Positions 1 through 64,000 of a DNA stretch of 64,000 nucleotides are shown here, in pieces. The stretch is from assembly GCA_016869975.1 (NCBI GenBank), contig VGCZ01000004.1, positions 89,041-153,040 on the forward strand, written 5' to 3'. The notes under the pieces were generated by a model. The model was not told the DNA's origin. It saw only the letters and a list, made by a program, of their open reading frames with translations, and did no database searches. The DNA comes from Alphaproteobacteria bacterium. Lineage in GTDB: Bacteria > Pseudomonadota > Alphaproteobacteria > Reyranellales > Reyranellaceae. Each line of letters opens with the position of its first letter. The first letter of the stretch is position 1. The position numbers and the translations under genes are program-made.

Positions 1-716
1 AGATCGGCGCCCAGCCCGATGGGAATGCCGGCAAGCGCAGGCATGTCGAGAACACCCTCGGGCGGCCAGAACGGATCTTCCAGCCACAGCAGGTTCAGCG
101 CTCGCCAGCGCGCGCTGTCGCGGATGACATCGGCCCGCTCATGGGCGCCGTTGCAATCGGCGACAAAAGGAATACCGGCGCCGACCGGGCGGCGCGCCTC
201 CTCGATCACATCGAGGTCGAACTCATGCACCTTCACCGCGCCGGCGCCGCTCGCCAGCGCCTGCTCGACGCGAGCGCGCACGCGGCCGGCGTGATTGAAG
301 CGATCGAGGCTCGCCATGACGGGGATTTGCTTGCGCCGCGCGCTGCCGACCATCGCCGACAGCGATTGTCCCGCCGCTTTGCCCGCGATATCCCACAGCG
401 CCGTGTCGATCGCGCCCAGCGCGTTGAGGATGTGGCCGGCCCGACCGAAGGAGGCGAAGCGTCGGCGTGTCTCGAGATTGAGCGCCTGACGCTGCTCGAC
501 CGATTGTCCGACAAAGACCGGCGCGACGATGTCGCGGATCGTCGCCGCCAGGCTCGCCTGCATGGCGGCCCCGAGGCACAGCGTCTCGCCGTAGCCCACC
601 AAGCCCGAGCGCGTCGTGACGCGACAGAACAGCGGATACCGCGCCGGCGGCGGATCGCCCGTGCGATGCTGGTAGGGAATGCGGAGCGCGACGGGCTCGA
701 TGCGATCGATGATCAT
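1..716 (-). CDS. Enolase-superfamily (mandelate racemase/muconate lactonizing) protein, C-terminus cut by window edge
   Basis: The frame opens at the ATG at 716 and is still open at base 1, giving the first 238 residues. An N-terminal capping domain is followed by the start of the TIM barrel. The superfamily marker GAIDTALWDIAGKAAG lies at the domain junction. Metal-ligand strands are visible as VADCNGAH (Asp) and LWLEDPFWPP (Glu). The usual KxK acid/base motif on barrel strand 2 reads KVH, so the second lysine is not present. Members abstract a proton alpha to a carboxylate from acid sugars, dipeptides or muconates, and the substrate here cannot be read. It is transcribed away from the repeat at 762-887 and lies downstream of the aldolase gene on the same strand, so a shared carboxylate pathway is possible but unproven. 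Confidence 0.8.
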   Translation of the reverse strand, partial: MIIDRIEPVALRIPYQHRTGDPPPARYPLFCRVTTRSGLVGYGETLCLGAAMQASLAATIRDIVAPVFVGQSVEQRQALNLETRRRFASFGRAGHILNALGAIDTALWDIAGKAAGQSLSAMVGSARRKQIPVMASLDRFNHAGRVRARVEQALASGAGAVKVHEFDLDVIEEARRPVGAGIPFVADCNGAHERADVIRDSARWRALNLLWLEDPFWPPEGVLDMPALAGIPIGLGAD

Positions 717-761
717 GATTGCCTCGTACCTTCCCCCGGACGGCAGGGCTATCGCATCTGG

Positions 762-887
762 CCCCCTCTCCCCGCGTGCGGGGAGCGGGTTGGCGTGAGG
801 GGCTGAGGCAAGTGGCGCACCACCGCCCTGCGCAACCGGAGGCTCCTCCTACCCCGACCCTCTCCCCGCTTGCGGGGAGAGGGAGGA
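762..887. repeat. Dispersed palindromic element, family B, copy 1
   Basis: An imperfect inverted repeat of about 125 bases whose arms are CCCTCTCCCCGC and GCGGGGAGAGGG. The middle contains GAGGGGCTGAGGCAAG followed by an ACCGCCCTGCGCAAC block. The same arms and the same middle recur at 60606-60729, so this is one mobile or amplified element and not a simple terminator hairpin. It separates the aldolase gene from the enolase-superfamily gene. Confidence 0.75.
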
Positions 888-908
888 AAACGCCACGTGT
901 GATCCGCG

Positions 909-1676
909 TCAGGCGCTCTTGGCCTTGAGCTCCTCGAGCTGCTGGCGGGCGCCGGCGACCATGCAGGCGATGTCGGCGGTCAGCATCACCATGTCGAAGC
1001 CGCGCTTCACCGCGCCGGCGGCGAAGGCCGCCGAGGCGCAATGCATGACGCACTTGATGCCGGCCTTGTGCGCGGTCGTCCGGATCTTGTCGCAGGTCGC
1101 CATATGCAACGGATCGGGATTGTCGCCGCGCGGCGGCAGGCCGAGCGCGAACGACAGGTCGGCCGGTCCGATATAGACGGCGTCGAGGCCCGGCGTGGCG
1201 CAGATCGCGTCGAGGTTGGCGAGGCCCTCCTTGGTCTCGATCATCGCCATGACGACGATCTCGTCGTTGGCCTTGGCGACATAGTCCGGGCCGCCATAGT
1301 GCGCGGCGCGCACCGGCCCGTTCGAACGCATGCCGACCGGCGGATAGCGGCAGGCGGCCACCGCCTTGGCGGCCTCCTCGGCGTTGTTCACCAGCGGCAC
1401 GATGATGGCGTAGGCGCCCAGATCCAGGGCCTTCATGATCGCCGGCGGATCGTTCCACGCGACACGCACGACCGGAACGGTATCGGTCTGCGAGATCGCC
1501 TGGAGCATCGGCCCCACGTCGCTCATCTCCGACAGGCCGTGCTGGAGGTCGACGCACAGCGCGTCGAAGCCCTGGCGCGCCATGACTTCTGCCGTGAACG
1601 TGTTGGCCACGGACAGCCAGCCGAGCGTGACGCACTTCTTGTCACGCCACATCTGCTTGATCTTGTTCGGCCGCAT
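909..1676 (-). CDS. HpcH/HpaI aldolase/citrate lyase family protein
   Basis: A 255-residue class II pyruvate aldolase of normal family length. Such enzymes cleave 4-hydroxy-2-oxo acids to pyruvate or oxaloacetate plus an aldehyde, using a divalent metal. Visible motifs are VDLQHG near residue 43, the substrate-binding Arg in PVVRVAWND, the metal ligand Glu in MIETKEGL and the metal ligand Asp in YIGPADLSFALG. A purine-rich stretch (GGGGAGGGC) just before the ATG serves as ribosome site. The gene stands alone on the minus strand, with a repeat downstream and a divergent monooxygenase gene upstream. The exact substrate is unknown. Confidence 0.88.
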   Translation of the reverse strand: MRPNKIKQMWRDKKCVTLGWLSVANTFTAEVMARQGFDALCVDLQHGLSEMSDVGPMLQAISQTDTVPVVRVAWNDPPAIMKALDLGAYAIIVPLVNNAEEAAKAVAACRYPPVGMRSNGPVRAAHYGGPDYVAKANDEIVVMAMIETKEGLANLDAICATPGLDAVYIGPADLSFALGLPPRGDNPDPLHMATCDKIRTTAHKAGIKCVMHCASAAFAAGAVKRGFDMVMLTADIACMVAGARQQLEELKAKSA

Positions 1677-1809
1677 GGCGGCGCCCTCCCCTTGGTTGTC
1701 GATCCGCGACCAACTGCATAGCCCTCAAACGATCGGAAGTTCAATACGGATGGCGCGAGGCTGACATGCGCGTGCGCAAGCCGCGCGACCTGTACTACCA
1801 TCCGCGCCC

Positions 1810-2946
1810 ATGACGAACGCAGTCCCCTCCATCGCCGTCATCGGCGCCGGCATGGGCGGTCTCGCGGCCGCGGCGGCGCTCAGGCTCAAGGGCCTCGACG
1901 TCACGGTCTACGAGCAGGCCCGGCGTTTCACGCGAATCGGCGCCGGCATCCAGATCGGCTGCAACGCCATGCACGTGCTGCGCGGGCTGGGGCTCGAGGA
2001 GCGGCTGCGCGCCGACACCTTCTATCCGCGCTCCTGGAACAACCGCGACTCGAAGACCGGCGACGTGATGTTCGACATGGAGTTCGGTCAGCCGGCCGAG
2101 CGGCGCTACGGCGCGCCCTATCTGCTGGCACATCGCGGCGATTTGCACGCGGCGCTGGCCTCGGCGGTTCCCGACGAGATCGTCAGGCTCGACCATCGCG
2201 TGGTCGGCCTCGACCAGATGGGCGATGGCGTCGTGACGCTCAGCTTCGCCAACGGCGGAACGGCGCGCGCCGACGCGGTGATCGCCGCCGACGGCGTGAA
2301 CTCGCTGGTCAAGAAGATCCTGTTCGGCGAGAGCTCGCCCAACTTCACCGGGCGCATCGCCTATCGCACGGTCTATCCGGCGGCGCGGCTGGGTGGGCTG
2401 GAGATCCTCGACGACTGCACCAAATGGTGGGGCCCCGACCGCCACATCATCATGTACTACGTCAAGCCCGACCGCTCGGAGATCTACTTCGTCACCAGCC
2501 AGCCCGAACCCGGCTTCGAATTCGAGTCGTGGTCGGCGACCGGCGATATCGGCTCGTTGCGCGACGCCTTCGCCGAGTTCCACCCGCAGGTGCGGGGCGT
2601 GATCGCGGCGTCGAGCGAGGTGTTCAAGCGACCGCTGGTCGATCGCGAGCCGATGGAGCGCTGGGGCGAGGGCAACGTGACCCTGCTGGGCGATGCCTGC
2701 CATCCGATGACGCCCTACATGGCGCAGGGCGCGGCGATGGCGATCGAGGACGCCGCCGTGCTGGCGCGCTGTCTCGACGGCGTCGAGCGCGCCGGCATCG
2801 CGCCAGCGCTGCGGCGTTACGAAGCCAATCGGCAAGCGCGCACCGCACGCATGCAGCTCACGTCGCGGCAAAACGCCTGGGGCAAGGGCGCCACCGACAC
2901 AGACTGGGTCTACGGCTACAACGCCTGGACGGCCGAGCTGGCGTAG
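1810..2946 (+). CDS. FAD-dependent aromatic monooxygenase, 6-hydroxynicotinate 3-monooxygenase (NicC)-like
   Basis: A 378-residue group A flavoprotein monooxygenase with the Rossmann FAD motif IAVIGAGMGGLAAA, the mid-chain DG motif (AADGVNS) and the second FAD motif LLGDACHPMTPYMAQG. Similarity to NicC, as remembered, goes beyond the generic fold. It includes CTKWWGPDRHIIMYY, EIYFVTSQPE and the C-terminal WVYGYN. NicC decarboxylates and hydroxylates 6-hydroxynicotinate to 2,5-dihydroxypyridine with NADH and O2. No nicX, nicD, nicE or nicF homologue lies in the window, so a related hydroxybenzoate or heterocyclic carboxylate is equally possible. It ends 10 bases before the convergent symporter gene. 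Confidence 0.82.
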   Translation: MTNAVPSIAVIGAGMGGLAAAAALRLKGLDVTVYEQARRFTRIGAGIQIGCNAMHVLRGLGLEERLRADTFYPRSWNNRDSKTGDVMFDMEFGQPAERRYGAPYLLAHRGDLHAALASAVPDEIVRLDHRVVGLDQMGDGVVTLSFANGGTARADAVIAADGVNSLVKKILFGESSPNFTGRIAYRTVYPAARLGGLEILDDCTKWWGPDRHIIMYYVKPDRSEIYFVTSQPEPGFEFESWSATGDIGSLRDAFAEFHPQVRGVIAASSEVFKRPLVDREPMERWGEGNVTLLGDACHPMTPYMAQGAAMAIEDAAVLARCLDGVERAGIAPALRRYEANRQARTARMQLTSRQNAWGKGATDTDWVYGYNAWTAELA

Positions 2947-2956
2947 CGCCGCGGGG

Positions 2957-4303
2957 TCACATCGCCAGCGGCGCCAGCGTGACGGCGGCGATACCCAGCG
3001 GCACGGGGTAGCGCAGCGTGAAGCGCAGGATCGCGGTCCAGCGCGCCCCGAGGCGCAACTCGTTCCCGATCAGCGTCGCCGGCACGATCCAGCCGCCGAG
3101 GATCGCCAGGCCCAAGCCGCCCAGCGGCAGCATCAGGTTGGACGTGAGCTGGTCGATCAGCTCGTAGACGCTGACGCCGGCGAACGGCTTCCAGCCAGCC
3201 CACAGGCTGAACGAGAACACGGTCAGCAGGCCGGTCGTCCACGCCGCGAGCGCGGCGAGCGACGTCGCCAGCGGCCGCGCCATGCGGAAGCGACGGCAGA
3301 GCAGCGAAACCGGCATTTCCAGCATCGACAGCGCCGAGGCCAGGGCGGCGACGAACAGAGAGACGAAGAAGGCGCCGGCCATCAGCGCGCCCAGCGGCAT
3401 ATCCGCGAAAGCCAGCGGCAGGGTGACAAAGAGCAGACCGGGCCCGGCTTCGGGGTTGAGCCCATGGGCGAAAACGATGGGGAAGATGGCGATGCCTGCC
3501 AGCAAAGAGATCGCCGTATCGATCATCATGCTGGTGGTCGCGACGGTGCGCAGCGCCATGTCGCGTCCGGCATGCGCGGCATAGGTCACCATCACCGTCA
3601 TGCCGACGCCGATGGAGAAGAAGCCCAGCCCCAACGCCTCGAGCGCGGCTTTCGCCGTCGCCTTGCTCCAGTCGGGCTTGAAGAGAAAACGCACGGCGGC
3701 GGCGAGATCGCCGACGATGGCGGAGTAGACCGCCAGCGCCAACAGCAGCGTGATCAGCACCGGCATCAGCACGCGGCACGCCGTCTCGATGCCGCCGATC
3801 ACGCCCAGCGCGACGATGGCGGCGGCGATCGCCATGAACAGGCCGTGGAACAGCGCCATGCGCGGCGCCGAGCCCAGCAGCTCCTCGAATCGTTCGCGGA
3901 CCTGCGCCGCGTCTCCGCCGGGCAGGCCAGCGACGACGGTGTCGGCGAGATAGGCCAGGATCCAACCACCGATCACCGAGTAGAAGCTCAAGATCAGGAA
4001 AGCCGTGAGCGCGCCCAGCGTGCCGACCAGCGACCAACGCGGCGTCGCGCCGACCTCGATCGCCACCGTGCGCGGGCTGAGTGCCGCGTCGCCGCCGCCG
4101 CGCCTGCCCAGCGCCATCTCGACCAGCAAGAGCGGCAGGACGATCAGTACCAGGCCGAGCAGATAGAACAGCACGAAAATGCCGCCGCCATTGCTGCCGA
4201 CCTCGTAGGGGAATTTCCAGATGCTGCCGATGCCCACCGCCGAGCCGACGGTGGCGAGGATGAAGGCGGCGCGGCTGGACCACTGGTCGGATCTGTCGGC
4301 CAT
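2957..4303 (-). CDS. Sodium-dependent transporter, neurotransmitter:sodium symporter (SNF/NSS) family
   Basis: A 448-residue inner-membrane protein with about eleven or twelve hydrophobic helices. The TM1 signature ATVGSAVGIGSIWKFPY and the following NGGGIFVLFYLLG are the LeuT-fold NSS hallmark, with the small residues that line the sodium and substrate sites. Bacterial members take up amino acids or amines driven by sodium. The start is the ATG at 4303. It reads toward the NicC-like gene and away from the hydroxyacid dehydrogenase, which starts 1 kb upstream on the same strand. Substrate is not inferable from sequence alone. Confidence 0.88.
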   Translation of the reverse strand: MADRSDQWSSRAAFILATVGSAVGIGSIWKFPYEVGSNGGGIFVLFYLLGLVLIVLPLLLVEMALGRRGGGDAALSPRTVAIEVGATPRWSLVGTLGALTAFLILSFYSVIGGWILAYLADTVVAGLPGGDAAQVRERFEELLGSAPRMALFHGLFMAIAAAIVALGVIGGIETACRVLMPVLITLLLALAVYSAIVGDLAAAVRFLFKPDWSKATAKAALEALGLGFFSIGVGMTVMVTYAAHAGRDMALRTVATTSMMIDTAISLLAGIAIFPIVFAHGLNPEAGPGLLFVTLPLAFADMPLGALMAGAFFVSLFVAALASALSMLEMPVSLLCRRFRMARPLATSLAALAAWTTGLLTVFSFSLWAGWKPFAGVSVYELIDQLTSNLMLPLGGLGLAILGGWIVPATLIGNELRLGARWTAILRFTLRYPVPLGIAAVTLAPLAM

Positions 4304-4326
4304 GCGCCGAGAATAGCGACCCGGGC

Positions 4327-5289
4327 CTAGAGACCCAATTCAGGGATTACCCATAGGGGCTTCTCGCCGCGCGCCACACGCTGGACGTTGTCGAAGCCGT
4401 TGCGCAGGCGCGCCTCGTTGCTTTCCCAGGTCGGGCCGGCGAGATGCGCGGTGAGCACGACGTTGTCGAGCGTGAACAGCGGGTTGTTGGCCGGCGGCGG
4501 CTCCTCGTCGAAGACGTCGAGGCCGGCGCCGCCGATCTTGCCCGAGGCCAGCGCCGCATGCATCGCCTTCTCGTCGATCACCGGCCCGCGCGAGGTGTTG
4601 ATGATCAGCGCCGTGGGCTTCATGCGCGCGATCTCGGCGGCACCCAGCAGGTGATGCGTCGTGTCGTTCAGGGGAACGTGCAGCGAGATGATGTCGGACT
4701 TGCTGAGGATTTCCGGCAGCAGGCGGAAGCGCACGTTGAGCGCGTCCTCCTCGGCCTCGGTGAGCCGGGCGATGTCGTAGTAGGTCACGATCACGCCGAA
4801 GGCCTGCGCCAGCCGCGCAGTCTTCTTGCCGATCGTGCCCAGCCCGATGATGCCCAGCGTCTTGCCGCGCAGCTCGTTGACACGCGGCACCGAGTTGCCG
4901 CGCCAGCGGCCGCCGGTGACGTTGGCATGCTGCTGGATCAGCTTGCGCGAGACCGCCAGCATCAAGAGCAGCGCGTGCTCCGACACCGCCACGGAGTTGG
5001 CGCCACCGTTGTTGGAGATCGGCACCTTGGCCTTGCGCGCAGCCGCGAGGTCGGCGCGGTCATAGCCGGCGCTGAGCAGCTGGATCAGCTTGAGCTTCGG
5101 CGCGCCGGCGTACAGCTGCTCCTTCACCAGCATGTCGACGAAGCCGACCAGATAATCGGCGCTCTTCAGCGCCTCCGTGCATTGCGGCGAGCCGGGCGCC
5201 ACCTTGACGATCTCGTAGCCCGAGGGCGCGATGTCGTCGACCATCGACAACGTGTCGCCCGGCGCGGCCACCACGATGCGCGGTGCCAT
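4327..5289 (-). CDS. NAD-dependent D-2-hydroxyacid dehydrogenase
   Basis: A 320-residue member of the D-isomer-specific 2-hydroxyacid dehydrogenase family. The nucleotide-binding motif GIIGLGTIGKKTARL sits near residues 145-160. The catalytic Arg is in NTSRGPVIDE, the Glu in DVFDEEPP and the His in LTAHLAGPT. It interconverts a 2-keto acid and a D-2-hydroxy acid with NAD(H) in the cytoplasm. The start at 5289 has GGGGGAG upstream. It follows the amidohydrolase gene by 28 bases on the same strand and may be co-transcribed with it, possibly acting on a product of the same pathway. Confidence 0.9.
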   Translation of the reverse strand: MAPRIVVAAPGDTLSMVDDIAPSGYEIVKVAPGSPQCTEALKSADYLVGFVDMLVKEQLYAGAPKLKLIQLLSAGYDRADLAAARKAKVPISNNGGANSVAVSEHALLLMLAVSRKLIQQHANVTGGRWRGNSVPRVNELRGKTLGIIGLGTIGKKTARLAQAFGVIVTYYDIARLTEAEEDALNVRFRLLPEILSKSDIISLHVPLNDTTHHLLGAAEIARMKPTALIINTSRGPVIDEKAMHAALASGKIGGAGLDVFDEEPPPANNPLFTLDNVVLTAHLAGPTWESNEARLRNGFDNVQRVARGEKPLWVIPELGL

Positions 5290-5317
5290 CGTTTGTCTCC
5301 CCCTTGGTCCGACGGCC

Positions 5318-6457
5318 TCAGTTGGCCAGGCGATACAGCCTCATCGCGTTGTCGCGCGTGATCTTGCGCCGCTGCTCGGCGGTGACGCCGGCGAGCTCCT
5401 TGTTGAGGAACTCCTGGCTGTCCGGCCAGATGCCGTCGGGATGCGGGAAGTCGGAGCCCCACATCACGTTGTCCTCGCCCAGATGGTGCAGCAGCTCGAT
5501 GCCGACCGGGTCGGTCTGGTAGGTGGCGTAGAACTGGCGGTGCCAGTACTCGCTGGGCTTCATCTTGAGGTCGAGGTCCTTGAACTGGTCCTCCCATTCC
5601 AGATCCATGTGCTGCAGCACGTAGGGGATCCATCCCAGGCCAGCTTCGCCGATCACGATCTTCAGGTTTGGATAGCGCGCCGGCGCGCCGGAGAAGATCA
5701 GGCCCATCAGCATCGTCGACATGTGCATCTGGAAGCCGGTGATGTGCACGGCGAAGATGCGGCGCTGGACATGCGGCGGGAACTTGGTGACGTCGGGCGA
5801 GCGGCCGCCGATGGTGTGGAAGTGCAGCGGAATGCCGGTCTCGTGGCCGAACTTCCACAGCGGCTCCCAATGCTCGTCCCACAGCGGCACCATGTCGGGC
5901 CGGTTGGCGATGTCGAGGCCCAGCACGCCGCGCTTGGCGCAGCGCATCGCCTCGCCGACCGCCTCCTGCATGTTGTAGTTGGGAATGTTGGCCAGGCCGA
6001 TCAGCCGCTCGGGCGCGGCCTTGCAGAAATCGTGGAGCCAGTCGTTGTAGATGCGCAGCATCTCCAGCGCGGCCTCAGGATCGTTGAGCCGACCGCTCGA
6101 GCCCAGCACGCCGTAGATCACCTCGGCCTGCACGCCGTCACGGTCCTGGTCCTTCAGGCGCAGCGCGGGTTCGGTCAGCCGGCGCACGCCCTTCTTGCCG
6201 TCGTCGTAGAGCCCGGTCGAGGCCATGCGGTCGGAGCGATGGATTACGCCGGGGACGTATTCGCGGCCGGCCGAGCCCATACCGTTGACCAGGCCGAAAT
6301 TCGCGCCGTTCTTGCTCGTCCAGTACGGCCCCTTCGGTCCGTCGACCACATGGGGCATGCGGTCCTTGAACGCCGCCGAGGCGTTGGCCGTGAACAGATC
6401 GGGCGGCAGCCAGATCAGGTCGACATGACCGTCGGCCGAGATGACGTCGTATTTCAT
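5318..6457 (-). CDS. Amidohydrolase family protein (ACMSD/2,3-dihydroxybenzoate decarboxylase-like)
   Basis: A 379-residue metal-dependent TIM-barrel enzyme of the amidohydrolase_2 group. Metal-ligand motifs are SADGHVD at the N-terminus, PLHFHTIGG and HITGFQ in the barrel, and GSDFPHPDG with the C-terminal Asp. The family includes decarboxylases of aromatic acids and hydrolases. A second member of the same subfamily, with the same YPHPD/FPHPDG tail, lies at 45919-47067. The start at 6457 is preceded by GAGGAACGAG. It is probably an operon with the hydroxyacid dehydrogenase 28 bases downstream. Confidence 0.85.
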   Translation of the reverse strand: MKYDVISADGHVDLIWLPPDLFTANASAAFKDRMPHVVDGPKGPYWTSKNGANFGLVNGMGSAGREYVPGVIHRSDRMASTGLYDDGKKGVRRLTEPALRLKDQDRDGVQAEVIYGVLGSSGRLNDPEAALEMLRIYNDWLHDFCKAAPERLIGLANIPNYNMQEAVGEAMRCAKRGVLGLDIANRPDMVPLWDEHWEPLWKFGHETGIPLHFHTIGGRSPDVTKFPPHVQRRIFAVHITGFQMHMSTMLMGLIFSGAPARYPNLKIVIGEAGLGWIPYVLQHMDLEWEDQFKDLDLKMKPSEYWHRQFYATYQTDPVGIELLHHLGEDNVMWGSDFPHPDGIWPDSQEFLNKELAGVTAEQRRKITRDNAMRLYRLAN

Positions 6458-6542
6458 GGCTCGTTCCTCCGCGCTGGCCGTAAGGTCGCGCGGACAGCGC
6501 CGGAAAGCTAGCGCTTCGGCGCGCGGGAGCTATGCCTCCGCG

Positions 6543-7319
6543 TCACGGCCGGACCCCCGGCGCCTCCATCGCCATGCCGCGGGCGCGGCTCATCAGGTAG
6601 AGCTCCAGCGCCGCATACTCCGCCGAGTCGTAGGCGTAGGGCTCGGCGCGCATGCCCACCAGGCAGTTGCGCAAACGACGCTTGAGAGAGCCCACCGCCT
6701 GCCACTCCAGCCGGTAGATCGGATAGCCGGTCGGGTGGCCCTGAGGGATGGTGGCGCCGGCCAGCCGGCCGCCGGCGTTGTCGTCGTGGCACTGCGCGCA
6801 GGACAGGTTGAGCTGCCCCTGCCGCTGGCGCCACAGCGCCTCGCCGCTCTCGACGAAAGGCCGCAGGCGCGGATCATCAGGTGGCGCGATCGGCTGGCCG
6901 CGTGATTGGCGGGCGATAAAGGCGCTGAGCGCCACCAGCTCGCGGCTCTCCGGCGCCAGCGGCTCAGCCTTCTGCTGCTCGACCCGGCAGCGATTGACGC
7001 GCTGGCCGAGATCAATCGGCCGATTGGTCGCTGCGTCGAAGGCCGGGTAGCGGGCAGCGACGCCGGCCATGGCGGTCTCGCCGGCGTGACAGTCGGCGCA
7101 GGCCTTGCCGGCCGCGCCCTCGCGCCTGGCCCACAGCGCCCGGCCCTCGCCGACCCACAACATGCCGGGGTTGGCGCTGTCGTCGTCCTGCATGGCGCGC
7201 AGGGAAGCACCCATCTCCTGGTAGCCGGAGCGGCGCGGATCGGCGGTCTGCGCCATGGCCCACGTCACCAGGAAGACGGCCAGCGCGCCCGCCGAGACGA
7301 TCGCCGGCAGCGACCTCAT
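6543..7319 (-). CDS. soxA: SoxA, diheme c-type cytochrome of thiosulfate oxidation
   Basis: A 258-residue periplasmic protein with a Sec signal peptide ending at AMA-Q (about residue 23). Two haem sites are visible, CADCH and CAQCH, so this is the diheme type. The C-terminal NCLVGMRAEPY carries the Cys that becomes the unusual cysteine-persulfide haem ligand. With SoxX it forms the enzyme that joins thiosulfate to the SoxY carrier Cys. It is the last gene of the eight-gene operon, and its ATG overlaps the SoxZ stop by four bases (ATGA). All expected SoxA residues appear present, in contrast to SoxY. Confidence 0.92.
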   Translation of the reverse strand: MRSLPAIVSAGALAVFLVTWAMAQTADPRRSGYQEMGASLRAMQDDDSANPGMLWVGEGRALWARREGAAGKACADCHAGETAMAGVAARYPAFDAATNRPIDLGQRVNRCRVEQQKAEPLAPESRELVALSAFIARQSRGQPIAPPDDPRLRPFVESGEALWRQRQGQLNLSCAQCHDDNAGGRLAGATIPQGHPTGYPIYRLEWQAVGSLKRRLRNCLVGMRAEPYAYDSAEYAALELYLMSRARGMAMEAPGVRP

Positions 7320-7636
7320 TCGACGGAGATCGACGCGCTCTCCTCGACGGAGAAGCCGTTGTCGCCGGTCCAGCGGAACACCAGCGTGCCGCTCTGCGTC
7401 GCGACCGTGGTGAAGGCGATGAACGGGTTGGCGGCGATCGCTGGCGTGAGCGTCAGGCCGAAGACCTCGGCGCCGTCGTACACGCAGGTGAAGCGGGTGA
7501 TGATGTCACGCGGGATCAGCCGACCATTGGGCCCGGCGCGGAAGCCGGTTTCCATCGGATGCGCGATCAAGGTCTTGATCTCGATCACCTCGCCGCGTTT
7601 GGCGGTCTTCGGCACGTTGACGAGGACGCTCGCCAT
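7316..7636 (-). CDS. soxZ: SoxZ, sulfur carrier complex subunit
   Basis: A 106-residue protein of normal SoxZ length with the immunoglobulin-like strand pattern, including IAHPMETGFR near the N-terminus and FTTVATQSGTLVFRWTGDNG near the end. SoxZ holds SoxY in the periplasm as the carrier on which sulfane and sulfonate groups are oxidised. It has no signal peptide, as is normal, because it is exported with SoxY. I prefer the ATG at 7636, which shares one base with the SoxY stop (TGATG) and has GGAG six bases upstream. A GTG at 7639 would add one residue. Confidence 0.92.
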   Translation of the reverse strand: MASVLVNVPKTAKRGEVIEIKTLIAHPMETGFRAGPNGRLIPRDIITRFTCVYDGAEVFGLTLTPAIAANPFIAFTTVATQSGTLVFRWTGDNGFSVEESASISVE

Positions 7637-8088
7637 CACACGATCTCCTCGACGCAGGCCGCGAGCGTCACCACCACCTCGGCGGCGCCGCTCCAGAAGC
7701 CGCCGTCGCTCAGCTCGGCGATGGCGACGATGCGCTGCGAGGCGTTGAGCTTGATGCGTGTCGACAAGAGCGCGCGCCCCGAGCGCGGGCCCAGGTTCGC
7801 GTGCAGCACGTGCGGCTGCGGGTTGTTCTCGTTGAAGATATGGATCGCGCGGACGTGGTCGGCGTCGGTCATCGGGCTGTCGACCGTGACCGACAGCGGC
7901 ACGGTGTGGCCATTCTCGACCAGCGGCGGGATGTCCAGCGTCACCTTGCCGGTGTTGATCTTCGCGCCCCTGGTCACGGCCTCGATCGCCTTGCGCATCT
8001 GCTCCGGCGTCGCGCGCGCGGACGACAGCGGCATTACGGCGGCGATCGCCGAGCCGATCACGAAGGCGCGTCGTGTGGATGGGCTCAT
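7636..8088 (-). CDS. soxY: SoxY, sulfur carrier subunit with atypical C-terminus
   Basis: A 150-residue protein with a Tat-type signal (STRRAFVIGSA, cleavage near SARA). Its body matches SoxY: VTLDIPPLVENGHTVPL, VDSPMTDADHV, IHIFNENNPQP and LGPRSGRA. The odd part is the end. Canonical SoxY finishes in a flexible GGCGG arm whose Cys carries the sulfur. Here the last residues are VTLAACVEEIV, so a Cys is kept but both glycine pairs are lost and five further residues follow it. I checked the DNA and the frame is clean to TGA at 7636. Whether this Cys can reach the SoxAX and FccAB active sites is open. Confidence 0.88.
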   Translation of the reverse strand: MSPSTRRAFVIGSAIAAVMPLSSARATPEQMRKAIEAVTRGAKINTGKVTLDIPPLVENGHTVPLSVTVDSPMTDADHVRAIHIFNENNPQPHVLHANLGPRSGRALLSTRIKLNASQRIVAIAELSDGGFWSGAAEVVVTLAACVEEIV

Positions 8089-8112
8089 GTTGGTGGGCTC
8101 ATGGCGCCGATC

Positions 8113-8535
8113 CTACTCCTTGAGCGTCATCAGGAAAGCGACGACATCCTCGACCTGCGCCGCAGACAGTATAGGCTTGCCGGCGAAGGCGCGCGCGACG
8201 CGTTCCAGCCCCTCGGTCCGATAATAGGGCGGCATGATCGTGGCCGGATTGAGCCGGCCCGCATCGACGACGCGCAGGCGCAACTGCCCCTCCGACCAGC
8301 GCGCGCCGGCGCCCGACAGGCTGGGCGCGAGATTGCCCTGGAAGCGCTCCTCCGGGAACGGCCCGGTGTGACAGAGCAGGCAGAGCCCGACCTGCCGATT
8401 GGCGACGACGGCGCGACCCCGCGCCGCGTCGCCCGGCTCGCCGGTGAGCGACTGCGGGATCGCGTCGCCCACCACGGTCTGCGCCGAAACCGGCCCCGAC
8501 AGCAGCAGGGCGACGAGCAGCAGCACGACGCGCAT
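8113..8535 (-). CDS. soxX: SoxX, monoheme c-type cytochrome
   Basis: A 140-residue periplasmic cytochrome with a Sec signal peptide (MRVVLLLVALLLSGPVSA). It has one haem site, CLLCH near residue 52, and the axial Met in IMPPYY. The segment RGRAVVANRQVGLCLLCH is typical of SoxX. It pairs with SoxA as SoxAX. It starts three bases after the flavoprotein stop, and SoxY begins 24 bases downstream. Confidence 0.92.
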   Translation of the reverse strand: MRVVLLLVALLLSGPVSAQTVVGDAIPQSLTGEPGDAARGRAVVANRQVGLCLLCHTGPFPEERFQGNLAPSLSGAGARWSEGQLRLRVVDAGRLNPATIMPPYYRTEGLERVARAFAGKPILSAAQVEDVVAFLMTLKE

Positions 8536-8538
8536 CGT

Positions 8539-9855
8539 TCACCCGAAGGTCTCGGCCGTGATGGTGCGGAACCAACCCTCGGCGTAGAGCGCCTCGCGGG
8601 CGCGGAATTCCTGGGGCGCGTCGAGCGGGCTGACGCCACCGGCGCCCGGGATGTCGGCGAGCTGGCCGTTGGTCGGCTTGTAGACACCGGCGATGGTGAT
8701 CCCGTAGTCGGGCGCCACCAGGCTGTAGCAGGTGTTGATCAACCGCGGTTCGACCGGCTCGCGGCCCGCCAGGCGCGCGACGATGGCGACGGCGCACACC
8801 TTGGCCTGGGCGTTGGCGGAGAAGGCGGATTTGGGCATCGCGCCCATGATCGCCGCGTCGCCGATGACGTGGATATCCGGCCGCAGCCTGGACTCGAACG
8901 ACACCGGCTCGACCGGGCACCAGCCACTGCGGTCGGCGACGCCCGCCGCCTCGGCGATGCGGCCCGCGCGCTGTGGCGGAATCACGTTGGCCACCGCCGC
9001 CTTGTGCTTGGCGAAATCGGTCGCGAGCGTCATGTCGGCGGGATCGACCGACACGACCTTGCCGCCCTTCGACAGCGGCACCCATTCCAGCAGGCCGGGA
9101 TAGAGCTTCGCCCAGGCGTCCTGGAACAGGCGCTGCTTGGAGAAAGCGTCCTTGGCGTCGAGCAGCACCAGCTTCGATTTCGGCTTCTTCGTCTTCAGGT
9201 AATGCGCGATCAGGCTGACGCGCTCATAGGGACCGGGCGGGCAGCGGAAAGGATTGGCCGGGGCCGACATCACGACCAGCCCGCCATCGTCCATCGCCTC
9301 GAGCTGGCGGCGCAGCAGCACCGTCTGCCCGCCGGCCTTCCAGGCATGTGGCATCTTTTCGGCCGCCGCTTCGGTGTAGCCCGGCAGGCCCGACCAGTTG
9401 ATGTCGATACCTGGCGCCAGTACCAGCCGGTCGAACTGAAAGCGCGCGCCGCTGTCGAGCACGACGGTCTTGCCGTCGACGCCGACGGCGCGCCGACGCG
9501 CCACAGTCACGCCGGCGCGCTCGACGCCGTCTTGCGTGAATTGCTGCTGCGCGATTTCGCGCAGGCCGCCCAGCACGGCGTTGCTGAACGGGCAGGCCGT
9601 GAACACCGGGTCGGGCTCGATCAGGCTTACTGCCAGCTTCGGCTCCAGCGCCTTGAGCGTCCGCGCGCAGGTGGCACCGGCGAAACCGCCGCCGACAATG
9701 ACGACACGACCGACCGCCTGCGCCGATGCGATACGCGGCGCGGCGAGCGCGCCCACCATCGCCGCGCCGACTTGCAAGAAGCGCCGTCTACCTTCCCCCG
9801 CCTCCGAGCGCGCAAGCGCGTCCTTGAGGGGAAGGCATGTAGATCGACTCCTCAC
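8539..9855 (-). CDS. fccB: Flavocytochrome c sulfide dehydrogenase flavoprotein subunit (FccB/SoxF)
   Basis: A 438-residue flavoprotein that oxidises sulfide, polysulfide or a related sulfane and passes electrons to a small cytochrome c. Motifs: the FAD-binding VVIVGGGFAGATCARTLKAL, in which a Cys lies at the flavin-linkage position, and TACPFSNAVLGG. The Tat signal is RRRFLQVGAAMVGALAAP. The only start upstream of the Tat motif is the GTG at 9855, which overlaps the cytochrome stop (GTGA). About 17 codons between that start and the Tat motif are made of a family-B-like palindrome (9789-9838), so the signal region is longer than usual. The same strand continues into soxX. Confidence 0.9.
   Translation of the reverse strand: MRSRSTCLPLKDALARSEAGEGRRRFLQVGAAMVGALAAPRIASAQAVGRVVIVGGGFAGATCARTLKALEPKLAVSLIEPDPVFTACPFSNAVLGGLREIAQQQFTQDGVERAGVTVARRRAVGVDGKTVVLDSGARFQFDRLVLAPGIDINWSGLPGYTEAAAEKMPHAWKAGGQTVLLRRQLEAMDDGGLVVMSAPANPFRCPPGPYERVSLIAHYLKTKKPKSKLVLLDAKDAFSKQRLFQDAWAKLYPGLLEWVPLSKGGKVVSVDPADMTLATDFAKHKAAVANVIPPQRAGRIAEAAGVADRSGWCPVEPVSFESRLRPDIHVIGDAAIMGAMPKSAFSANAQAKVCAVAIVARLAGREPVEPRLINTCYSLVAPDYGITIAGVYKPTNGQLADIPGAGGVSPLDAPQEFRAREALYAEGWFRTITAETFG
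9789..9838. repeat. Palindrome embedded in the fccB signal-peptide region
   Basis: The stem CCTTCCCC/GGGGAAGG encloses CTCCGAG-CGCGC-AA-GCGCG. The same arm sequence occurs in intergenic copies at 54502-54664. Here it is read in frame as part of the flavoprotein leader, between the GTG start and the twin-arginine motif. Confidence 0.65.
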
Positions 9856-10157
9856 GGCGCGTCCCTTTGCGCGGCGAACCAGGCCGCGAGCGCGTCGATC
9901 TCGGGATCGGTATAGCCCTTGGCGATGCGGCCCATTACCGTCGGGGCGCGCTCGCCTTTCTGGAAGTCGCGCATCGCCGCGGCGATCTCGGCCGCCGGCC
10001 GGCCGTTCAGTCGTGGTATCGCGGTGTCGACGCCTCTGGCCGTCGCGTGGCAGCCGGAGCAGGACATCGCGCCGAAAGGTCCGTCGGGCGAGGCGGCGTG
10101 CGCCGCGCCGCCCGACAGTCCCATCAACAGCAGGCCTATCCAGCGGCCGCGGCGCAC
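9852..10157 (-). CDS. fccA: Small monoheme cytochrome c (FccA/SoxE-like)
   Basis: A 101-residue periplasmic cytochrome with a signal peptide (WIGLLLMGLSGGAAHA), one haem motif CSGCH near residue 33 and the axial Met in TVMGRIAKGYTD. The motif IPRLNGRP and the MGRIAKGYTDPEIDALAAWFA tail resemble the haem domains of FccA. It probably accepts electrons from FccB. Because its GTG begins right after the molybdenum subunit's TAG, it is also placed to accept electrons from the molybdenum hydroxylase. Which of the two it serves, or whether it serves both, is an inference from order. Confidence 0.82.
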   Translation of the reverse strand: MRRGRWIGLLLMGLSGGAAHAASPDGPFGAMSCSGCHATARGVDTAIPRLNGRPAAEIAAAMRDFQKGERAPTVMGRIAKGYTDPEIDALAAWFAAQRDAP

Positions 10158-12338
10158 CTACGCCTTCTTCAGGTCGTGATGCATCAACGGCAGCGAACGG
10201 ATGCGCTTGCCGGTGGCCTTGGCGATGGCGTTGAGCACCGCCGGCGCGGCCACGGCGATGGTCGGCTCGCCGACACCGCCCCAGAACCCGCCCGACGGCA
10301 CCAGCACCGTCTCGACCTTCGGCATCTCGTCGATGCGCATCATGTTGTAGCTATCGAAGTTGGTCTGCTCGACAGCGCCATCCTTGATGGTGATCTCGCC
10401 GTAGAGCAGCGCCGTCAGACCGTAGACGAAGGAGCCGGCGACCTGGCGCTCGATCTGCGCCGGGTTGACGACGTGGCCGCAATCGGTTGCCGCCGTGATC
10501 TTGTGGATCTTCAGCACGCCGGCGTCGCTGACCGACACCTCGGCCACGCCGGCGACATAGCTGCCGTAGCCCATGATCTGCGCGATGCCGTGGAAATGGC
10601 CCTTGGGCAGCGGCTTGCCGTAGCCGGCCTTGGCCGCCGCGGCGTTGAGCACCGCGAGCCATTTCGGCTTGAGCATCTTGCGGCGGAACTCCAGCGGATC
10701 CTGGCCGGCGGCGGCGGCCAGCTCGTCCATGAAGCACTCCATGTAGACCGCGTTCTGGTTGGTGTTCACACCACGCCAGAAGCCCGGCGGCACGTGCGGG
10801 TTGCGCATCGCGTGATCGACCAGCAGGTTCGGCACGTTGTAGCCATAGGCCGCCTCGACGCCGGATGCGGCGAAGCCCTGGAACTGCACCGGATCCATGC
10901 CGTTGACCAGGTTCTGCGGCAGCACGGAGCTCAGGATCGACTGGCCGGAGATGCGCACGTGCAGGCCGACCAGGTCGCCTTTGTCGTTCAGGCCGCCGAC
11001 CAGCTTGCACATGGTCACCGGATGATACTGGCAGTGCGTCATGTCCTCTTCGCGCGACCAGATCAGCTTGATCGGCACGCCGGGCATCTGCTTGGCGATC
11101 AGCACGGCCTGGCGCACATAGTCGGTGCGGCCACGCCGGCCGAAGCCGCCACCCAGCAGCATCTTGTAGACCTCGCACTTGGCCGCCGGCAGGCCGGATG
11201 CGTCCGCCGTCGCCGCCAGCGCGGCCTCACCGTTCTGCGTCGGGCACCACACCTCGCACTTGTCCGGGGTGAAGAGCGCCGTGGCGTTCATCGGCTCCAT
11301 GGTGACGTGGTGCTGGTAGGGATAGGAGTACACGGCCTCGATCTTCTTGGCCGCGCCCGCGATCGCCGCCTTGGCGTCACCCGCCTTGTTGCCGACGAAG
11401 GCTTCGGCCGCGTCGAGGCCTTCCTTGAGCGTCGCCGCGATGGTCGCGCTCGAAACCTTCGAGTTCGCCGTCTCCTCCCAGACCACGGGCAGCGCGGCGA
11501 GCGCGTTGCGCGCGGTCCAATAGGTCTCGGCGATCACCGCGACCGCCGTGTCGCCGACCTTCACCACGCCCTTCACGCCGGGCATGGACTTGACCCTGTC
11601 GGCGTCGAAGCTCACGACCTTGGCGCCGAACACCGGCGCGTCCTTGATCGTCGCCGTCAGCATGCCCGGCAAGCGCAGGTCGATGCCGTAGATCTGCTTG
11701 CCGGTCAGCTTGTCCAGGGTGTCGAGCCGCTTGAGCGGCTTGCCGGCAATCTTCCAGTCCTTGGGGTCCTTGAGCTTGATCTCCTTCGGCGGGTCGAGCT
11801 TGGCGGCCGCCGCAGCGACCTTGCCGTAGGTCAGCTTGCGGTTGGTCGCCTTGTGGGTGATCACGCCCTTGTCGACGGAACACTCCTCCGGCTTGACCTT
11901 CCATTCGGCCGCCGCCGCGCGCACCAGCATGTCGCGCGCCGCCGCGCCACCCTGGCGCACGTACTCGTTCGACTCGCGCACGCCGCGGCTGCCGCCGGTC
12001 GAGAAGTTGCGCCAGATGCGTTGGCGCGCGAGGTTCTGCGTCGGCGTCGGATACTCGGTGGTCACCTTGGACCAGTCACACTCGAGCTCCTCGGCGACGA
12101 GCTGCGCGAGCCCGGTTTCCGTGCCCTGACCCATCTCCGAGCGCGCGATGCGGATCACGACCTTGTCGTCGGGGCGGATCACGACCCAGGCGTTGATCTC
12201 GGGCGCCGCCGCCTGGGCATGGGCGCCGAAGAACGGCACGTTGAAGCCGAAGGTGAAGCCGCCACCGGCCGCGGCGGCGCCGGCCATCACGCTGCGACGC
12301 CTGACGGGCTTGGCGTGGGCGTTGGTTTTTGTCGTCAT
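10158..12338 (-). CDS. Molybdopterin-binding xanthine dehydrogenase family subunit (isoquinoline 1-oxidoreductase large subunit-like)
   Basis: A 726-residue periplasmic molybdenum hydroxylase catalytic subunit with a Tat signal (RRRSVMAGAAAAGGG from residue 13). The cofactor motifs LLGGGFGRRGRTDY and GVGEPTIAVAAPAVLNAIAKATG are present, the latter with the catalytic Glu. NAIAKATGKRIRSLP is the family's C-terminal signature. Known relatives hydroxylate N-heterocycles or oxidise aldehydes. The ATG at 12338 is chosen because GGGAGG lies six bases upstream; a GTG at 12353 would overlap the [2Fe-2S] gene. No FAD subunit is encoded, which fits electron exit to a cytochrome c. The substrate is unknown. 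Confidence 0.88.
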   Translation of the reverse strand: MTTKTNAHAKPVRRRSVMAGAAAAGGGFTFGFNVPFFGAHAQAAAPEINAWVVIRPDDKVVIRIARSEMGQGTETGLAQLVAEELECDWSKVTTEYPTPTQNLARQRIWRNFSTGGSRGVRESNEYVRQGGAAARDMLVRAAAAEWKVKPEECSVDKGVITHKATNRKLTYGKVAAAAAKLDPPKEIKLKDPKDWKIAGKPLKRLDTLDKLTGKQIYGIDLRLPGMLTATIKDAPVFGAKVVSFDADRVKSMPGVKGVVKVGDTAVAVIAETYWTARNALAALPVVWEETANSKVSSATIAATLKEGLDAAEAFVGNKAGDAKAAIAGAAKKIEAVYSYPYQHHVTMEPMNATALFTPDKCEVWCPTQNGEAALAATADASGLPAAKCEVYKMLLGGGFGRRGRTDYVRQAVLIAKQMPGVPIKLIWSREEDMTHCQYHPVTMCKLVGGLNDKGDLVGLHVRISGQSILSSVLPQNLVNGMDPVQFQGFAASGVEAAYGYNVPNLLVDHAMRNPHVPPGFWRGVNTNQNAVYMECFMDELAAAAGQDPLEFRRKMLKPKWLAVLNAAAAKAGYGKPLPKGHFHGIAQIMGYGSYVAGVAEVSVSDAGVLKIHKITAATDCGHVVNPAQIERQVAGSFVYGLTALLYGEITIKDGAVEQTNFDSYNMMRIDEMPKVETVLVPSGGFWGGVGEPTIAVAAPAVLNAIAKATGKRIRSLPLMHHDLKKA

Positions 12339-12349
12339 GTCGACCTCCC

Positions 12350-12802
12350 TCACGCCTTGGCCGCTTCATGGATCGCGGCGCGCACCTGCTGATAGGTGCC
12401 GCAGCGGCAGATGTTGGTCATCGCCGCGTCGATGTCGGCGTCGGTCGGCTTGGGCTTGTCCTTCAGGAGCGCTACCGCGGCCATGATCATGCCGCTCTGG
12501 CAGTAGCCGCACTGCGGCACGTCCTGCGCCAACCAGGCGCGCTGCACCTTGTTCAGCACGCCGTTGGTGGCGAGGCCCTCGACCGTGACGATCTTCTTGT
12601 TGCCGGTGACCTGGCTCAGCGGCACCTGGCAGGAGCGCGTCGCCACGCCGTCGATGTGCACCGTGCAGGCGCCACATTGGGCGACGCCGCAGCCGTACTT
12701 CGTGCCGGTGAGCCCGATCGTGTCGCGCAGCACCCACAGGAGCGGCGTGCGCGGATCGACAGTCACCTGATGGACTTTGCCATTGACCGTGAGGGCGGGC
12801 AT
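12350..12802 (-). CDS. (2Fe-2S)-binding subunit of molybdenum hydroxylase (isoquinoline 1-oxidoreductase small subunit-like)
   Basis: A 150-residue protein with a plant-type [2Fe-2S] site ([16 protein letters not shown] and a later Cys) and the second all-helical [2Fe-2S] site ([11 protein letters not shown] and NICRCGTY). It transfers electrons from the molybdopterin centre. I start it at the ATG at 12802, preceded by GGGAGAAG. The longer frame to 12850 adds residues unlike the family. It is the first gene of the eight-gene operon that ends with soxA, and no signal peptide is present, so it is presumably exported bound to its Tat-carrying partner. Confidence 0.9.
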
Positions 12803-12953
12803 GCGAGCTTCTCCCTTGCTGTTGCGAGGCGGCCTTGTCCCCATCAACACGTGGACAGCCGTCGGCTTCCCTGGAGCGGAGCCTAGGGCATTTCACGCCG
12901 CGCGGGAAAGGCCGCGTGACGGCGCTGGTCAAACGATCGTGATGCTCGTTACC

Positions 12954-12983
12954 GCCGCGTTACCGCGGGAAAGCGGTCGCGGC
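12954..12983. terminator. Hairpin after the Baeyer-Villiger monooxygenase gene
   Basis: Outer arms GCCGCG/CGCGGC and inner arms ACCGC/GCGGT enclose a GGGAAA loop. It lies 35-64 bases beyond the stop of the minus-strand monooxygenase, in the 215-base gap before the [2Fe-2S] gene. There is no T-run, so it would be a weak or factor-assisted stop. Confidence 0.35.
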
Positions 12984-13017
12984 GCGGCCCGCAGACAGTC
13001 CATCATTCGCATGCGCG

Positions 13018-14610
13018 CTACGCAACGGCGAAGCCTTCGTAACCGTTCTTCACCACGGCCTCGCAGCGTTCGAGATAGGCCGGGAAGCCACCGATATAGG
13101 GCATGAACACGCGCGGCTTGCCGGGAATGTTTGCGCCGACATACCAGGAGCTGCAGGTCGAGCGCAGAGTCAGGCCGGCGACGCTGCCGACATGCTGGAC
13201 CCAGCCTTCCTGCGCCGCCTCGGTGGCTTCGATCACCTTGGCGCCGCGCGAGCGCACGGCCTCCAGGCAGTCGGCGATCCATTCGACGTGCTGCTCGATC
13301 GACGGCAGCATGTTGGTCAGCACCGACGGCGAACCCGGACCGGTGATGGTGAAGAGATTGGGGAAGCCGGCGATGGTCAGGCCGAGATAGGTCTTCGGGC
13401 CCTCCGCCCAGCGATCCTTCAGTTGGCGTCCGCCGCGACCGCGGAAATCGATCCGCAGCAGCGCGCCGGTCATGGCGTCGAAGCCGGTGGCCAGCACGAG
13501 ATCGTCGAAGACGTAGTCCTTGCCCTTGTGGCGCAGGCCGGTGGCGGTGACGCGCTCGATCGGCTCGGCGCTGACATCGACCAGCTTGACATGCGGCTTG
13601 TTGAAGGTCGCCCAGTAGCCGGTATCGACGCATAGCCGCTTGCAGCCGATGATGTTCTTCGGCGACAGCAGCTCGGCGACCTGAGGATCGATCACCGTGT
13701 CGCGGATCTTGCCACGCACGAAATCCTGCGCGGTCTTGTTCGACGCATCGTTGAGCAGCAGATCGCCGAACGCGCCCATGAACGGGATGCCGCCATAGGC
13801 CCACCGCTCCTCGTACGACTTGCGCCGCTCCTCCTCCGTCGCCTCGATCGCCGAGGCCGGATTGAACTTCAGGTCGATATTGGCCGGCATCTTGCGCGCG
13901 CGGGCGCGCATGCCCTTGTAGTCGGCCTTGATCGCGCGCTTGTATTCGTCGGTGAGCGGCTGGTTGTTCGCCGGCACGGTGTAGTTGGCGGTACGCTGGA
14001 ACACCGTCAGGCCCTTCGCCTGCTCGGCGATGACCGGGATCGACTGGATCGCCGAGGAGCCGGTGCCGATGACGCCCACCGTGCGGCCGGTGAAATCGAC
14101 GCCTTCATGCGGCCAGTTACCGGTGTGATAGGTCGGGCCCTTGAAATCGGCGAGGCCTTCGATCTTCGGCGTGTTGACCGAGGACAAGCAGCCCATCGCC
14201 GTGATCACGAAGGTCGCGACGACGCGCTCGCCCCGGTCGGTCTCGACCGTCCAGGTATTCGACGACTCATCGAAGGTCGCCTTGGTGACCTTGGTCTCGA
14301 AGCTTATGTCCTTGCGCAGATCGTAGCGGTCGGCGACGTGGTTGGCGTAGCGCAGGATTTCGGGCTGCGTGGCGTAGCGCTCGGTCCAGTCCCACTCCTG
14401 CTGGAGCTGGTCGTCGAACTGGTAGGAATACTGCATGCTCTCGACGTCGCAGCGCGCGCCGGGATAGCGGTTCCAGTACCACGTGCCGCCGACGCCCCTG
14501 CCGGTCTCGTAGACGCGCGCCGAGAAGCCCTTCTGGCGCAGCTTGTGCAGCATGTACATGCCGGCGAAGCCCGCACCGATCACCACCGCGTCGAACCGCT
14601 CCTGCGCCAT
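13018..14610 (-). CDS. Flavin-containing Baeyer-Villiger monooxygenase
   Basis: A 530-residue type I BVMO. The FAD motif AVVIGAGFAGMYML, the BVMO fingerprint FKGPTYHTGNWP (FxGxxxHTxxWP) and the NADPH motif GVIGTGSSAIQSIP occur in the right order. Such enzymes insert oxygen next to a ketone, giving an ester or lactone, in the cytoplasm. The ATG at 14610 is used because GGAGG lies nine bases upstream and the FAD strand begins at residue 5; the open frame to 14925 is not family-like. A perfect palindrome AACGGCCGTT at 14643-14652 lies in the leader and could be an operator. The substrate is not predictable. Confidence 0.9.
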   Translation of the reverse strand: MAQERFDAVVIGAGFAGMYMLHKLRQKGFSARVYETGRGVGGTWYWNRYPGARCDVESMQYSYQFDDQLQQEWDWTERYATQPEILRYANHVADRYDLRKDISFETKVTKATFDESSNTWTVETDRGERVVATFVITAMGCLSSVNTPKIEGLADFKGPTYHTGNWPHEGVDFTGRTVGVIGTGSSAIQSIPVIAEQAKGLTVFQRTANYTVPANNQPLTDEYKRAIKADYKGMRARARKMPANIDLKFNPASAIEATEEERRKSYEERWAYGGIPFMGAFGDLLLNDASNKTAQDFVRGKIRDTVIDPQVAELLSPKNIIGCKRLCVDTGYWATFNKPHVKLVDVSAEPIERVTATGLRHKGKDYVFDDLVLATGFDAMTGALLRIDFRGRGGRQLKDRWAEGPKTYLGLTIAGFPNLFTITGPGSPSVLTNMLPSIEQHVEWIADCLEAVRSRGAKVIEATEAAQEGWVQHVGSVAGLTLRSTCSSWYVGANIPGKPRVFMPYIGGFPAYLERCEAVVKNGYEGFAVA

Positions 14611-14722
14611 CCGTCCCATCCTCCCGGAATCCGTCCGATATGAACGGCCGTTTACCGCACAGAACGTCGCGCGCCAAGAGCCTCGATCGTCGCGGCGGGT
14701 ATGCGCGTGCCTTTGGGCCTCG

Positions 14723-14760
14723 CCGCTCCAGCGGCGCTCATGAAAGCGTTGCTGGAGCGG
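14723..14760. terminator. Hairpin downstream of cinA
   Basis: CCGCTCCAGC and GCTGGAGCGG form a perfect 10-base stem with an 18-base loop, just beyond the minus-strand cinA stop. The same CCGCTCCAGCGGCG word recurs in the large hairpin at 40114-40172, so it may be a dispersed element used as a terminator. Confidence 0.4.
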
Positions 14761-14776
14761 TACGGTCCAAACGGCA

Positions 14777-16036
14777 TCAACGCCGCTCGAAATCGACGCG
14801 TTCGTCGACCGGCAGGCCGAGCAGATGGCGGCGCAGGCAGTCGAGCGCCAGCTCGGCGGCGCCGATACGCAGCCATTCGCGGCCGCCTTGCAGGCGCGCG
14901 GTGCGCGACACCGTTGTGTCGGCATCGGCGATGCCCAGGCAGATCGTGCCGCCGAACTCGATGCGATCGGCGCCCTGGTCGAGATCGATCAGCGACACCA
15001 GGGCGTGACTGGCGCCGCTGCCGCGACGCAGCGCCGTCGCCAAGGTCGCGGCGCTGTCGGCGGAGATATCCGAGGCGTTGGCGCCGATCGAGCGCGACAG
15101 CTCGGCGAGATCACGGGAGATCACGCCGCGCCGGAAGACGGACTCCGCGCCCTCGATCGGCGAGACGCGCGCGGCGATCTCGCCACCGGTGAACATCTCG
15201 GCCACCGACAGCGAGCCGCCGCGCTTCCTGAGCGCGTCGAGCACGACGCCCTCCAGGGTCTGATCGTCCTCGGCGATGATGAAATTGCCCAGCCGCTTGC
15301 GCACCTCCGCCTCGACCGGCGCCAGCGCGCGCGCCAGACCCTCGGCGTTGGCGCCGCGCGCGGCGAGCTTTGTCTCGAGCTGCGGGTAGTGCGCCTGGAA
15401 GCCCAGCTTGACCTCGACGCCGTTGGCCAGCGCCTCGATACCCGCGAGCATCTGGTCGGCGCGCGACTCGCCTATGCCAAATGAATGGAAACGCTTCAGC
15501 CGCGTGACGCTTTCCACACCACTCATCTTCAGCAGACGCGGAATGAGCTGCTCGTCGAGCATCTTCTTCAGCTCGCGCGGCACGCCTGGCGTGAAGAAGA
15601 AGCGCGTCTTGCCGATATTGACGGCGAAGCCGCAGGCCGTGCCGATCGGGTTGTCGATGAACTCCGCGCCCGCGGGCAGCATCGCCTGCTTGACGTTGTT
15701 GGGCGGCATGACGCGATTGCGCCGGGTGTAGAACGCCTCCATGCGCTTGAGCCATTCCTGGTCAAGCACCAGCTCGACGCCGGCCGCCTGCGCCGCGACC
15801 TCCTGCGACAGATCGTCGACCGTCGGACCCAGCCCACCGTTGACGATCACCGCGTCGGCGCGCGTCGCGGCCTCGCGGAACGCCTTGAGCAGCGCCTCGC
15901 GATCGTCACCCACCGTCGTGCCCCACACCACATCGAGCCCGACCTCGCCCAGCCGCCACGCCATGTGGCTGTAGTTGGTATTGATGGTCTTGCCGGTGAG
16001 GATCTCGTCGCCGGTGCACAGAATCTCGATACGCAT
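14777..16036 (-). CDS. cinA: CinA-family protein with intact MoCF domain and degenerate C-terminal amidase domain
   Basis: A 419-residue protein of CinA length. The N-terminal half is a normal molybdopterin-binding-like (COG1058) domain with CTGDEILTGKTINTN, NGGLGPTVDD and TPGVPRELK. It acts as a pyrophosphatase on ADP-ribose or NAD-like substrates in characterised homologues. The C-terminal half is recognisable as PncC-like (nicotinamide-nucleotide amidase) but the nucleophile motif AESCTGG reads AEMFTGG and the TGIAGPGG motif is absent. Deamidation of NMN is therefore doubtful. The start is the ATG at 16036. Confidence 0.85.
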   Translation of the reverse strand: MRIEILCTGDEILTGKTINTNYSHMAWRLGEVGLDVVWGTTVGDDREALLKAFREAATRADAVIVNGGLGPTVDDLSQEVAAQAAGVELVLDQEWLKRMEAFYTRRNRVMPPNNVKQAMLPAGAEFIDNPIGTACGFAVNIGKTRFFFTPGVPRELKKMLDEQLIPRLLKMSGVESVTRLKRFHSFGIGESRADQMLAGIEALANGVEVKLGFQAHYPQLETKLAARGANAEGLARALAPVEAEVRKRLGNFIIAEDDQTLEGVVLDALRKRGGSLSVAEMFTGGEIAARVSPIEGAESVFRRGVISRDLAELSRSIGANASDISADSAATLATALRRGSGASHALVSLIDLDQGADRIEFGGTICLGIADADTTVSRTARLQGGREWLRIGAAELALDCLRRHLLGLPVDERVDFERR

Positions 16037-16117
16037 GCCTGCTCTCCCCATTCGGGGCAGCACGATACGCTATGATTGACCCGGGACGGAACGCCAACAA
16101 GCGACGGGAGACAAGCC

Positions 16118-16468
16118 GTGCGCATTCATAATCTGTACGTCGACGACAAAGGCATCTCGCATTTCCGCGACATCGAGGTCGAGTGGGGCGAGAGCACGCC
16201 GAGCGGCCAGGTATCCAAGCGCCTGCCGGCCACCGGCATCATCTTCCGCAAGGTGCAGCCGACCTACGACCTCGACTGGCATCCCGCGCCGCGCCGGCAA
16301 TACATCATCAACCTCGACGCCGGCGTCGAGATTACCGCCGGCGACGGCGAGGCGCGCGTGATCGGCGCCGGTGAGGTGATCCTGGTCGAGGATGTCATTG
16401 GCCAGGGCCACAAATCCAAGGCGATCGCCGGCAAGATCCGCCACTGCATCTTCGTGCCGATCGACTGA
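16118..16468 (+). CDS. Small cupin-like protein
   Basis: A 116-residue single-domain protein. The strands PRRQYIINLDAGVEITAGDGE and GAGEVILVEDVIGQGH match a one-domain cupin barrel of the kind described as cupin domain-containing, with His residues in GQGHKSK and near the end (RHCIFVPID). I start at the GTG at 16118, with GGGAGACAA upstream. A TACGCTATGATT stretch at 16068-16079 may be its promoter. It is divergent from cinA. It could bind a metal or small molecule; no enzymatic role is claimed. Confidence 0.7.
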   Translation: MRIHNLYVDDKGISHFRDIEVEWGESTPSGQVSKRLPATGIIFRKVQPTYDLDWHPAPRRQYIINLDAGVEITAGDGEARVIGAGEVILVEDVIGQGHKSKAIAGKIRHCIFVPID

Positions 16469-16494
16469 GCGCCCTCCGTCAATGCGGCGCAGCT

Positions 16495-16558
16495 TGTCAT
16501 TCCGAGCGGAGCGAGGAATCTAGTTAGTCCTGGATCCCTCGCTACGCTCGGGATGACA
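16495..16558. repeat. REP-like palindrome, family A, copy 1
   Basis: TGTCATTCCGAGCG at the left pairs with CGCTCGGGATGACA at the right, around AGCGAGGAATC...GGATCCCTCGCT. It forms a long near-perfect hairpin 26 bases after the cupin stop and just before the GMC gene. Further copies lie at 38344, 42886, 43821, 61441 and a shortened one at 62015. Confidence 0.8.
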
Positions 16559-16580
16559 GTTGGAAATTGGGAGAACGTCC

Positions 16581-18287
16581 GTGATCTACGACTACATCAT
16601 CGTCGGCGGCGGCTCGGCCGGCTCGGTGCTGGCCAACCGGCTGTCGGCGCGCAGCTCCAACAAGGTGCTGGTCTGCGAAGCCGGCCAGGACACGCCGCCG
16701 GGCAACGAGCCGCCGGAAATCCGCGACTCGTATTCTGGTACGGCGTACTTCGATCCGCGCTTTCACTGGACCGAGCTCAAGGTCCACACCCAGGTGGTGA
16801 GCCACAACAATCCGCACGAGAACCGCCCGCCGCTGCGCAAGTACGAGCAGGCGCGCGTGCTGGGCGGCGGCTCCTCGATCAACGGCCAGATGGCCAACCG
16901 TGGCGCGCCCACCGACTACGCCGAGTGGGTCGAGCGCGGCGCCGAGGGCTGGGGCTGGGACGCGGTGCTGCCCTACTTCAAGAAGGTCGAGCGCGATCTC
17001 GATTTCGACGATGCCTGGCACGGCAAGGACGGCCGCATCCCGGTACGCCGCATCCCGGTCGAGCACTGGACCAGGCACGCGCAGGCGGTGGGCGAGGCCT
17101 GCAAGCAGGCTGGCATGAAGTTCCTGCCGGATCAAAATGGTGAGTTCGTCGACGGCTACTTCCCCGTGACGCATTCCAACGCCGCGGAGCAGCGCGTCTC
17201 GGCGGCGATGGGCTATCTCGACGCGACGACGCGCAAGCGGCCCAACCTCACCATCTCGACCAACACCCAGGTGAAGTCGCTGATCTTCGACGGCACGCGC
17301 TGCGTCGGCGTCACCGCCACGGTCAACGGCGCGGACCAGGAGTTCCGGGGACGCGAGATCATCCTGTCCTCGGGCGCGATCCATTCGCCGGCACATCTGC
17401 TGCGCGCCGGCATCGGACCAGTCGGGCATCTCAGGGACATGGGCATCGAGGTGGTCTCCGCCCTGCCCGGCGTCGGCCAGCGGCTGATGGATCATCCCTC
17501 GATCGCGCTGTCGTCCTTCATCCGGCCCAAGGCGCGCATGAACGAGCACACGCGCCGCCACATCCAGGTCGGCATCCGCTATTCCTCCGATCTGCCCGGC
17601 ATTCCCAAGAGCGACATGTTCGTCGCCGTGGTCAGCAAGTCGGCGTGGCATGCGGTGGGCGAGCAGATCGCCTCGCTGCTGACCTTCATCAACCGGACCT
17701 ACTCCGAGACTGGGCAGGTGAAGCTCGCGACGCGCGACTGGCGGGCCGAGCCGATCGTCGAGTTCAACCTGCTGTCCGACACGCGCGATCTCGACCGGCT
17801 GAAGCAAGGCTTCCGCAAAATGGCGGCGCTGCAGATGATGGAGCCATTGAAGGCGGTGACCGACAATCCGTTCCCCGCCTCCTACTCCGAGCGCGTGCGC
17901 AAGATCGGCGTGGTCAACGCCAAGAACAAATTCCTCACGTCGGTGATCGCCAAATTCCTCGACGGGCCGGCGGCGCTGCGCAAGTACATGATCGAGAAGT
18001 ACGTCGTCGAAGGATTCACCTTCGAGCAGGTGATGTCCGACGACGAGGCGCTGGAGGCCTTTGTGCGCCAGGCGGCGATCGGCGTGTGGCACGCGTCGTG
18101 CACTTGCCGCATGGGCCGCGCCGACGATCCGATGGCGGTTACCGATATCAGCGGCCGCGTGCGCGGCGTGCAGGGGCTGCGCGTGGTTGATGCCTCGATC
18201 TTTCCGATCGTGCCCTGCGCCAACACCAACTTCCCCACCTTGATGACGGCGGAGAAGATCTCCGACGCGATCCTCGCGGGCAATTGA
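16581..18287 (+). CDS. GMC family oxidoreductase
   Basis: A 568-residue glucose-methanol-choline flavoprotein. The FAD motif YIIVGGGSAGSVLANRLS begins at residue 4, the GMC signature ARVLGGGSSINGQM is near residue 95, and the C-terminal active-site region reads WHASCTCRMG with a final SIFPIVPCANTNFPTLM. It oxidises an alcohol to an aldehyde with flavin. The GTG at 16581 is chosen for its GGGAGAA site and its position just before the Rossmann strand. It begins a three-gene run with the beta-propeller gene and a second GMC gene, which suggests one catabolic unit. Confidence 0.88.
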   Translation: MIYDYIIVGGGSAGSVLANRLSARSSNKVLVCEAGQDTPPGNEPPEIRDSYSGTAYFDPRFHWTELKVHTQVVSHNNPHENRPPLRKYEQARVLGGGSSINGQMANRGAPTDYAEWVERGAEGWGWDAVLPYFKKVERDLDFDDAWHGKDGRIPVRRIPVEHWTRHAQAVGEACKQAGMKFLPDQNGEFVDGYFPVTHSNAAEQRVSAAMGYLDATTRKRPNLTISTNTQVKSLIFDGTRCVGVTATVNGADQEFRGREIILSSGAIHSPAHLLRAGIGPVGHLRDMGIEVVSALPGVGQRLMDHPSIALSSFIRPKARMNEHTRRHIQVGIRYSSDLPGIPKSDMFVAVVSKSAWHAVGEQIASLLTFINRTYSETGQVKLATRDWRAEPIVEFNLLSDTRDLDRLKQGFRKMAALQMMEPLKAVTDNPFPASYSERVRKIGVVNAKNKFLTSVIAKFLDGPAALRKYMIEKYVVEGFTFEQVMSDDEALEAFVRQAAIGVWHASCTCRMGRADDPMAVTDISGRVRGVQGLRVVDASIFPIVPCANTNFPTLMTAEKISDAILAGN

Positions 18288-18293
18288 CGTATT

Positions 18294-18328
18294 CCCCTCT
18301 CCCCGCGAAGACGGGGAGAAGGAAGGGA
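18294..18328. repeat. Short family-B hairpin
   Basis: CCCTCTCCCCG and CGGGGAGAAGG form a stem around CGAAGA. It lies in the 50-base gap between the first GMC gene and the beta-propeller gene and touches the GMC stop region. Confidence 0.55.
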
Positions 18329-18337
18329 GGAACCACC

Positions 18338-19300
18338 ATGTCAGTGATCCTGGGCTCTGGCGAGCATCGCTATCGCGTGGTCGAGAACTGGGCCCGGCTG
18401 CCCGACGGCTGGGAGTTCCGCGACGTCGCCGCGGTCGCGGTCGACAGCAAGGACAACGTCTACGTCTTCAATCGCGGCCAGCACCCGATGATCGTATTCG
18501 ACCGCGCCGGCAACTTCCTGCGCTCTTGGGGCGAGGGCCTGTTCAGCCGCGCGCACGGCATCGACATCGACAGCGACGACGTTCTGTATTGCACCGACGA
18601 CGGCGACCACACCGTGCGCAAGGTGACCACCGACGGCAAGGTGCTGCTGACCATCGGCGTGCCCAACCAGCCCGCACCCTTCCTCAGCGGCAAGCCGTTC
18701 AACCGCTGCACCCACACCGCGCTGTCGCCCAAGGGCGAGATCTACGTCTCCGACGGCTACGGCAATTCCTGCGTCCACAAGTACGATCCAAGCGGCCGAC
18801 ACCTGATGCGCTGGGGCACGACGGGCACCGATCCGGGCGAGTTCAACATCGCCCACAACATCGCCACCGACGACGACGGCTGGGTCTATGTCGCCGATCG
18901 CGAGAACCACCGCGTGCAGGTGTTCAACGGCGACGGCAAGTACGAGATGCAGTGGAACAACATGCATCGTCCTTGCGCGCTGTACTGCTGCGGCGGCAAG
19001 AACCCGCAATTCATCATCGGCGAGCTCGGGCCAGGCATGCCGGTCAACGCCAAGCACACCAATCTCGGCCCGCGCTTGGCCATCGTCGACAAGACGGGCA
19101 AGACCATCGCGCGCCTGGGCGGCGAGCGCGGCCCGGGCCTGGAGACCGGCCAGTTCCTGTCGCCGCACGGGCTTGCGGTGGATTCGCGTGGTGACATCTA
19201 TGTCGGGGAGGTCAGCTACACCAACTGGCCAAGCTCCAATCCCGGCCAGACGATGCCGAAGGTCCTGCGCACGCTGCAGAAGCTGGAGAAAGTGGCGTGA
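18338..19300 (+). CDS. NHL-repeat six-bladed beta-propeller protein (peptidylglycine amidating lyase-like)
   Basis: A 320-residue protein built of repeated blades, each with a pattern like DSKDNVYVFNRG, DDVLYCTDDGDHTVRKV, GEIYVSDGYGNSCVHKY, GWVYVADRENHRVQVF and RGDIYVGEVSYTN. This matches the NHL or peptidyl-alpha-hydroxyglycine lyase propeller. There is no signal peptide, so it is likely cytoplasmic. The ATG at 18338 follows GGAAGGGAGG. It overlaps the next GMC gene by four bases (GTGA). Its role next to two alcohol oxidoreductases could be a lactonase or lyase step, but that is a guess. Confidence 0.75.
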   Translation: MSVILGSGEHRYRVVENWARLPDGWEFRDVAAVAVDSKDNVYVFNRGQHPMIVFDRAGNFLRSWGEGLFSRAHGIDIDSDDVLYCTDDGDHTVRKVTTDGKVLLTIGVPNQPAPFLSGKPFNRCTHTALSPKGEIYVSDGYGNSCVHKYDPSGRHLMRWGTTGTDPGEFNIAHNIATDDDGWVYVADRENHRVQVFNGDGKYEMQWNNMHRPCALYCCGGKNPQFIIGELGPGMPVNAKHTNLGPRLAIVDKTGKTIARLGGERGPGLETGQFLSPHGLAVDSRGDIYVGEVSYTNWPSSNPGQTMPKVLRTLQKLEKVA

Positions 19301-20895
19301 ACGCGGATTTCGTCGTTGTCGGTGCGGGCTCGGCGGGTTGTGTCGTCGCGTCCCGCCTGAGCGAGACCGGCGCGACGGTGACGCTTCTCGAGGCCGGGCC
19401 GACCGACTGGTACCCGTTCATCCATATTCCCGCCGGCGTGCGCACGCTGCTGCGCAACAAGCGCATGAACTGGAACTACGAGAGCGAGCCGGAGGCGGTC
19501 AGCGGCAACCGGCCGATCCATTGGCCGCGCGGCAAGGTGCTCGGCGGCTCGAGCTCGATCAACGGCATGCTCTACGTTCGCGGCAACGCTACGGACTACG
19601 ACGGCTGGGCGCAGATGGGCTGCCGCGGCTGGTCGTTCGACGACGTGCTGCCGCTGTTCAAGAAGTCCGAGGACTACAAGCCGGGCGACTCCAGCGTGCG
19701 CGGCAAGGGCGGACCGCTGAAGGTCGAGGACTACCGCACCATCCTGCCCCTCACCCATCTGTTCGTGAAGGCGGCGCAGGAGGCCGGCTTCACCTTCAAT
19801 GCCGACCTCAACGGCCACAGCCAGGAAGGCGTCGGCTACTCGCAGATGACACGGCGCGGCCGCTTCCGCGGCTCGACCGCGCGCACCTTCCTTGCCGAGG
19901 CGCGCGGGCGCGCCAATCTCCGCGTCGAGACCAACGCCATCGCCACGCGCCTGCTGTTCGAGGGCACGAAATGCGTCGGCGTCGCCTTCCGCCAGAACGG
20001 CGTCGATCGCGAGATCCGCGCCGCGCGAGAGGTGATCGTCAGCGGCGGCGCAGTGAACTCGCCGCACTTGCTGCAGATTTCCGGCATCGGCCCGGCCGAG
20101 CACCTCAAGAGCATCGGCGCGCCTGTCGTGCTCGATTCGCCGGGCGTCGGCGCCAATCTGATCGACCACTACGTGATCCGCATCTCGCATCGCGTGAAGG
20201 ATCTCGTGTCGCTCAACAACCTCGCGCGCGGACCGCGGGTCGTGGCCGAGGCCATCCGCTACGTCGTCACCGGCAAGGGCGCGCTGACCATGGGAGTCAC
20301 CAGCGCGCAGGTCTTCTGCCGCAGCCGCGAGGGGCTGGCGAGCCCCGACCTGCAATTGCTGTTCACGCCCGCCAGCTCCGACCCCATGCGCATCGGCGAG
20401 CTGGAGCGCGAGGCCGGCATGACGGTGGCGATCTGCGTCGTGCGGCCCGACAGCCGCGGCACGATCATGGCCACCACGACCGATCCCACGGCCAAGCCAG
20501 CGATCCGGCCCAACTACATCTCTGCCGCCGAGGATCTGCGGGTGATGACCGCGGGCTTCCGCCATACACGCCGCATCTTCGCGGCACCGTCGATGGCGCA
20601 ACACAGCGCTGGCGAGATCGCCCCCGGCCCGTCGGTCGAGAGCGACCTCGACGTCGCCGACTACGCCAGGCGCGCCGGCAACACGCTCTACCACCCGGTC
20701 GGCACCTGCCGCATGGGCGAGGATCCGCGCGCGGTGGTCGATTCACGGCTGCGCGTGCGCGGCATCGGCGGGCTGCGGGTGATCGACGCCTCGATCATGC
20801 CGACCTTGACCACCGGCAACACCAACGCGCCCACCATCATGATCGGCGAGAAGGGCGCTATGATGATCCGCGAGGATTCTGGCTTGGCGGCATGA
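19297..20895 (+). CDS. GMC family oxidoreductase (choline dehydrogenase-like)
   Basis: A 532-residue flavoprotein starting at a GTG that overlaps the propeller stop. It shows FVVVGAGSAGCVVASRLSE, the GMC signature GKVLGGSSSINGMLYVRG, NGHSQEGVGYSQ, and the C-terminal LYHPVGTCRMGEDP with INDIDASIMPT-like SIMPTLTTGNTNAPT. It resembles choline or other alcohol dehydrogenases. Its 3' end overlaps the convergent MFS gene by 38 bases, so the two coding ends share DNA. Translational coupling to the propeller gene points to one function for the trio. Confidence 0.88.
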   Translation: MNADFVVVGAGSAGCVVASRLSETGATVTLLEAGPTDWYPFIHIPAGVRTLLRNKRMNWNYESEPEAVSGNRPIHWPRGKVLGGSSSINGMLYVRGNATDYDGWAQMGCRGWSFDDVLPLFKKSEDYKPGDSSVRGKGGPLKVEDYRTILPLTHLFVKAAQEAGFTFNADLNGHSQEGVGYSQMTRRGRFRGSTARTFLAEARGRANLRVETNAIATRLLFEGTKCVGVAFRQNGVDREIRAAREVIVSGGAVNSPHLLQISGIGPAEHLKSIGAPVVLDSPGVGANLIDHYVIRISHRVKDLVSLNNLARGPRVVAEAIRYVVTGKGALTMGVTSAQVFCRSREGLASPDLQLLFTPASSDPMRIGELEREAGMTVAICVVRPDSRGTIMATTTDPTAKPAIRPNYISAAEDLRVMTAGFRHTRRIFAAPSMAQHSAGEIAPGPSVESDLDVADYARRAGNTLYHPVGTCRMGEDPRAVVDSRLRVRGIGGLRVIDASIMPTLTTGNTNAPTIMIGEKGAMMIREDSGLAA

Positions 20896-22039
20896 AGAAC
20901 GCCAGCCAGGCGCCCACGACATTGCCGCAGCCGGCGACAATCACGGCGACGCGGTAGCCGCCGGTGAGATCGAAGAGAAAGCCGGCCAGCACCGGCAAGG
21001 TGACGGCGGCGACGCACCAGCCGATATAGAGCAGGCTGGCGATGCGGCCGTACTCGGTCTTCGGCCAGTACATCGCGATGGCGCCGGCGGTCGAGCCGGA
21101 GATCAGGCCGTAGCCGATGCCGATCATGCCCAAGGTCACGGTCGAGACCAGCGCCTGCGGGAACAGCGACAAGACGACGGCGCCGGTCAACGACAGCAGG
21201 TGCGCCACCGCCATGACGCGCGGGATGGCGAAGCGATCGACCAGCCAACCGCCGCTCAGCCGCGCGGCGGCGATGGCGGCGGGAATCGCGGTGGTGGCGG
21301 CGAGCGCGATCTCGGGCGACGCGCCGTAGGCGGTGATGATGCCCGCGGCCTGACTCAGCACGGTCAACCCCGCGGCCGCCGCAAGGAAGAACACCAGGGA
21401 TAGGCGCCAGAAGATTGCCGCCCGTGGCGGCGATTGCGGGGCAGTCCGCGTCGCTTCCGGCTCGGCCAGACGCGCGCGCGCATGGACGGTGAGCAGCGTC
21501 GCCAGTACGCCGACGATCGCCACCACAACGCCCAGCCCGCCCATCACCACGCGCACGTCCCAATGGGCCACGGCCCAGCCGAACAGCGGCGCCGCGATGA
21601 CGGCGCCGGCGGGATAGAGGCTGACGATGTAGCCGTTCACCAGGCCTTGCCGTCCGCTCAGCATCAGGTTCATGCCCTGCTGCAGCATGATGTAGGCGGC
21701 GCCGCCGCCGATGCCGAACAGCACGCCGTAGCCGATGGTCAGCAGCGCCAGCCCATCGGCGATCGCCGCGAGCCCCAGGCCCGCGGTGCTGAGCGCGCAG
21801 CACGCCGCGACCAGCACGGGCACCGACGCCAGTCGGTAGAGGCGTGGCGCGATGTTCATGCCGACCGTGAAGCTGATCGTCGCGGCGGCGAAGACGATCG
21901 CCAGATCCGACCGGCTGACGCCCAACGATCGCTCCAGCGGCTTGAGGAACACGCTGAAGGCGTAGAGCGAGCCCATCGGCAGGTTCACCAGCGTCACTGC
22001 CAGCAACATCGCCCAGGGGCGCGGAGGATCAGCGCTCAC
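20858..22039 (-). CDS. MFS transporter (oxalate/formate antiporter-like)
   Basis: A 393-residue inner-membrane protein with about twelve hydrophobic helices. LVNLPMGSLYAFSVFLKPLE is typical of the OFA/MCT-like branch. I use the GTG at 22039; the open frame to 22111 runs through a palindrome. It lies 40 bases downstream of the borosin-type methyltransferase on the same strand, with only a small hairpin between, so it may be read through and could move the peptide product or a precursor. That is an inference from position, because OFA members normally carry small organic anions. Confidence 0.82.
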   Translation of the reverse strand: MSADPPRPWAMLLAVTLVNLPMGSLYAFSVFLKPLERSLGVSRSDLAIVFAAATISFTVGMNIAPRLYRLASVPVLVAACCALSTAGLGLAAIADGLALLTIGYGVLFGIGGGAAYIMLQQGMNLMLSGRQGLVNGYIVSLYPAGAVIAAPLFGWAVAHWDVRVVMGGLGVVVAIVGVLATLLTVHARARLAEPEATRTAPQSPPRAAIFWRLSLVFFLAAAAGLTVLSQAAGIITAYGASPEIALAATTAIPAAIAAARLSGGWLVDRFAIPRVMAVAHLLSLTGAVVLSLFPQALVSTVTLGMIGIGYGLISGSTAGAIAMYWPKTEYGRIASLLYIGWCVAAVTLPVLAGFLFDLTGGYRVAVIVAGCGNVVGAWLAFFMPPSQNPRGSS

Positions 22040-22044
22040 GTTTC

Positions 22045-22071
22045 GTCGTCCTGAGCGCAGCGAAGGACGAC
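22045..22071. repeat. Short palindrome, family D
   Basis: GTCGTCCT and AGGACGAC form a perfect 8-base stem around GAGCGCAGCGA. It fills the 40-base gap between the methyltransferase stop and the MFS start and could attenuate read-through between them. Confidence 0.6.
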
Positions 22072-22079
22072 AGGGTGGT

Positions 22080-22928
22080 TCATTCCTCGCCCGACTCCTT
22101 GTACGCCGCATTGAGCGCGACCATGCGATTGTAGGCGTCCATATCAGGGTCGGCGACGCGCGAGGGCGGCACGTAGAGCGTGTAGGCGATCGACAGCGGT
22201 TCGCTCATCAGGTCGGCTGCGACGATCTGGCGGATGATCGACTCGCAGCCCGGCAGCACCGCGGCGTCGTAGAGGTACATCGCGTGCGCCGGCCCGTAGA
22301 TGCGCTCGAGCTTCTCGACGAGCAGCGACATGGCCGGCAGGGCGTAGCTACCCTGCTTGTGGGTGGCGAAGCCGAAAATGCCGATCTGCCACAGCACGAC
22401 CGCCGAGCTGGTGTCGACGCTGCGCCGGTTGAGCACGAAATCGGTGGCCTCGAAGGACTGGCAGCCATGGATGCCGGGATCGACGCCGAGATCGGCGAAC
22501 AGACAGTCCTCGGCCGAGATGCCCGGCAGCATGCGCGCCTCGAAGCCTTCGGCGCGCGCGCGGCGGATCGCTTCATGCGCCGGCGAGACGAAGACGCCGG
22601 GATGACCGTAGAACGCCGCGCAGGTCAGGTCGCCGGCGCGCAGGCAGGCGAGGATGCGATCGACCATGCCGCCATAGGCATCCGTGCGATCCTTGTCGGC
22701 GACATAGGTGTCGGCCAGCGACCGCGCGCCCTCGGGATTGAGCGAGCGGATCGCGCCCTCGGCGATCGGATCGCCGACGAGATAGAGCACCGTGTCGGCG
22801 CGCTTGATCCACGCCACCGCCTCGGTGGTCATCTGGCCCACGGTGCGGATGCCGGTGCCGACGATCACCAGCGAGCCCCGGCGCGCCGGCGGGTCGTTGG
22901 CGCCGAAGGGATCGTCGCGGTCGGCCAT
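22080..22928 (-). CDS. Borosin-type peptide alpha-N-methyltransferase (tetrapyrrole methylase fold)
   Basis: A 282-residue SAM-dependent methyltransferase. GSLVIVGTGIRTVGQMT is the SAM-fold N-terminus, AFYGHPGVFVSPAHEAI the central tetrapyrrole-methylase motif, and LPGISAEDCLFADLGVDPG, CQSFEATDF and LWQIGIFG follow. This order and wording match the split borosin methyltransferase SonM of Shewanella, as remembered, rather than cobalamin or sirohaem enzymes. Tyr75, Arg81 and Tyr85 have the spacing of catalytic residues in OphMA. Its ATG shares one base with the stop of the small upstream gene (TGATG), so the two are coupled. It would methylate backbone amides of that peptide. Confidence 0.85.
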   Translation of the reverse strand: MADRDDPFGANDPPARRGSLVIVGTGIRTVGQMTTEAVAWIKRADTVLYLVGDPIAEGAIRSLNPEGARSLADTYVADKDRTDAYGGMVDRILACLRAGDLTCAAFYGHPGVFVSPAHEAIRRARAEGFEARMLPGISAEDCLFADLGVDPGIHGCQSFEATDFVLNRRSVDTSSAVVLWQIGIFGFATHKQGSYALPAMSLLVEKLERIYGPAHAMYLYDAAVLPGCESIIRQIVAADLMSEPLSIAYTLYVPPSRVADPDMDAYNRMVALNAAYKESGEE

Positions 22929-23155
22929 CAGCTTTTCCCCGGCAACGCGACGGGCGAGGCCGGCGCCGCCGGCAGCGCCGTGTGGGTGAGTCGCGTGTAG
23001 ATCGTGCGCGCGTTGGCGCTTTTCACGATGTCGCGCTCTGCCGCGTCGAGTCCGGCCGCGGCCATCGCCGCTTCGGGATCGCGCAGAAACGCCTCGTGCT
23101 TCATTGGGTCTGTCGCCATCGCGACCCAGAACGCCATCAACCGATCTTCCGCCAC
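22928..23155 (-). CDS. Putative borosin precursor peptide with borosin-binding-domain-like leader
   Basis: A 75-residue protein starting at a GTG with GGAGG five bases upstream. Residues 1-47 are helical in pattern (LMAFWVAMATDPMKHEAFL, then DPEAAMAAAGLDAAERDIV), resembling the helical leader of the Shewanella precursor SonA. Residues 51-75 are different: TIYTRLTHTALPAAP followed by an Ala/Pro/Val/Leu stretch ending GKS. That tail is the likely modified core. The gene is directly followed by the methyltransferase with a one-base overlap. The leader type is often labelled LigA-like in databases. There is no signal peptide. Confidence 0.75.
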   Translation of the reverse strand: MAEDRLMAFWVAMATDPMKHEAFLRDPEAAMAAAGLDAAERDIVKSANARTIYTRLTHTALPAAPASPVALPGKS

Positions 23156-23206
23156 GTCGTCCTCCGTACCGGCACGCTAGCATAGGAGGGCCGCCGGCGA
23201 GCGCCG

Positions 23207-23236
23207 TTGATGCCCATGGCGGCGGCGGACTACGCT
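23207..23236 (+). promoter_or_regulatory. Possible sigma-70 promoter of the CoA-transferase pair
   Basis: TTGATG (23207) and TACGCT (23231) are separated by 18 bases. The start codon is at 23266. It lies in the 110-base divergent gap with the precursor-peptide gene. The fit to consensus is fair only. Confidence 0.35.
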
Positions 23237-23265
23237 GACGCAAACAACGCGGGGAAACGGACGGG

Positions 23266-23937
23266 ATGGCGATCGACAAGCGCGTGGCGAGCGCCCAGGC
23301 GGCGATGGAGGGCGTGCGCGACGGCGCGGTGGTCTTCGTCTCCGGCTTCGGCGGCGCCGGTTTCGCCAACGTTCTCATTCGCGCGTTGCGCGATCACGGC
23401 GCGAAGGAGCTGACCCTGGTGGTGAACTCCGCCACCCACCGCCTTTCGCTGACGCACGAGCTGATCGCCAACGGCCAAGTGCGCAAGGTGATCGCCAGCG
23501 CCGGACGCGGGCGCGAACCCGGACTGTCGGTGTTCGAGCAGCTGCTGAAGGACGGCAAGATCGAGTTCGAATGCGTACCGCAAGGCACCTTCGCCGAGCG
23601 CATCCGCGCCGGCGGCGCGGGCATCCCCGCCTTCTATACGCCCGTCGCCTACGGCACGGATCTGGCGAAAGGCAAGGAAACGCGCACGATCAACGGACGG
23701 GACTGCGTGCTGGAGCATGCGATCAGCGGCGACCTCGCCCTCCTGCGCGCCGACATCGCCGACCGCTTCGGCAATCTTGTCTTCCGCCACGCCCAGGTGA
23801 ACTTCGGGCCGGCGATGGCGACGGCGGCGAGGCTGGCGGTGGCCGAGGTGCGCGCGACGCAGGACGAGCCGATCGCGCCCGAGCGCGTGCAGCTGTCGGG
23901 CGTCTTCATCGATCGCGTCGTGGCGGTGGGAGCGTAA
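23266..23937 (+). CDS. CoA-transferase family I, subunit A
   Basis: A 223-residue alpha subunit of a 3-oxoacid or 3-oxoadipate CoA-transferase. The glycine-rich VVFVSGFGGAGFANVLI and the GPAMATAARL-type C-terminus with NLVFRHAQVNFGP are typical. The pair transfers CoA from succinyl-CoA to a 3-keto acid. It is followed after five bases by the beta subunit, forming a two-gene operon. Which acid is activated cannot be told; 3-oxoadipate from aromatic breakdown is the usual partner in such organisms. Confidence 0.88.
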   Translation: MAIDKRVASAQAAMEGVRDGAVVFVSGFGGAGFANVLIRALRDHGAKELTLVVNSATHRLSLTHELIANGQVRKVIASAGRGREPGLSVFEQLLKDGKIEFECVPQGTFAERIRAGGAGIPAFYTPVAYGTDLAKGKETRTINGRDCVLEHAISGDLALLRADIADRFGNLVFRHAQVNFGPAMATAARLAVAEVRATQDEPIAPERVQLSGVFIDRVVAVGA

Positions 23938-23942
23938 GACCG

Positions 23943-24620
23943 ATGCCCGGACTCAATCGCAACGAAATGGCTTGGCGCGCGGCGCAGGACATCGCCGATG
24001 GCACCGTCGTCAATCTCGGCATCGGCATCCCGGTGCTGGCCTCCGATCACCTGCCGGCCGGCCGCGACGTCTTCTTCCAGTCCGAGAATGGCGTGATCGG
24101 CGTCGGCCCTGCCGCCGCTCTCGACGAGGCCGACAGCGACCTGGTCGACGCCGGCAGCCGCACTGTCACCTTGCGCTCGGGCGCCACCATCGTCGATTCG
24201 ACGGCGTCCTTCGCCATGATCCGCGGCGGGCATATCGACGTGACCGTCCTTGGCGCCTTTGAGGTCGCGTCCAACGGCGATTTCGCTAACTGGGATTCGC
24301 GCATACCCGACAAGGGCCCGCTGGTCGGCGGCGCCATGGACCTCGCCGTCGGCGCGCGCGCGGTCTGGGCGATCATGGAGCACAACACGCGCGCCGGCGC
24401 GCCGCGCCTGCTGGAGCGCTGCGCGCTGCCACTCACCGCGGTGCGCTGTGTGCGCCGCGTGTTCACCGATATCGCCGTGGTCGATATCACCGCCGCAGGC
24501 TTCGTCGTGCGCGAGTTGCTGGCCGATGTCAGCGTCGATCAGCTGCGTGCCCGTACCGGCGCGCCGTTCTCGCTGGCGCCTGACTTCAAGCCACTATTGG
24601 TACCGCCGCTGCCCGCTTGA
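23943..24620 (+). CDS. CoA-transferase family I, subunit B
   Basis: A 225-residue beta subunit. The catalytic Glu is in the family motif SENGVIGVGP near residue 50, and VVNLGIGIPVLASDHLP precedes it. The GGAMDLAVGARAVWAIMEH and VRCVRRVFTDIAVVDI segments are also typical. It begins at the ATG at 23943, five bases after subunit A. The dinB gene starts 41 bases after its stop but has its own SOS site, so the operon probably ends here. Confidence 0.9.
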   Translation: MPGLNRNEMAWRAAQDIADGTVVNLGIGIPVLASDHLPAGRDVFFQSENGVIGVGPAAALDEADSDLVDAGSRTVTLRSGATIVDSTASFAMIRGGHIDVTVLGAFEVASNGDFANWDSRIPDKGPLVGGAMDLAVGARAVWAIMEHNTRAGAPRLLERCALPLTAVRCVRRVFTDIAVVDITAAGFVVRELLADVSVDQLRARTGAPFSLAPDFKPLLVPPLPA

Positions 24621-24641
24621 GCTTGACAAGCGGGCACTGAA

Positions 24642-24656
24642 GTTCTTTTTTTGTTC
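24642..24656 (+). promoter_or_regulatory. LexA-type SOS box before dinB
   Basis: GTTC at 24642-24645, seven T residues, GTTC at 24653-24656. This is exactly the direct-repeat SOS box used by alphaproteobacterial LexA. It ends five bases before the dinB ATG, so LexA bound here would block initiation of translation-proximal transcription. Confidence 0.8.
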
Positions 24657-24661
24657 TCATC

Positions 24662-25903
24662 ATGGATGCGACCATCCTTCACGCGGATCTGGACGCCTTT
24701 TATGCGTCGGTCGAGCAGCTGCTCGACCCGTCGCTGCGGGGCAAGCCGATCGCCGTCGGCGGCGGGGTCGTGCTGGCCGCGTCCTACGAGGCCAAGGCCT
24801 TCGGCGTCCATAGCGCCATGCCGGGGCGGCGCGCACGCGAGCTCTGCCCGCAGCTCATTTTTGTCGACGGTCATTTCAAGGAGTACCAGCGGCTGGGTGA
24901 CGCGGTCATGAACGTGATCGGCGACTTCACACCGTTGGTCGAGCGCATCTCCATCGACGAGGCCTTCGCCGATGTCGTGGGCTGCACCCATCTCTTTGGT
25001 TCGCCCGAGGAGATCGCACGGGCGATCCGCCATCGTGTTCGGACGGAGCTCGGCCTGCCGATTTCGGTCGGCGTGGCGCGCACCAAACACCTGGCGAAGA
25101 TCGCTTCGCAGGTCGCCAAGCCCGACGGTTTGAAGGTCGTCGATCCCGCCACCGAGCTGGACTTCCTGCACAACCTGCCCGTCGCGCTGATGTGGGGCGT
25201 GGGCCCGGCCACGCAAGCACGTCTGGCCGGGATCGGCGTGACGACCATCGGGCAATTGGCACGAACGTCGCCGCGCGCGCTTGAACGGCTGCTGGGCCCG
25301 GCGGTGGGCGAGAAGCTCGCAGCGCTGGCGTGGAATCGCGATCCGCGCGAGATCAGGACGGATCATCGCGCGCGATCGGCGGGCGCGCAGTCAGCGCTCG
25401 GCAGGAAGCCCGCCGAAGCGCATGTCATCCACCCGACCTTGGCGCATCTTGCCGATCGGATCGGCGCGCGACTGCGCGCCAAGTCTCTGGCCGGCCGGAC
25501 CGTGACGGTGCGCGTCCGGTTCGCCGACCTGCGCGCGGTCACCCACGCCGCGACGTTCGACGCGCCGGTTTCCTCGACGGCGAGCCTGACGGAGATCGCC
25601 GAGGACCTCGTGCGCGCGGTCCTCGCACGACATTCCGACGAGCGATACATCTCCTTGCTGGCGATCTCAGTGTCCCATCTCGAGAAGGTCTCGCGCCTGC
25701 AGCTCGAGCTCGCGCTCGGCCTGGCGGACGAAGGCCGCCGCCCCGGCACAAGACGCGGCATGGCGCGCGAAGCGGCCGACCGGGCGGTCGACAAGATTCG
25801 CGATCGTTTCGGATGGGGCGCCGTGGGCTATGGTTCGGTCGCGTTGGGCGCCTACCGGTCCGTTCCCGACGCGTTTCGCGAGCTCGCCGAACGGGACCTG
25901 TAG
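24662..25903 (+). CDS. dinB: DNA polymerase IV (Y-family translesion polymerase)
   Basis: A 413-residue Y-family polymerase that copies damaged DNA. The catalytic carboxylates are in HADLDAFYASVE at the N-terminus and in RISIDEAF near residue 98. LAASYEAKAFGVHSAMPG is the fingers motif. PISVGVARTKHLAKIASQVAKPDG and the helix-hairpin-helix WGVGPATQARLAGIGVTTIGQLA follow, then a C-terminal little-finger domain. It begins five bases after the SOS box, so induction by DNA damage is expected. Confidence 0.93.
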   Translation: MDATILHADLDAFYASVEQLLDPSLRGKPIAVGGGVVLAASYEAKAFGVHSAMPGRRARELCPQLIFVDGHFKEYQRLGDAVMNVIGDFTPLVERISIDEAFADVVGCTHLFGSPEEIARAIRHRVRTELGLPISVGVARTKHLAKIASQVAKPDGLKVVDPATELDFLHNLPVALMWGVGPATQARLAGIGVTTIGQLARTSPRALERLLGPAVGEKLAALAWNRDPREIRTDHRARSAGAQSALGRKPAEAHVIHPTLAHLADRIGARLRAKSLAGRTVTVRVRFADLRAVTHAATFDAPVSSTASLTEIAEDLVRAVLARHSDERYISLLAISVSHLEKVSRLQLELALGLADEGRRPGTRRGMAREAADRAVDKIRDRFGWGAVGYGSVALGAYRSVPDAFRELAERDL

Positions 25904-25919
25904 TCATTGGGGTTGTCTC

Positions 25920-26888
25920 ATGCGTGTGTTTGCGATCGTCGCCGCTCTGGCCGCGCTGCTCGGCGCGACGCCCGGCCATGCGCAGTATCCCGACAAACCG
26001 ATCCGCGTGGTGGCGCCTTTCGCGCCGGGCGGCAATGTCGACGTCACCGCGCGGCTGCTGGCCTCAAAACTCAAGGACGTGCTGGGCCAAACCGTGGTGG
26101 TCGAGAACAAGCCCGGCGCTGGCGGGCTGATCGGCGGCGAGCACGTCGCGCGCTCGGCGCCCGATGGCTACACCCTGATGGTCGCGGCCAATTCGCTGGT
26201 GCTCGGCCCAGTGGTCTACGGCCGCGCGCCCTACGATTGGCGGCGCGACTTCCAGCCGATCAGCCTCGCCTCGGCAGTGCCGATGGTGCTGGTCGTGCAT
26301 CCCTCGGCACCCGTGAAGAGCCTGGCCGACGTGATCGCGCTGGCGCGGACCAGCCCGGACAAGATCCCGGTCGCCACCGCCGGCGCCGGCACCACGAACC
26401 ACCTCGCCATCGCGCGCATCGGCGGCGCGACCAATGTCGAGTTCACCCTGGTGCACTACAAGGGCAGCGGAGCGGCCGTGGTCGACGTGATCGCGGGCCA
26501 GGTGCCGGCGCAGATCGATCAGCTCAGCACCGCGCTGCCGCATATCCGCGCCGGCAAGTTGCGTGCGCTGGCGGTGACCTCGCCGCGACGCGTGCCGCAG
26601 CTGCCCGACGTGCCCACGGTGATGGAGTCCGGCGTCGCCGGCCTGACCGACTATGACGCCGTGACTTTCGCCGGCCTGTTCGCGCCGGCGAAGATTCCCG
26701 CCGAGGTGCTGGCCAAGCTCAACGCCGCCATGGCGAGCGTGCTGAAGGATCCGGAGATCGCCAAACGCTTTGACGATCTCGGCGCGCAGCCACAGCACAG
26801 CACGCCCGAGGCTTTCGCGGCGATGCTGGAGAAGGAAGACCAAATCTGGTCGCCGCTGATTCGCAAGCTCGGCATCAAGGCGGAGTAG
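25920..26888 (+). CDS. Tripartite tricarboxylate transporter (Bug) substrate-binding protein
   Basis: A 322-residue periplasmic binding protein with a signal peptide (residues 1-21, ending GHA-Q). Typical Bug motifs are YPDKPIRVVAPFAPGGNVDVTAR, VVENKPGAGGLIGGE and SAPDGYTLMVAANS. Bug proteins bind carboxylates, often aromatic acids, and either feed a TctAB permease or act as sensors. No TctA or TctB is encoded in the window, so the partner must be elsewhere. It starts 17 bases after the dinB stop. A second Bug protein is at 38429-39415. Confidence 0.92.
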   Translation: MRVFAIVAALAALLGATPGHAQYPDKPIRVVAPFAPGGNVDVTARLLASKLKDVLGQTVVVENKPGAGGLIGGEHVARSAPDGYTLMVAANSLVLGPVVYGRAPYDWRRDFQPISLASAVPMVLVVHPSAPVKSLADVIALARTSPDKIPVATAGAGTTNHLAIARIGGATNVEFTLVHYKGSGAAVVDVIAGQVPAQIDQLSTALPHIRAGKLRALAVTSPRRVPQLPDVPTVMESGVAGLTDYDAVTFAGLFAPAKIPAEVLAKLNAAMASVLKDPEIAKRFDDLGAQPQHSTPEAFAAMLEKEDQIWSPLIRKLGIKAE

Positions 26889-26892
26889 CGGA

Positions 26893-27009
26893 CCACGACC
26901 TCACGCCGAGGAGGCCGCGAGGCGGCCATATCGAAGCATGGGCGACGCGTGGGGTGTCGCCCACCCTCCGAGACGCGGCCCACAGGCCGCTCCTCGGGGT
27001 GAGGTCGGG
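26893..27009. repeat. Dispersed inverted repeat between convergent genes
   Basis: ACGACCTCACGCCGAGGAGGCCGC at the left and GCCGCTCCTCGGGGTGAGGTCGG at the right pair over more than 20 positions. The middle carries GGGCGACGCGTGGGGTGTCGCCC. It could serve as a bidirectional terminator between the Bug gene and the minus-strand unknown. Confidence 0.65.
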
Positions 27010-27010
27010 C

Positions 27011-27682
27011 TCAACGGAAGGCCTGCACCTTCGCGTTGTCTTCGGTCGACAGCGCATGGTCGAAGAGCGTCCATGTCGCGTTGCTGTCGTGCACGACCTC
27101 GAGTCGCAGGGTTACCGCCACGCCAGGCAGCGGCGTGATGACGGCCTGCTCCTCGGCCTTGCCGTTCCAGCCGGCGATCAGATCGCGCTGGCCGCCGCGG
27201 AAGTCGCGGTTGGCCGGCGGCCCGAATCGCGTCGTGGTTTCCTCGAGGATCGCCGCCGCCGACTTGCCCGGCGGCGCCTGGGTAAGCGAAACCTCGACCA
27301 CCTTCGCGCCGCTCAGCGGCGAGACGAAGCCGGCGGACAGCGTGCGACCATCGGTGAGATTGGCAATCAGCCGGCGCACATAGGTCTCGCTGCCCTTGTC
27401 GCGCCGCGCCTGCGGCGTGAGCTGCGTGATGCGGCGCACATCGCGCACGTCGGTGCGCCGGCCCAGCGCCGCCTCGACCTCGGCCAGGCTCATGCCGGGC
27501 CGCAAGTCGAGCAGGTCTGCCTTGTCCACCGGCGTCGGCGCCGCCATCGCCACGCGGCCGATGACCATCACGCAAAGCGTGACGATCACGGCCAACGCGA
27601 GGAACACCGCGTCGGGCAGACGACGCATCGGCATGGCGCGCGCCTGGATCCTCTCGCGCATGACGATCACGGCGGGAAGCAC
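27011..27682 (-). CDS. Exported protein of unknown function
   Basis: A 223-residue protein with a membrane or signal segment (PDAVFLALAVIVTLCVMVIGRVAMAA). After that, LRPGMSLAEVEAALG resembles the start of the small SmpA/BamE-like repeat found in many exported proteins, followed by a mixed beta-rich body. I see no catalytic motif. The GTG at 27682 overlaps the M23 peptidase end by 16 bases and has GGAG ten bases upstream; an ATG at 27661 is an alternative. It is probably co-transcribed with the peptidase, so a cell-envelope role is a reasonable guess. Confidence 0.6.
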   Translation of the reverse strand: MLPAVIVMRERIQARAMPMRRLPDAVFLALAVIVTLCVMVIGRVAMAAPTPVDKADLLDLRPGMSLAEVEAALGRRTDVRDVRRITQLTPQARRDKGSETYVRRLIANLTDGRTLSAGFVSPLSGAKVVEVSLTQAPPGKSAAAILEETTTRFGPPANRDFRGGQRDLIAGWNGKAEEQAVITPLPGVAVTLRLEVVHDSNATWTLFDHALSTEDNAKVQAFR

Positions 27683-28200
27683 ATGCGCGCGAAACTCCAG
27701 GGTGTGATGAACTGCGGCAGCACCGATGGCGCGGGCTCGCCCGCGTCCATGCGCGCGGCGTCGAGGTGGGGCGTCGGGTCCATCAGATCTGCGCGCCGCT
27801 GGTAGGGCGGGTTGCGACGGTTGGTCAGCGGCCCGGTCGCGGAGTTGTCGTACATCTCGAAATGCAGCATGTGGCTGCCGCCCGAGAGCCGGCCGATGCT
27901 GGCGATATGCTGGCCCTTGGTCACCGAGGCGCCGATGCGGATGCCGGCCGGCAGGCTGCGCGAGACCTCGCCGTAGCGCACGGTAAAGACGCCGTGGTCA
28001 ACCTCGAGGGCATAGGTGTCATGGTAGAAATAATAGAACGCCTTGACGGTGCCGTCCTCGACGGCGCGCACCGCCGTGCCGACCGGCGCGATCAGATCGC
28101 AACCCGCGTGCTTGCGGGTGCCGCTGGAGCGATTGGCACCGAAGCGCCGGCCGCCCGTGTTGTAGGCCAGGGACGGTCTGGCATTGAGTGGAAACAACAT
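27667..28200 (-). CDS. M23-family (LytM-type) metallopeptidase
   Basis: A 177-residue peptidase domain. The zinc ligands appear as KHAGCD (HxxxD) and HMLHFEMY (HxH). DLIAPVGTAVRAVEDGTVKAFYY and GASVTKGQHIASIGRLSGGSH are standard M23 surroundings. The family cleaves peptidoglycan cross-bridges. There is no signal peptide or membrane helix, which is unusual for a cell-wall enzyme and suggests a phage-like, exported-by-other-route or cytoplasmic substrate. A near-consensus promoter lies upstream at 28252-28280. It is divergent from the TIR gene. Confidence 0.85.
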   Translation of the reverse strand: MLFPLNARPSLAYNTGGRRFGANRSSGTRKHAGCDLIAPVGTAVRAVEDGTVKAFYYFYHDTYALEVDHGVFTVRYGEVSRSLPAGIRIGASVTKGQHIASIGRLSGGSHMLHFEMYDNSATGPLTNRRNPPYQRRADLMDPTPHLDAARMDAGEPAPSVLPQFITPWSFARMCFPP

Positions 28201-28251
28201 CGGAACCTCCGGACTAAGCTACCCCTGGGTCTGGCTCCCCCAATTGCCTAA

Positions 28252-28280
28252 ATTATGTGTGTGCTCACTTTTATTGTCAA
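28252..28280 (-). promoter_or_regulatory. Near-consensus sigma-70 promoter for the M23 gene
   Basis: On the minus strand TTGACA (28280-28275), a 17-base spacer and CATAAT (28257-28252). The peptidase start codon is 52 bases downstream. The gap is clearly more AT-rich than its surroundings. Confidence 0.6.
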
Positions 28281-28297
28281 GGAAGAGTCGAAAGCGA

Positions 28298-28315
28298 CCT
28301 CCGAAAAAGCGGAGG
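28298..28315 (+). promoter_or_regulatory. Hairpin in the leader of the TIR gene
   Basis: CCTCCG and CGGAGG form a perfect 6-base stem around AAAAAG, 43 bases before the TIR start codon. CGGAGG could mimic or sequester a ribosome site. Function is unknown. Confidence 0.3.
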
Positions 28316-28358
28316 ATAACGACTTCGATATCGGAACGCCGTCACTGGAGAAACAGTC

Positions 28359-28850
28359 ATGCCGCGCCACGCCTTTTTTTGCTTCCATCGCGAGCGGGAT
28401 CGCTGGCGAGCGGACCAGGTGCGCAAGAGCTGGATCGAGCGCGACAGCAGCGAATCTGGCTTCCCCGATCCGGCGGACTGGAACGCGATCCTCGATGGCG
28501 GCGACGAGGCGCTCGAGGCGTGGATCGACAAGGAGCTTGAAGGCACGACGGTGACGGTGGTGCTGGTCGGCGCCGAGACCGCCGAGCAGGACCACGTGCT
28601 GACCGAGATCGAGAAGAGCTACGACCGCGGCAACGGGCTGTTGGTGATCTTCATCAACGGCATGCTCGACCAGGGCGGCGCGCGCGACAAGAAGGGCGCC
28701 AACCCGCTGGCCGACTTCCAGGTCGACCACGACCGCGTGAAGGTGCCGCTGTCGAAGCTGTACCCGTCCTATGACTGGGTCACCGACATGGGCCGCATGA
28801 ACCTCAACGCCTGGATCGAGGACGCCGCACGGCGCGCCAACAAGGCGTGA
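28359..28850 (+). CDS. TIR-like domain protein of the ThsB/DUF1863 type
   Basis: A 163-residue single-domain protein. HAFFCFHRERDRWRADQVRKSW at the N-terminus, VTVVLVGAETAEQDHVLTEIEKS and RGNGLLVIFINGMLD are the family pattern of the TIR-like domain found in ThsB. In Thoeris defence ThsB makes an NAD-derived signal that activates ThsA. No ThsA, SIR2 or SLOG protein is present here. Instead the gene overlaps a hydrolase/methyltransferase chimera by four bases (GTGA). GGAG lies eight bases before the ATG. It may be a defence or signalling protein with a new partner. Confidence 0.78.
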   Translation: MPRHAFFCFHRERDRWRADQVRKSWIERDSSESGFPDPADWNAILDGGDEALEAWIDKELEGTTVTVVLVGAETAEQDHVLTEIEKSYDRGNGLLVIFINGMLDQGGARDKKGANPLADFQVDHDRVKVPLSKLYPSYDWVTDMGRMNLNAWIEDAARRANKA

Positions 28851-30151
28851 GCCCGACCGAACGACTGCTCGCCCTTCTCGACCACCTCGGCCTAAAGCGG
28901 GCGCACATCGCCACCCAGATGCCCGGCGACATCGCCGGGCTGGCGTCGATGCACGGCGAGAGGCTGGCCGGCATCGTGCTGTGCGTACCGACGCGGCTCG
29001 ATCCGGCGCAATTCCAGCACGTCAGCGATCGCCTGCTGATGATCTGCGGCGCGGGCGGCCTCACCGCCGACGTCACGTCGCGCGCCGCCCAACGCCTGTC
29101 CGGCGCCGCGCGGCACGTGCTCGCCGACTACGACGCGCCGGGCTGGGCCGATGTCATGGCCGACCGCACCGCCGAGATCGCCACGCGCATGACGGGCTTC
29201 CTCGATGGTCATGCGGCCAGCGCGCCGACCGCGCCCAAGCAAGAGGGCATGCACGCCGAGATCACCTACCGCATCGAGGGAGCGGGGCCGGCGCTCCTGT
29301 TGTTGCCGTTCTTCCTCGCGCCTTCGCAATGGGCGCCGGCGATGCCCGCGCTGACAAGGCACTTCAGCGTCGTCACGCTGGGCGGCCCGCATCTGGGCGG
29401 CGTCGCGGCGCTGGAGGATCGCGCCAAGGCGCCGACCTACCAGGCGATGTTCCGCACCCTGATCGACATCATGGCGCCCAAGCCCGGCGAGGCAATCCTC
29501 GATGTCGGCTGCGGCGCCGGCTCGCTCGATCGATTGCTGGCCAAGCGCCTGGGCAGCGCCAACCCGATCACGGCGATGGATACCAACGCCTTCCTAAGGA
29601 GCGAGGCGGCGACCCTGGCGAAGGCCGAGGGCGTCGACGCCACGATCCGCTTCGTACCGGGCGACGCGGAGAAGCTGCCGTTTCCCGACGCGAGCTTCGG
29701 CTGCGCCTTCTCGGTCACCGTGCTCGAGGAATGCGACGCCGATCGCGCCATTGCAGAGATGAAGCGTGTGGTGAAACCGGGCGGCCGCATCGGCATCGTC
29801 GTGCGCGCGCTCGACATGCCGCAATGGTGGAACCTGAAGCTGCCGCCCGACATCACCGAGAAGATCGTCGTGCCGCCGCAATCCGTCGCCGCCAAAGGCG
29901 TCGCCGATGCCAGCCTCTATCGTCGCATGCGCGAGGGCGGGCTCGTCGACCTCACCTGCTTCCCCTCGCTGATCACGCTCGACCGGCCCGAGGGGCCAAT
30001 CTGGCGCTATCGCGAGGATCATGTGCTCTCGCTGCTGAGCGGTGAGCAGATGCCGACCTGGCGCGCGACTCGCGACGCGGCCGAGCAAGCGGGCCTGCTG
30101 TTCATGGCACACCCGATGCACTGCGCCGTGGGTGTCAAGCCGGCGGCATGA
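28847..30151 (+). CDS. Chimeric protein: degenerate alpha/beta-hydrolase segments fused to a class I methyltransferase
   Basis: A 434-residue protein. Residues 1-120 resemble the C-terminal part of an alpha/beta hydrolase (LLDHLGLKRAHIATQMPGDIAGL), but the nucleophile GxSxG is absent. Residues about 130-190 resemble the N-terminal part of another (YRIEGAGPALLLLPFFLAPSQW). From about residue 200 there is a SAM-binding methyltransferase with LDVGCGAGSLDRLLAKRL and the post-motif EKLPFPDASFGCAFSVTVLEE. It starts at a GTG overlapping the TIR stop. The substrate is unknown; ubiquinone or small-molecule methylation is possible, or modification tied to TIR signalling. Confidence 0.72.
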   Translation: MSPTERLLALLDHLGLKRAHIATQMPGDIAGLASMHGERLAGIVLCVPTRLDPAQFQHVSDRLLMICGAGGLTADVTSRAAQRLSGAARHVLADYDAPGWADVMADRTAEIATRMTGFLDGHAASAPTAPKQEGMHAEITYRIEGAGPALLLLPFFLAPSQWAPAMPALTRHFSVVTLGGPHLGGVAALEDRAKAPTYQAMFRTLIDIMAPKPGEAILDVGCGAGSLDRLLAKRLGSANPITAMDTNAFLRSEAATLAKAEGVDATIRFVPGDAEKLPFPDASFGCAFSVTVLEECDADRAIAEMKRVVKPGGRIGIVVRALDMPQWWNLKLPPDITEKIVVPPQSVAAKGVADASLYRRMREGGLVDLTCFPSLITLDRPEGPIWRYREDHVLSLLSGEQMPTWRATRDAAEQAGLLFMAHPMHCAVGVKPAA

Positions 30152-30175
30152 GCTCGCGACGAATGTCGTCCCGCA

Positions 30176-31507
30176 CTAACCCGCCTGATTGCTGAAAAAG
30201 CGATTGGGCGGGCGCGTCAGGCCGAGGTTCTCGCGCAAAGTGGTGCCCTCGTATTCCTTGCGGAACAGGCCACGGCGCTGCAGCTCGGGCACGACGCGAT
30301 CGACGAAATCGTCGAGACCCTCAGGCAGGTACGGGAACATCACGTTGAAGCCGTCGCTGCCCTCCTCCATCAGCCATTGCTCCATCTGCTCGGCGATGGT
30401 CTGGGGCGTGCCGACGAAGCTGAGGCCGGCGAAGCCACCCAGGCGCTGCGCCAGCTGGCGTACCGTGAGGTTGTCGCGCTGGGCGAGCGCGATGGCGCGC
30501 TCGCGGCCGCTCTGGCTGGCGTTGCTCGGCGGGATCTCGGGCAGCGGCCCGTCAGGATCGAATTTCGAGGCGTCGGTGCCCAGCGCGATCGACAGCGAGG
30601 CGATGGCGCTGTCGTAGTGCACCAGGCTGTCGAGATGGGCGCGTTTGGCCTTCGCCTCCTCGACCGTGTCGCCGACCACGACGAAGGCGCCGGGCAGCAT
30701 CTTGAGCTGGTCGGGCTCGCGACCCACCGCCTTCATGCGGCCCTTGATGTCGGCGTAGAGCCGCTTGCCGTCGGCGAGGCTGCCGACGCCGGCGAACACC
30801 ATCTCCGCCGTCTCGGCCGCGAGCTGCTTGCCGGCCTCCGAGGCGCCGGCCTGCACGATCACCGGCCAGCCCTGGATCGGCCGGCCGACATTGAGCGGCC
30901 CGCGTACCTTGTAGTACTTGCCCTTGTGGTTCAGCACATGCAGCTTGGCCGGATCGAAGTAGACGCCGGCCTCGACGTCGCGGATGAAGGCGTCGTCGGC
31001 CCAGCTGTCCCACAGCCCGGTGACCACGTCATAGAACTCGCGCGCGCGGCGATAGCGCTCGTCGTGCTCCATGTGGTCGTCGAGGCCGAAATTCAACGCC
31101 GCGTCGGGGTTCGACGTGGTGACGATGTTCCAGGCGGCGCGACCACCGCTCAGATGGTCGAGCGAGGCGAAGCGACGCGCCAGGTGATAGGGCGCGTCGA
31201 AGGTGGTCGAGCCGGTAGCGATCAGGCCGATATGCTCGGTGACGGCGGCGAGCGCGGGCAGCAATGTCGGCGGATCGATCGAGGTCACCGTGGCGCTGCG
31301 CTTGAGCGCCTCCATCGGCATATTGAGCACCGCCAGGTGATCGGCCATGAAGAAGGCGTCGAACTTGCCGCGTTCCAGGGTCTGGGCGAAGCGCTTGAGA
31401 TGCTTGAAGTTGAAATTGGCGTCGGGGAAGGCGCCGGGATAGCGCCAGGCGGCGGTATGGATGCTGACCGGGCGCATGAAGGCGCCGAGGCGGAGCTGAC
31501 GGGACAT
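30176..31507 (-). CDS. LLM-class flavin-dependent monooxygenase, NtaA/DmoA type
   Basis: A 443-residue bacterial-luciferase-fold enzyme using FMNH2 from a separate reductase. MRPVSIHTAAWRYPGAF, FDAFFMADHLAVLNMP, GLIATGSTTF and SGGRAAWNIVTTSNPDAALNFG are the NtaA/SnaA/DmoA subfamily pattern. The C-terminal RRGLFRKEYEGTTLRENLGL is also typical. Relatives cleave C-S or C-N bonds in sulfides, sulfonates and nitrilotriacetate. The ATG at 31507 is chosen. A second member of the same subfamily is at 43895-45214. No flavin reductase gene is adjacent. Confidence 0.9.
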   Translation of the reverse strand: MSRQLRLGAFMRPVSIHTAAWRYPGAFPDANFNFKHLKRFAQTLERGKFDAFFMADHLAVLNMPMEALKRSATVTSIDPPTLLPALAAVTEHIGLIATGSTTFDAPYHLARRFASLDHLSGGRAAWNIVTTSNPDAALNFGLDDHMEHDERYRRAREFYDVVTGLWDSWADDAFIRDVEAGVYFDPAKLHVLNHKGKYYKVRGPLNVGRPIQGWPVIVQAGASEAGKQLAAETAEMVFAGVGSLADGKRLYADIKGRMKAVGREPDQLKMLPGAFVVVGDTVEEAKAKRAHLDSLVHYDSAIASLSIALGTDASKFDPDGPLPEIPPSNASQSGRERAIALAQRDNLTVRQLAQRLGGFAGLSFVGTPQTIAEQMEQWLMEEGSDGFNVMFPYLPEGLDDFVDRVVPELQRRGLFRKEYEGTTLRENLGLTRPPNRFFSNQAG

Positions 31508-31607
31508 CGGACACCGGTGGACGTGACGGGCGTTGTCCGTCACTTAGCCGGGGCGCAGGTGGCTTTCAAAGCGACTTTCCTTGCGCACCGGATAAGTCGC
31601 CCTGGCG

Positions 31608-32381
31608 TTACCGAACGGCGCGGCGACCCAGCAGATCGATTTCGGGCGTAGGGTCCCATTGGTGTCTCCAGGGACCGGTGTCCAACCCGCGGCGCAGCCC
31701 GGGTCTCGAACGGCGCAGCGGCGGGCCCGGGCGATGGGACGGCACCGGCGGTACGGCCGAAACGCCGGCGATCCACGTGCCGGCCACATAGGTCTTGGCA
31801 TAGCCGGTGAGCGTGAGAAATTCGGTCAGATACTCGACGAAGCGCTTCTCGCCGTTCAGAACGAAGTGCCCTTCGTTGGCATCGAACAGGCGATAGCAAT
31901 GCCCAAAGCGCTGCACGGCGATGGCATGCGCGCCACCCGTGCGGCGCAACTCGAAGTAATAGAGCCCGTCGCCCGCGAAGACGCGGTCCCGCACGAGCTC
32001 GGCGCTGACGCCCCGCTCCGTGCGCATGTAGAGCGCGCGATTGACCGGCACCTCGTACTGCTTCAGCACGGTTTCGACGCGGATCAGGAAGCCCGCGGTG
32101 ATGCCGCGGCTGAGCGCCTGGTCGCGCGGGACCTCGGCGAAGCCGCCATTGGCGGTGGGGCCGGAGTCCTTGCCGCTGCTGATGGTGGTGTAGTGATAGT
32201 CTCGACCCCAGGCTCGCAACCCGATCCAGCGCAAGGCGAAGCCGACGCAACGGCCGCTCAGCCCGGCCGCCGCCCACTCGGCCGGCATCTGCCTTTCATC
32301 GAATCCCGGCACATCCTGGTCCATCGCATAGACCAGTTCGCCCCGCCGCATGGCATCTCGCTGAATGTCGTCCCACCGCAT
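31608..32381 (-). CDS. Putative YopT/C58-like cysteine protease, triad complete
   Basis: A 257-residue protein. The spacing and surroundings of Cys45 (GRCVGFALRWIG), His152 (GAHAIAVQR) and Asp167 (YRLFDANEGHF) match the papain-like Cys-His-Asp triad of the YopT/AvrPphB family. No signal peptide or transmembrane helix is seen, and the last 45 residues are rich in Arg and Pro. The family includes injected virulence effectors, but free-living homologues also exist. It lies 42 bases downstream of a paralogue that shares RGELVYAM and GDGLYYFE. The family call rests on motifs only. Confidence 0.55.
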   Translation of the reverse strand: MRWDDIQRDAMRRGELVYAMDQDVPGFDERQMPAEWAAAGLSGRCVGFALRWIGLRAWGRDYHYTTISSGKDSGPTANGGFAEVPRDQALSRGITAGFLIRVETVLKQYEVPVNRALYMRTERGVSAELVRDRVFAGDGLYYFELRRTGGAHAIAVQRFGHCYRLFDANEGHFVLNGEKRFVEYLTEFLTLTGYAKTYVAGTWIAGVSAVPPVPSHRPGPPLRRSRPGLRRGLDTGPWRHQWDPTPEIDLLGRRAVR

Positions 32382-32423
32382 GGCTGCCGTCCTGTCGCCC
32401 GTCGATAGCGACAGGATGCGGCG

Positions 32424-33143
32424 TCATGAGGCGCGGCGCTGTTCCCCGGGGGACACGGCTCTGATGGTGGGGTTCGCCCCGGCGAGTTCAGGGGTGGCCG
32501 CGGCGGCCGTCGCGGCGATGTCCAGAACCCGCCACCGCGCGACCGCGTTGGCGCCGGCGACCGTGGTGCCCTTGTCGTAGACGCGACCGTAATCGACCTG
32601 GCGCATGAAGCGCTCGAGGAAACCCGCGAAACCGCGCAGGCCGTCGACCCTGAAATGCCCGTAGTGGCAGTCGAACAGATGGTAACGGTCGCCCTCGCGC
32701 TGCGCGGCGAGCGCGTGGACGCGACCGGCGCGGTTCATCTCGAAATAGTACAGCCCGTCGCCGTAGGAGAGCCGGCCGAGCACCAGGCGCGCGTTGATCG
32801 GCTGGGTCGTGTGCATGTAGCGGCGATCGTTCACCGCCACGCCGTACTGGCGCAGCACGGTCTCGACCCGCGGCAGCACGCGTTGACCGACGCTGCGGCA
32901 GATCGCCTGGTCGCGCAGCACCTCGGCCGGCGCGCCCTCGGACACCGGAGCCTCCGGCTCGCCACGCATGTCGAATGCGAAGTCCTGGTCCCAGGCGCGC
33001 TTGCCGATCCAGGTCAGGGCATAGCCGACGCCTTCGCTCAGCGACGCCCAGCCTTCGTTCATGGCGTAGACGAGCTCGCCCCGCGCCAGCGCGTCGAGCT
33101 GGATCTGGCCCCACGGAAACGCCCCGTTCTCCATGCTGATCAC
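32424..33143 (-). CDS. YopT/C58-like paralogue lacking the catalytic Cys
   Basis: A 239-residue protein clearly related to its downstream neighbour (RGELVYAMNEGWASL, VETVLRQYGVAVNDRRYM, SYGDGLYYFE). The His (VHALAAQR, residue 143) and Asp (YHLFDCHYGHF, residue 158) are kept. The position of the nucleophile reads SEGVGYALTWIG, with Gly38 in place of Cys. I checked the reading frame, and the change is not due to a frameshift. It is likely a pseudoenzyme, perhaps an inhibitor, regulator or binding partner of the intact copy. Both are probably in one transcript. Confidence 0.55.
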   Translation of the reverse strand: MISMENGAFPWGQIQLDALARGELVYAMNEGWASLSEGVGYALTWIGKRAWDQDFAFDMRGEPEAPVSEGAPAEVLRDQAICRSVGQRVLPRVETVLRQYGVAVNDRRYMHTTQPINARLVLGRLSYGDGLYYFEMNRAGRVHALAAQREGDRYHLFDCHYGHFRVDGLRGFAGFLERFMRQVDYGRVYDKGTTVAGANAVARWRVLDIAATAAAATPELAGANPTIRAVSPGEQRRAS

Positions 33144-33226
33144 GCTCTCCCCGTCGCCACGTTCTTACGAGATGGCGCGGACAATACCAAGGGTCACGGG
33201 AGGCGCTGTTACCGGCGCGACAGGGG

Positions 33227-34231
33227 TCAGGCGGCGCGTTCGGCGGCCAGGCTCTCACGCAACCCGGCGACGATCTCGAAGGAGCGCAGGCGCGCCTGGT
33301 GGTCGAAGATCTGACTGGCGATCATGACCTCGTCGACGCCGGTCTCCGCGATGAAGGCGGCGAGGCCGCGTCTGACGGTGTCGGGCGAGCCGACCACGGC
33401 GCGCCGCTGGGCGTGCTGCACCTGGGCCTTCTCGCGCGGCGTCCAGTATGTATCCATGTCGTCGATCGGCGGCTGCAGCGGCGTGGGCGTGCCGCGGCGC
33501 AGATTGATGAATTGCTGCTGCGCCGAGCTGAACAGCCGGCGCGCCTCGGCGTCGGTGTCGGCGGCGAAGGTCGAGACGCCGGCCAGGGCGTAGGAACGCT
33601 GCAGATACTCCGAGGGCTTGAACTCGTCGCGGTAGATCTTCAGCGCCTCGAGCAGGTAGTCGGGCGCGAAATGCGAGGCGAAGCCGAAGGGCAGGCCAAA
33701 ATGGGCCGCGACCTGGGCGCCGAACAGGCTGGAGCCCAGGATCCAGACCGGCACGTTGAGGCCCTCGCCGGGCACGGCGCGCACCGCCTGGTTGGGGATC
33801 GCCGGCCGGAACCAGGCCAGCAGCTCCTGCACATCCTGCGGGAAATTGTCGGCCGCGTTGAAGTAGCGGCGCAGCGCCTGGGCGGTGCGCTGGTCGGTGC
33901 CCGGCGCGCGGCCCAGCCCGAGGTCGATGCGGCCGGGATAGAGCGATTCCAGGGTGCCAAACTGCTCGGCGATCATCAGCGGCGCGTGGTTGGGCAGCAT
34001 GATGCCACCGGAGCCGACGCGGATGGTCTTGGTGCCCTCCGCGACATAGCCGATAGCGACCGCCGTGGCGCTGCTGGCGATTCCCGGCATGTTGTGATGT
34101 TCCGCCAGCCAGTACCGTTTGTAGCCCCATGTCTCGGCGTGCCGGGCGAGGTCGCGGCTGTTGTGCAGCGCCTGACGGGCGTCGGAGCCGGCGAGGATCG
34201 GCGACAGGTCGAGAACGGAGAACTCAATCAC
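33227..34231 (-). CDS. LLM-class flavin-dependent oxidoreductase (YhbW/luciferase-like)
   Basis: A 334-residue TIM-barrel flavoenzyme. [51 protein letters not shown] and [29 protein letters not shown] are standard for the YhbW/MsnO8 subgroup. The GTG at 34231 starts the first barrel strand ([10 protein letters not shown]). It is divergent from the DHA2 transporter, 149 bases away. The gap shows no obvious promoter. Substrate unknown. Confidence 0.88.
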
Positions 34232-34380
34232 GGAACCTGCCCCTGCAACGCGCTCAACGCAGATATGGGATGCCCGGGGCGCAGCGCCAATTCCTTTGCG
34301 CCCGCCGCCCGGCCGCCGCAGTGTAGACGGCAAGGGGCGACGGATGGAAACCCGCATGTGCGACACGATGGCGAGCTGAG

Positions 34381-35874
34381 ATGGGCGCCATCACCGGCCG
34401 GCAGTGGCTGACGCTTCTGACGGTCCAGTTCACGACGATCCTGTTCGGGCTGACTGCCACCTCGGTGACGGTGATCCTGCCGCAGCTCAAGGGCGCGCTG
34501 TCGGCGACGCAGGACCAGATCTCCTGGATCCTGACCTTCAACCTCGTCGCCACCGCCGTGGCCACGCCGCTGACCGGCTGGCTGGCGGCCAAGCTGGGCT
34601 GGCGCGTACTGATGGTGTCGTCGGTGATCGGCTTCACCGCCGCCTCGGTGCTCTGCGGCATGGTCAGCACCCTGGAAAGTCTGCTGCTGCTGCGCGTCAT
34701 CCAGGGCGCCTTCGGCGCGCCGATCTTCCCCATGGGCCAGGCGATCTTGCTGGGCAGCTTCGAGCGCCACCAGCATCCCTTCATCATCATGATGTGGGGC
34801 GTGGGCGGCGTGATGGGCCCGATCATCGGCCCGACCTTCGGCGGCATGGTGAGCGAGCTGATCTCCTGGCGCTGGACCTTCTTCCTGATCGCACCGTTGG
34901 GCGTGATCGCGGGCTTCCTGGCGGCGGCCGTGCTGACCGACCGCGAGAAGGGCATGCGCCGGCCGCTCGACTTCACCGGCTACATCTTCCTCGGCATCGC
35001 CATCGCCGCCTTCCAGCTCATGTTCGACCGCGGCCAGCGCAACGACTGGTTCGACTCTGCGGAGACCGTCATCGAGTGCGCGCTGGCGGCGGTGTTCTTC
35101 GTCATGTTCCTCATCCACATGCGCACGACATCGACGCCGCTGGTCGAGCCGGCGACCTTCGCCGACCGCAACTTCGTCGTCGGCGCCACGGTGGCGATCA
35201 TCATGGGCATGCTGCAATACGTGCCCATGGTGCTGTTCCCGCCCATGCTGCAGGAGCTGCGCGGCTATCCCGACGGCATCATCGGCCTGCTGGTCGCCTC
35301 GCGCGGGCTGGGCAATTTCGGCTCGTTCTTCATCGTCGCGCCGCTCACCCGCATCAGCCCGCGCTTCTGCCTGTTCCTCGGCTTCTCGATCCAGGCCGTG
35401 GCGGCGATCTGGATGGGCTCGCTCGACATCAATCTGAGCACATCCGACGTGATGTTCACCAACATGCTGCACGGGCTGGGCTTCGGGCTCAGCTACACGC
35501 CGATGGCCGTGCTCGCCTTCTCCACCCTGCCCGGCAGCCTGCTCACGCAAGGCAACGCGATCTTCGCGCTGGTGCGCATGCTGGGCAGCAGCATCTTCAT
35601 CTCGATGACGCTCGTGGTCTTCACCCACTCCGTCGCCGAAGCCAGCGTCAACCTCACCACCTACATCAACGCGCTGCGCGTCGACGCGCTGCTGCCATGG
35701 ACCACGACCTACGGTGCGCTGGGCAGCGTCGCGACCTACGACCGCTTGGCCAACGAGGTGCAGCGCCAGGCCGGCATGATCGGCTACATCAACGCCTTCC
35801 ACCTGATGACGGCGATCACCATCGCCGCCGCGCCGCTGGCGTTCCTGTTCGCGCCGAGAGGCGCGGCGCGTTGA
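34381..35874 (+). CDS. DHA2-family MFS transporter (EmrB/QacA type)
   Basis: A 497-residue membrane protein with about fourteen hydrophobic helices. [29 protein letters not shown] covers the conserved loop between helices 2 and 3, and [25 protein letters not shown] is the DHA2 antiporter motif around helix 5. It should export drugs or toxic intermediates using the proton gradient. No membrane-fusion EmrA protein is adjacent. It ends six bases before a convergent small gene. Confidence 0.9.
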
Positions 35875-35880
35875 TCAAGA

Positions 35881-36198
35881 TCAGGGCAGCGCCATCGTCT
35901 CGAGATACGAGACCGGAATCTCCGCCTTGTTCTTGTATTCGTCGAACGCGCCGAGACCAGGTTTCATCGCGGTGGCGACATTGCGGAAGTGAAAATCGAT
36001 CTTGTCGCGGTTCACCAGCACCATGCTGCGAACCTTGAAGTACATCGCCGGCTGCCCGGTGATGCGCGAAATGTCGTCCTTGTTGGTCGATTCGAAGTCC
36101 GTCCAGAAGCTGTCCTTGCGCACGGAGCCAAGAATCGCGGCGCCATAGTGGAACAGCTTGATGGTGGGGCCCGGCCCGCCGAGAATCGGTTTGACCAT
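35881..36198 (-). CDS. Small protein of unknown function
   Basis: A 105-residue protein with GAGGAGGCGCGG directly upstream of the ATG at 36198. It is soluble, with no signal peptide and no motif I recognise. A stretch TGQPAMYFKVRSMVLVNRDKIDFHFRN looks like beta-strands. Codon use and the strong ribosome site support a real gene. It is convergent with the DHA2 transporter and downstream of the binding-protein gene. Confidence 0.6.
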   Translation of the reverse strand: MVKPILGGPGPTIKLFHYGAAILGSVRKDSFWTDFESTNKDDISRITGQPAMYFKVRSMVLVNRDKIDFHFRNVATAMKPGLGAFDEYKNKAEIPVSYLETMALP

Positions 36199-36250
36199 CC
36201 GCGCCTCCTCGATGCTCAAGCCACAACCTAGCGGAGTAGCGGCCCGGCGC

Positions 36251-36976
36251 CTAGGCCGGCGGCGCGACCGAGAGGCCGACGACCTTGTGCTTCTCGATCA
36301 GGCTCTTCACGAAGCCTGACTTCTTCGCTTCCTCGACGAAGCTGCGCAGGAACGCCGCGCCGGCCTCGTTCGTCTTGGCGGTGCCGATGGCCTGCTGCAC
36401 GGCAGTGAACTGGCCGTCGAGGATGCGCGAGCCGGGCACCTTCTGCACGTCGCTCAGCAGGCGCGGCTTCAGGCCGGCCATGGCTTCGAGCTTGTCGTTG
36501 ACGAAGAGGTTGAGGGCGCCGTCGAGGCCCTCGGTGCGCACCAAGGTGGCGTTCTTGATGTTGCGTTCCAGCCAGAGGTCGTAGGCGCTGCGCGCGGAGA
36601 CCGCGATGCGCACGCCCTTGCTGTCGACCTCGGTGACGCTCTTCAGCGTCGAGCCTGCCGGCACGAGGTAGGTGGCCTCGATCTCGACGTACGCGGCGGT
36701 GAAGGTGATCTTCTGCGCCCGCGCCGGCTCGGCGCCGATCAGGCCGATATCCCAGGTGTTGGTGCCGCCGTGATCGGCCAGCTCGCCCGGCGTCTTGTAG
36801 GGCAGGTACTTCACCGGCACGCCCAGTCTCTCGGCGATCGCGGCGGCCATGTCGGGGGAGACGCCGGCCGGGTCGCCTGACGGCGTCTTGCCCGTGACCA
36901 ACAGGAAATTGCCCATGTTGATGGCGGCGCGCAGGACGCCCGTGGGCGCGAGTTGGGCGGCGAGTTCATGCGGCAT
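36251..36976 (-). CDS. Family 3 extracellular solute-binding protein (amino-acid type)
   Basis: A 241-residue two-lobe binding protein: GVLRAAINMGNFLLVTGK, GVSPDMAAAIAERLGVPVKYLPY, WDIGLIGAEPARAQKITFTAAYVEIEATYLV and the later VRIAVSARSAYDLWLERN. This resembles polar amino-acid ABC receptors. No signal peptide is visible from the ATG at 36976, and the longer frame to 37048 does not supply one. So it may act in the cytoplasm or be wrongly started. No permease or ATPase is near. It is divergent from the flavin oxidoreductase gene. Confidence 0.8.
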   Translation of the reverse strand: MPHELAAQLAPTGVLRAAINMGNFLLVTGKTPSGDPAGVSPDMAAAIAERLGVPVKYLPYKTPGELADHGGTNTWDIGLIGAEPARAQKITFTAAYVEIEATYLVPAGSTLKSVTEVDSKGVRIAVSARSAYDLWLERNIKNATLVRTEGLDGALNLFVNDKLEAMAGLKPRLLSDVQKVPGSRILDGQFTAVQQAIGTAKTNEAGAAFLRSFVEEAKKSGFVKSLIEKHKVVGLSVAPPA

Positions 36977-37064
36977 GGTGGCGTTCCCCCTCTTGGCCCC
37001 GCAGTGGAGCCTTGAAACCGGCGCCGATTCAACCGTCAATGCGGGCATCCGGAGGAGATCACCT

Positions 37065-38339
37065 ATGAAGCGGATGAAATTCGGCGCCTTCCTCGCCCCG
37101 CATCACCCCGTCGGCGAGCATCCCACCCTGCAGTTCCAGCGCGACCTCGAATTCGTCGAGCATCTCGACCACTACAATTACGACGAGTTCTGGTGCGGCG
37201 AGCATCACTCCAGCGGCTGGGAGATGATCGGTTCGCCCGAGATGTTCCTCGCCGCCGCCGCGATGCGCACCAAGCGCATCAAGCTGGGCACCGGCGTGGT
37301 CTCGCTGCCCTACCATCACCCGTTCAACGTCGCGCAGCGCATGGTGCAGCTCGACCACATGAGCCACGGCCGCGCGATCTTCGGTTCGGGTCCGGGCGCC
37401 CTGCCCTCGGACGCGCGCACCTTCGGCATCGACCAGGTGCTGCTGCGCGACCGCCAGGACGAGGCGCTGGGCGTGATCGTGCGCCTGCTCAATGGCGAGC
37501 GCTTCAGCTATCAGTGCGACTGGTTCCAGATCAACGAGGGCCAGCTCCAGCTGCTGCCGCTGCAGGACACGCTGCCGATGGCGGCGGCCTCCTCGATCAG
37601 CCCGTCCGGTATGCAGCTCGCCGGCAAGTACGGCATGGGCGTGCTGTCGATAGCGTCCACCTCGCAGGAAGGCCTGTCGGCGTTGCCGGTGCAGTGGAGC
37701 TTCGCCGAGGAAGCGGCGAAGAAGCACGGCAAGACCGTCGATCGCAAGGATTGGCGCGTGCTGGTCTCGTTCCATCTCGCGGAGTCGGCCAAGGACGCCG
37801 AGCGCGAGGCGCTCGACGGGCTGTGGTGGTGGCACAACGAGTACCGCGTGCGCGTGCTGGGCCAGCTCGGCGCCGTGGCGGTACCCGATCGCTACGAGCT
37901 GATGGCGCAGGTGCGTGGCGCCGGTGGCGGTGGCGCCGGCGCCTCGGTGGTCGGCACGCCCGACCAGCTGGTGGCGATGATCAAGAACCTGCAGAAGGTT
38001 ACCGGCGGCTTCGGCACCGTGCTGGGCTTCGCGCATGACTGGGCCAACCGCGAAGCCACCTTGCGCTCCTGGGAGCTGTTCGCGCGCTACGTGATCCCCG
38101 AGCTCAACGGCTACACGGTGAACCAGAAGGTCTCCGCCGAGTTCCTGGCGTCGCACCAGGCCGAGCTGATGAAGGGCCGCGCCGAATCGATCCGCGCCAC
38201 CGTGAAGGGCAACGAGAAGGCGCAGGCGGCGCTCGCGGTGACGATGAAGAACATGGCCGCCGCGCAGCAGGCCGGCGGCTTCCGCCCCGGCTCGCTGCCG
38301 CCGATGGAGGAGATGAAGAAGGTCGGGTCGGACGACTAG
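37065..38339 (+). CDS. LLM-class flavin-dependent monooxygenase (limonene-monooxygenase-like)
   Basis: A 424-residue luciferase-fold enzyme. MKRMKFGAFLAPHHPVGEHP at the start, FWCGEHHSSGWEMIGSPEMFLAAAAMRTKRIKL, GTGVVSLPYHHPF and HGRAIFGSGPGALPSDARTFG identify the group described as limonene monooxygenase-like. GGAGGAGATC lies before the ATG at 37065. A 64-base family-A palindrome follows its stop, then a Bug receptor gene. Confidence 0.88.
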   Translation: MKRMKFGAFLAPHHPVGEHPTLQFQRDLEFVEHLDHYNYDEFWCGEHHSSGWEMIGSPEMFLAAAAMRTKRIKLGTGVVSLPYHHPFNVAQRMVQLDHMSHGRAIFGSGPGALPSDARTFGIDQVLLRDRQDEALGVIVRLLNGERFSYQCDWFQINEGQLQLLPLQDTLPMAAASSISPSGMQLAGKYGMGVLSIASTSQEGLSALPVQWSFAEEAAKKHGKTVDRKDWRVLVSFHLAESAKDAEREALDGLWWWHNEYRVRVLGQLGAVAVPDRYELMAQVRGAGGGGAGASVVGTPDQLVAMIKNLQKVTGGFGTVLGFAHDWANREATLRSWELFARYVIPELNGYTVNQKVSAEFLASHQAELMKGRAESIRATVKGNEKAQAALAVTMKNMAAAQQAGGFRPGSLPPMEEMKKVGSDD

Positions 38340-38343
38340 CAAG

Positions 38344-38407
38344 TGTCATCCCGAGCGTAGCGAGGGATCCAGGTTGCTCTGGATCCCTCGCTACGCTCGG
38401 GATGACA
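38344..38407. repeat. REP-like palindrome, family A, copy 2
   Basis: TGTCATCCCGAGCGTAGCG and CGCTACGCTCGGGATGACA are perfect arms, with AGGGATCCAG-GTTGCT-CTGGATCCCT in the centre. It is the most symmetrical copy in the window and lies between two plus-strand genes. Confidence 0.85.
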
Positions 38408-38428
38408 AACAAGAACAGGGAGGGGGTG

Positions 38429-39411
<983 letters not shown>

Positions 39412-39415
<4 letters not shown>

Positions 39416-40107
39416 AAAGCTTCCACGTCCTGAGCGGTGGCGCCGCGCAAGCCCTCGTCGAATCGCTGCGCCCGACCTTCGAGCGGGCGACCGGCCATCG
39501 CATCGAGGGCAGCTTCGGCGCCGTCGGCACGATACGCGACAAGCTGCTGGCCGGCGCGCCCGCCGATCTGGTGATCCTGACCTCGACGCTGATCGCCAAC
39601 CTCGAGCGCGACGGCCATGTCGTGTTCAACTCGGCGAAGAATATCGGCAAGGTCGAGACCGCGATCGCCGTTCGTCGCCGCGACGCCGCGCCGGCGATCG
39701 GCAGCGCCGACGCACTGCGCGCGGCGCTACTGGACGCCGACGAGATCCATCTGCCCGACCCGACATCGGCGACCGCCGGTATCCACTTCGCCAAGGTGCT
39801 GCGCGAGCTAGGCATCGCCGACCGAGTCGCCAGCCGGCTGCGTGCCGCGCCCAACGGCCGGACGGCGATGCGCGCGCTCGCGGCGTCCAAGAGCGACCGC
39901 CCGATCGGCTGCACCCAGGTCACCGAGATCCTCGCCACGCCGGGTCTGGACCTCGTGGCGCCGCTGCCGCCGAGCTGCGCCTTGCGAACAACCTACACCG
40001 TCGCCATCGGGATCCGCGCGCAAGCGGCCAACGAGGCCGCGCGCTTCATCGCTATGCTGACCTCGGAGCCGGGCCGCGAGGCGCGCAGCGAGCTGGGCTT
40101 CGTTTGA
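39412..40107 (+). CDS. ModA-like periplasmic-binding-fold protein (family 11 substrate-binding domain)
   Basis: A 231-residue protein starting at a GTG that overlaps the Bug gene. FHVLSGGAAQALVESLRPTFERATG and GAPADLVILTS resemble molybdate-type binding proteins, and LPDPTSATAGIHFAKVLRELG matches the second lobe. No signal peptide is present, unlike ordinary ModA. A relative with the same layout is at 60695-61429. It may bind an oxyanion or small acid in the cytoplasm. Function is uncertain; the coupling suggests it works with the Bug protein. Confidence 0.78.
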
Positions 40108-40113
40108 GCGCTG

Positions 40114-40172
40114 GGCGCGCGCCACTCCAGCGGCGCGTCAGGGCAAGACGCGCCGCCGGAGCGGCGCGCCCC
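40114..40172. terminator. Large GC hairpin between convergent genes
   Basis: GCGGCGCGTC and GACGCGCCGC form a perfect 10-base stem with a 7-base loop, extended outward by GGCGCGC and GGAG pairings. It fills the gap between the ModA-like gene and the RraA-like gene and shares words with the hairpin at 14723-14760. Likely bidirectional stop. Confidence 0.5.
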
Positions 40173-40180
40173 GACCAAGG

Positions 40181-40900
40181 CTACTTCCCGCCGCGTGCCT
40201 TCTTCCACGCCTCGTAGTCGCGCTTGGCTTCGTCGCCGGCGACCGGGAAGAGTCCCTTGAGCGGGCGGCCCTTGGCCACCTCCAGCTCCGCCCAGCTTTC
40301 GTACTCGTAGTTCTTCAGAGCCTCGTCGGCCACGGCCTCGACGATATCGGGCGGGATCACCAGCACGGCATCGCGGTCGCCGACCACGATGTCGCCGGGA
40401 TAGACGGCGACGCCGCCGCAGGCGATCGGCAGCTGCAGGTCCATCGGCCGATGCACGATCGGGCTGGGCGGCGAGGACGGGCGGCGGTGATAGGCCGGCA
40501 GGCCGGTCTTGAAGACGCCATTGGTGTCGCGGAAGCCGCCATCGGTGACGATGCCCGCGGCGCCACGCGCCTTGAGGCGGCCGATATAGAGATCGCCGGC
40601 CGAGGCGGCGCGCGAGTCGCCCCGCGAGTCGATCATCAGCACGTGGCCCGGCGGACACTCCTCCATCGCCTGCGGCTGGACCATCGAGCGGTTGGTCGAA
40701 TTCGGGCCATCCTTGTCCTCGCGCGAGGGGATGAAGCGCATGGTAAAGGCGATGCCGACCATCGCCGGCTGCTCGGGCCGCAGCGGCCATACATCGTAGA
40801 GGGTCATCGACTTCAGGCCGCGGCGGTTGAGCACGCCGGTCAGGGTCGAGGTGCCGACGCGGGCCAGCGTCTCATGCAGATCGGAACTCAGGGCGTTCAT
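40181..40900 (-). CDS. RraA-family protein (4-hydroxy-4-methyl-2-oxoglutarate aldolase-like)
   Basis: A 239-residue member of the RraA/HMG aldolase fold. HVLMIDSRGDSRAASAGDLYIGRLKARGAAGIVTDGGFRDTNGV is the core motif, with the Gly-x-x-x-x Asp region and the Arg-Asp pair needed for metal and pyruvate binding. VYPGDIVVGDRDAVLVIPP is the C-terminal signature. In catabolic settings such proteins are usually aldolases acting on 4-carboxy-4-hydroxy-2-oxo acids, not RNase E regulators. It is divergent from the VOC protein gene. Confidence 0.85.
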   Translation of the reverse strand: MNALSSDLHETLARVGTSTLTGVLNRRGLKSMTLYDVWPLRPEQPAMVGIAFTMRFIPSREDKDGPNSTNRSMVQPQAMEECPPGHVLMIDSRGDSRAASAGDLYIGRLKARGAAGIVTDGGFRDTNGVFKTGLPAYHRRPSSPPSPIVHRPMDLQLPIACGGVAVYPGDIVVGDRDAVLVIPPDIVEAVADEALKNYEYESWAELEVAKGRPLKGLFPVAGDEAKRDYEAWKKARGGK

Positions 40901-41048
40901 GGGCGTCTTTCTCTCCCCAGGGGTTGGCGGCCGATTGTGTCACCACCCACCCCCAAGACCATAGGCCATTGACGCGATTGTGCGACGGCGGAGGGTCTAG
41001 CCGCCCTGCGCGGGCGGGAGTACCATGGCGCCAATTAGGGAGTTCCCG

Positions 41049-41630
41049 ATGACCGCAAAACCCATGGCGCCCGCCGGCGTCAACCACATCGTCCTCAACG
41101 TCCGTAACCTTGAGGAATCGCACCGCTTCTGGACCGAGGTGGTGGGCTTCGAGCAGGTCGGCGAATTGACGCCGACCGAGAAACGGCCCAACCCGCCGAA
41201 GATGCGCTTCTACAGCGCGCCCGGTAACCCCAAGGGCCATCTCAACCACCACGACGTGGCGATCGTCGAGAACCGCGACCTGCCGCCGCCACCCGAGAAC
41301 TGGTCGATGTTCGGCGGCGGCTTCGCCGTCAACCACATCGCCATCGGCTTCCCGACGCGCGAGGCGTGGCTGGCGCGGCTGGAGCATCTGCAGGCGAAGG
41401 GCGTGAAGTTCGGCCGCCGCGTCAACCACGGCATGACGCACAGCCTCTACATCAGCGACCCCAACGGCTACGGCGTCGAGCTGCTCTACGAGCTGCCGCA
41501 CGAGGTCTGGGGCGGCGACATCAACGGTGCGCTGAACTACGTCGAGGTCCTGCCCACCGAGGGCAAGGAAGCGCTGATCGACTCCGAGAAGAATCCGGTG
41601 TTCCGCAAGGAAGCGGTTCCGGCCGAGTGA
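41049..41630 (+). CDS. VOC-family (glyoxalase/extradiol dioxygenase) protein
   Basis: A 193-residue protein with paired beta-alpha-beta-beta-beta units. GVNHIVLNVRNLEESHRFWTEVVGFE holds the first metal His, NHIAIGFPTREAWLARL the second, and SLYISDPNGYGVELLYELP the Glu. This is consistent with a type I ring-cleavage dioxygenase or glyoxalase-like enzyme. The ATG at 41049 has AGGGAG upstream. It is followed by a 160-base palindromic region and an LLM oxidoreductase gene. Confidence 0.85.
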   Translation: MTAKPMAPAGVNHIVLNVRNLEESHRFWTEVVGFEQVGELTPTEKRPNPPKMRFYSAPGNPKGHLNHHDVAIVENRDLPPPPENWSMFGGGFAVNHIAIGFPTREAWLARLEHLQAKGVKFGRRVNHGMTHSLYISDPNGYGVELLYELPHEVWGGDINGALNYVEVLPTEGKEALIDSEKNPVFRKEAVPAE

Positions 41631-41631
41631 T

Positions 41632-41790
41632 CCCTTCTCCCCGCGAAGGCGGGGAGAGGGTGGCGCGAAGCGCCGGATGAGGGGCTTCGCGATCGTCCAA
41701 CGGGCAGTGTCTTCGCTGGGAGACCGCCAAGCCCCTCATCCGCCTCGCTGCCGCTCGGCACCTTCTCCCCGCCTGCGCGGGGAGAAGGAA
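41632..41790. repeat. Composite palindromic element, family B
   Basis: The outer arms are CCTTCTCCCCGCG and CGCGGGGAGAAGG, and inside lies GGATGAGGGGCTT paired with AAGCCCCTCATCC. This gives a nested inverted repeat of about 160 bases that resembles a small non-coding mobile element. It separates the VOC gene from the next monooxygenase gene. I see no gene in the 176-base gap. Confidence 0.7.
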
Positions 41791-41806
41791 TTTGAGGATT
41801 TCCCCC

Positions 41807-42877
41807 ATGCATTTCGGCATCGCGCTGCCCACGGCGGCGGATTCGTGGAAGATCGTGCGGCGCGCCGAGGAGCTCGGCTTCTCGCACGCCTGGTTCTACG
41901 ACACGCAGATGCTGAGCGCGGATTGCTTCGTCGCCATGGGCGCCGCGGCGGTCCACACCAGCCGCATCCGGCTCGGCACCGGCGTGCTGGTGCCCTCGAA
42001 CCGCATCGCGCCGGTCACCGCCAACGCCATCGCCACACTCAACCAGCTCGCCCCTGGACGCATCGATTTTGGCGTCGGCACCGGCTTCACCGCGCGTCGC
42101 GCCATGGGCTTCGGCGCGATGAAGATCAAGGATATGGAGACCTACATCGCCCAGGTCTACGGCCTGCTGCGCGGCGAGATCGTCGACTTCGAGATGGAGG
42201 GTCAGCGCAAGAAGATCCGCTTCCTCAATCCCGAACTCCCGCTGTTCAACACCAAAGACCCGATCAAGCTGCACCTCTCCGCCTTCGGCCCGCGCACCCG
42301 CGCGCTGACGGCGAAGCTCGACGCCGGCTGGATCGACTTCGTCGGCAATGTCGACACCGGCATCCGCGAGGTGCAGGCGATGCGCACGGCGTGGACCGAG
42401 GCCGGCCGCGCCATCGGCGATCTCGAATCCACCGCCTTCGCGCTGGGCTGCGTGCTGGCCGACGGCGAGCCCGCCGATTCACCGCGCGCCATGGCGCAGG
42501 CCGGACCGCGCGCCGCCGTCATGCTGCATCGCGCCGCCGACGAGGCGATCTCGGGCCTCAAGCCCGGTATCGCCATGCCGACCAGCGGCAGACCCGAGGT
42601 CGACGGCTACATCGAGCTCGCCCGAAGCTTCGAACCCAAGGACGCGCCCTACCTGCGGAACCATCGCGGCCATCTGATGTTCGTGAAGCCCGAGGAGAAG
42701 CGCTTCGTGACCGCCGAGCTGATCAAGGCGACGTCGTTCACCGCCAGCGAGCGCGAGATCATCGAGCGCATCCTGAAGCTGCGCGACGCCGGCTACACCC
42801 AATTCACCATCCAGCTCGTCCCCGGCCACGAAGCCGCGATCGACGACTGGGCGCGGATTCGCAAAGCCGTCGGCTGA
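41807..42877 (+). CDS. LLM-class (F420-dependent-like) oxidoreductase
   Basis: A 356-residue luciferase-fold protein. MHFGIALPTAADSWKIVRRAEELGFSHAWFYDTQ, SRIRLGTGVLVPSNR, APGRIDFGVGTGFTARRAMG and LHLSAFGPRTRALTAKLDAGWIDFVG fit the F420-type or FMN-type group. The ATG at 41807 begins the first barrel strand. A family-A palindrome follows its stop. Cofactor choice cannot be decided from sequence by eye. Confidence 0.85.
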   Translation: MHFGIALPTAADSWKIVRRAEELGFSHAWFYDTQMLSADCFVAMGAAAVHTSRIRLGTGVLVPSNRIAPVTANAIATLNQLAPGRIDFGVGTGFTARRAMGFGAMKIKDMETYIAQVYGLLRGEIVDFEMEGQRKKIRFLNPELPLFNTKDPIKLHLSAFGPRTRALTAKLDAGWIDFVGNVDTGIREVQAMRTAWTEAGRAIGDLESTAFALGCVLADGEPADSPRAMAQAGPRAAVMLHRAADEAISGLKPGIAMPTSGRPEVDGYIELARSFEPKDAPYLRNHRGHLMFVKPEEKRFVTAELIKATSFTASEREIIERILKLRDAGYTQFTIQLVPGHEAAIDDWARIRKAVG

Positions 42878-42885
42878 CACCACTC

Positions 42886-42950
42886 TGTCATTCCGAGCGC
42901 AGCGAGGAATCCAGGAGTGGCCTGGATTCCTCGCTGCGCTCGGAATGACA
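42886..42950. repeat. REP-like palindrome, family A, copy 3
   Basis: TGTCATTCCGAGCGCAGCG and CGCTGCGCTCGGAATGACA are perfect arms around AGGAATCCAG...CTGGATTCCT. It sits between convergent genes, two bases before the phytanoyl-CoA dioxygenase stop. Confidence 0.85.
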
Positions 42951-42952
42951 GG

Positions 42953-43798
42953 TCAAGCCAGGCGCGCGCCGGGAATGGCCTTGTCGGCGGTCTGGTAGAG
43001 GCCCTTGAGGCTGTGCTCGACGAGCGCCTTGTGCCGGGCCACGGCGTCGGGGTGCAGCTCGGCCTCCGGCGACACCTCCGCCAGGTGATACTTGAAGCGG
43101 TCCACGCCGCGTACCAGCAAGGCGCTGCTGCTGCGGCCCTCGGCCGGCTTCAGGCTGGTGGGCATGTAGCGTATGGCGAAGCCACGGCGCGGCCAGCTGG
43201 CGCGGTTGGGACCGGAGCCGTGCACGATCAGCACGTGATGCAACGAGACCTCTCCGGGCTCGAGCACGAAGTCGACGGCCTGTGACTCGTCGACCTTGGC
43301 TTCGACTTCCTGGCCGCGCGTCAGCAGATTCTTCTCGGCGAAGGTGTCGTGGTGCTTGAGCTGCGTAAGGTGGCTGCCGGGCACGACGCGCATGCAGCCC
43401 GAGAGTTCGTTGCTGGGCGCGAAGGCGACCCACGCCGTCACCACCTCGGGCGCCGCCAGGCCCCAGTAGGTCGCGTCCTGGTGCCACGAGACATAGGTGC
43501 CGTCGCCCGGCCCCTTGTTGAAGAAGCCTGAACTGAAGCAGAGCAGATCAGGGCCGAGGATGCTCTCGACCGCGTCGAGGATGCGCGCGTCGCGCACGAT
43601 CGCGTCGAGCCAGGGAAACACGAGATGCGGCTTCATGTTCAGCAGGCCGGTGCTGAGCGACGCGCCGGCGCGCTTCTCCGACTCCTCGAAGCGGCGGTTG
43701 AACGCGTTCGCTTCGTCGACCGAGAACGCGTTGACCTTTAAGTGATAGCCACGCTCGTGGTAGGCGGCGACTTCCGCCGCGCTCAACGCCGTGCCCAT
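42953..43798 (-). CDS. Phytanoyl-CoA dioxygenase (PhyH) family protein
   Basis: A 281-residue 2-oxoglutarate/Fe(II) oxygenase. The metal HxD is in VSWHQDATYWGL near residue 115 and the distal His is in HHVLIVHGSGPNRASWPRRGFAIRYMP, with the Arg that binds 2-oxoglutarate. GCMRVVPGSH is the usual strand before the active site. PhyH members hydroxylate lipid acyl chains or natural products. Palindromes flank the gene on both sides. Confidence 0.9.
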   Translation of the reverse strand: MGTALSAAEVAAYHERGYHLKVNAFSVDEANAFNRRFEESEKRAGASLSTGLLNMKPHLVFPWLDAIVRDARILDAVESILGPDLLCFSSGFFNKGPGDGTYVSWHQDATYWGLAAPEVVTAWVAFAPSNELSGCMRVVPGSHLTQLKHHDTFAEKNLLTRGQEVEAKVDESQAVDFVLEPGEVSLHHVLIVHGSGPNRASWPRRGFAIRYMPTSLKPAEGRSSSALLVRGVDRFKYHLAEVSPEAELHPDAVARHKALVEHSLKGLYQTADKAIPGARLA

Positions 43799-43820
43799 CG
43801 CGATCCTCCATTTTCCAATC

Positions 43821-43885
43821 TGTCATCCCGAGCACAGCGAGGGATCCAGTTACAACCCAGATCCCTCGCTGCGCTCGGGATGACA
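43821..43885. repeat. REP-like palindrome, family A, copy 4
   Basis: TGTCATCCCGAGC and GCTCGGGATGACA arms with GCGAGGGATC...GATCCCTCGC inside. It lies in the 96-base gap between two minus-strand genes. Confidence 0.85.
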
Positions 43886-43894
43886 GACAGGGCT

Positions 43895-45214
43895 CTAGAA
43901 TGCACTCGCCGGCCGCGCGAGGCCATAGTGGTCGCGCAGGGTCTGCCCCTCGTAGGCGGTGCGGAACAGGCCGCGCCGTTGCAGGATCGGGATCACCTCG
44001 GCGACGAAGACGTCGAGCATCGAGGGCAATAGCGGCGGCATGACGTTGAAGCCGTCGGCCGCGGCGTCCTTGAACCACTCCACCATCAGATCGGCGATCT
44101 GCTCCGGCGTGCCCGCCGTCACGTAGTGGCCGCGCGCGCCCGCGAGATAGGCCAGCAGCTGGCGCAAGGTCGGCGTCTCTCGCCGCACCAGGCCGACGAT
44201 CACCTCCGTCCGGCTGCGCGCCGCCTCGACCGTGCCGGGATCAGGGAAGTCCTCGACCGACAGAGGCTTGTCGAGCGGCAGGTGCGAGAAGTCATGCCCG
44301 CCGAAGCGACCCGACAGGCGCTTGCGGCCGATCTCGGGGTCGGTGAGGTCGTTGAGTTCGTGCGCCATGCGCCGCGCCTCGGCCTCGGTCGGCGCGATCA
44401 GCGGGCTCAAGCCCGGCAGGATCAGCGCCTGGTCGAGCGGGCGGCCCTCGGCGACGACCAGCGCCTTGAGGTCGGCGTAGAACGCCTGCGCCGTCGCCTT
44501 CTCCATTTGCGCGGTGAAGATCGCCTCGGCGTGGCGCGCAGCGAAGCGCCGGCCAGTGTCGGACGAGCCGGCCTGTACGAAGACCGGCCGGCCCTGCGGC
44601 CCGCGCGGCATGTTGAGCGGACCGGCGACCTTGTAGTGTTCGCCGCGATGATTGACCGACCGAATACGATCGGCGCGGGCATAGAGGCCCTTGGCGCGAT
44701 CGTCGACGATGGCGTCGTCGGCCCAGCTGTCCCACAGCGCCTTGACCACCGTCATAAACTCCTCGCCGCGCGCGTAGCGGTCGGCGTGGCTGACCTGCCC
44801 ATCGCCGCCGTAGTTGCGCGCCGCCGCCGCAGCCCAGGAGGTGACGATGTTCCAGCCGACACGGCCGCCGCTCATATGGTCGATCGAGGCGAACTGGCGG
44901 GCGAGATTGAACGGCTCGGTGTAGGTGGTCGAGGCCGTGGCGATCAGGCCGATGCGCGTGGTCGACACCGAAAGCGCCGCCAGCACGGTAATCGGCTCCA
45001 GCCACGTCCGCCCCGCCGCCGCGCCGTCCTCGCCCATCGCCAGCTGGTCGGCGAGGAAGATCGAATCGAACAGCCCCGCCTCGGCCCGGCGCGCCAGGTC
45101 CTGGTAGTAGCGGATGTCGGTGAGCGCCAACGGCGAGGACGCTGGATGGCGCCACGAAGCCTCGTGGTGCCCGCGACTCTGGATGAACAGGTTGAGGTGC
45201 ATGCGCCGGGTCAT
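43895..45214 (-). CDS. LLM-class flavin-dependent monooxygenase, NtaA/DmoA type
   Basis: A 439-residue enzyme of the same subfamily as the one at 30176-31507: MHLNLFIQSRGHHEASWRHP, FDSIFLADQLAMG, GLIATASTTYTEPFNLARQFASIDH, GGRVGWNIVTSW and the C-terminal RRGLFRTAYEGQTLRDHYGL. It probably attacks a C-S or C-N bond of a small molecule using FMNH2 delivered by a reductase coded elsewhere. It is divergent from clpS, 86 bases away. Confidence 0.9.
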   Translation of the reverse strand: MTRRMHLNLFIQSRGHHEASWRHPASSPLALTDIRYYQDLARRAEAGLFDSIFLADQLAMGEDGAAAGRTWLEPITVLAALSVSTTRIGLIATASTTYTEPFNLARQFASIDHMSGGRVGWNIVTSWAAAAARNYGGDGQVSHADRYARGEEFMTVVKALWDSWADDAIVDDRAKGLYARADRIRSVNHRGEHYKVAGPLNMPRGPQGRPVFVQAGSSDTGRRFAARHAEAIFTAQMEKATAQAFYADLKALVVAEGRPLDQALILPGLSPLIAPTEAEARRMAHELNDLTDPEIGRKRLSGRFGGHDFSHLPLDKPLSVEDFPDPGTVEAARSRTEVIVGLVRRETPTLRQLLAYLAGARGHYVTAGTPEQIADLMVEWFKDAAADGFNVMPPLLPSMLDVFVAEVIPILQRRGLFRTAYEGQTLRDHYGLARPASAF

Positions 45215-45300
45215 GGCGGAACTCTACACCCTCTTGCCGCCGGGGGTGGTTTGCGCGATGACTTTGGCGGCACCAGTACCCTCGGACGTCGGAGGGCCGG

Positions 45301-45606
45301 ATGAGCGATACCGACACCAAGCCGACCACCAAGATCGAGCCGAAGACCGAGCGGCCGAAGCTCTATCGCGTGATCCTGGTCAACGACGACTACACGCCGC
45401 GCGAGTTCGTCGTCGAGGTGCTGAAGGCGGTCTTCCGCATGACCGAGGCACAGTCCTATCGCGTGATGATGACCGCCCATCGCCGCGGCGTCTGCGTCGT
45501 GGCGGTGTTCACTCGCGACGTCGCTGAGACCAAGGCCACCGCCGCCACCGACATGGGTCGCCGCGCCGGCCATCCGCTGACCTTCACGACCGAGCCGGAG
45601 GAGTAG
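45301..45606 (+). CDS. clpS: ATP-dependent Clp protease adaptor ClpS
   Basis: A 101-residue adaptor that brings N-degron proteins to ClpAP. The N-terminal extension is charged and flexible; the core reads LYRVILVNDDYTPREFVVEVLKAVF (with the substrate-pocket Asn-Asp-Asp) and YRVMMTAHRRGVCVVAVFTRDVAETK, with the ClpA-binding His. Proteobacterial clpS usually sits next to clpA, but no clpA is here, and this length and context fit an additional alphaproteobacterial ClpS copy. Confidence 0.93.
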   Translation: MSDTDTKPTTKIEPKTERPKLYRVILVNDDYTPREFVVEVLKAVFRMTEAQSYRVMMTAHRRGVCVVAVFTRDVAETKATAATDMGRRAGHPLTFTTEPEE

Positions 45607-45811
45607 CGCCGCGCACGTAGCGGCGCGTGAGGATGCGCAGGCGGTCGCGGAAATGCGGGCGCAGGCGCGGGCGTTCGGGGATGTGCTCGAGGTCGTACCG
45701 GTCATGGAGCTCATCCGCATGCGCGGTCGAGAAATCGAAGGCGGCGACGAGCGGACCTGGCCATGGCGCGTTTCCTCCCGGTGTCGCGGTGACGCTACTC
45801 CCTTCCTCCAC
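45584..45811 (-). CDS. Short open frame, possible remnant of an EthD/DUF4286-like protein
   Basis: Seventy-five residues starting at a GTG. LVAAFDFSTAHADELHDRYDLEHIPER resembles the N-terminal strand and helix of small EthD-like proteins (pattern YDxEHxPER), but the sequence then departs into an Arg-rich tail and ends early. It overlaps the clpS stop by 23 bases. It could be a truncated gene left by a deletion, or a chance frame. The rest of the gap (45812-45918) shows nothing further. Confidence 0.35.
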   Translation of the reverse strand: MEEGSSVTATPGGNAPWPGPLVAAFDFSTAHADELHDRYDLEHIPERPRLRPHFRDRLRILTRRYVRGATPPARS

Positions 45812-45918
45812 CGCCGCGCCTGCATAGCCGCCCAGCGGTTTGCGCCCGCGATCGAGGATTGACGGCCTCCTCCGCGGGTCTAGGCTTTCCCTACCAAGCC
45901 AGCAGGAGCGCGTGAGCC

Positions 45919-47067
45919 ATGACGGACAGGCTGATCTCCGGCGACAACCATATCGACCTCACCTATTGCCCGCCCGATCTGTGGTCGGACGCCGCGCCCA
46001 AGAAGTGGAAGCTGCTGGCGCCGCGCTGCGAGGAGCTCGACGACGGCCTGCACTGGTTCGTCGAGGCGCAGGACAAGGGCATGTGGAACGGCGTCGGGCC
46101 GGGCTTCCTGAAGTACCAGCAGGGCTCGTTCCATCACGTCGACGAGATGCATGCCGCCGGCTTCCGCTGGGACTACCGGCGCGGCGCCAAGCCCAGGCCG
46201 ACCACGCCGGAGCTGCGCATCGCCGATCTCGATCGCGACGGCGTCGATGCCGAGATCGTCTATGGCTGCCTGATGATCAACGAGATGATCGCCGATCCCC
46301 AGATGCGGGGATGGTGCGACGGCATCTACAACGACTGGGTCGCCGACTTCGCCAAGCGCGCCGACGCCAAGCGCGTCTTCCCGCTGGCCATCGTGCCCAA
46401 CCACGATCCGATCGCCGCCGCCGCCGAGGTGCGCCGCTGCGCCAAGATGGGCATCAAGGGCGGCGACCTCGCCTTCAAGCGCATGTCGCTGCCGCTGTGG
46501 CACCACGACTGGTACGCGCTGTGGGAAGCCGCCGCCGAGTGCAAGTTCCCGATCTCCTTCCACTCCACCGGCTTCAAGGCGCTGCGCGCGCCCGACAATC
46601 CGCAGATGGAGAAGGAGTACTTCACCGAGTACCGCCTGGTGCGCTCGGCGCTGTTCCAGCTCGACACCATGGAAGTGCTGGTCTCGATGCTCGCCTCGGG
46701 CGCCTGCGAGAAGTATCCGGACTTCAACTTCGTGCTGGGCGAATCGGGCTGCACCTGGCTGCCTTACGTGTTCGATCGCCTCGACACGGAGTACCACGAC
46801 CGCGCCCGCGCGCTCGGCTTCAAGATGAAGCCCAGCGATTATTTCCGCCGCCAGGGCTACGTCACCTACCAGCAGGACAAGTACCTCGAGCCAATCGTGC
46901 CGATGATCGGCGAGGACAACATCATCTGGGGCGCCGACTACCCGCACCCCGATTGCCTGTGGCCCGACTCGAAGAAGGTGCTCGACGAGAACCTGGCGAA
47001 GTTCTCGCCGGCGGTTCGCAAAAAAATCACCAGCGAGAACGTCGCGCGGCTGTACGGGTTGAACTGA
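45919..47067 (+). CDS. Amidohydrolase family protein (ACMSD-like)
   Basis: A 382-residue metal-dependent barrel enzyme. ISGDNHIDLTYCPPDLW at the start, PISFHSTGF in the barrel, VLGESGCTWLPYVFDRLD and GADYPHPDCLWPDS near the end correspond to the paralogue at 5318-6457 (ADGHVDLIWLPPDLF, IGEAGLGWIPYV and GSDFPHPDGIWPDS). Decarboxylation or hydrolysis of an aromatic acid is the usual activity. It ends in a convergent gap with a hairpin. Confidence 0.87.
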   Translation: MTDRLISGDNHIDLTYCPPDLWSDAAPKKWKLLAPRCEELDDGLHWFVEAQDKGMWNGVGPGFLKYQQGSFHHVDEMHAAGFRWDYRRGAKPRPTTPELRIADLDRDGVDAEIVYGCLMINEMIADPQMRGWCDGIYNDWVADFAKRADAKRVFPLAIVPNHDPIAAAAEVRRCAKMGIKGGDLAFKRMSLPLWHHDWYALWEAAAECKFPISFHSTGFKALRAPDNPQMEKEYFTEYRLVRSALFQLDTMEVLVSMLASGACEKYPDFNFVLGESGCTWLPYVFDRLDTEYHDRARALGFKMKPSDYFRRQGYVTYQQDKYLEPIVPMIGEDNIIWGADYPHPDCLWPDSKKVLDENLAKFSPAVRKKITSENVARLYGLN

Positions 47068-47075
47068 CGCCGCAT

Positions 47076-47102
47076 TCCCTCTCGCCGCGAGCGGGGAGAG
47101 GG
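47076..47102. terminator. Hairpin between convergent genes (family-B arms)
   Basis: TCCCTCTCGCCGC and CGGGGAGAGGGA pair across a GAG loop with one mismatch. It lies between the amidohydrolase stop and the DapA-family stop and could end transcription from both sides. Confidence 0.5.
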
Positions 47103-47104
47103 AG

Positions 47105-48181
47105 CTAAGCCCGCCAGCGCGATAAGTTGGCGGCGACGAAGGCGTCGTCGTGCAGCTCCGGATAGGTCGCGTAGAGGCGATCGATGCCCTCGCTCTGGCC
47201 GGGGCTGAGCGTTTCGCGCGGATCGAGGCAGTGCGTCGAGGTCATCAGCCCCTGGCGGCGCAGGATCTCGTGGCAGCCCGGGATGCAGCCGGCGAAGTCG
47301 TGATCGACGTCGAAGACGACGCTGTTGCAGTCGGTGACGAACGAGTCGAGCGCCAGCGTCTCGGGTGTGACCGACGCGCCGCTCGACACGGCGAGCTTCA
47401 GTCTCTCCAGCAGCTCGACGGCGCCGCGTGTCCAGACGCTCCAGTGACCCAGCAGGCCGCCGCGGAAACGCAAGGTGACCTCGCGGTTGCCGGTGCGCAC
47501 GACCAGCGGCGTCACCAGGTCGGCAACGATGTGGTCGTCGTTGCCCGTGTAGAGCGTGATGCGCTCTTCGGCTTGAGCCTGGGCGATGCCGAAGGCGACG
47601 TCGAGCGTCTTGTAGCGGTTGAACGGCGCGACCTTGATCGCGACCACGTTGTCGATGGCGGCGAAGCGGCTCCAGAAGCCGCGCGACAGCTTGATGCCGC
47701 CCACGGCGGTCTGCAGGTAGAAGCCGACCAAGGGCATCTCCCTCGCCACCGCCGCGCAGTGCTCGATCAGCTCGTCCTCGCTGGCGCCCTTCAGCGCCGC
47801 CAGCGACAGCAGCACCGCGTGATAGCCCATGGCGCGCGCGGCGCGCGCTTCCTCGACCGCCTGCGCGGTCTTGCCCACCGCGCCGGCGATCATCACCAGC
47901 GGCCGGTCGGTCCACTCGCGCGCCGTCTCGATCGCCAGCTCGAGCACCGGCCTGTAGAGACCGACCTCGCGGATCGCGAACTGCGTGGAGTGCACGCCGA
48001 CTGCCAGCCCGCCCGAGCCAGCGTCGACGTAGTAGCGACTGATCGCGCGCTGCGAGCGCTTGTCGAACTGACGATCGGCATCGAGCGCCAGCGGATGCGC
48101 CGGGATTACCGCGCCCTGGCGCAGGATCGACAAGACCGGCGCGGGAAGGTCGCGCCAGTGAAGGGTTGGGGATTGGGTCAT
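47105..48181 (-). CDS. Dihydrodipicolinate synthase (DapA/NAL) family protein
   Basis: A 358-residue class I aldolase-like TIM barrel, longer than DapA by about 60 residues at the C-terminus. The Schiff-base Lys is in VVAIKVAPFNRYKTLDV and the Tyr in LVGFYLQTAVGG. ADRQFDKRSQRAISRYYVDAGSGGLAVGVHST is the usual N-terminal part with the GTTG-like loop altered to AVGVHS. The loop difference indicates it is not a lysine-pathway DapA. A substrate such as a 2-keto-3-deoxy sugar acid is likely but not known. Confidence 0.83.
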   Translation of the reverse strand: MTQSPTLHWRDLPAPVLSILRQGAVIPAHPLALDADRQFDKRSQRAISRYYVDAGSGGLAVGVHSTQFAIREVGLYRPVLELAIETAREWTDRPLVMIAGAVGKTAQAVEEARAARAMGYHAVLLSLAALKGASEDELIEHCAAVAREMPLVGFYLQTAVGGIKLSRGFWSRFAAIDNVVAIKVAPFNRYKTLDVAFGIAQAQAEERITLYTGNDDHIVADLVTPLVVRTGNREVTLRFRGGLLGHWSVWTRGAVELLERLKLAVSSGASVTPETLALDSFVTDCNSVVFDVDHDFAGCIPGCHEILRRQGLMTSTHCLDPRETLSPGQSEGIDRLYATYPELHDDAFVAANLSRWRA

Positions 48182-48216
48182 GCCGCTATCCTATCCCAAG
48201 GCGCCGTGGCGGGAAG

Positions 48217-48507
48217 CTAGGGGGTGCCCTCGATGATCACAAGGTCGGTGACGGCGCCGGCTTGCCGAAACGCCGACGCGGCCTGGTACTCCGGCGAGTG
48301 GTAGCAGGCCTGCGCGGTCTCATAGCTTTCGAACTCGATGACGACATGCCGATCGCGCGCCTGGCCTTCGACACGCTGGAACGCCCCGCCACGCACGAGG
48401 AAGCGCGCGCCGTACTTCGCGAACGCTTCGGCATCGCGTTCGATGTACTTCTTGTAAGCCTCCGGGTCCGTCACCGTGGCGTGGAAGATCCAGTATCCCT
48501 TGGCCAT
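48217..48507 (-). CDS. DUF1330 domain protein
   Basis: A 96-residue single-domain protein of the dimeric alpha-beta barrel type. KGYWIFHATVTDPEAYKKYIERDAEAFAKYGARFLVRGG and ECESYE-like VIEFESYETAQACYHSPEYQAA are the family pattern. No enzyme activity is assigned to the family. It is 35 bases upstream of the DapA-family gene on the same strand, so co-transcription is likely. GNAT and others lie upstream in a separate run. Confidence 0.9.
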   Translation of the reverse strand: MAKGYWIFHATVTDPEAYKKYIERDAEAFAKYGARFLVRGGAFQRVEGQARDRHVVIEFESYETAQACYHSPEYQAASAFRQAGAVTDLVIIEGTP

Positions 48508-48534
48508 GGTGACTCCGTCGGGTGCGCCTGACGC

Positions 48535-49401
48535 TCAACCCAGTTCGGGCCCGGCCAGCGCGAAGACATAGGACGGATCGTCCAGCCCTTTCGCCGTGCC
48601 GAGCGTCATCCTCATATAGGCGCGCGGTGTCTGTCCGCCCTGCCCCTCGATCCATGCGCGCACGTCGCGATGGGCTTCGGGCACGTCGATGATGAACGGG
48701 CCCGTCGCCGACGTCGTCGCCTTGGCGATCAGCGCCAGCGCGATCGGCTCGCTGTCGGCGATCACCGGACCGATCGAGGTGGCGATGCGGCCTTCGCGGC
48801 CCAGCGCATAGCCGGTGATCGCGCCCGATGGCGTCTGTGCGATCCAGGCGAGGCCGGGTTGGCGCAACAGGAGATGCGCCAGGATCGTCGGTCGCTCCAT
48901 GCCGCTGAGCGGCCGGTCGTAGGTCGCGAGCTCCGAGAGGTCAGCGATTGTCGCCGGCCGGATCTCGATACCGCGCGGCGGCGCCACCGCGTCCTTCGCG
49001 GCGTCGAGATGCCAGCGCCGGATCGAGTAGAGATCGTGGAAACCCAGCGGCAGGTAGATCGGCCGGCCCAGTTCGGTGGCATCGAGCCCGGCGACGGCGC
49101 CCATGTCCTGTACGTCGGCGATGCAACGCTTGAGCAGCCCGGTGCCGACGCCACCGCGACGGCGGTCCTTCGTCACCAGCACCATACTGATCCACGCCAA
49201 GCGCTGGCCCAGCGGCAGCACCAGCGAGCTCGCGTGCCATGCGCCATCGGCGCCCACGAGGCCGAAGCCGCGGCCGGCGCCCAGCATGAAACGCCAATCG
49301 GCGACATTCTGGTTCCAACCGGCCTCGATCGACAGCGGCCACACCGCCTCTGCGTGCTCGGCCTCGATCGGCCGCACGTCGAGCGGCTCAGTACCGGCCA
49401 T
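48535..49401 (-). CDS. GNAT family N-acetyltransferase
   Basis: A 288-residue protein with two GNAT-like halves. The acetyl-CoA loop is in LVTKDRRRGGVGTGLLKRCI (RRxGVG), and GRPIYLPLGFHDLYSIRRWHL follows, as in double-domain GNATs related to YitI or YobR. The second half (from about residue 150) lacks a clear CoA loop and may bind the acceptor. It overlaps the epimerase-like gene by 14 bases, so it belongs to the catabolic operon of 48535-52658. Confidence 0.85.
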   Translation of the reverse strand: MAGTEPLDVRPIEAEHAEAVWPLSIEAGWNQNVADWRFMLGAGRGFGLVGADGAWHASSLVLPLGQRLAWISMVLVTKDRRRGGVGTGLLKRCIADVQDMGAVAGLDATELGRPIYLPLGFHDLYSIRRWHLDAAKDAVAPPRGIEIRPATIADLSELATYDRPLSGMERPTILAHLLLRQPGLAWIAQTPSGAITGYALGREGRIATSIGPVIADSEPIALALIAKATTSATGPFIIDVPEAHRDVRAWIEGQGGQTPRAYMRMTLGTAKGLDDPSYVFALAGPELG

Positions 49402-50416
49402 CGCGCACCTCGTAGTGCGTGGGCTTGTTGTGCGTGGCCATGGCGCGCGCCAGCCAGTCGGCGTTCCACTCGATCATGGTCTTGAGCGGCACGCTCGGCG
49501 GGCCGAACTCCTTGACCATGCGCGCCGCGTTGTTGATCCAGCCGGTTGGCGCGGGCTTGCCGGCGAGCTTCGGTGCCTTGCCCAGAAGCTTGCCGAACTC
49601 GGTCGCGACGGCGGCGACCTCGAAGGTCTCGGGCCCGGTGACGTTGATCGGCGAGGTCGGAGTCGTGGCGTGCGCCAGGCAGCGCAGCGCCACCTCGTTG
49701 GCGTCGCCCTGCCAGATGACGTTGGCGTGGCCCATCGACAGATCGATGATCTCGCCGTCGCGCACCTTGCGGCCGATGTCGTGCAGCACGCCATAGCGCA
49801 TGTCGATGGCGTAGTTCAGGCGGAAAAGCCGGCCCGGCGTGCCGTGCCGCGTCGAGAAATAGGAGAACATGTGCTCGCGACCGGCGCAGGAATTGGCGTA
49901 GTCGCCTGGCGGCGGCACCGCCGGCATGTCCTCGGTGGCGCCGCCGCTCTCGACCGGCACGAAGGGATAGACGCAGCCGGTCGAGAAGACGGTGATGCGC
50001 GAAGCTCTGAACACCTCCGCCACCATCGCCGGCACCTGCACGTTCATCGCCCAGGTCAGCGGCACGTCGCCGGTCGCGCCGAACTTGCGACCGGCCATGA
50101 AGACGACGTTGGGCGACTTCGGCAGCGTCTCCAGCGCGGCACGGTCGAGCAGGTCGGCGGCGATGGTCTCGACGCCGGCTTTCTCCAGTGACTCGCGCAC
50201 GCCCTTCTCGCTGAAGCGCGCGACGCCGACCACGCGCCGCTCGGGCACGGCGCGCTTGGCGAGACGGGCGAGCGTCGGGCCCATCTTGCCGGCGACACCC
50301 AGCACCAAGATGTCGCCGGGCGCCTTCGCCAGATCGGCGATCAGCCGCGGCGAGGGCGCGGTCATGAAATCTTCCATCGCCTCGACCGTCTCGAAGCGTG
50401 CGGGCAAGGTGCTCAT
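49388..50416 (-). CDS. NAD-dependent epimerase/dehydratase family protein with altered active site
   Basis: A 342-residue extended SDR. The dinucleotide motif is ILVLGVAGKMGPTLARL near residue 40 and the Ser/Thr strand is FSTGCVYPF. The active-site helix reads YANSCAGREHMF where active members have YxxxK, so the catalytic Lys is replaced by Cys. Either the fold has lost dehydrogenase activity or it uses another residue. It overlaps the enolase-superfamily gene by four bases and the GNAT gene by 14. Confidence 0.8.
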   Translation of the reverse strand: MSTLPARFETVEAMEDFMTAPSPRLIADLAKAPGDILVLGVAGKMGPTLARLAKRAVPERRVVGVARFSEKGVRESLEKAGVETIAADLLDRAALETLPKSPNVVFMAGRKFGATGDVPLTWAMNVQVPAMVAEVFRASRITVFSTGCVYPFVPVESGGATEDMPAVPPPGDYANSCAGREHMFSYFSTRHGTPGRLFRLNYAIDMRYGVLHDIGRKVRDGEIIDLSMGHANVIWQGDANEVALRCLAHATTPTSPINVTGPETFEVAAVATEFGKLLGKAPKLAGKPAPTGWINNAARMVKEFGPPSVPLKTMIEWNADWLARAMATHNKPTHYEVRDGRY

Positions 50417-51843
50417 GCGGCGGCCTGCAGTCTGTCGCGGGGCGCCGGCGCCATCGGGCGCAGCGCAGTGAAATCGAGATCGACGCCGACGGCGAAGCCC
50501 GGGCAGCCGAGCGAACCCAGCATGATCGTGCCGCCCTTGGCGCGCAGCCGCGCCGGCTTGCCGGGCAGCTTCTCGTAGAGCTGGGGGTGCGCCGCGACGA
50601 AAGCGTTCTGCTCGGCCTCCGGCGCGCTCGACATGCCGTCGATAAAATGGTGCGCGTTGCGCTCGATATGGGTCATGCCCAGCAGCGAGACCAAAGCGAG
50701 GTCTTGCTGCACGCTGATGCCGGGCTGCGTCGTCAGGTCCTCGGCCGACATAAAGTGGCCCGGCCCGAGCTTCGCCACGCGCGCGGCGTTGAGGATCGAC
50801 TTGTAGAAGCCCTTGCAGTTCTTGCTCGACACGCCGGCATAGCCCAGCTCCAGCGCGCGCGGGAAGGTCGAGAGCTCGCCGTCCGATTCATCGATGATCA
50901 CCGGGCGATACTTCGACAGCGCGGTGACCGGCCGGCTGAGCACGCTCTGGCGCTTGATCGGCTGCTCGATGAACAGGGTGCGCTTCACCATGTTGGCGAG
51001 CGCGGGCGACTCCTCGACCTTGCGCCACAACTCGACGATGCCCTCGACGTCGTCGTACTGCTCGTTGCCGTCGAAGGTGACGCGGTAGTCGCCGGCGCCC
51101 GTGTCGAGCACGGCGGCGATGCGCGTCAGTCGATCGAGATCGGCCGCGACGTTGCCGCCGACCTTGAGCTTGTAGTAGCGGCCGCCGTAATAGGTAACGA
51201 CCTCCTCCAGGGTTTCCGGCAGGCCATCGTTGACGCGCTCGGAGGCTGGGCGATCGGCGGCGGTCAGCGGATCGACCAAACCCACCGTGTGACGCAAGGC
51301 GATGCTCTGCGCCGGCTTCAAGCCCGCGAGGAAGCGCGCGAGATGAGCCGACTCGATATCCGGCGTAAGGTCGGTGGCAGCGATGCGCGGCACGTTGGCC
51401 GCGATCATGGTCGCGAAGGACTGGCCGGTCGCCTTGCCGACCGCGTCGATGATCGCGCGATCGAGCAGCGCCGGACCGTAGGACGCGACCAGCGGATTGA
51501 GACCCAGCGACTCGCCGCGCGCGATCTGCTGGCGATAGGTGTTGGCGTAGAGGCCGAAGGGCGTGTCCCAGCCGCGCGCCTGGTAGTGTTCGATGGCGAT
51601 CTGCAGCGCCTGACGTAGCTGGTCGAGGTTCTGCGCGTCGGTAAAGGCCGGGCTCTTCTCGAACCACTTCGCGCCCAGCGCCTCGGCGGCGACGCCCTCG
51701 CTGATCCGGCCGTCCTCCAGCGCGATGCGCACGCGCAGGATCGCCTGCGTGCCCTGGGTCACGGTGATCACGCCGAAGCGGAACGGCAGGCGCAGCCTGT
51801 GGTCGCGCTCGAAGCGGTCGGCGGCCTCCAGCTTCACTCTCAC
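50413..51843 (-). CDS. Enolase-superfamily (mandelate racemase-type) protein, long form
   Basis: A 476-residue enzyme, about 100 residues longer than typical members. The barrel catalytic motif is YYKLKVGG (KxK), metal ligands are in TFDGNEQY (Asp), FIEQPIKR (Glu) and IIDESDGEL (Asp/Glu), and the opposite base Lys is in SSKNCKGFYK. So all catalytic parts appear present, unlike the partial gene at the left edge. It likely acts on a sugar acid or similar carboxylate. It overlaps both neighbours by four bases. Confidence 0.85.
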   Translation of the reverse strand: MRVKLEAADRFERDHRLRLPFRFGVITVTQGTQAILRVRIALEDGRISEGVAAEALGAKWFEKSPAFTDAQNLDQLRQALQIAIEHYQARGWDTPFGLYANTYRQQIARGESLGLNPLVASYGPALLDRAIIDAVGKATGQSFATMIAANVPRIAATDLTPDIESAHLARFLAGLKPAQSIALRHTVGLVDPLTAADRPASERVNDGLPETLEEVVTYYGGRYYKLKVGGNVAADLDRLTRIAAVLDTGAGDYRVTFDGNEQYDDVEGIVELWRKVEESPALANMVKRTLFIEQPIKRQSVLSRPVTALSKYRPVIIDESDGELSTFPRALELGYAGVSSKNCKGFYKSILNAARVAKLGPGHFMSAEDLTTQPGISVQQDLALVSLLGMTHIERNAHHFIDGMSSAPEAEQNAFVAAHPQLYEKLPGKPARLRAKGGTIMLGSLGCPGFAVGVDLDFTALRPMAPAPRDRLQAAA

Positions 51844-52658
51844 GACGCGTGCTCCATCAGCCCCTGGACATAGCCGATCATGCGCGCGGCGCAGGTCGGG
51901 CCATCGGGTTCGTAGACGAAGGGTTCCATGGCGATCCAGCCGGAATAACCCGTGCCGATCAAGGCGCGAAGCACCGGCGCGAATCTGTCGCCGCCCTGGC
52001 CCGGACCACGCCGGTTGCGGTCGTTGAGCTGGACATGCGCCAGCAGGCCCGTGGGCATCCAGCGGCGGATCGCGTCGGCCGGCGGCTCGGGCTCCTCATG
52101 CGCAGCCGCCAGCGTATCGATCATCGTGCGCAGCGCCGGATTGCCGTTGCGTCGCACGACATCCGCCGCCTCGGCCAGGGTGTTGACCAGGTTGCAGTCG
52201 GGCCGCGCCAGCGGCTCGACGCAGTAGGTCACGCCCGCCTGGCCCGCTTCCGACGCGGCGATGCGCCAAGCCTCTTCCGCCCGCTTGGCGTCGTCGGCGT
52301 CGGTGACGCGCCGCTGCGCCGGCGAGCCGTGCACTAGATAGTCGCCGCCCAGCTCGGCGCACAGCTCGACCAGCGCGCGCAGCACGTCGACGCTCTTCTG
52401 CCAAACGGCGCGGTCCGCCGTCGTGATCGACAGGCCGGCGGGCGCGGCGAGCAGCCAGTGCAGGCCGCTGACCGCGATACCCGAGGCTTTGCACGCGGCG
52501 CGTATCTCGGAACGCTCAGCCGCCGTCATCGCATAGGCTTCGTCGCCAAAGGTAAAGGGCGCGACCTCCAGACCGGCATAGCCCAGTGACGCCGCCAGCG
52601 CACATTGGCGCGCGAAGGGTAATTCTCGGATCACTTCGTTGCACAGCGACAGTTTCAC
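51840..52658 (-). CDS. Sugar phosphate isomerase/epimerase-family TIM-barrel protein
   Basis: A 272-residue xylose-isomerase-like barrel. MKLSLCNEVIRELPFARQCALAASLGYAGLEVAP begins the fold, and EPLARPDCNLVNTLAEAADVV, MIDTLAAAHEE and HVQLNDRNRRGPGQGGD carry the metal-binding Glu, Asp and His residues. YSGWIAMEPFVYEPDGP holds the last Glu. It is the first gene of the four-gene minus operon, so it probably opens or isomerises the operon's sugar-like substrate. Confidence 0.87.
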   Translation of the reverse strand: MKLSLCNEVIRELPFARQCALAASLGYAGLEVAPFTFGDEAYAMTAAERSEIRAACKASGIAVSGLHWLLAAPAGLSITTADRAVWQKSVDVLRALVELCAELGGDYLVHGSPAQRRVTDADDAKRAEEAWRIAASEAGQAGVTYCVEPLARPDCNLVNTLAEAADVVRRNGNPALRTMIDTLAAAHEEPEPPADAIRRWMPTGLLAHVQLNDRNRRGPGQGGDRFAPVLRALIGTGYSGWIAMEPFVYEPDGPTCAARMIGYVQGLMEHAS

Positions 52659-52715
52659 GGAATATCATCACTCCGGCGCGGGACGGGGGCGCATGATAGC
52701 AGAGAGATCGAGGCG

Positions 52716-53480
52716 ATGACGCTGAGCGCTCTCGTGGGTCGGTACTGGCCGACAGCGGCGCTCTTCGCGCTGCTGCTGGCGCTGTGGCAGCTCGCCGTCA
52801 GCGCGCTCGAGATCCGCCCCTACCTGCTGCCGTCGCCGGCCATGGTGTGGAACGCCCTGTGGCAAGCCGGCTTCTCGTGGTGGCCGCATCTGTGGATCAC
52901 CAGCCTGGAGATCGTCGGCGCCTTCTTCATGGCGGCGATCGTCGGTGTGGCGCTGGGCACCGCCGTCGCCTGGTCGCCGCTGGTCGCCAACGCGCTGATG
53001 CCCTTCCTGGTCTTCGTCAACACGCTGCCCAAGGTGGCGATCGCGCCGTTGCTCTTGATTTGGATCGGCTACGGCATCCTGCCCACCATGGTGATGGGCG
53101 CGCTGATCGGCTTCTTCCCCGTCGTGATCAACACCGCCGTCGGCCTGTCGCAGGTCGAGACCGACATGCTCGACCTCGGCCGCGTCTTTTCGGCGCCGAA
53201 ATGGAAGATCTTCCTGAAGATCCGCATCCCCAACGCGCTGCCCTATATCCTGAGCGCCTTGAAGATCACCGCGACGGCGGCCGTGGTCGGCGCCATCGTC
53301 GGTGAGTTCGTGGCCTCGCAGGCGGGCCTGGGCTATGTCATCGCCAACACCCAGAGCAGCATGAACACCGCGGTGGCGTTTGCCTCGCTGATCTGGATCT
53401 CGGCGATCGGCTTGGCGCTTTATGGTGTGGTGGTCCTGGCGGCCCGCCTGTGGGCGCCGTGGGCCGAAGGCGTGGAGTGA
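52716..53480 (+). CDS. ABC transporter permease (SsuC/TauC type)
   Basis: A 254-residue inner-membrane subunit with about six helices. The cytoplasmic EAA-like loop is in DLGRVFSAPKWKIFLKIRIPNALPYILSALKITATAAVVGAIVGEF. It belongs to the family that serves sulfonates, nitrate, pyrimidine precursors and similar ions. It begins a plus-strand run of permease, binding protein and ATPase, and is divergent from the isomerase-family gene. Confidence 0.92.
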   Translation: MTLSALVGRYWPTAALFALLLALWQLAVSALEIRPYLLPSPAMVWNALWQAGFSWWPHLWITSLEIVGAFFMAAIVGVALGTAVAWSPLVANALMPFLVFVNTLPKVAIAPLLLIWIGYGILPTMVMGALIGFFPVVINTAVGLSQVETDMLDLGRVFSAPKWKIFLKIRIPNALPYILSALKITATAAVVGAIVGEFVASQAGLGYVIANTQSSMNTAVAFASLIWISAIGLALYGVVVLAARLWAPWAEGVE

Positions 53481-53501
53481 ATCGCAACGACGGAGGGCAA
53501 C

Positions 53502-54488
53502 ATGCTGAGGATGGGATCGATCGCACTTGCCGCGCTGCTGGCGATGGCGGGCGCCGCGTCGGCGCAGGAGAAGGTCACCTTCGCGCTGAACTGGTTCGCG
53601 GTCGGCGACCACGCCGCTTATTGGGTGGCGCTGGAGAAGGGCTACTACAAGGCCAAGGGCCTCGACGTGACGCTCGAGAACTCGAAGGGCTCGGGCGACT
53701 CGATCGCCAAGGTCGACACCGGCCGCGCCGACGCCGGCCTAGCCGACGCCGCCGTGGTGATCGCCTCGCGCGCCCGCGGCACGACGGTGCAGGTGGTCGG
53801 CATGGTGTTCGACAAGACGCCGATGAACTTCTTCAGCCTCACCAGCAAGCCGCTGAAGACACCCAAAGACCTCGAGGGCAAGACCCTGGGCGCGCCGCCG
53901 GGCGACAGCCAGCGCCAGATGTTCCCGGCCTTCGCCAAGCTCAACGGCGTCGACGCCGCCAAGGTGTCGTGGGTCAACATCGAGCCGGCGGCCAAGATCG
54001 CCGCGGTGGCCGAGAAGCGCATGGACGGCGTCGGCGACTACTCGACTGGCCTGCCGCTCTACGAGAAGGCCGCCGGCAAGGGCAACGTGGTGATGATGAA
54101 CTGGGCCGATTTCGGCTTCGACATGTACTCGATGTCGATCATAGCCAGCGCCAAGACCATGAAGGAGCGGCCGGCCGTGCTGAAGGCCTTCCTCGAGGCC
54201 TCCTACATGGGCTGGCGCGACGTGATCGCCGATCCCAAGGCGGCGATGGAGATCTTCAAGAAGCGCGTGCCCGAGGTCGACGTCGAGCTGATGACGCCCA
54301 ACATGCTGCTGGGCATCGCGCTCATGAAGACCGAGCGCTACGCCAAGGGCGGCATTGGCGCCATCGACGAGAAGAAGATGTGCGACTCGGTCGAGCTGGT
54401 GAACACCTACATGGGCTTGCCCCAGAAGGTCGAGTGCAAGGACGTGTTCAACGCCGCGTTCTTCACCAAGGTCGAGATGCCGAAGTGA
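53502..54488 (+). CDS. ABC transporter substrate-binding protein (SsuA/NMT1-THI5-like)
   Basis: A 328-residue periplasmic protein with a Sec signal (SIALAALLAMAGAASA). VTFALNWFAVGDHAAYWVALEKGYYKAKGLDV is the NMT1/THI5-like start, with GRADAGLADAAVVIASRARGT following. The ligand may be a sulfonate, a pyrimidine precursor or another small anion. It is 21 bases after the permease gene. A 163-base palindromic region then separates it from the ATPase gene. Confidence 0.9.
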   Translation: MLRMGSIALAALLAMAGAASAQEKVTFALNWFAVGDHAAYWVALEKGYYKAKGLDVTLENSKGSGDSIAKVDTGRADAGLADAAVVIASRARGTTVQVVGMVFDKTPMNFFSLTSKPLKTPKDLEGKTLGAPPGDSQRQMFPAFAKLNGVDAAKVSWVNIEPAAKIAAVAEKRMDGVGDYSTGLPLYEKAAGKGNVVMMNWADFGFDMYSMSIIASAKTMKERPAVLKAFLEASYMGWRDVIADPKAAMEIFKKRVPEVDVELMTPNMLLGIALMKTERYAKGGIGAIDEKKMCDSVELVNTYMGLPQKVECKDVFNAAFFTKVEMPK

Positions 54489-54501
54489 TGCGCCGTCATA
54501 G

Positions 54502-54664
54502 CTTCCCCCGCTTGCGGGGGAAGGTGCCCGAAGGGCGGTCAGGGGCCGCGGACGGCTCCGCGGGGGTGGCGGTATCGCGGCCAGTCTCCATCGATGGAGT
54601 CGTGGCACCAACCACCCCCATCCGGCGCTTCGCGCCACCTTCCCCGGCCAGCGGGGGAAGGTAG
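54502..54664. repeat. Composite palindromic element, family B, in the ABC operon
   Basis: CTTCCCCCGCTTGCGGGGGAAGG at the left and CCTTCCCCGGCCAGCGGGGGAAGG at the right are each hairpins. Between them, CACCCCCATCC and the GGGGGTGG stretch also pair. It inserts into the operon between the binding protein and the ATPase and may lower expression of the latter. Confidence 0.7.
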
Positions 54665-54669
54665 GAAAC

Positions 54670-55446
54670 GTGTCGACTTCCCTGATCGACCTGCAGAAGG
54701 TCGGCATGACGTACGAGGCGGCGAGCGGGCCGGTCGAGGCGCTCGCCGATATCTCGCTGCGTGTGGGCACCGGCGAGTTCGTCTCCCTGGTCGGTCCCTC
54801 GGGCTGCGGCAAGTCGACCCTGCTGCGCATCATCGCCGGGCTGCGGCCCGCGACCAAGGGCATGGTCGAGGTCACCGGCGAGCAGGTGACGCGGCCGATC
54901 CCCGATATCGGCATGGTCTTCCAGGCGCCGATCCTGCTGAAGTGGCGCTCCATCCTGCGCAACGTGCTGCTGCCCGCCGAGCTCGCCGGCCGCGACGCCG
55001 GCAAGCTGCGCGATCGCGCGTTGGCGCTGCTCGACATGGCCGGGCTGGGCGGCTTCGCCGAGAAGCTGCCGCGCGAGCTTTCGGGCGGCATGCAGCAGCG
55101 CGCCGCGCTCTGCCGCGCCTTGCTGCTCGACCCGCCCTTGCTGCTGATGGACGAACCCTTCGGCGCGCTCGACGCCATGACGCGCGACGACATGGCGCTT
55201 GAGCTGCTGCGCATCTGGGGCGAGACGTCTGGCGCGCGCAAGACGGTGCTCTTCGTCACCCATTCGATCGCCGAGGCGGTGTTCCTGTCCGACCGCGTGG
55301 TGGTGATCACGCCCCGACCCGGCCGCGTCGCCGCCGACATCGCCATCGACCTGCCGCGCCCGCGCACCGTCGAGCTGCGCGCCTCGGAGGCGTTCGGCCG
55401 CCTGAACTTCGACGTCTTCCGCGCCCTGACCGGCCGTGCCGGATAG
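54670..55446 (+). CDS. ABC transporter ATP-binding protein (SsuB/TauB type)
   Basis: A 258-residue ATPase. Walker A is GPSGCGKST, the signature is LSGGMQQR, Walker B is LLLMDEPFGALD and the switch His is in FVTHSIAEAVFL. The GTG at 54670 is the only start before the first strand. It powers the permease at 52716. A C-terminal stretch after the switch is of normal length. Confidence 0.93.
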   Translation: MSTSLIDLQKVGMTYEAASGPVEALADISLRVGTGEFVSLVGPSGCGKSTLLRIIAGLRPATKGMVEVTGEQVTRPIPDIGMVFQAPILLKWRSILRNVLLPAELAGRDAGKLRDRALALLDMAGLGGFAEKLPRELSGGMQQRAALCRALLLDPPLLLMDEPFGALDAMTRDDMALELLRIWGETSGARKTVLFVTHSIAEAVFLSDRVVVITPRPGRVAADIAIDLPRPRTVELRASEAFGRLNFDVFRALTGRAG

Positions 55447-55508
55447 GCTGGAGGGCGCGCGCCCGCTCCGTTATCGTCGCGCGCGACACTTGGTTCGAGG
55501 TCCATCCC

Positions 55509-57191
55509 ATGTCGCAAGCGGCCTTTCTCGCGGCCCGTGATTTCCTGCTCGAGCGGCGCCTGGACTACGACGCGGCCTATCGCGACTTCCGCTGGCCCAA
55601 GATGGACCGCTTCAACTGGGCGCTCGACCATTTCGACGCCCTGGCGCGCGGCAACGATCGGCCAGCGCTGTGGATCGTCGACGAGAGCGGCGCCGAGACC
55701 AGACTCTCCTTCGCCGAGTTGTCGGCGCGCTCGAACCGTGTCGCGAACTTCCTGCGCGCCCAAGGCGTGAAGCGCGGCGATCGCGTGCTGCTGATGCTGG
55801 GCAACATCGCACCGCTGTGGGAATGCATGCTGGCGGCGATGAAGCTCGGCGCCGTGATCATTCCTGCGACCACCCTGCTGACGCACAACGACCTCGCCGA
55901 CCGCTTCGCGCGCGGCCGCGTGCGGCACGTGATCACCAGCACCGAGAACACGGCCAAGTTCGCGGCGCTCTCTGGCGACTATTGCCGTATCGTCGTCGGC
56001 GGCGCGGCGCCCGGCTGGCGAGCGTATGAAGCCGCGTCCGAGGTGTCGCCGGATTTCGCGCCCGATGGCGAGACGAAGGCCAGCGATCCGCTGCTGCTCT
56101 ATTTCACGTCGGGGACGACCAGCAAGCCGAAGCTGGTGCTGCACAGCCACCAGAGCTATCCCGTCGGCCATCTCTCGACCATGTATTGGCTCGGCCTGCG
56201 GCCGGGCGACATCCATCTCAACATCTCCTCGCCCGGCTGGGCCAAGCACGCCTGGAGCTGCTTCTTCGCGCCGTGGAACGCCGGCGCCACGGTGTTCCTG
56301 TTCAACCAGCCGCGCTTCGCCGCCAGGCCGCTGCTCGACGTCCTCGTGCGCTGCAAGATCACCACCTTCTGCGCGCCGCCCACGGTGTGGCGCGTGCTGG
56401 TGCAGGAGGACCTCGCGTCCTGGAAGACCAGCCTCGGCGAGGTGATCGGCGCCGGCGAGCCGCTCAACCCCGAGGTCATCGAGCGCGTGCGGCAGGCCTG
56501 GGGGCTCACCATCCGCGACGGCTACGGCCAGACCGAGACCACGGCGCAGATCGGCAACAGCCCCGGACAACGCGTGAAGCCCGGCTCGATGGGCCGGCCG
56601 CTGCCCGGCTACGCGATCCGGCTCTGCGATCCCGATGGATGCGAGCTACCGGAAGCCGAGATCAGCCTGCCGCTCGACGCGCCGCCGCTCGGCCTGATGC
56701 AGGGCTATCAGACCGACGATGGCCGCATCGCCGGGCTCGAGGGCGACGTCTACCGCACCGGTGACGTCGCGGCGCGCGACGCCGACGGCTACCTCACCTA
56801 TGTCGGGCGCGCCGACGACGTCTTCAAATCGTCCGACTACCGCATCAGCCCCTTCGAGCTCGAGAGCGTGATGGTCGAGCACCCCGCCGTGGTCGAGGCG
56901 GCGATCGTGCCGTCGCCCGACCCGCGCCGGCTTACGGTGCCCAAGGCGGTCATCGTGCTGGCCGCCGGCCACAAGCCCGATCGCGACACGGCCCTGGCCC
57001 TCTTCCGCCACGCCCGCGCGCATCTCTCGCCGTTCAAGCGCATCCGACGCATCGAGTTCGCCGACCTGCCCAAGACCATCTCGGGCAAGATCCGCCGCGT
57101 CGAGCTGCGCTCGACCGAAGCGACCCGGGTCGAGAACAAGGAGCGCGGCGCGCACGAGTTCTGGGAAGAGGATTTCCCCGACCTCGGCTGA
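55509..57191 (+). CDS. AMP-binding acyl-CoA synthetase (medium-chain type)
   Basis: A 560-residue adenylating enzyme. The P-loop reads YFTSGTTSKPKL, then YGQTETT, YRTGDVAARD and the C-terminal KTISGKIRRVEL with the catalytic Lys. It makes an acyl-CoA from a carboxylic acid, ATP and CoA. It follows the ATPase by 62 bases on the same strand, so the imported compound could be an acid or be turned into one and then activated here. That link is only positional. Confidence 0.9.
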   Translation: MSQAAFLAARDFLLERRLDYDAAYRDFRWPKMDRFNWALDHFDALARGNDRPALWIVDESGAETRLSFAELSARSNRVANFLRAQGVKRGDRVLLMLGNIAPLWECMLAAMKLGAVIIPATTLLTHNDLADRFARGRVRHVITSTENTAKFAALSGDYCRIVVGGAAPGWRAYEAASEVSPDFAPDGETKASDPLLLYFTSGTTSKPKLVLHSHQSYPVGHLSTMYWLGLRPGDIHLNISSPGWAKHAWSCFFAPWNAGATVFLFNQPRFAARPLLDVLVRCKITTFCAPPTVWRVLVQEDLASWKTSLGEVIGAGEPLNPEVIERVRQAWGLTIRDGYGQTETTAQIGNSPGQRVKPGSMGRPLPGYAIRLCDPDGCELPEAEISLPLDAPPLGLMQGYQTDDGRIAGLEGDVYRTGDVAARDADGYLTYVGRADDVFKSSDYRISPFELESVMVEHPAVVEAAIVPSPDPRRLTVPKAVIVLAAGHKPDRDTALALFRHARAHLSPFKRIRRIEFADLPKTISGKIRRVELRSTEATRVENKERGAHEFWEEDFPDLG

Positions 57192-57203
57192 CCGCCGCCC
57201 GCC

Positions 57204-57584
57204 TCAGGCCGGCGGGTCGATCTTGCCGCCGGCGTCGAGCCAGCCCTTGAAGCCGCCGAGATTGACCACCTTGTCGTAGCCCATCTCCTTGAGCGTATGG
57301 CCGACCAGCGCCGAGCGGCCGCCCGAGGCGCAGTAGGTCACCACCGTCTTCGAGCGGTCGAACGCCTTGTCGTGCATGGCCGAGGCCGGATCGGCGCGGA
57401 ACTCGACCAGGCCGCGCGGGATCGCCACGGCGCCCGCCACTTTGCCCGAGGCGGCAACCTCGGGTGGCTCGCGCACGTCGAGGAACAGCACGTCGGGCCG
57501 GCCGACCAGCGCCTTGGCCTCCTCCGGGCTGATGCGCGGCACCGCGGCGTCGGCGGCGGCGATCATCTGCTGCACGGTCTTCAT
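57204..57584 (-). CDS. Rhodanese-like domain protein
   Basis: A 126-residue single rhodanese domain. The Cys of the active loop is in YCASGGRSALVG. FLDVREPPEVAASGKVAGAVAIPRG is the standard N-terminal part. It is cytoplasmic and could transfer sulfur from thiosulfate or a persulfide. It follows the 2OG oxygenase gene by 12 bases on the same strand and may be co-transcribed. Confidence 0.92.
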   Translation of the reverse strand: MKTVQQMIAAADAAVPRISPEEAKALVGRPDVLFLDVREPPEVAASGKVAGAVAIPRGLVEFRADPASAMHDKAFDRSKTVVTYCASGGRSALVGHTLKEMGYDKVVNLGGFKGWLDAGGKIDPPA

Positions 57585-57596
57585 TGGTCTCTCCTT

Positions 57597-58574
57597 CTAT
57601 TCGGCGGCCTTCAGCGAATCATAGCTCTGGCGCTGATAGGCGGTCATGTAGTCGGTGTAGTAGGTCGTCGGATATCTCGGCGGCCGGTCGGGGCCGACGG
57701 TGGTCGGCACGGCGGCGATCGGCCAATCGATGTTGGCGTCGCAGAAGAACACCACGGCGTAGCGCTCCGCCCCGCTGCGATTGACCGCGCGATGCGGCGT
57801 GGCGAGGAAATGGTCGTTGGTCCAGCGCAGCAGGAACTGCCCGCCATTGACGACATAGGCGTCCTCGATCGCCGGCGCCTCGATCCAGCTGCCGTCCCGG
57901 GCGCGGATCGACAGGCCGGGTACGTCGTTGGGCGCCAGCAAGGTGAGGAAGCTGGTGTCGGTGTGCGGCGCGATGCCGAAATCATCGACCGCGTCGGCCG
58001 GCTGCGGCGGATAATGCGTCAGGCGCAGCTTGTACTGGCAGTCACGGAACGGCTCGTCGAAGTAGGTCGCCGGCAGATCGAGCGCGCGGGCATAGAGCGG
58101 CATCATCCGCAGGACCAGCCGCTCCATGGTGTCGGCATAGGCGACGATCTTCTCGCGGAAGCCCGGCAGATCGGCCGGCCAACGGATGGCGCTGCGATAG
58201 GGGCGGTTGGCCAGCACATCGGGATGATCTGAAGGCAGGTCGCGGGCGATGAACAGCGCCTCGTTGAGGTTGGGCCGCGTCACCGTCTGCACCGTCGAGG
58301 TGCGCAAGGTGTCGCCCTTCAACGGCAGGTAGCCGGTGACACTGCGATCGAGAGCGATCGCCATCTTCACGTCGAGCGGCTGGGCGTGGAAACGCGCGAC
58401 CTCGTCGAACACCGCGCGAATCTCGGCGCGCGGCACGCCATGGCCAGTGATGTAGTAGAAGCCGATCTCGGTCAGCGCGTGGCGGACTTGCCGCGCGGTG
58501 CGCTCGAGCGCGCCGGCCTCGCCCGCGAGATATGGCCCGAGGTCGATGACGGGGATGGTGTCGGGGCTCGCCAT
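57597..58574 (-). CDS. 2-oxoglutarate/Fe(II)-dependent oxygenase (isopenicillin N synthase-like)
   Basis: A 325-residue enzyme. PVIDLGPYLAGEAGALERTARQVRHALTEIGFYYITGHGVP is the DIOX N-terminal domain, HTDTSFLTLL the metal HxD, and ATPHRAVNRSGAERYAVVFF the last His plus the RxS that binds 2-oxoglutarate. Substrate not known. It starts 61 bases from the desaturase stop on the same strand. Confidence 0.9.
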   Translation of the reverse strand: MASPDTIPVIDLGPYLAGEAGALERTARQVRHALTEIGFYYITGHGVPRAEIRAVFDEVARFHAQPLDVKMAIALDRSVTGYLPLKGDTLRTSTVQTVTRPNLNEALFIARDLPSDHPDVLANRPYRSAIRWPADLPGFREKIVAYADTMERLVLRMMPLYARALDLPATYFDEPFRDCQYKLRLTHYPPQPADAVDDFGIAPHTDTSFLTLLAPNDVPGLSIRARDGSWIEAPAIEDAYVVNGGQFLLRWTNDHFLATPHRAVNRSGAERYAVVFFCDANIDWPIAAVPTTVGPDRPPRYPTTYYTDYMTAYQRQSYDSLKAAE

Positions 58575-58635
58575 GGCGACGAGCCTAGCGCAAGAAAGCG
58601 CGGCGGCGCCATTTCCGTCTCGGCAGCAGTTTTCG

Positions 58636-59547
58636 TCAGCGCACCGCCGCGGCCCGCCAACGCGCCATTAAAGTGGCGGTGTAGGACGGGGCACGCTCGA
58701 CGGCGACGCCCTGCTGCGCCAGCCAGCGCGAGAAGCCCGGTAGGTTGCGGCTGGGTACATGCGGGAAGCGGTGATGCTCCCCGTGATTGTTGTAGTTGAG
58801 GTGGTGCAGGAAGGGTCGCTCGATGGCGTTGCTCTCATGCGAGCGCAGTCGCCAGGCGCCGCTTTCGCCAGGCATCGGCACGTGCTCGCAGAAGCCGCGG
58901 ATCTGCGACATGAACAGGCCGACCGTGGCGGCCGCCACGGGGAATACCAGCGCCAGCCAGGGTGTCTGCCCGCCATTGGTCGCCAGGAGCGCCAACCCGC
59001 CCTGCAGCAGCACCAGGCCCGCACCTTCGGCGAGCGTCACCGGCCAGGAGCCGCGCAAGCGGATGCGCTCGCGTACCAGGGTCGCCATGTGCATTACGTT
59101 CCAGCCGAGCAGTGGGCGCAGCAAGTGCCAGGCGAGTCGCCAGCGGCTGGCGCCCTCAAGCGCGCCATAGTCGAGCAGCTGCGGGTCGTCACTGGCGCCG
59201 ACGCGCGCGTGGTGATGGCGATGCAGCCGATCGAACGAGGCGAAGTCGACCAGAGTCATCATCCCGCCGACGCGGCCGGCCAGCTCATTGAGCCAGGGTG
59301 TGCGGAACAGGGTGCGATGGACGGCCTCGTGCACCAGAAGCGTCGTCTTGGAGATGGCAATGCCCAGCGGCGCCACGGTCGCGACGGCCAGCCAAACCGA
59401 GATGTCAGCCAGGGTCGGCAGCGCCGCGATCAGCACCAGCGGCACGCCGAAGAGCCGCAGGCAGGCCCGCGCGCCCCACAGATCGGATCGTTCGAGAAAC
59501 ACCGCCGGTATCTGCAATCGAGCGGCAGATCGAGAATCAGACGTCAA
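58636..59547 (-). CDS. Fatty acid desaturase family protein
   Basis: A 303-residue membrane protein with four or more hydrophobic segments. The three histidine clusters are HEAVH, HRHHH and NNHGEHH, the usual di-iron ligands of acyl-lipid or carotenoid desaturases and hydroxylases. A near-symmetrical ATCGGGCGA/TCGCCCGAT pair lies upstream at 59563-59615 and may be an operator or hairpin. The gene is probably the start of the unit reading toward the 2OG oxygenase. Confidence 0.87.
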   Translation of the reverse strand: MTSDSRSAARLQIPAVFLERSDLWGARACLRLFGVPLVLIAALPTLADISVWLAVATVAPLGIAISKTTLLVHEAVHRTLFRTPWLNELAGRVGGMMTLVDFASFDRLHRHHHARVGASDDPQLLDYGALEGASRWRLAWHLLRPLLGWNVMHMATLVRERIRLRGSWPVTLAEGAGLVLLQGGLALLATNGGQTPWLALVFPVAAATVGLFMSQIRGFCEHVPMPGESGAWRLRSHESNAIERPFLHHLNYNNHGEHHRFPHVPSRNLPGFSRWLAQQGVAVERAPSYTATLMARWRAAAVR

Positions 59548-59629
59548 ATCAACATCCCTGAAATCGGGCGATACTATTCATGCACGCAATACGATCATTG
59601 TAGCACGAAAGTCGCCCGATTGGGATGGC

Positions 59630-60514
59630 TCAATCGCTCGCCGCGGCCGCCGCCGCGATCTTGTCCTGGGTCTTGGTGTCGAAGTCGCTGGCGTCGTGGC
59701 GTTCGTGCAGCTGCGCCGCCGGGTCGCCCTGCATGCGGTTGACGATGCGGCCGCGCTTCACGGCCGGGCGCTGGGCGATCTCGTCGGCCCAGCGGATCAC
59801 GTTCCTGTACTCGTGCACCGCCAGGAACTCAGCCGAACCGTAGAGCTGGCCCTTGGCCAGGCCGCCGTACCACGGCCACACCGCGATATCGGCGATGGTG
59901 TAGGCGTCGCCGCCGAGGAAGCGGCTCTGGGCCAGGCGACGATCCAGCACGTCGAGCTGGCGCTTGGTCTCCATCGCGAAACGGTCGATGGCGTATTCGA
60001 TCTTGGTCGGCGCGTAGGCGTAGAAATGGCCGAAGCCGCCGCCGAGATAGGGCGCGCTGCCCATCTGCCAGAACAGCCAGGACAGGCACTCCGCGCGCGC
60101 GGCCGGCTCGGTCGGCAGCATCGCGTTGCCGAACTTCTCGGCGAGATAGACCAGGATCGCGCCGCTTTCGAAGACGCGGATCGGCTTGGGCCCGGAGCGG
60201 TCGAGCAGCGCGGGAATCTTGGAATTCGGATTGATGGCGACGAAGCCGCTGCCGAACTGGTCGCCCGAGCCGATCTTGATCAGCCATGCGTCGTACTCGG
60301 CACCCTTGTGGCCCAGCGCCAGCAGCTCCTCGAGCATGATGGTGACCTTCTGGCCGTTGGGCGTGCCCAGCGAATAGAGCTGCAGCGGATGCTTGCCGAC
60401 CGGCAGCTCCTTCTCGTGCGTGGCGCCAGCGATCGGCCGGTTGATGTTGGCGAAGCGCCCGCCGTTGTCCTTGTTCCAGGCCCAGACCTTGGGCGGGGTG
60501 TAGTCGGTGGTCAT
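59630..60514 (-). CDS. yghU: Glutathione S-transferase of the YghU type
   Basis: A 294-residue disulfide-bond reductase-like GST. PPKVWAWNKDNGGRFANINRPIAGATHEKELPVGKHPLQLYSLGTPNGQKVTIMLEELL is the YghU N-terminal extension and thioredoxin half. NPNSKIPALLD and VFESGAILVYLAEKF are the GSH-binding motifs, and the helical half ends in a conserved VNRMQ region. The ATG at 60514 is used. It lies downstream of the ModA-like gene with a family-B element between. Confidence 0.92.
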   Translation of the reverse strand: MTTDYTPPKVWAWNKDNGGRFANINRPIAGATHEKELPVGKHPLQLYSLGTPNGQKVTIMLEELLALGHKGAEYDAWLIKIGSGDQFGSGFVAINPNSKIPALLDRSGPKPIRVFESGAILVYLAEKFGNAMLPTEPAARAECLSWLFWQMGSAPYLGGGFGHFYAYAPTKIEYAIDRFAMETKRQLDVLDRRLAQSRFLGGDAYTIADIAVWPWYGGLAKGQLYGSAEFLAVHEYRNVIRWADEIAQRPAVKRGRIVNRMQGDPAAQLHERHDASDFDTKTQDKIAAAAAASD

Positions 60515-60605
60515 GGTGTGGCCTCCTCGGTTGCGGCGACGCTGCCACCGGGGGTGAGGCCGTTCAAGACAGGATTCCTTGAGTCCACGTGAGGCCGCAT
60601 CGCGT

Positions 60606-60729
60606 TCTTCTCCCTGTCCCCGTAGGGGGGAGGGTTGAGGTGAGGGGCTGAGGCAAGCGACGCACAACCGCCCTGCGCAACCTCCGCCTCCCCCTCACCC
60701 CGACCCTCTCCCCGCAGGCGGGAGGGAGG
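60606..60729. repeat. Dispersed palindromic element, family B, copy 2
   Basis: It shares the arms and the middle block (GAGGGGCTGAGGCAAG, then ACCGCCCTGCGCAAC) with 762-887, 60 kb away. It supplies the last codons and stop of the ModA-like gene, because that frame ends inside the right arm. Confidence 0.75.
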
Positions 60730-61429
60730 AAGCCGGATCGAGGCCGCGGGCGCGGAAGAGATCGGCGGTCGATGGGGCTGCGAGCAGGTCGAGCAGCGCC
60801 CTCGCGGTTTCGGCTTCCGTGCTCGAGGCTTCGATGCCGGCGACGAAGGTCGTGACCATGTGCAGGTCGCCCGGCAGGGTGCCCAGGATCTCGACGCCCG
60901 CGACCTCCATCAGCTCGGGCTTCTGCTGCACGGCGAGGTCGACCGCGCCGCTCACCAGCAGATGGCCGACGAGGCCGGCGGGCGGCGGGAAAGTCGTCTT
61001 CGCGTTGACGTCGGCGGCGATGCCCAGTCGCTCGATCAGCTGCGCGAAGTAGATGCCGCTGGCGCCGCCCGCCGCCGGGTCGGTGTAGGAAATCGCGCGC
61101 GCCGCCAGCAGCGTGCGCTTCAGCGCCTCGGCGGTCGCGATATCGGGTCGCGGCGCGCCGGCGCGGATCGCGAGCGCCGTGGCCGAGCTGGCCAAGGTCA
61201 CCTCGGAACCCGCAAGCACGCGGCCGGCGCGCGTCATCGTGTCCACGCCGGCGCGATTGAGGATCATCGCGTCGGCGCGCTCGCCGGCCAGCAGGCGCTT
61301 CACCAGCACGGGCGCGGTGTTCCAGACGATGTCGAGGCGCACGCCCCGCGTCCGCTCGAAGTCCGGCACCAGCGCTTCGAGCACAGCGCGCACCGCGATG
61401 CCGCTGAAGACCTTGAGTTCGCGTGTCAT
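60695..61429 (-). CDS. ModA-like periplasmic-binding-fold protein with repeat-derived C-terminus
   Basis: A 244-residue protein similar in layout to 39412-40107: VFSGIAVRAVLEALVPDFERTRG, GERADAMILN and ISYTDPAAGGASGIYFAQLIERLG. No signal peptide is present. The last residues (PPAGRGSG) are coded by the arm of the family-B element at 60606-60729, so the natural 3' end seems to have been replaced by the repeat. It may bind a small oxyanion. The ATG at 61429 is supported by the MTRELKVFSG start. Confidence 0.78.
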   Translation of the reverse strand: MTRELKVFSGIAVRAVLEALVPDFERTRGVRLDIVWNTAPVLVKRLLAGERADAMILNRAGVDTMTRAGRVLAGSEVTLASSATALAIRAGAPRPDIATAEALKRTLLAARAISYTDPAAGGASGIYFAQLIERLGIAADVNAKTTFPPPAGLVGHLLVSGAVDLAVQQKPELMEVAGVEILGTLPGDLHMVTTFVAGIEASSTEAETARALLDLLAAPSTADLFRARGLDPASSLPPAGRGSG

Positions 61430-61440
61430 CGGATCACCTC

Positions 61441-61506
61441 TGTCATTCCGGGCGTAGCGAGGAATCCAGGGACCTGCCTGGATTCCTCGCTACGCTCGGA
61501 ATGACA
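61441..61506. repeat. REP-like palindrome, family A, copy 5
   Basis: TGTCATTCCGGGCGTAGCG and CGCTACGCTCGGAATGACA pair with one mismatch, around AGGAATCCAG...CTGGATTCCT. It lies in the divergent gap between the ModA-like gene and the small dehydrogenase subunit, so it overlaps both promoters. Confidence 0.85.
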
Positions 61507-61544
61507 GGGAGATTAGGATAACCGCACGACACTTGGGGACTTGA

Positions 61545-61997
61545 ATGAGCAACGCTGCCGATATCGCTTTCTCCGACGCGGAGGTTCGTGCGCTCCGCGA
61601 CATCGCCGGCACGATGATTCCGGCCGACGCGACACTCGGCGTGCCGGGCGCCGACGATCCGGCGATCATGGCCGATATCGTGAAATCGCTGGGCCGCGAC
61701 CTGCCCGACGTACGCGCGGCGGTGGCGGCGGTCGGCGCGAAGGCCAACGGCGACTTCGCCAGCCTCGACGTCGATGCCCGCGAGAAGCTGCTCAGCGAGC
61801 ACATCGCGTCGGGCGGCGCGGCCTCGGCGCTCGCCCGCGTGATCCTCGCCGCCTATTACCGCGACGACCGTGTGCTGATCTCGCTCGGCATGGAGCCGCG
61901 CCCGCCTTTCCCCAAGGGCCACGTGGTCGAGCAAGGCGACTGGTCGCTGCTCGACCCCGTGCGCAAGCGCGCGCCGTTCTGGCGCAAGGATCGGTGA
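61545..61997 (+). CDS. Gluconate 2-dehydrogenase subunit 3-like protein
   Basis: A 150-residue small protein. FSDAEVRALRDIAGTMIPADATLGVPGADDPAIMADIV is the family pattern of the chaperone-like third subunit of GMC dehydrogenases. There is usually a Tat signal, but none is visible here. It lies 48 bases before its probable partner, the large GMC subunit, which matches the common two-gene arrangement. No cytochrome subunit follows in the window. Confidence 0.78.
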   Translation: MSNAADIAFSDAEVRALRDIAGTMIPADATLGVPGADDPAIMADIVKSLGRDLPDVRAAVAAVGAKANGDFASLDVDAREKLLSEHIASGGAASALARVILAAYYRDDRVLISLGMEPRPPFPKGHVVEQGDWSLLDPVRKRAPFWRKDR

Positions 61998-62014
61998 TGT
62001 TGACACCACGCCGC

Positions 62015-62043
62015 TGTCATCCCTCGCTGCGCTCGGGATGACG
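62015..62043. repeat. Shortened family-A palindrome
   Basis: TGTCAT followed directly by CCCTCGCTGCGCTCGGGATGACG. The left half of the element is missing. It ends two bases before the GMC start codon, so it forms the leader of that gene. Confidence 0.65.
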
Positions 62044-62045
62044 GC

Positions 62046-63644
62046 ATGAACGAACGCGTCGACGTACTGATCATCGGCTCGGGCGCCTCGGGCGCGGCGG
62101 TGGCCTGGTCGCTGGCCGAGACGAAGATGCGCATCCTCTGCCTCGAGCAGGGCGACTGGATAAAGTCGACCGATTTCCCCGCCAATGGTCGCGACTGGGA
62201 AGCCCGGCGCTTCGGTGATTTCGACATCAGCCCCAACAGCCGCGGCCGCGACACCGACTATCCGGTCAACGACGCCAACTCGCTCATGAAGATCGCCAAC
62301 TTCAACGGCGTTGGCGGCGGCACGGTGATCTACACGGCGCACTGGCCGCGCATGCATCCCTCCGACTTCAAGGTGCGCTCGCTCGACGGCGTGGCCGATG
62401 ACTGGCCGATCGACTACTGGACGCTCGAACGCTTCTTCGACGAGAACGACCGCATGATGGGCTCGTCGGGGCTGGCGGGCGATCCCGGCGTGCCGCCGCG
62501 CAACCCGCCGATGCCGCCGCTGCCGCTGGGCCGCACCGCAGCGCTCTACGCCCGGGCGATGAACAAGCTCGGCTGGCACTGGTGGCCCTCCGACACCTCG
62601 ATCGCCACCCGGCCCTACGAAGGCCGCGCCCAGTGCATCAATCTCGGCCACTGCACGCCGGGCTGCGCGCAGGGCGCCAAGGCCAGCACCGACATCACCT
62701 ATTGGCCGCTGGCGATCCGCGCCGGCGTCGAGCTGCGCACGCGCTGCCGGGTCCGCGAGATCACCACGAACGAGCACGGCATGGCCTCCGGCGCGATCTA
62801 CTACGACGCCGATGGCCAGGAGCGCTTCCAGCCGGCCGAGGTCGTGATCGTCGCCTGCAACGGAGTCGGCACGCCGCGCCTGCTGCTGAACTCGGCCTCC
62901 GCGCGTTTTCCCAACGGGCTGGCCAATTCCAGCGGCCTGGTCGGCAAGAACCTGATGCTGCATCCCTGGCCGGTGGTCTCGGGCTATGTCGAGGACGAGC
63001 TCGACGGCGGGCGCGTGCCGATCACCTCGCTGTGGAGCAAGCAGTTCTACGAGACCGATCCCCAGCGCGACTTCGTGCGCGGCTACACGCTGCAATTCGG
63101 CCGCGGCACCGGCCCGGCCACCGAGGCGATCAGCAACATCGGCACCGGCCGCCTGCCCTGGGGCCGCGCGCATCACCGCACCTATCGCACGATGCTCAAC
63201 CACCGCGTCGGCATCGGCGTGGCCTGCGAGGACCTGCCGGAGGAGCACAACCGCGTCACGCTCGATCCCGTGCTGAAGGACAGCCACGGCATCCCCGCGC
63301 CGAAGATCGACTACACGATCAGCGAGAATACGCGCCGCATGATGGAGCACGGCATCGCGCGGGCAGAGGAGATCCTGACCGCCGCCGGTGCCACGCGCCT
63401 GCACGCCTCACGCACGGTGCTCAACTATCCCGGCCACCTGCTGGGCACCTGCCGCATGGGCGACGATCCCGACCGATCGGTGGTCAACGCGTGGGGCCGC
63501 AGCCACGACGTGAAGAACCTGTTCATCGTCGACGGCAGCATCTGGGTGACGAGCGGTGGCGTGAACCCGACCTCGACGATCCAGGCGCTGGCGCTGTATG
63601 TCGCGGATCAGATGAAGCAGAGATTGGCGACGTTGTTCGATTAG
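62046..63644 (+). CDS. GMC oxidoreductase, gluconate 2-dehydrogenase large-subunit-like
   Basis: A 532-residue flavoprotein. VDVLIIGSGASGAAVAWSLAE is the FAD motif, FNGVGGGTVIYTAHWPRM the GMC region, CINLGHCTPGC a Cys cluster resembling the 3Fe-4S site of FAD-dependent sugar dehydrogenases, and LGTCRMGDDP plus SIWVTSGGVNPTSTIQALAL the C-terminal domain. It should oxidise a sugar acid or alcohol and pass electrons through the cluster to a cytochrome. The start has no normal ribosome site; the shortened palindrome is directly upstream. Confidence 0.88.
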   Translation: MNERVDVLIIGSGASGAAVAWSLAETKMRILCLEQGDWIKSTDFPANGRDWEARRFGDFDISPNSRGRDTDYPVNDANSLMKIANFNGVGGGTVIYTAHWPRMHPSDFKVRSLDGVADDWPIDYWTLERFFDENDRMMGSSGLAGDPGVPPRNPPMPPLPLGRTAALYARAMNKLGWHWWPSDTSIATRPYEGRAQCINLGHCTPGCAQGAKASTDITYWPLAIRAGVELRTRCRVREITTNEHGMASGAIYYDADGQERFQPAEVVIVACNGVGTPRLLLNSASARFPNGLANSSGLVGKNLMLHPWPVVSGYVEDELDGGRVPITSLWSKQFYETDPQRDFVRGYTLQFGRGTGPATEAISNIGTGRLPWGRAHHRTYRTMLNHRVGIGVACEDLPEEHNRVTLDPVLKDSHGIPAPKIDYTISENTRRMMEHGIARAEEILTAAGATRLHASRTVLNYPGHLLGTCRMGDDPDRSVVNAWGRSHDVKNLFIVDGSIWVTSGGVNPTSTIQALALYVADQMKQRLATLFD

Positions 63645-64000
63645 AAAGTCTGAGCCCGCCTATCGCGATTGCACGACGATCCGCAGGCGGCGCCAAGAGA
63701 GCTGTTCGAAAAAGCTCCACGCTGATCGACCGTCTGCGGTCGCGACCGAATCAGCGTGAGAGCAAATGGCATGACAACAGCACCGCGCGATGCGTTGCAC
63801 CGAGGCACTGCGCAACGGACGGGATGATAACCAATCATCCCGCCCTTGCGCTCACACGCCTGCGCTTACCTGGGTGATCGGCCCCCACCGAGTGGTCCAG
63901 ATGGAATGTTAGTTCAGAGTTGGCCTTTTCGCTAGTTGGAGCGCGGATAGCGAAGCCGGTCGGCGTAGCGCAGCCGGCCACGCGGCTGATGCAGGCATGA
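63645..64000. other. Region of 356 bases without a recognised gene
   Basis: After the GMC stop the sequence becomes less GC-rich. I see a hairpin at 63820-63842 (below), and no convincing coding frame. From about 63880 the bases (GTGATCGGCCCCCACC and then AGTGGTCC) resemble the ends of some IS21-type elements as remembered, and an ATG stands at 63997-63999. A mobile element could start here and continue beyond the window, but this is weak. Confidence 0.4.
63820..63842. terminator. Hairpin after the GMC gene
   Basis: CGGGATGAT and ATCATCCCG form a perfect 9-base stem with an AACCA loop, 175 bases past the GMC stop. No T-run follows. It may end transcription or mark the end of an element. Confidence 0.35.

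Follow-up and report, generated by a model that had tools for sequence, protein, structure and literature searches.

Two overlapping genes in Reyranellaceae DNA raise the question of whether the small protein encoded by the first is the peptide substrate of the methyltransferase encoded by the second. An initial annotation of the whole stretch analysed here (64,000 nucleotides, hereafter the window) had read the two genes as a split borosin pair. We reached the same view and give it a probability of about 0.86: the enzyme is predicted to grip the leader of the small protein and to methylate the backbone of its Pro-rich tail. The evidence for this reading is the PDB and Foldseek matches, the active-site residues, a SonA-like leader, the adjacency of the two genes in relatives and purifying selection. 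The methylation itself is proposed by analogy with characterized systems. Backbone N-methyl groups can shield peptides from proteases and aid membrane crossing. As of 2021, such groups were known among RiPPs in borosins only, according to PMC8429565. PMC11285071 describes a later enzyme for backbone N-methylation, EreM of the proteusins, and reports that type IV borosin clusters occur widely among bacteria and that types V-X are now recognized. Among the papers searched, those mentioning both Reyranella and RiPPs gave nothing on this pair, judged by title or the start of the abstract.

The features of the locus are collected in the table. The coordinates, lengths and gene overlap given by the annotation were correct when the open reading frames and sequence were rechecked. 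Both genes lie on the minus strand, and the stop codon of the precursor gene and the start codon of the methyltransferase gene share TGATG. This junction, CTGATGGCC, is identical in both pair-bearing congeners, G001 (loci L002/L008) and G002 (L003/L009), and so is the gene order. The home genome (4.8 Mb, 96 contigs) contains one copy each of enzyme and precursor. The possibility that the home genome hides another precursor was rejected, as the search gave one real hit and a second of E 0.26 that was partial and contained a stop. The eight neighbours scanned were two GMC oxidoreductases, an NHL-repeat protein, an MFS transporter, a CoA-transferase pair, a Y-family polymerase and a TctC receptor, with no dioxygenase or nitrile-hydratase gene among them. 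A promoter and terminator scan returned 0 sites, none at the palindrome either.

Table. Features of the putative split borosin locus (positions in the window)
Feature	Position	Strand	Details and basis
Precursor gene	22928-23155	-	75 aa, GTG start; ORF and sequence
GGAGG, ribosome-binding-site-like	23161..23165	-	5 nt ahead of precursor GTG; sequence reading
Borosin-family alpha-N-methyltransferase gene	22080..22928	-	282 aa; homology, conserved active-site residues
Predicted leader domain (precursor residues 5-57)	22985..23143	-	Borosin-binding-domain-like; AlphaFold2, Foldseek, VIA, profile
Proposed core tail (precursor residues 58-75), HTALPAAPASPVALPGKS	22931..22984	-	Unstructured in model; core role by SonA analogy
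Active-site stretch of enzyme	22608..22706	-	Y75 22704-22706; R81 22686-22688; Y85 22674-22676; Y107 22608-22610; OphMA/SonM alignment
Palindrome GTCGTCCT...AGGACGAC, REP-like	22045..22071	.	Between methyltransferase and MFS genes; sequence reading
MFS transporter gene, downstream neighbour	20858..22039	-	393 aa from GTG at 22039; ATG at 22111 also possible; Pfam MFS_1 2.8e-25

The methyltransferase is, judged from its sequence, a member of the borosin alpha-N-methyltransferase family. First, its PDB sequence search gave dbOphM at 5.8e-56 and SonM at 2.7e-49, and its 25 PDB matches (dbOphM, OphA, MroMA and SonM) were all borosin enzymes, at 169-194 bits. Second, the AlphaFold2 model (pLDDT 89.6, pTM 0.82) was searched with Foldseek, and the best 50 of 222 matches at E<=0.001 were again all chains of borosin enzymes (OphA, dbOphMA, SonM and MroMA), with 38-41% identity and E values from 7e-31 to 1.5e-27. 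Third, the enzyme has the borosin motifs named in the initial annotation: YGHPGVFVSPAHEAI begins at residue 107, LPGISAEDCLFADLGVDPG at 134 and LWQIG at 179. Finally, the proposed OphMA-like Tyr/Arg/Tyr set also held up. Y75, R81 and Y85 align with OphMA Y66, R72 and Y76, the OphMA numbers being deduced from the alignment and from mutant names. Together with Y107, they align with SonM Y58, R67, Y71 and Y93, with three more residues in SonM between Y58 and R67. In an alignment of 58 enzyme rows that we picked (A3), Y75 is kept in 57 of 58 and R81, Y85 and Y107 in 58 of 58 each. For SonM, PMC8429565 reports that Y58F, R67K and Y71F lowered kcat/KM 14- to 98-fold (Y71F, 98-fold), and that Y93F lowered it 1.6-fold, chiefly through a higher KM for SAM.

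The names attached to the two proteins by Pfam suggest something else, namely a tetrapyrrole (cobalt-precorrin or sirohaem) methylase beside an unrelated LigA-like small protein. The enzyme matches TP_methylase (2.7e-18), and the only Pfam match of the precursor is LigA (PF07746). We regard this alternative as having next to no chance of being right. Four NCBIfam models of cobalt-precorrin/sirohaem-type methylases, whose cut-offs are 163-400 bits, scored about 13 bits, and YabN scored 28.5 of the 525 needed, far from the scores of the borosin enzymes. A methylase of tetrapyrrole biosynthesis is thus contradicted, since no curated cobalt-precorrin, sirohaem or uroporphyrinogen model passes its cut-off. 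A LigA dioxygenase subunit was likewise rejected, given that PF07746 reached 20.3 bits and its gathering score is 25.3; moreover, SonA itself carries the name 'LigA-domain protein' in the PDB.

The leader of the precursor is predicted to be of the five-helix borosin-binding-domain type, in line with the SonA-like helical leader of the initial annotation. AlphaFold2 modelled the precursor (pLDDT 83.7) as a five-helix bundle, with helices at residues 5-15, 17-25, 27-33, 38-46 and 49-57, followed by a loose tail. Foldseek ranks 1-23 were all SonA chains from SonM-SonA crystals, and a VIA structural match to 7ltr_I covered 52 residues at 1.3 A. In addition, a profile built from diverse relatives matched SonA at 2.4e-15 to 7.6e-15. 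The leader is therefore related to other borosin leaders. By structural comparison its helical fold also resembles LigA/Os1348-type leader-like domains, although it scores below the Pfam and NCBIfam cut-offs for them.

Of 6306 enzyme homologues, the analysis covered the best 120. At E<=1e-3, a precursor profile made from the home clade only identified 37 ORFs, which came from 36 other loci; 33 of these ORFs either immediately preceded the enzyme gene or formed a fusion with it. The iterated profile (E<=0.01) detected a leader ORF in 70 of 82 loci (72 ORFs), and in 62 of the 82 it was fused to the enzyme or adjacent to it (within 500 nt, same strand). These locus counts exclude L001-L005, L088 and L089, which are repeats of other loci or of the window or a spurious hit; L020 and L021 are each counted though their precursors are identical, and the home-type loci L008 and L009 are inside the 82-locus counts and outside the 37-ORF count. 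No leader ORF was found in the other 12 of the 82 loci (L006, L014, L029, L032, L040, L043, L054, L062, L065, L070, L085 and L087), in some of which the available sequence stops shortly before the enzyme gene on its upstream side. A scan of species genomes gave 447 relatives, and the best 80 of the 447 come from Thermoplasmatota archaea and a wide range of bacterial phyla. Archaeal loci with enzyme and leader-domain genes (Thermoplasmata, Methanomassiliicoccus) include L039, L041, L044, L048 and L064. The sequence of P0015 (494 aa) reads as a single protein with two consecutive methyltransferase domains of the borosin type.

Within 193 related genomes, the enzyme was found in 6, home included, and a match to the small gene also in 6. 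Five of the latter six also bear the enzyme, with the genes adjacent in all five, so the small gene does lie beside the methyltransferase where both occur. G108 has the enzyme and no small-gene match; the match in G164 stands alone and is weak (E 0.003, in a 939-aa frame). In the congener G003, which lacks the enzyme, the divergent MFS and CoA-transferase genes, between which the pair lies elsewhere, are back to back about 215 bp apart. Read as protein, the gap appears to contain the start of the small gene, an in-frame deletion and a short further match that ends at a stop. The DNA local alignment score of this putative fragment was 47, whereas 200 simple shuffles reached 30 at most. A search of 17 kb of G003 gave no convincing remnant of the enzyme (best tblastn E 0.24). 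Most simply, G003 has lost the pair and kept a fragment of the small gene, in which case the pair would be dispensable.

The adjoining MFS gene was considered as a dedicated exporter of the pair. It occurs in 10 of 12 related genomes, 6 of which have no enzyme (among the 12, only G001, G002, G009 and G028 do), and this role was therefore rejected. In G002 an MFS ATG overlaps the stop of the enzyme gene, so the two genes are likely co-transcribed there.

The unusual part of the pair is the tail. The annotation had placed it at residues 51-75 and called it unusually rich in Pro and Ala. The richness was borne out, with 4 Pro (62, 65, 68 and 72) and 5 Ala in 18 residues; the start was not, as residues 51-57 belong to predicted helix 5 and the loose tail comprises 58-75. 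Nor is the tail unique. In 71 precursors (three of them enzyme-fused leaders), the median Pro fraction just after the leader was 0.11, against 0.24 in the home tail, and at least 4 Pro in the first up to 18 post-leader residues occurred in 14 of the 71, one of the 14 being a congener copy of the home pair. The home tail is thus rich in Pro but not without parallel.

Such a tail could also belong to a decaying pair, whose methylatable core has been lost, leaving the enzyme inactive on the tail. The tail does have residues other than Pro, but Pro interrupts it and it has no bulky aliphatic run. It also changes fastest, with dN of 0.24-0.30 (17-18 codons, three genomes) against 0.04-0.09 in the leader, and the near-complete loss in G003 would fit decay as well. 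We consider decay very improbable, however, given the selection on the enzyme and the conservation of the tail. In the same three genomes, the enzyme had dN of 0.06-0.10 and dN/dS of 0.20-0.33, and the leader dN/dS of 0.12-0.25 (both ratios derived from the computed dN and dS values); dN/dS was below 1 in 9 of 9 comparisons of tail, leader and enzyme. Purifying selection acts on the enzyme, in which the four active-site residues are all retained. The small protein occurs in 24 protein clusters besides that of the window, at 77-86% identity, and L61, P62, L71 and G73 show no variation in these 25 home-type precursors, while P72 and K74 occur in 24 of 25 each. The mean majority share was 0.89 over residues 1-57, fell to 0.72 over 58-68 and was 0.85 over 69-75. 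Hence, the expectation that variation would be confined to residues 51-75 was only partly right: it is concentrated at 58-68, but the tail end 69-75 (..LPGK.) is conserved, and the variable leader positions (n=6: 27, 32, 42, 45, 48 and 54) lie mostly upstream of residue 51.

The nearest relatives place the split borosin pair in a wider context. A maximum-likelihood tree of 69 enzymes united the home clade (6 rows, 100/100) and a sister clade (21 rows, 85/64) in one supported group (99/98). We examined five sister-clade loci, L010-L013 and L049, from Vineibacter terrae, Bradyrhizobium, Phenylobacterium, Burkholderiales and Solirubrobacter. Their enzymes are 61-64% identical to the home enzyme and, as at home, the leader is directly upstream of the enzyme and the cores are Pro-rich. 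In contrast to the one short tail of the home precursor, all five precursors have 255-374 aa with 20-47 PQ[ILVF] units. Given these Pro-Gln repeats, the near relatives favour Pro-rich cores, and the core of the home lineage is very short. Precursor cores that are long repeat arrays also occur in L033, L036, L017, L023 and L025, with VVYAAG/MVYGA repeats in Myxococcota and APWQQMPAGAV in Microvirga. In L047, L053, L055 and L063 the leader domain is followed by Lys-rich tails (KKK, PAKKA), not by hydrophobic cores; we take these tails to resemble those of histone H1.

Two loci of the same family show other arrangements. The metagenome-assembled genome of the congener G001, for which 6% contamination is listed, has a second borosin locus (L117; G001:C16:44000-56000, 4946-8513, minus strand). 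It encodes, in order, a 499-aa repeat protein (GYDPYGGYDPNA, RPPLIRPPLVFPI), a 410-aa arginine-methyltransferase-like protein ending in a leader domain, and the enzyme; the leader is thus on another modifying enzyme and the repeats are on a separate protein. Further fusions of arginine-methyltransferase-like proteins with the leader are P0147 and P0148. In G028 (L119, 7006-9124), a 255-aa protein with FPPQVFPPQ/IPPQFTLPP repeats is followed by a 130-aa leader-domain protein and the enzyme. A search for the leader domain in the 499-aa and 255-aa repeat proteins gave no match with filters off.

This separation of leader domain and Pro-rich repeats in two genomes of the family, together with the fusion of the leader domain to the enzyme N-terminus in L018, L024 and L045, raises an alternative in which the 75-residue protein serves as an adaptor. 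Through its leader it would bring the enzyme to a core carried by a different protein, and the tail of the 75-residue protein would not be a substrate. We think this unlikely in the home genome. No second leader-domain gene was found there, and the Vineibacter repeat precursor used as a query found the home precursor only. The repeat protein of the second G001 locus found nothing, though this search had no positive control. Furthermore, no tandem repeats were found in positions 10000-36000 of the window, and the LPGK at the tail end is conserved.

We return to the split borosin reading, for which the closest characterized system is SonM-SonA (type IV split, Shewanella oneidensis; PMC8429565; PDB 7LTC among others). 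It likewise has a separate enzyme and an adjoining precursor of about 75 residues with a five-helix leader (predicted at home) and a C-terminal tail, and the same Tyr/Arg/Tyr/Tyr active-site set. The home enzyme is about 40% identical to SonM over the model alignment and longer (282 vs 263 residues), with a longer N-terminus. The fungal OphMA/dbOphMA share the methyltransferase fold and residues, and their C-terminal clasp region matches the home leader, but their core is fused to the enzyme whereas the home core is on a separate protein. The pair thus probably belongs to the known class of split borosins, and its unusual feature is the tail. The SonA core has hydrophobic sites (Leu63 and Ile65 methylated) where the home tail has Pro/Ala. 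Over the leader, home residue n corresponds to SonA n-2, so that methylated L63/I65 project onto home P65/S67; this projection is ungapped, and the register may differ.

By analogy with SonM-SonA, enzyme and precursor would form a 2:2 complex in which the enzyme dimer is held by the leader, with the tail inside the SAM active-site channel. Non-Pro backbone amides from about residue 63 on would then be methylated in a SAM-dependent manner, with S67, V69 and L71 as the candidate sites if every second residue is modified in the register of SonA L63/I65. An unlinked protease would later release the tail; no protease gene was found among the eight scanned neighbours. The Shewanella protease is presumably of the pepsin type (PF00026).

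Closely spaced Pro should block helix formation, and the AlphaFold2 model has no helix in the tail. In the SonM model proposed in PMC8429565, the core is a helix before methylation, every methyl transfer disrupts that helix and moves the next site in, and the core helix and leader helix 5 trade off, driving the N-to-C steps. Given the Pro at its four positions, the home tail is likely unable to form the helix that this model invokes, and N-to-C stepping here would therefore need a driver other than the trade-off between core helix and leader helix. We tentatively propose, with more doubt than confidence, a Pro-punctuated, non-helical core whose product alternates N-methyl residues and Pro, so that most of its backbone lacks N-H.

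These findings add to the split borosins a Reyranellaceae lineage with a very short core, as against the long Pro-rich array of the sister lineage. With Pro every 3-4 residues in a natural substrate, the two-gene pair offers a test of the SonM helix model. If a Pro-punctuated, non-helical core is indeed methylated, iteration in this branch would not be driven by core helicity, and one enzyme lineage would have given rise both to a single miniature core and to giant Pro-Gln repeat polypeptides.
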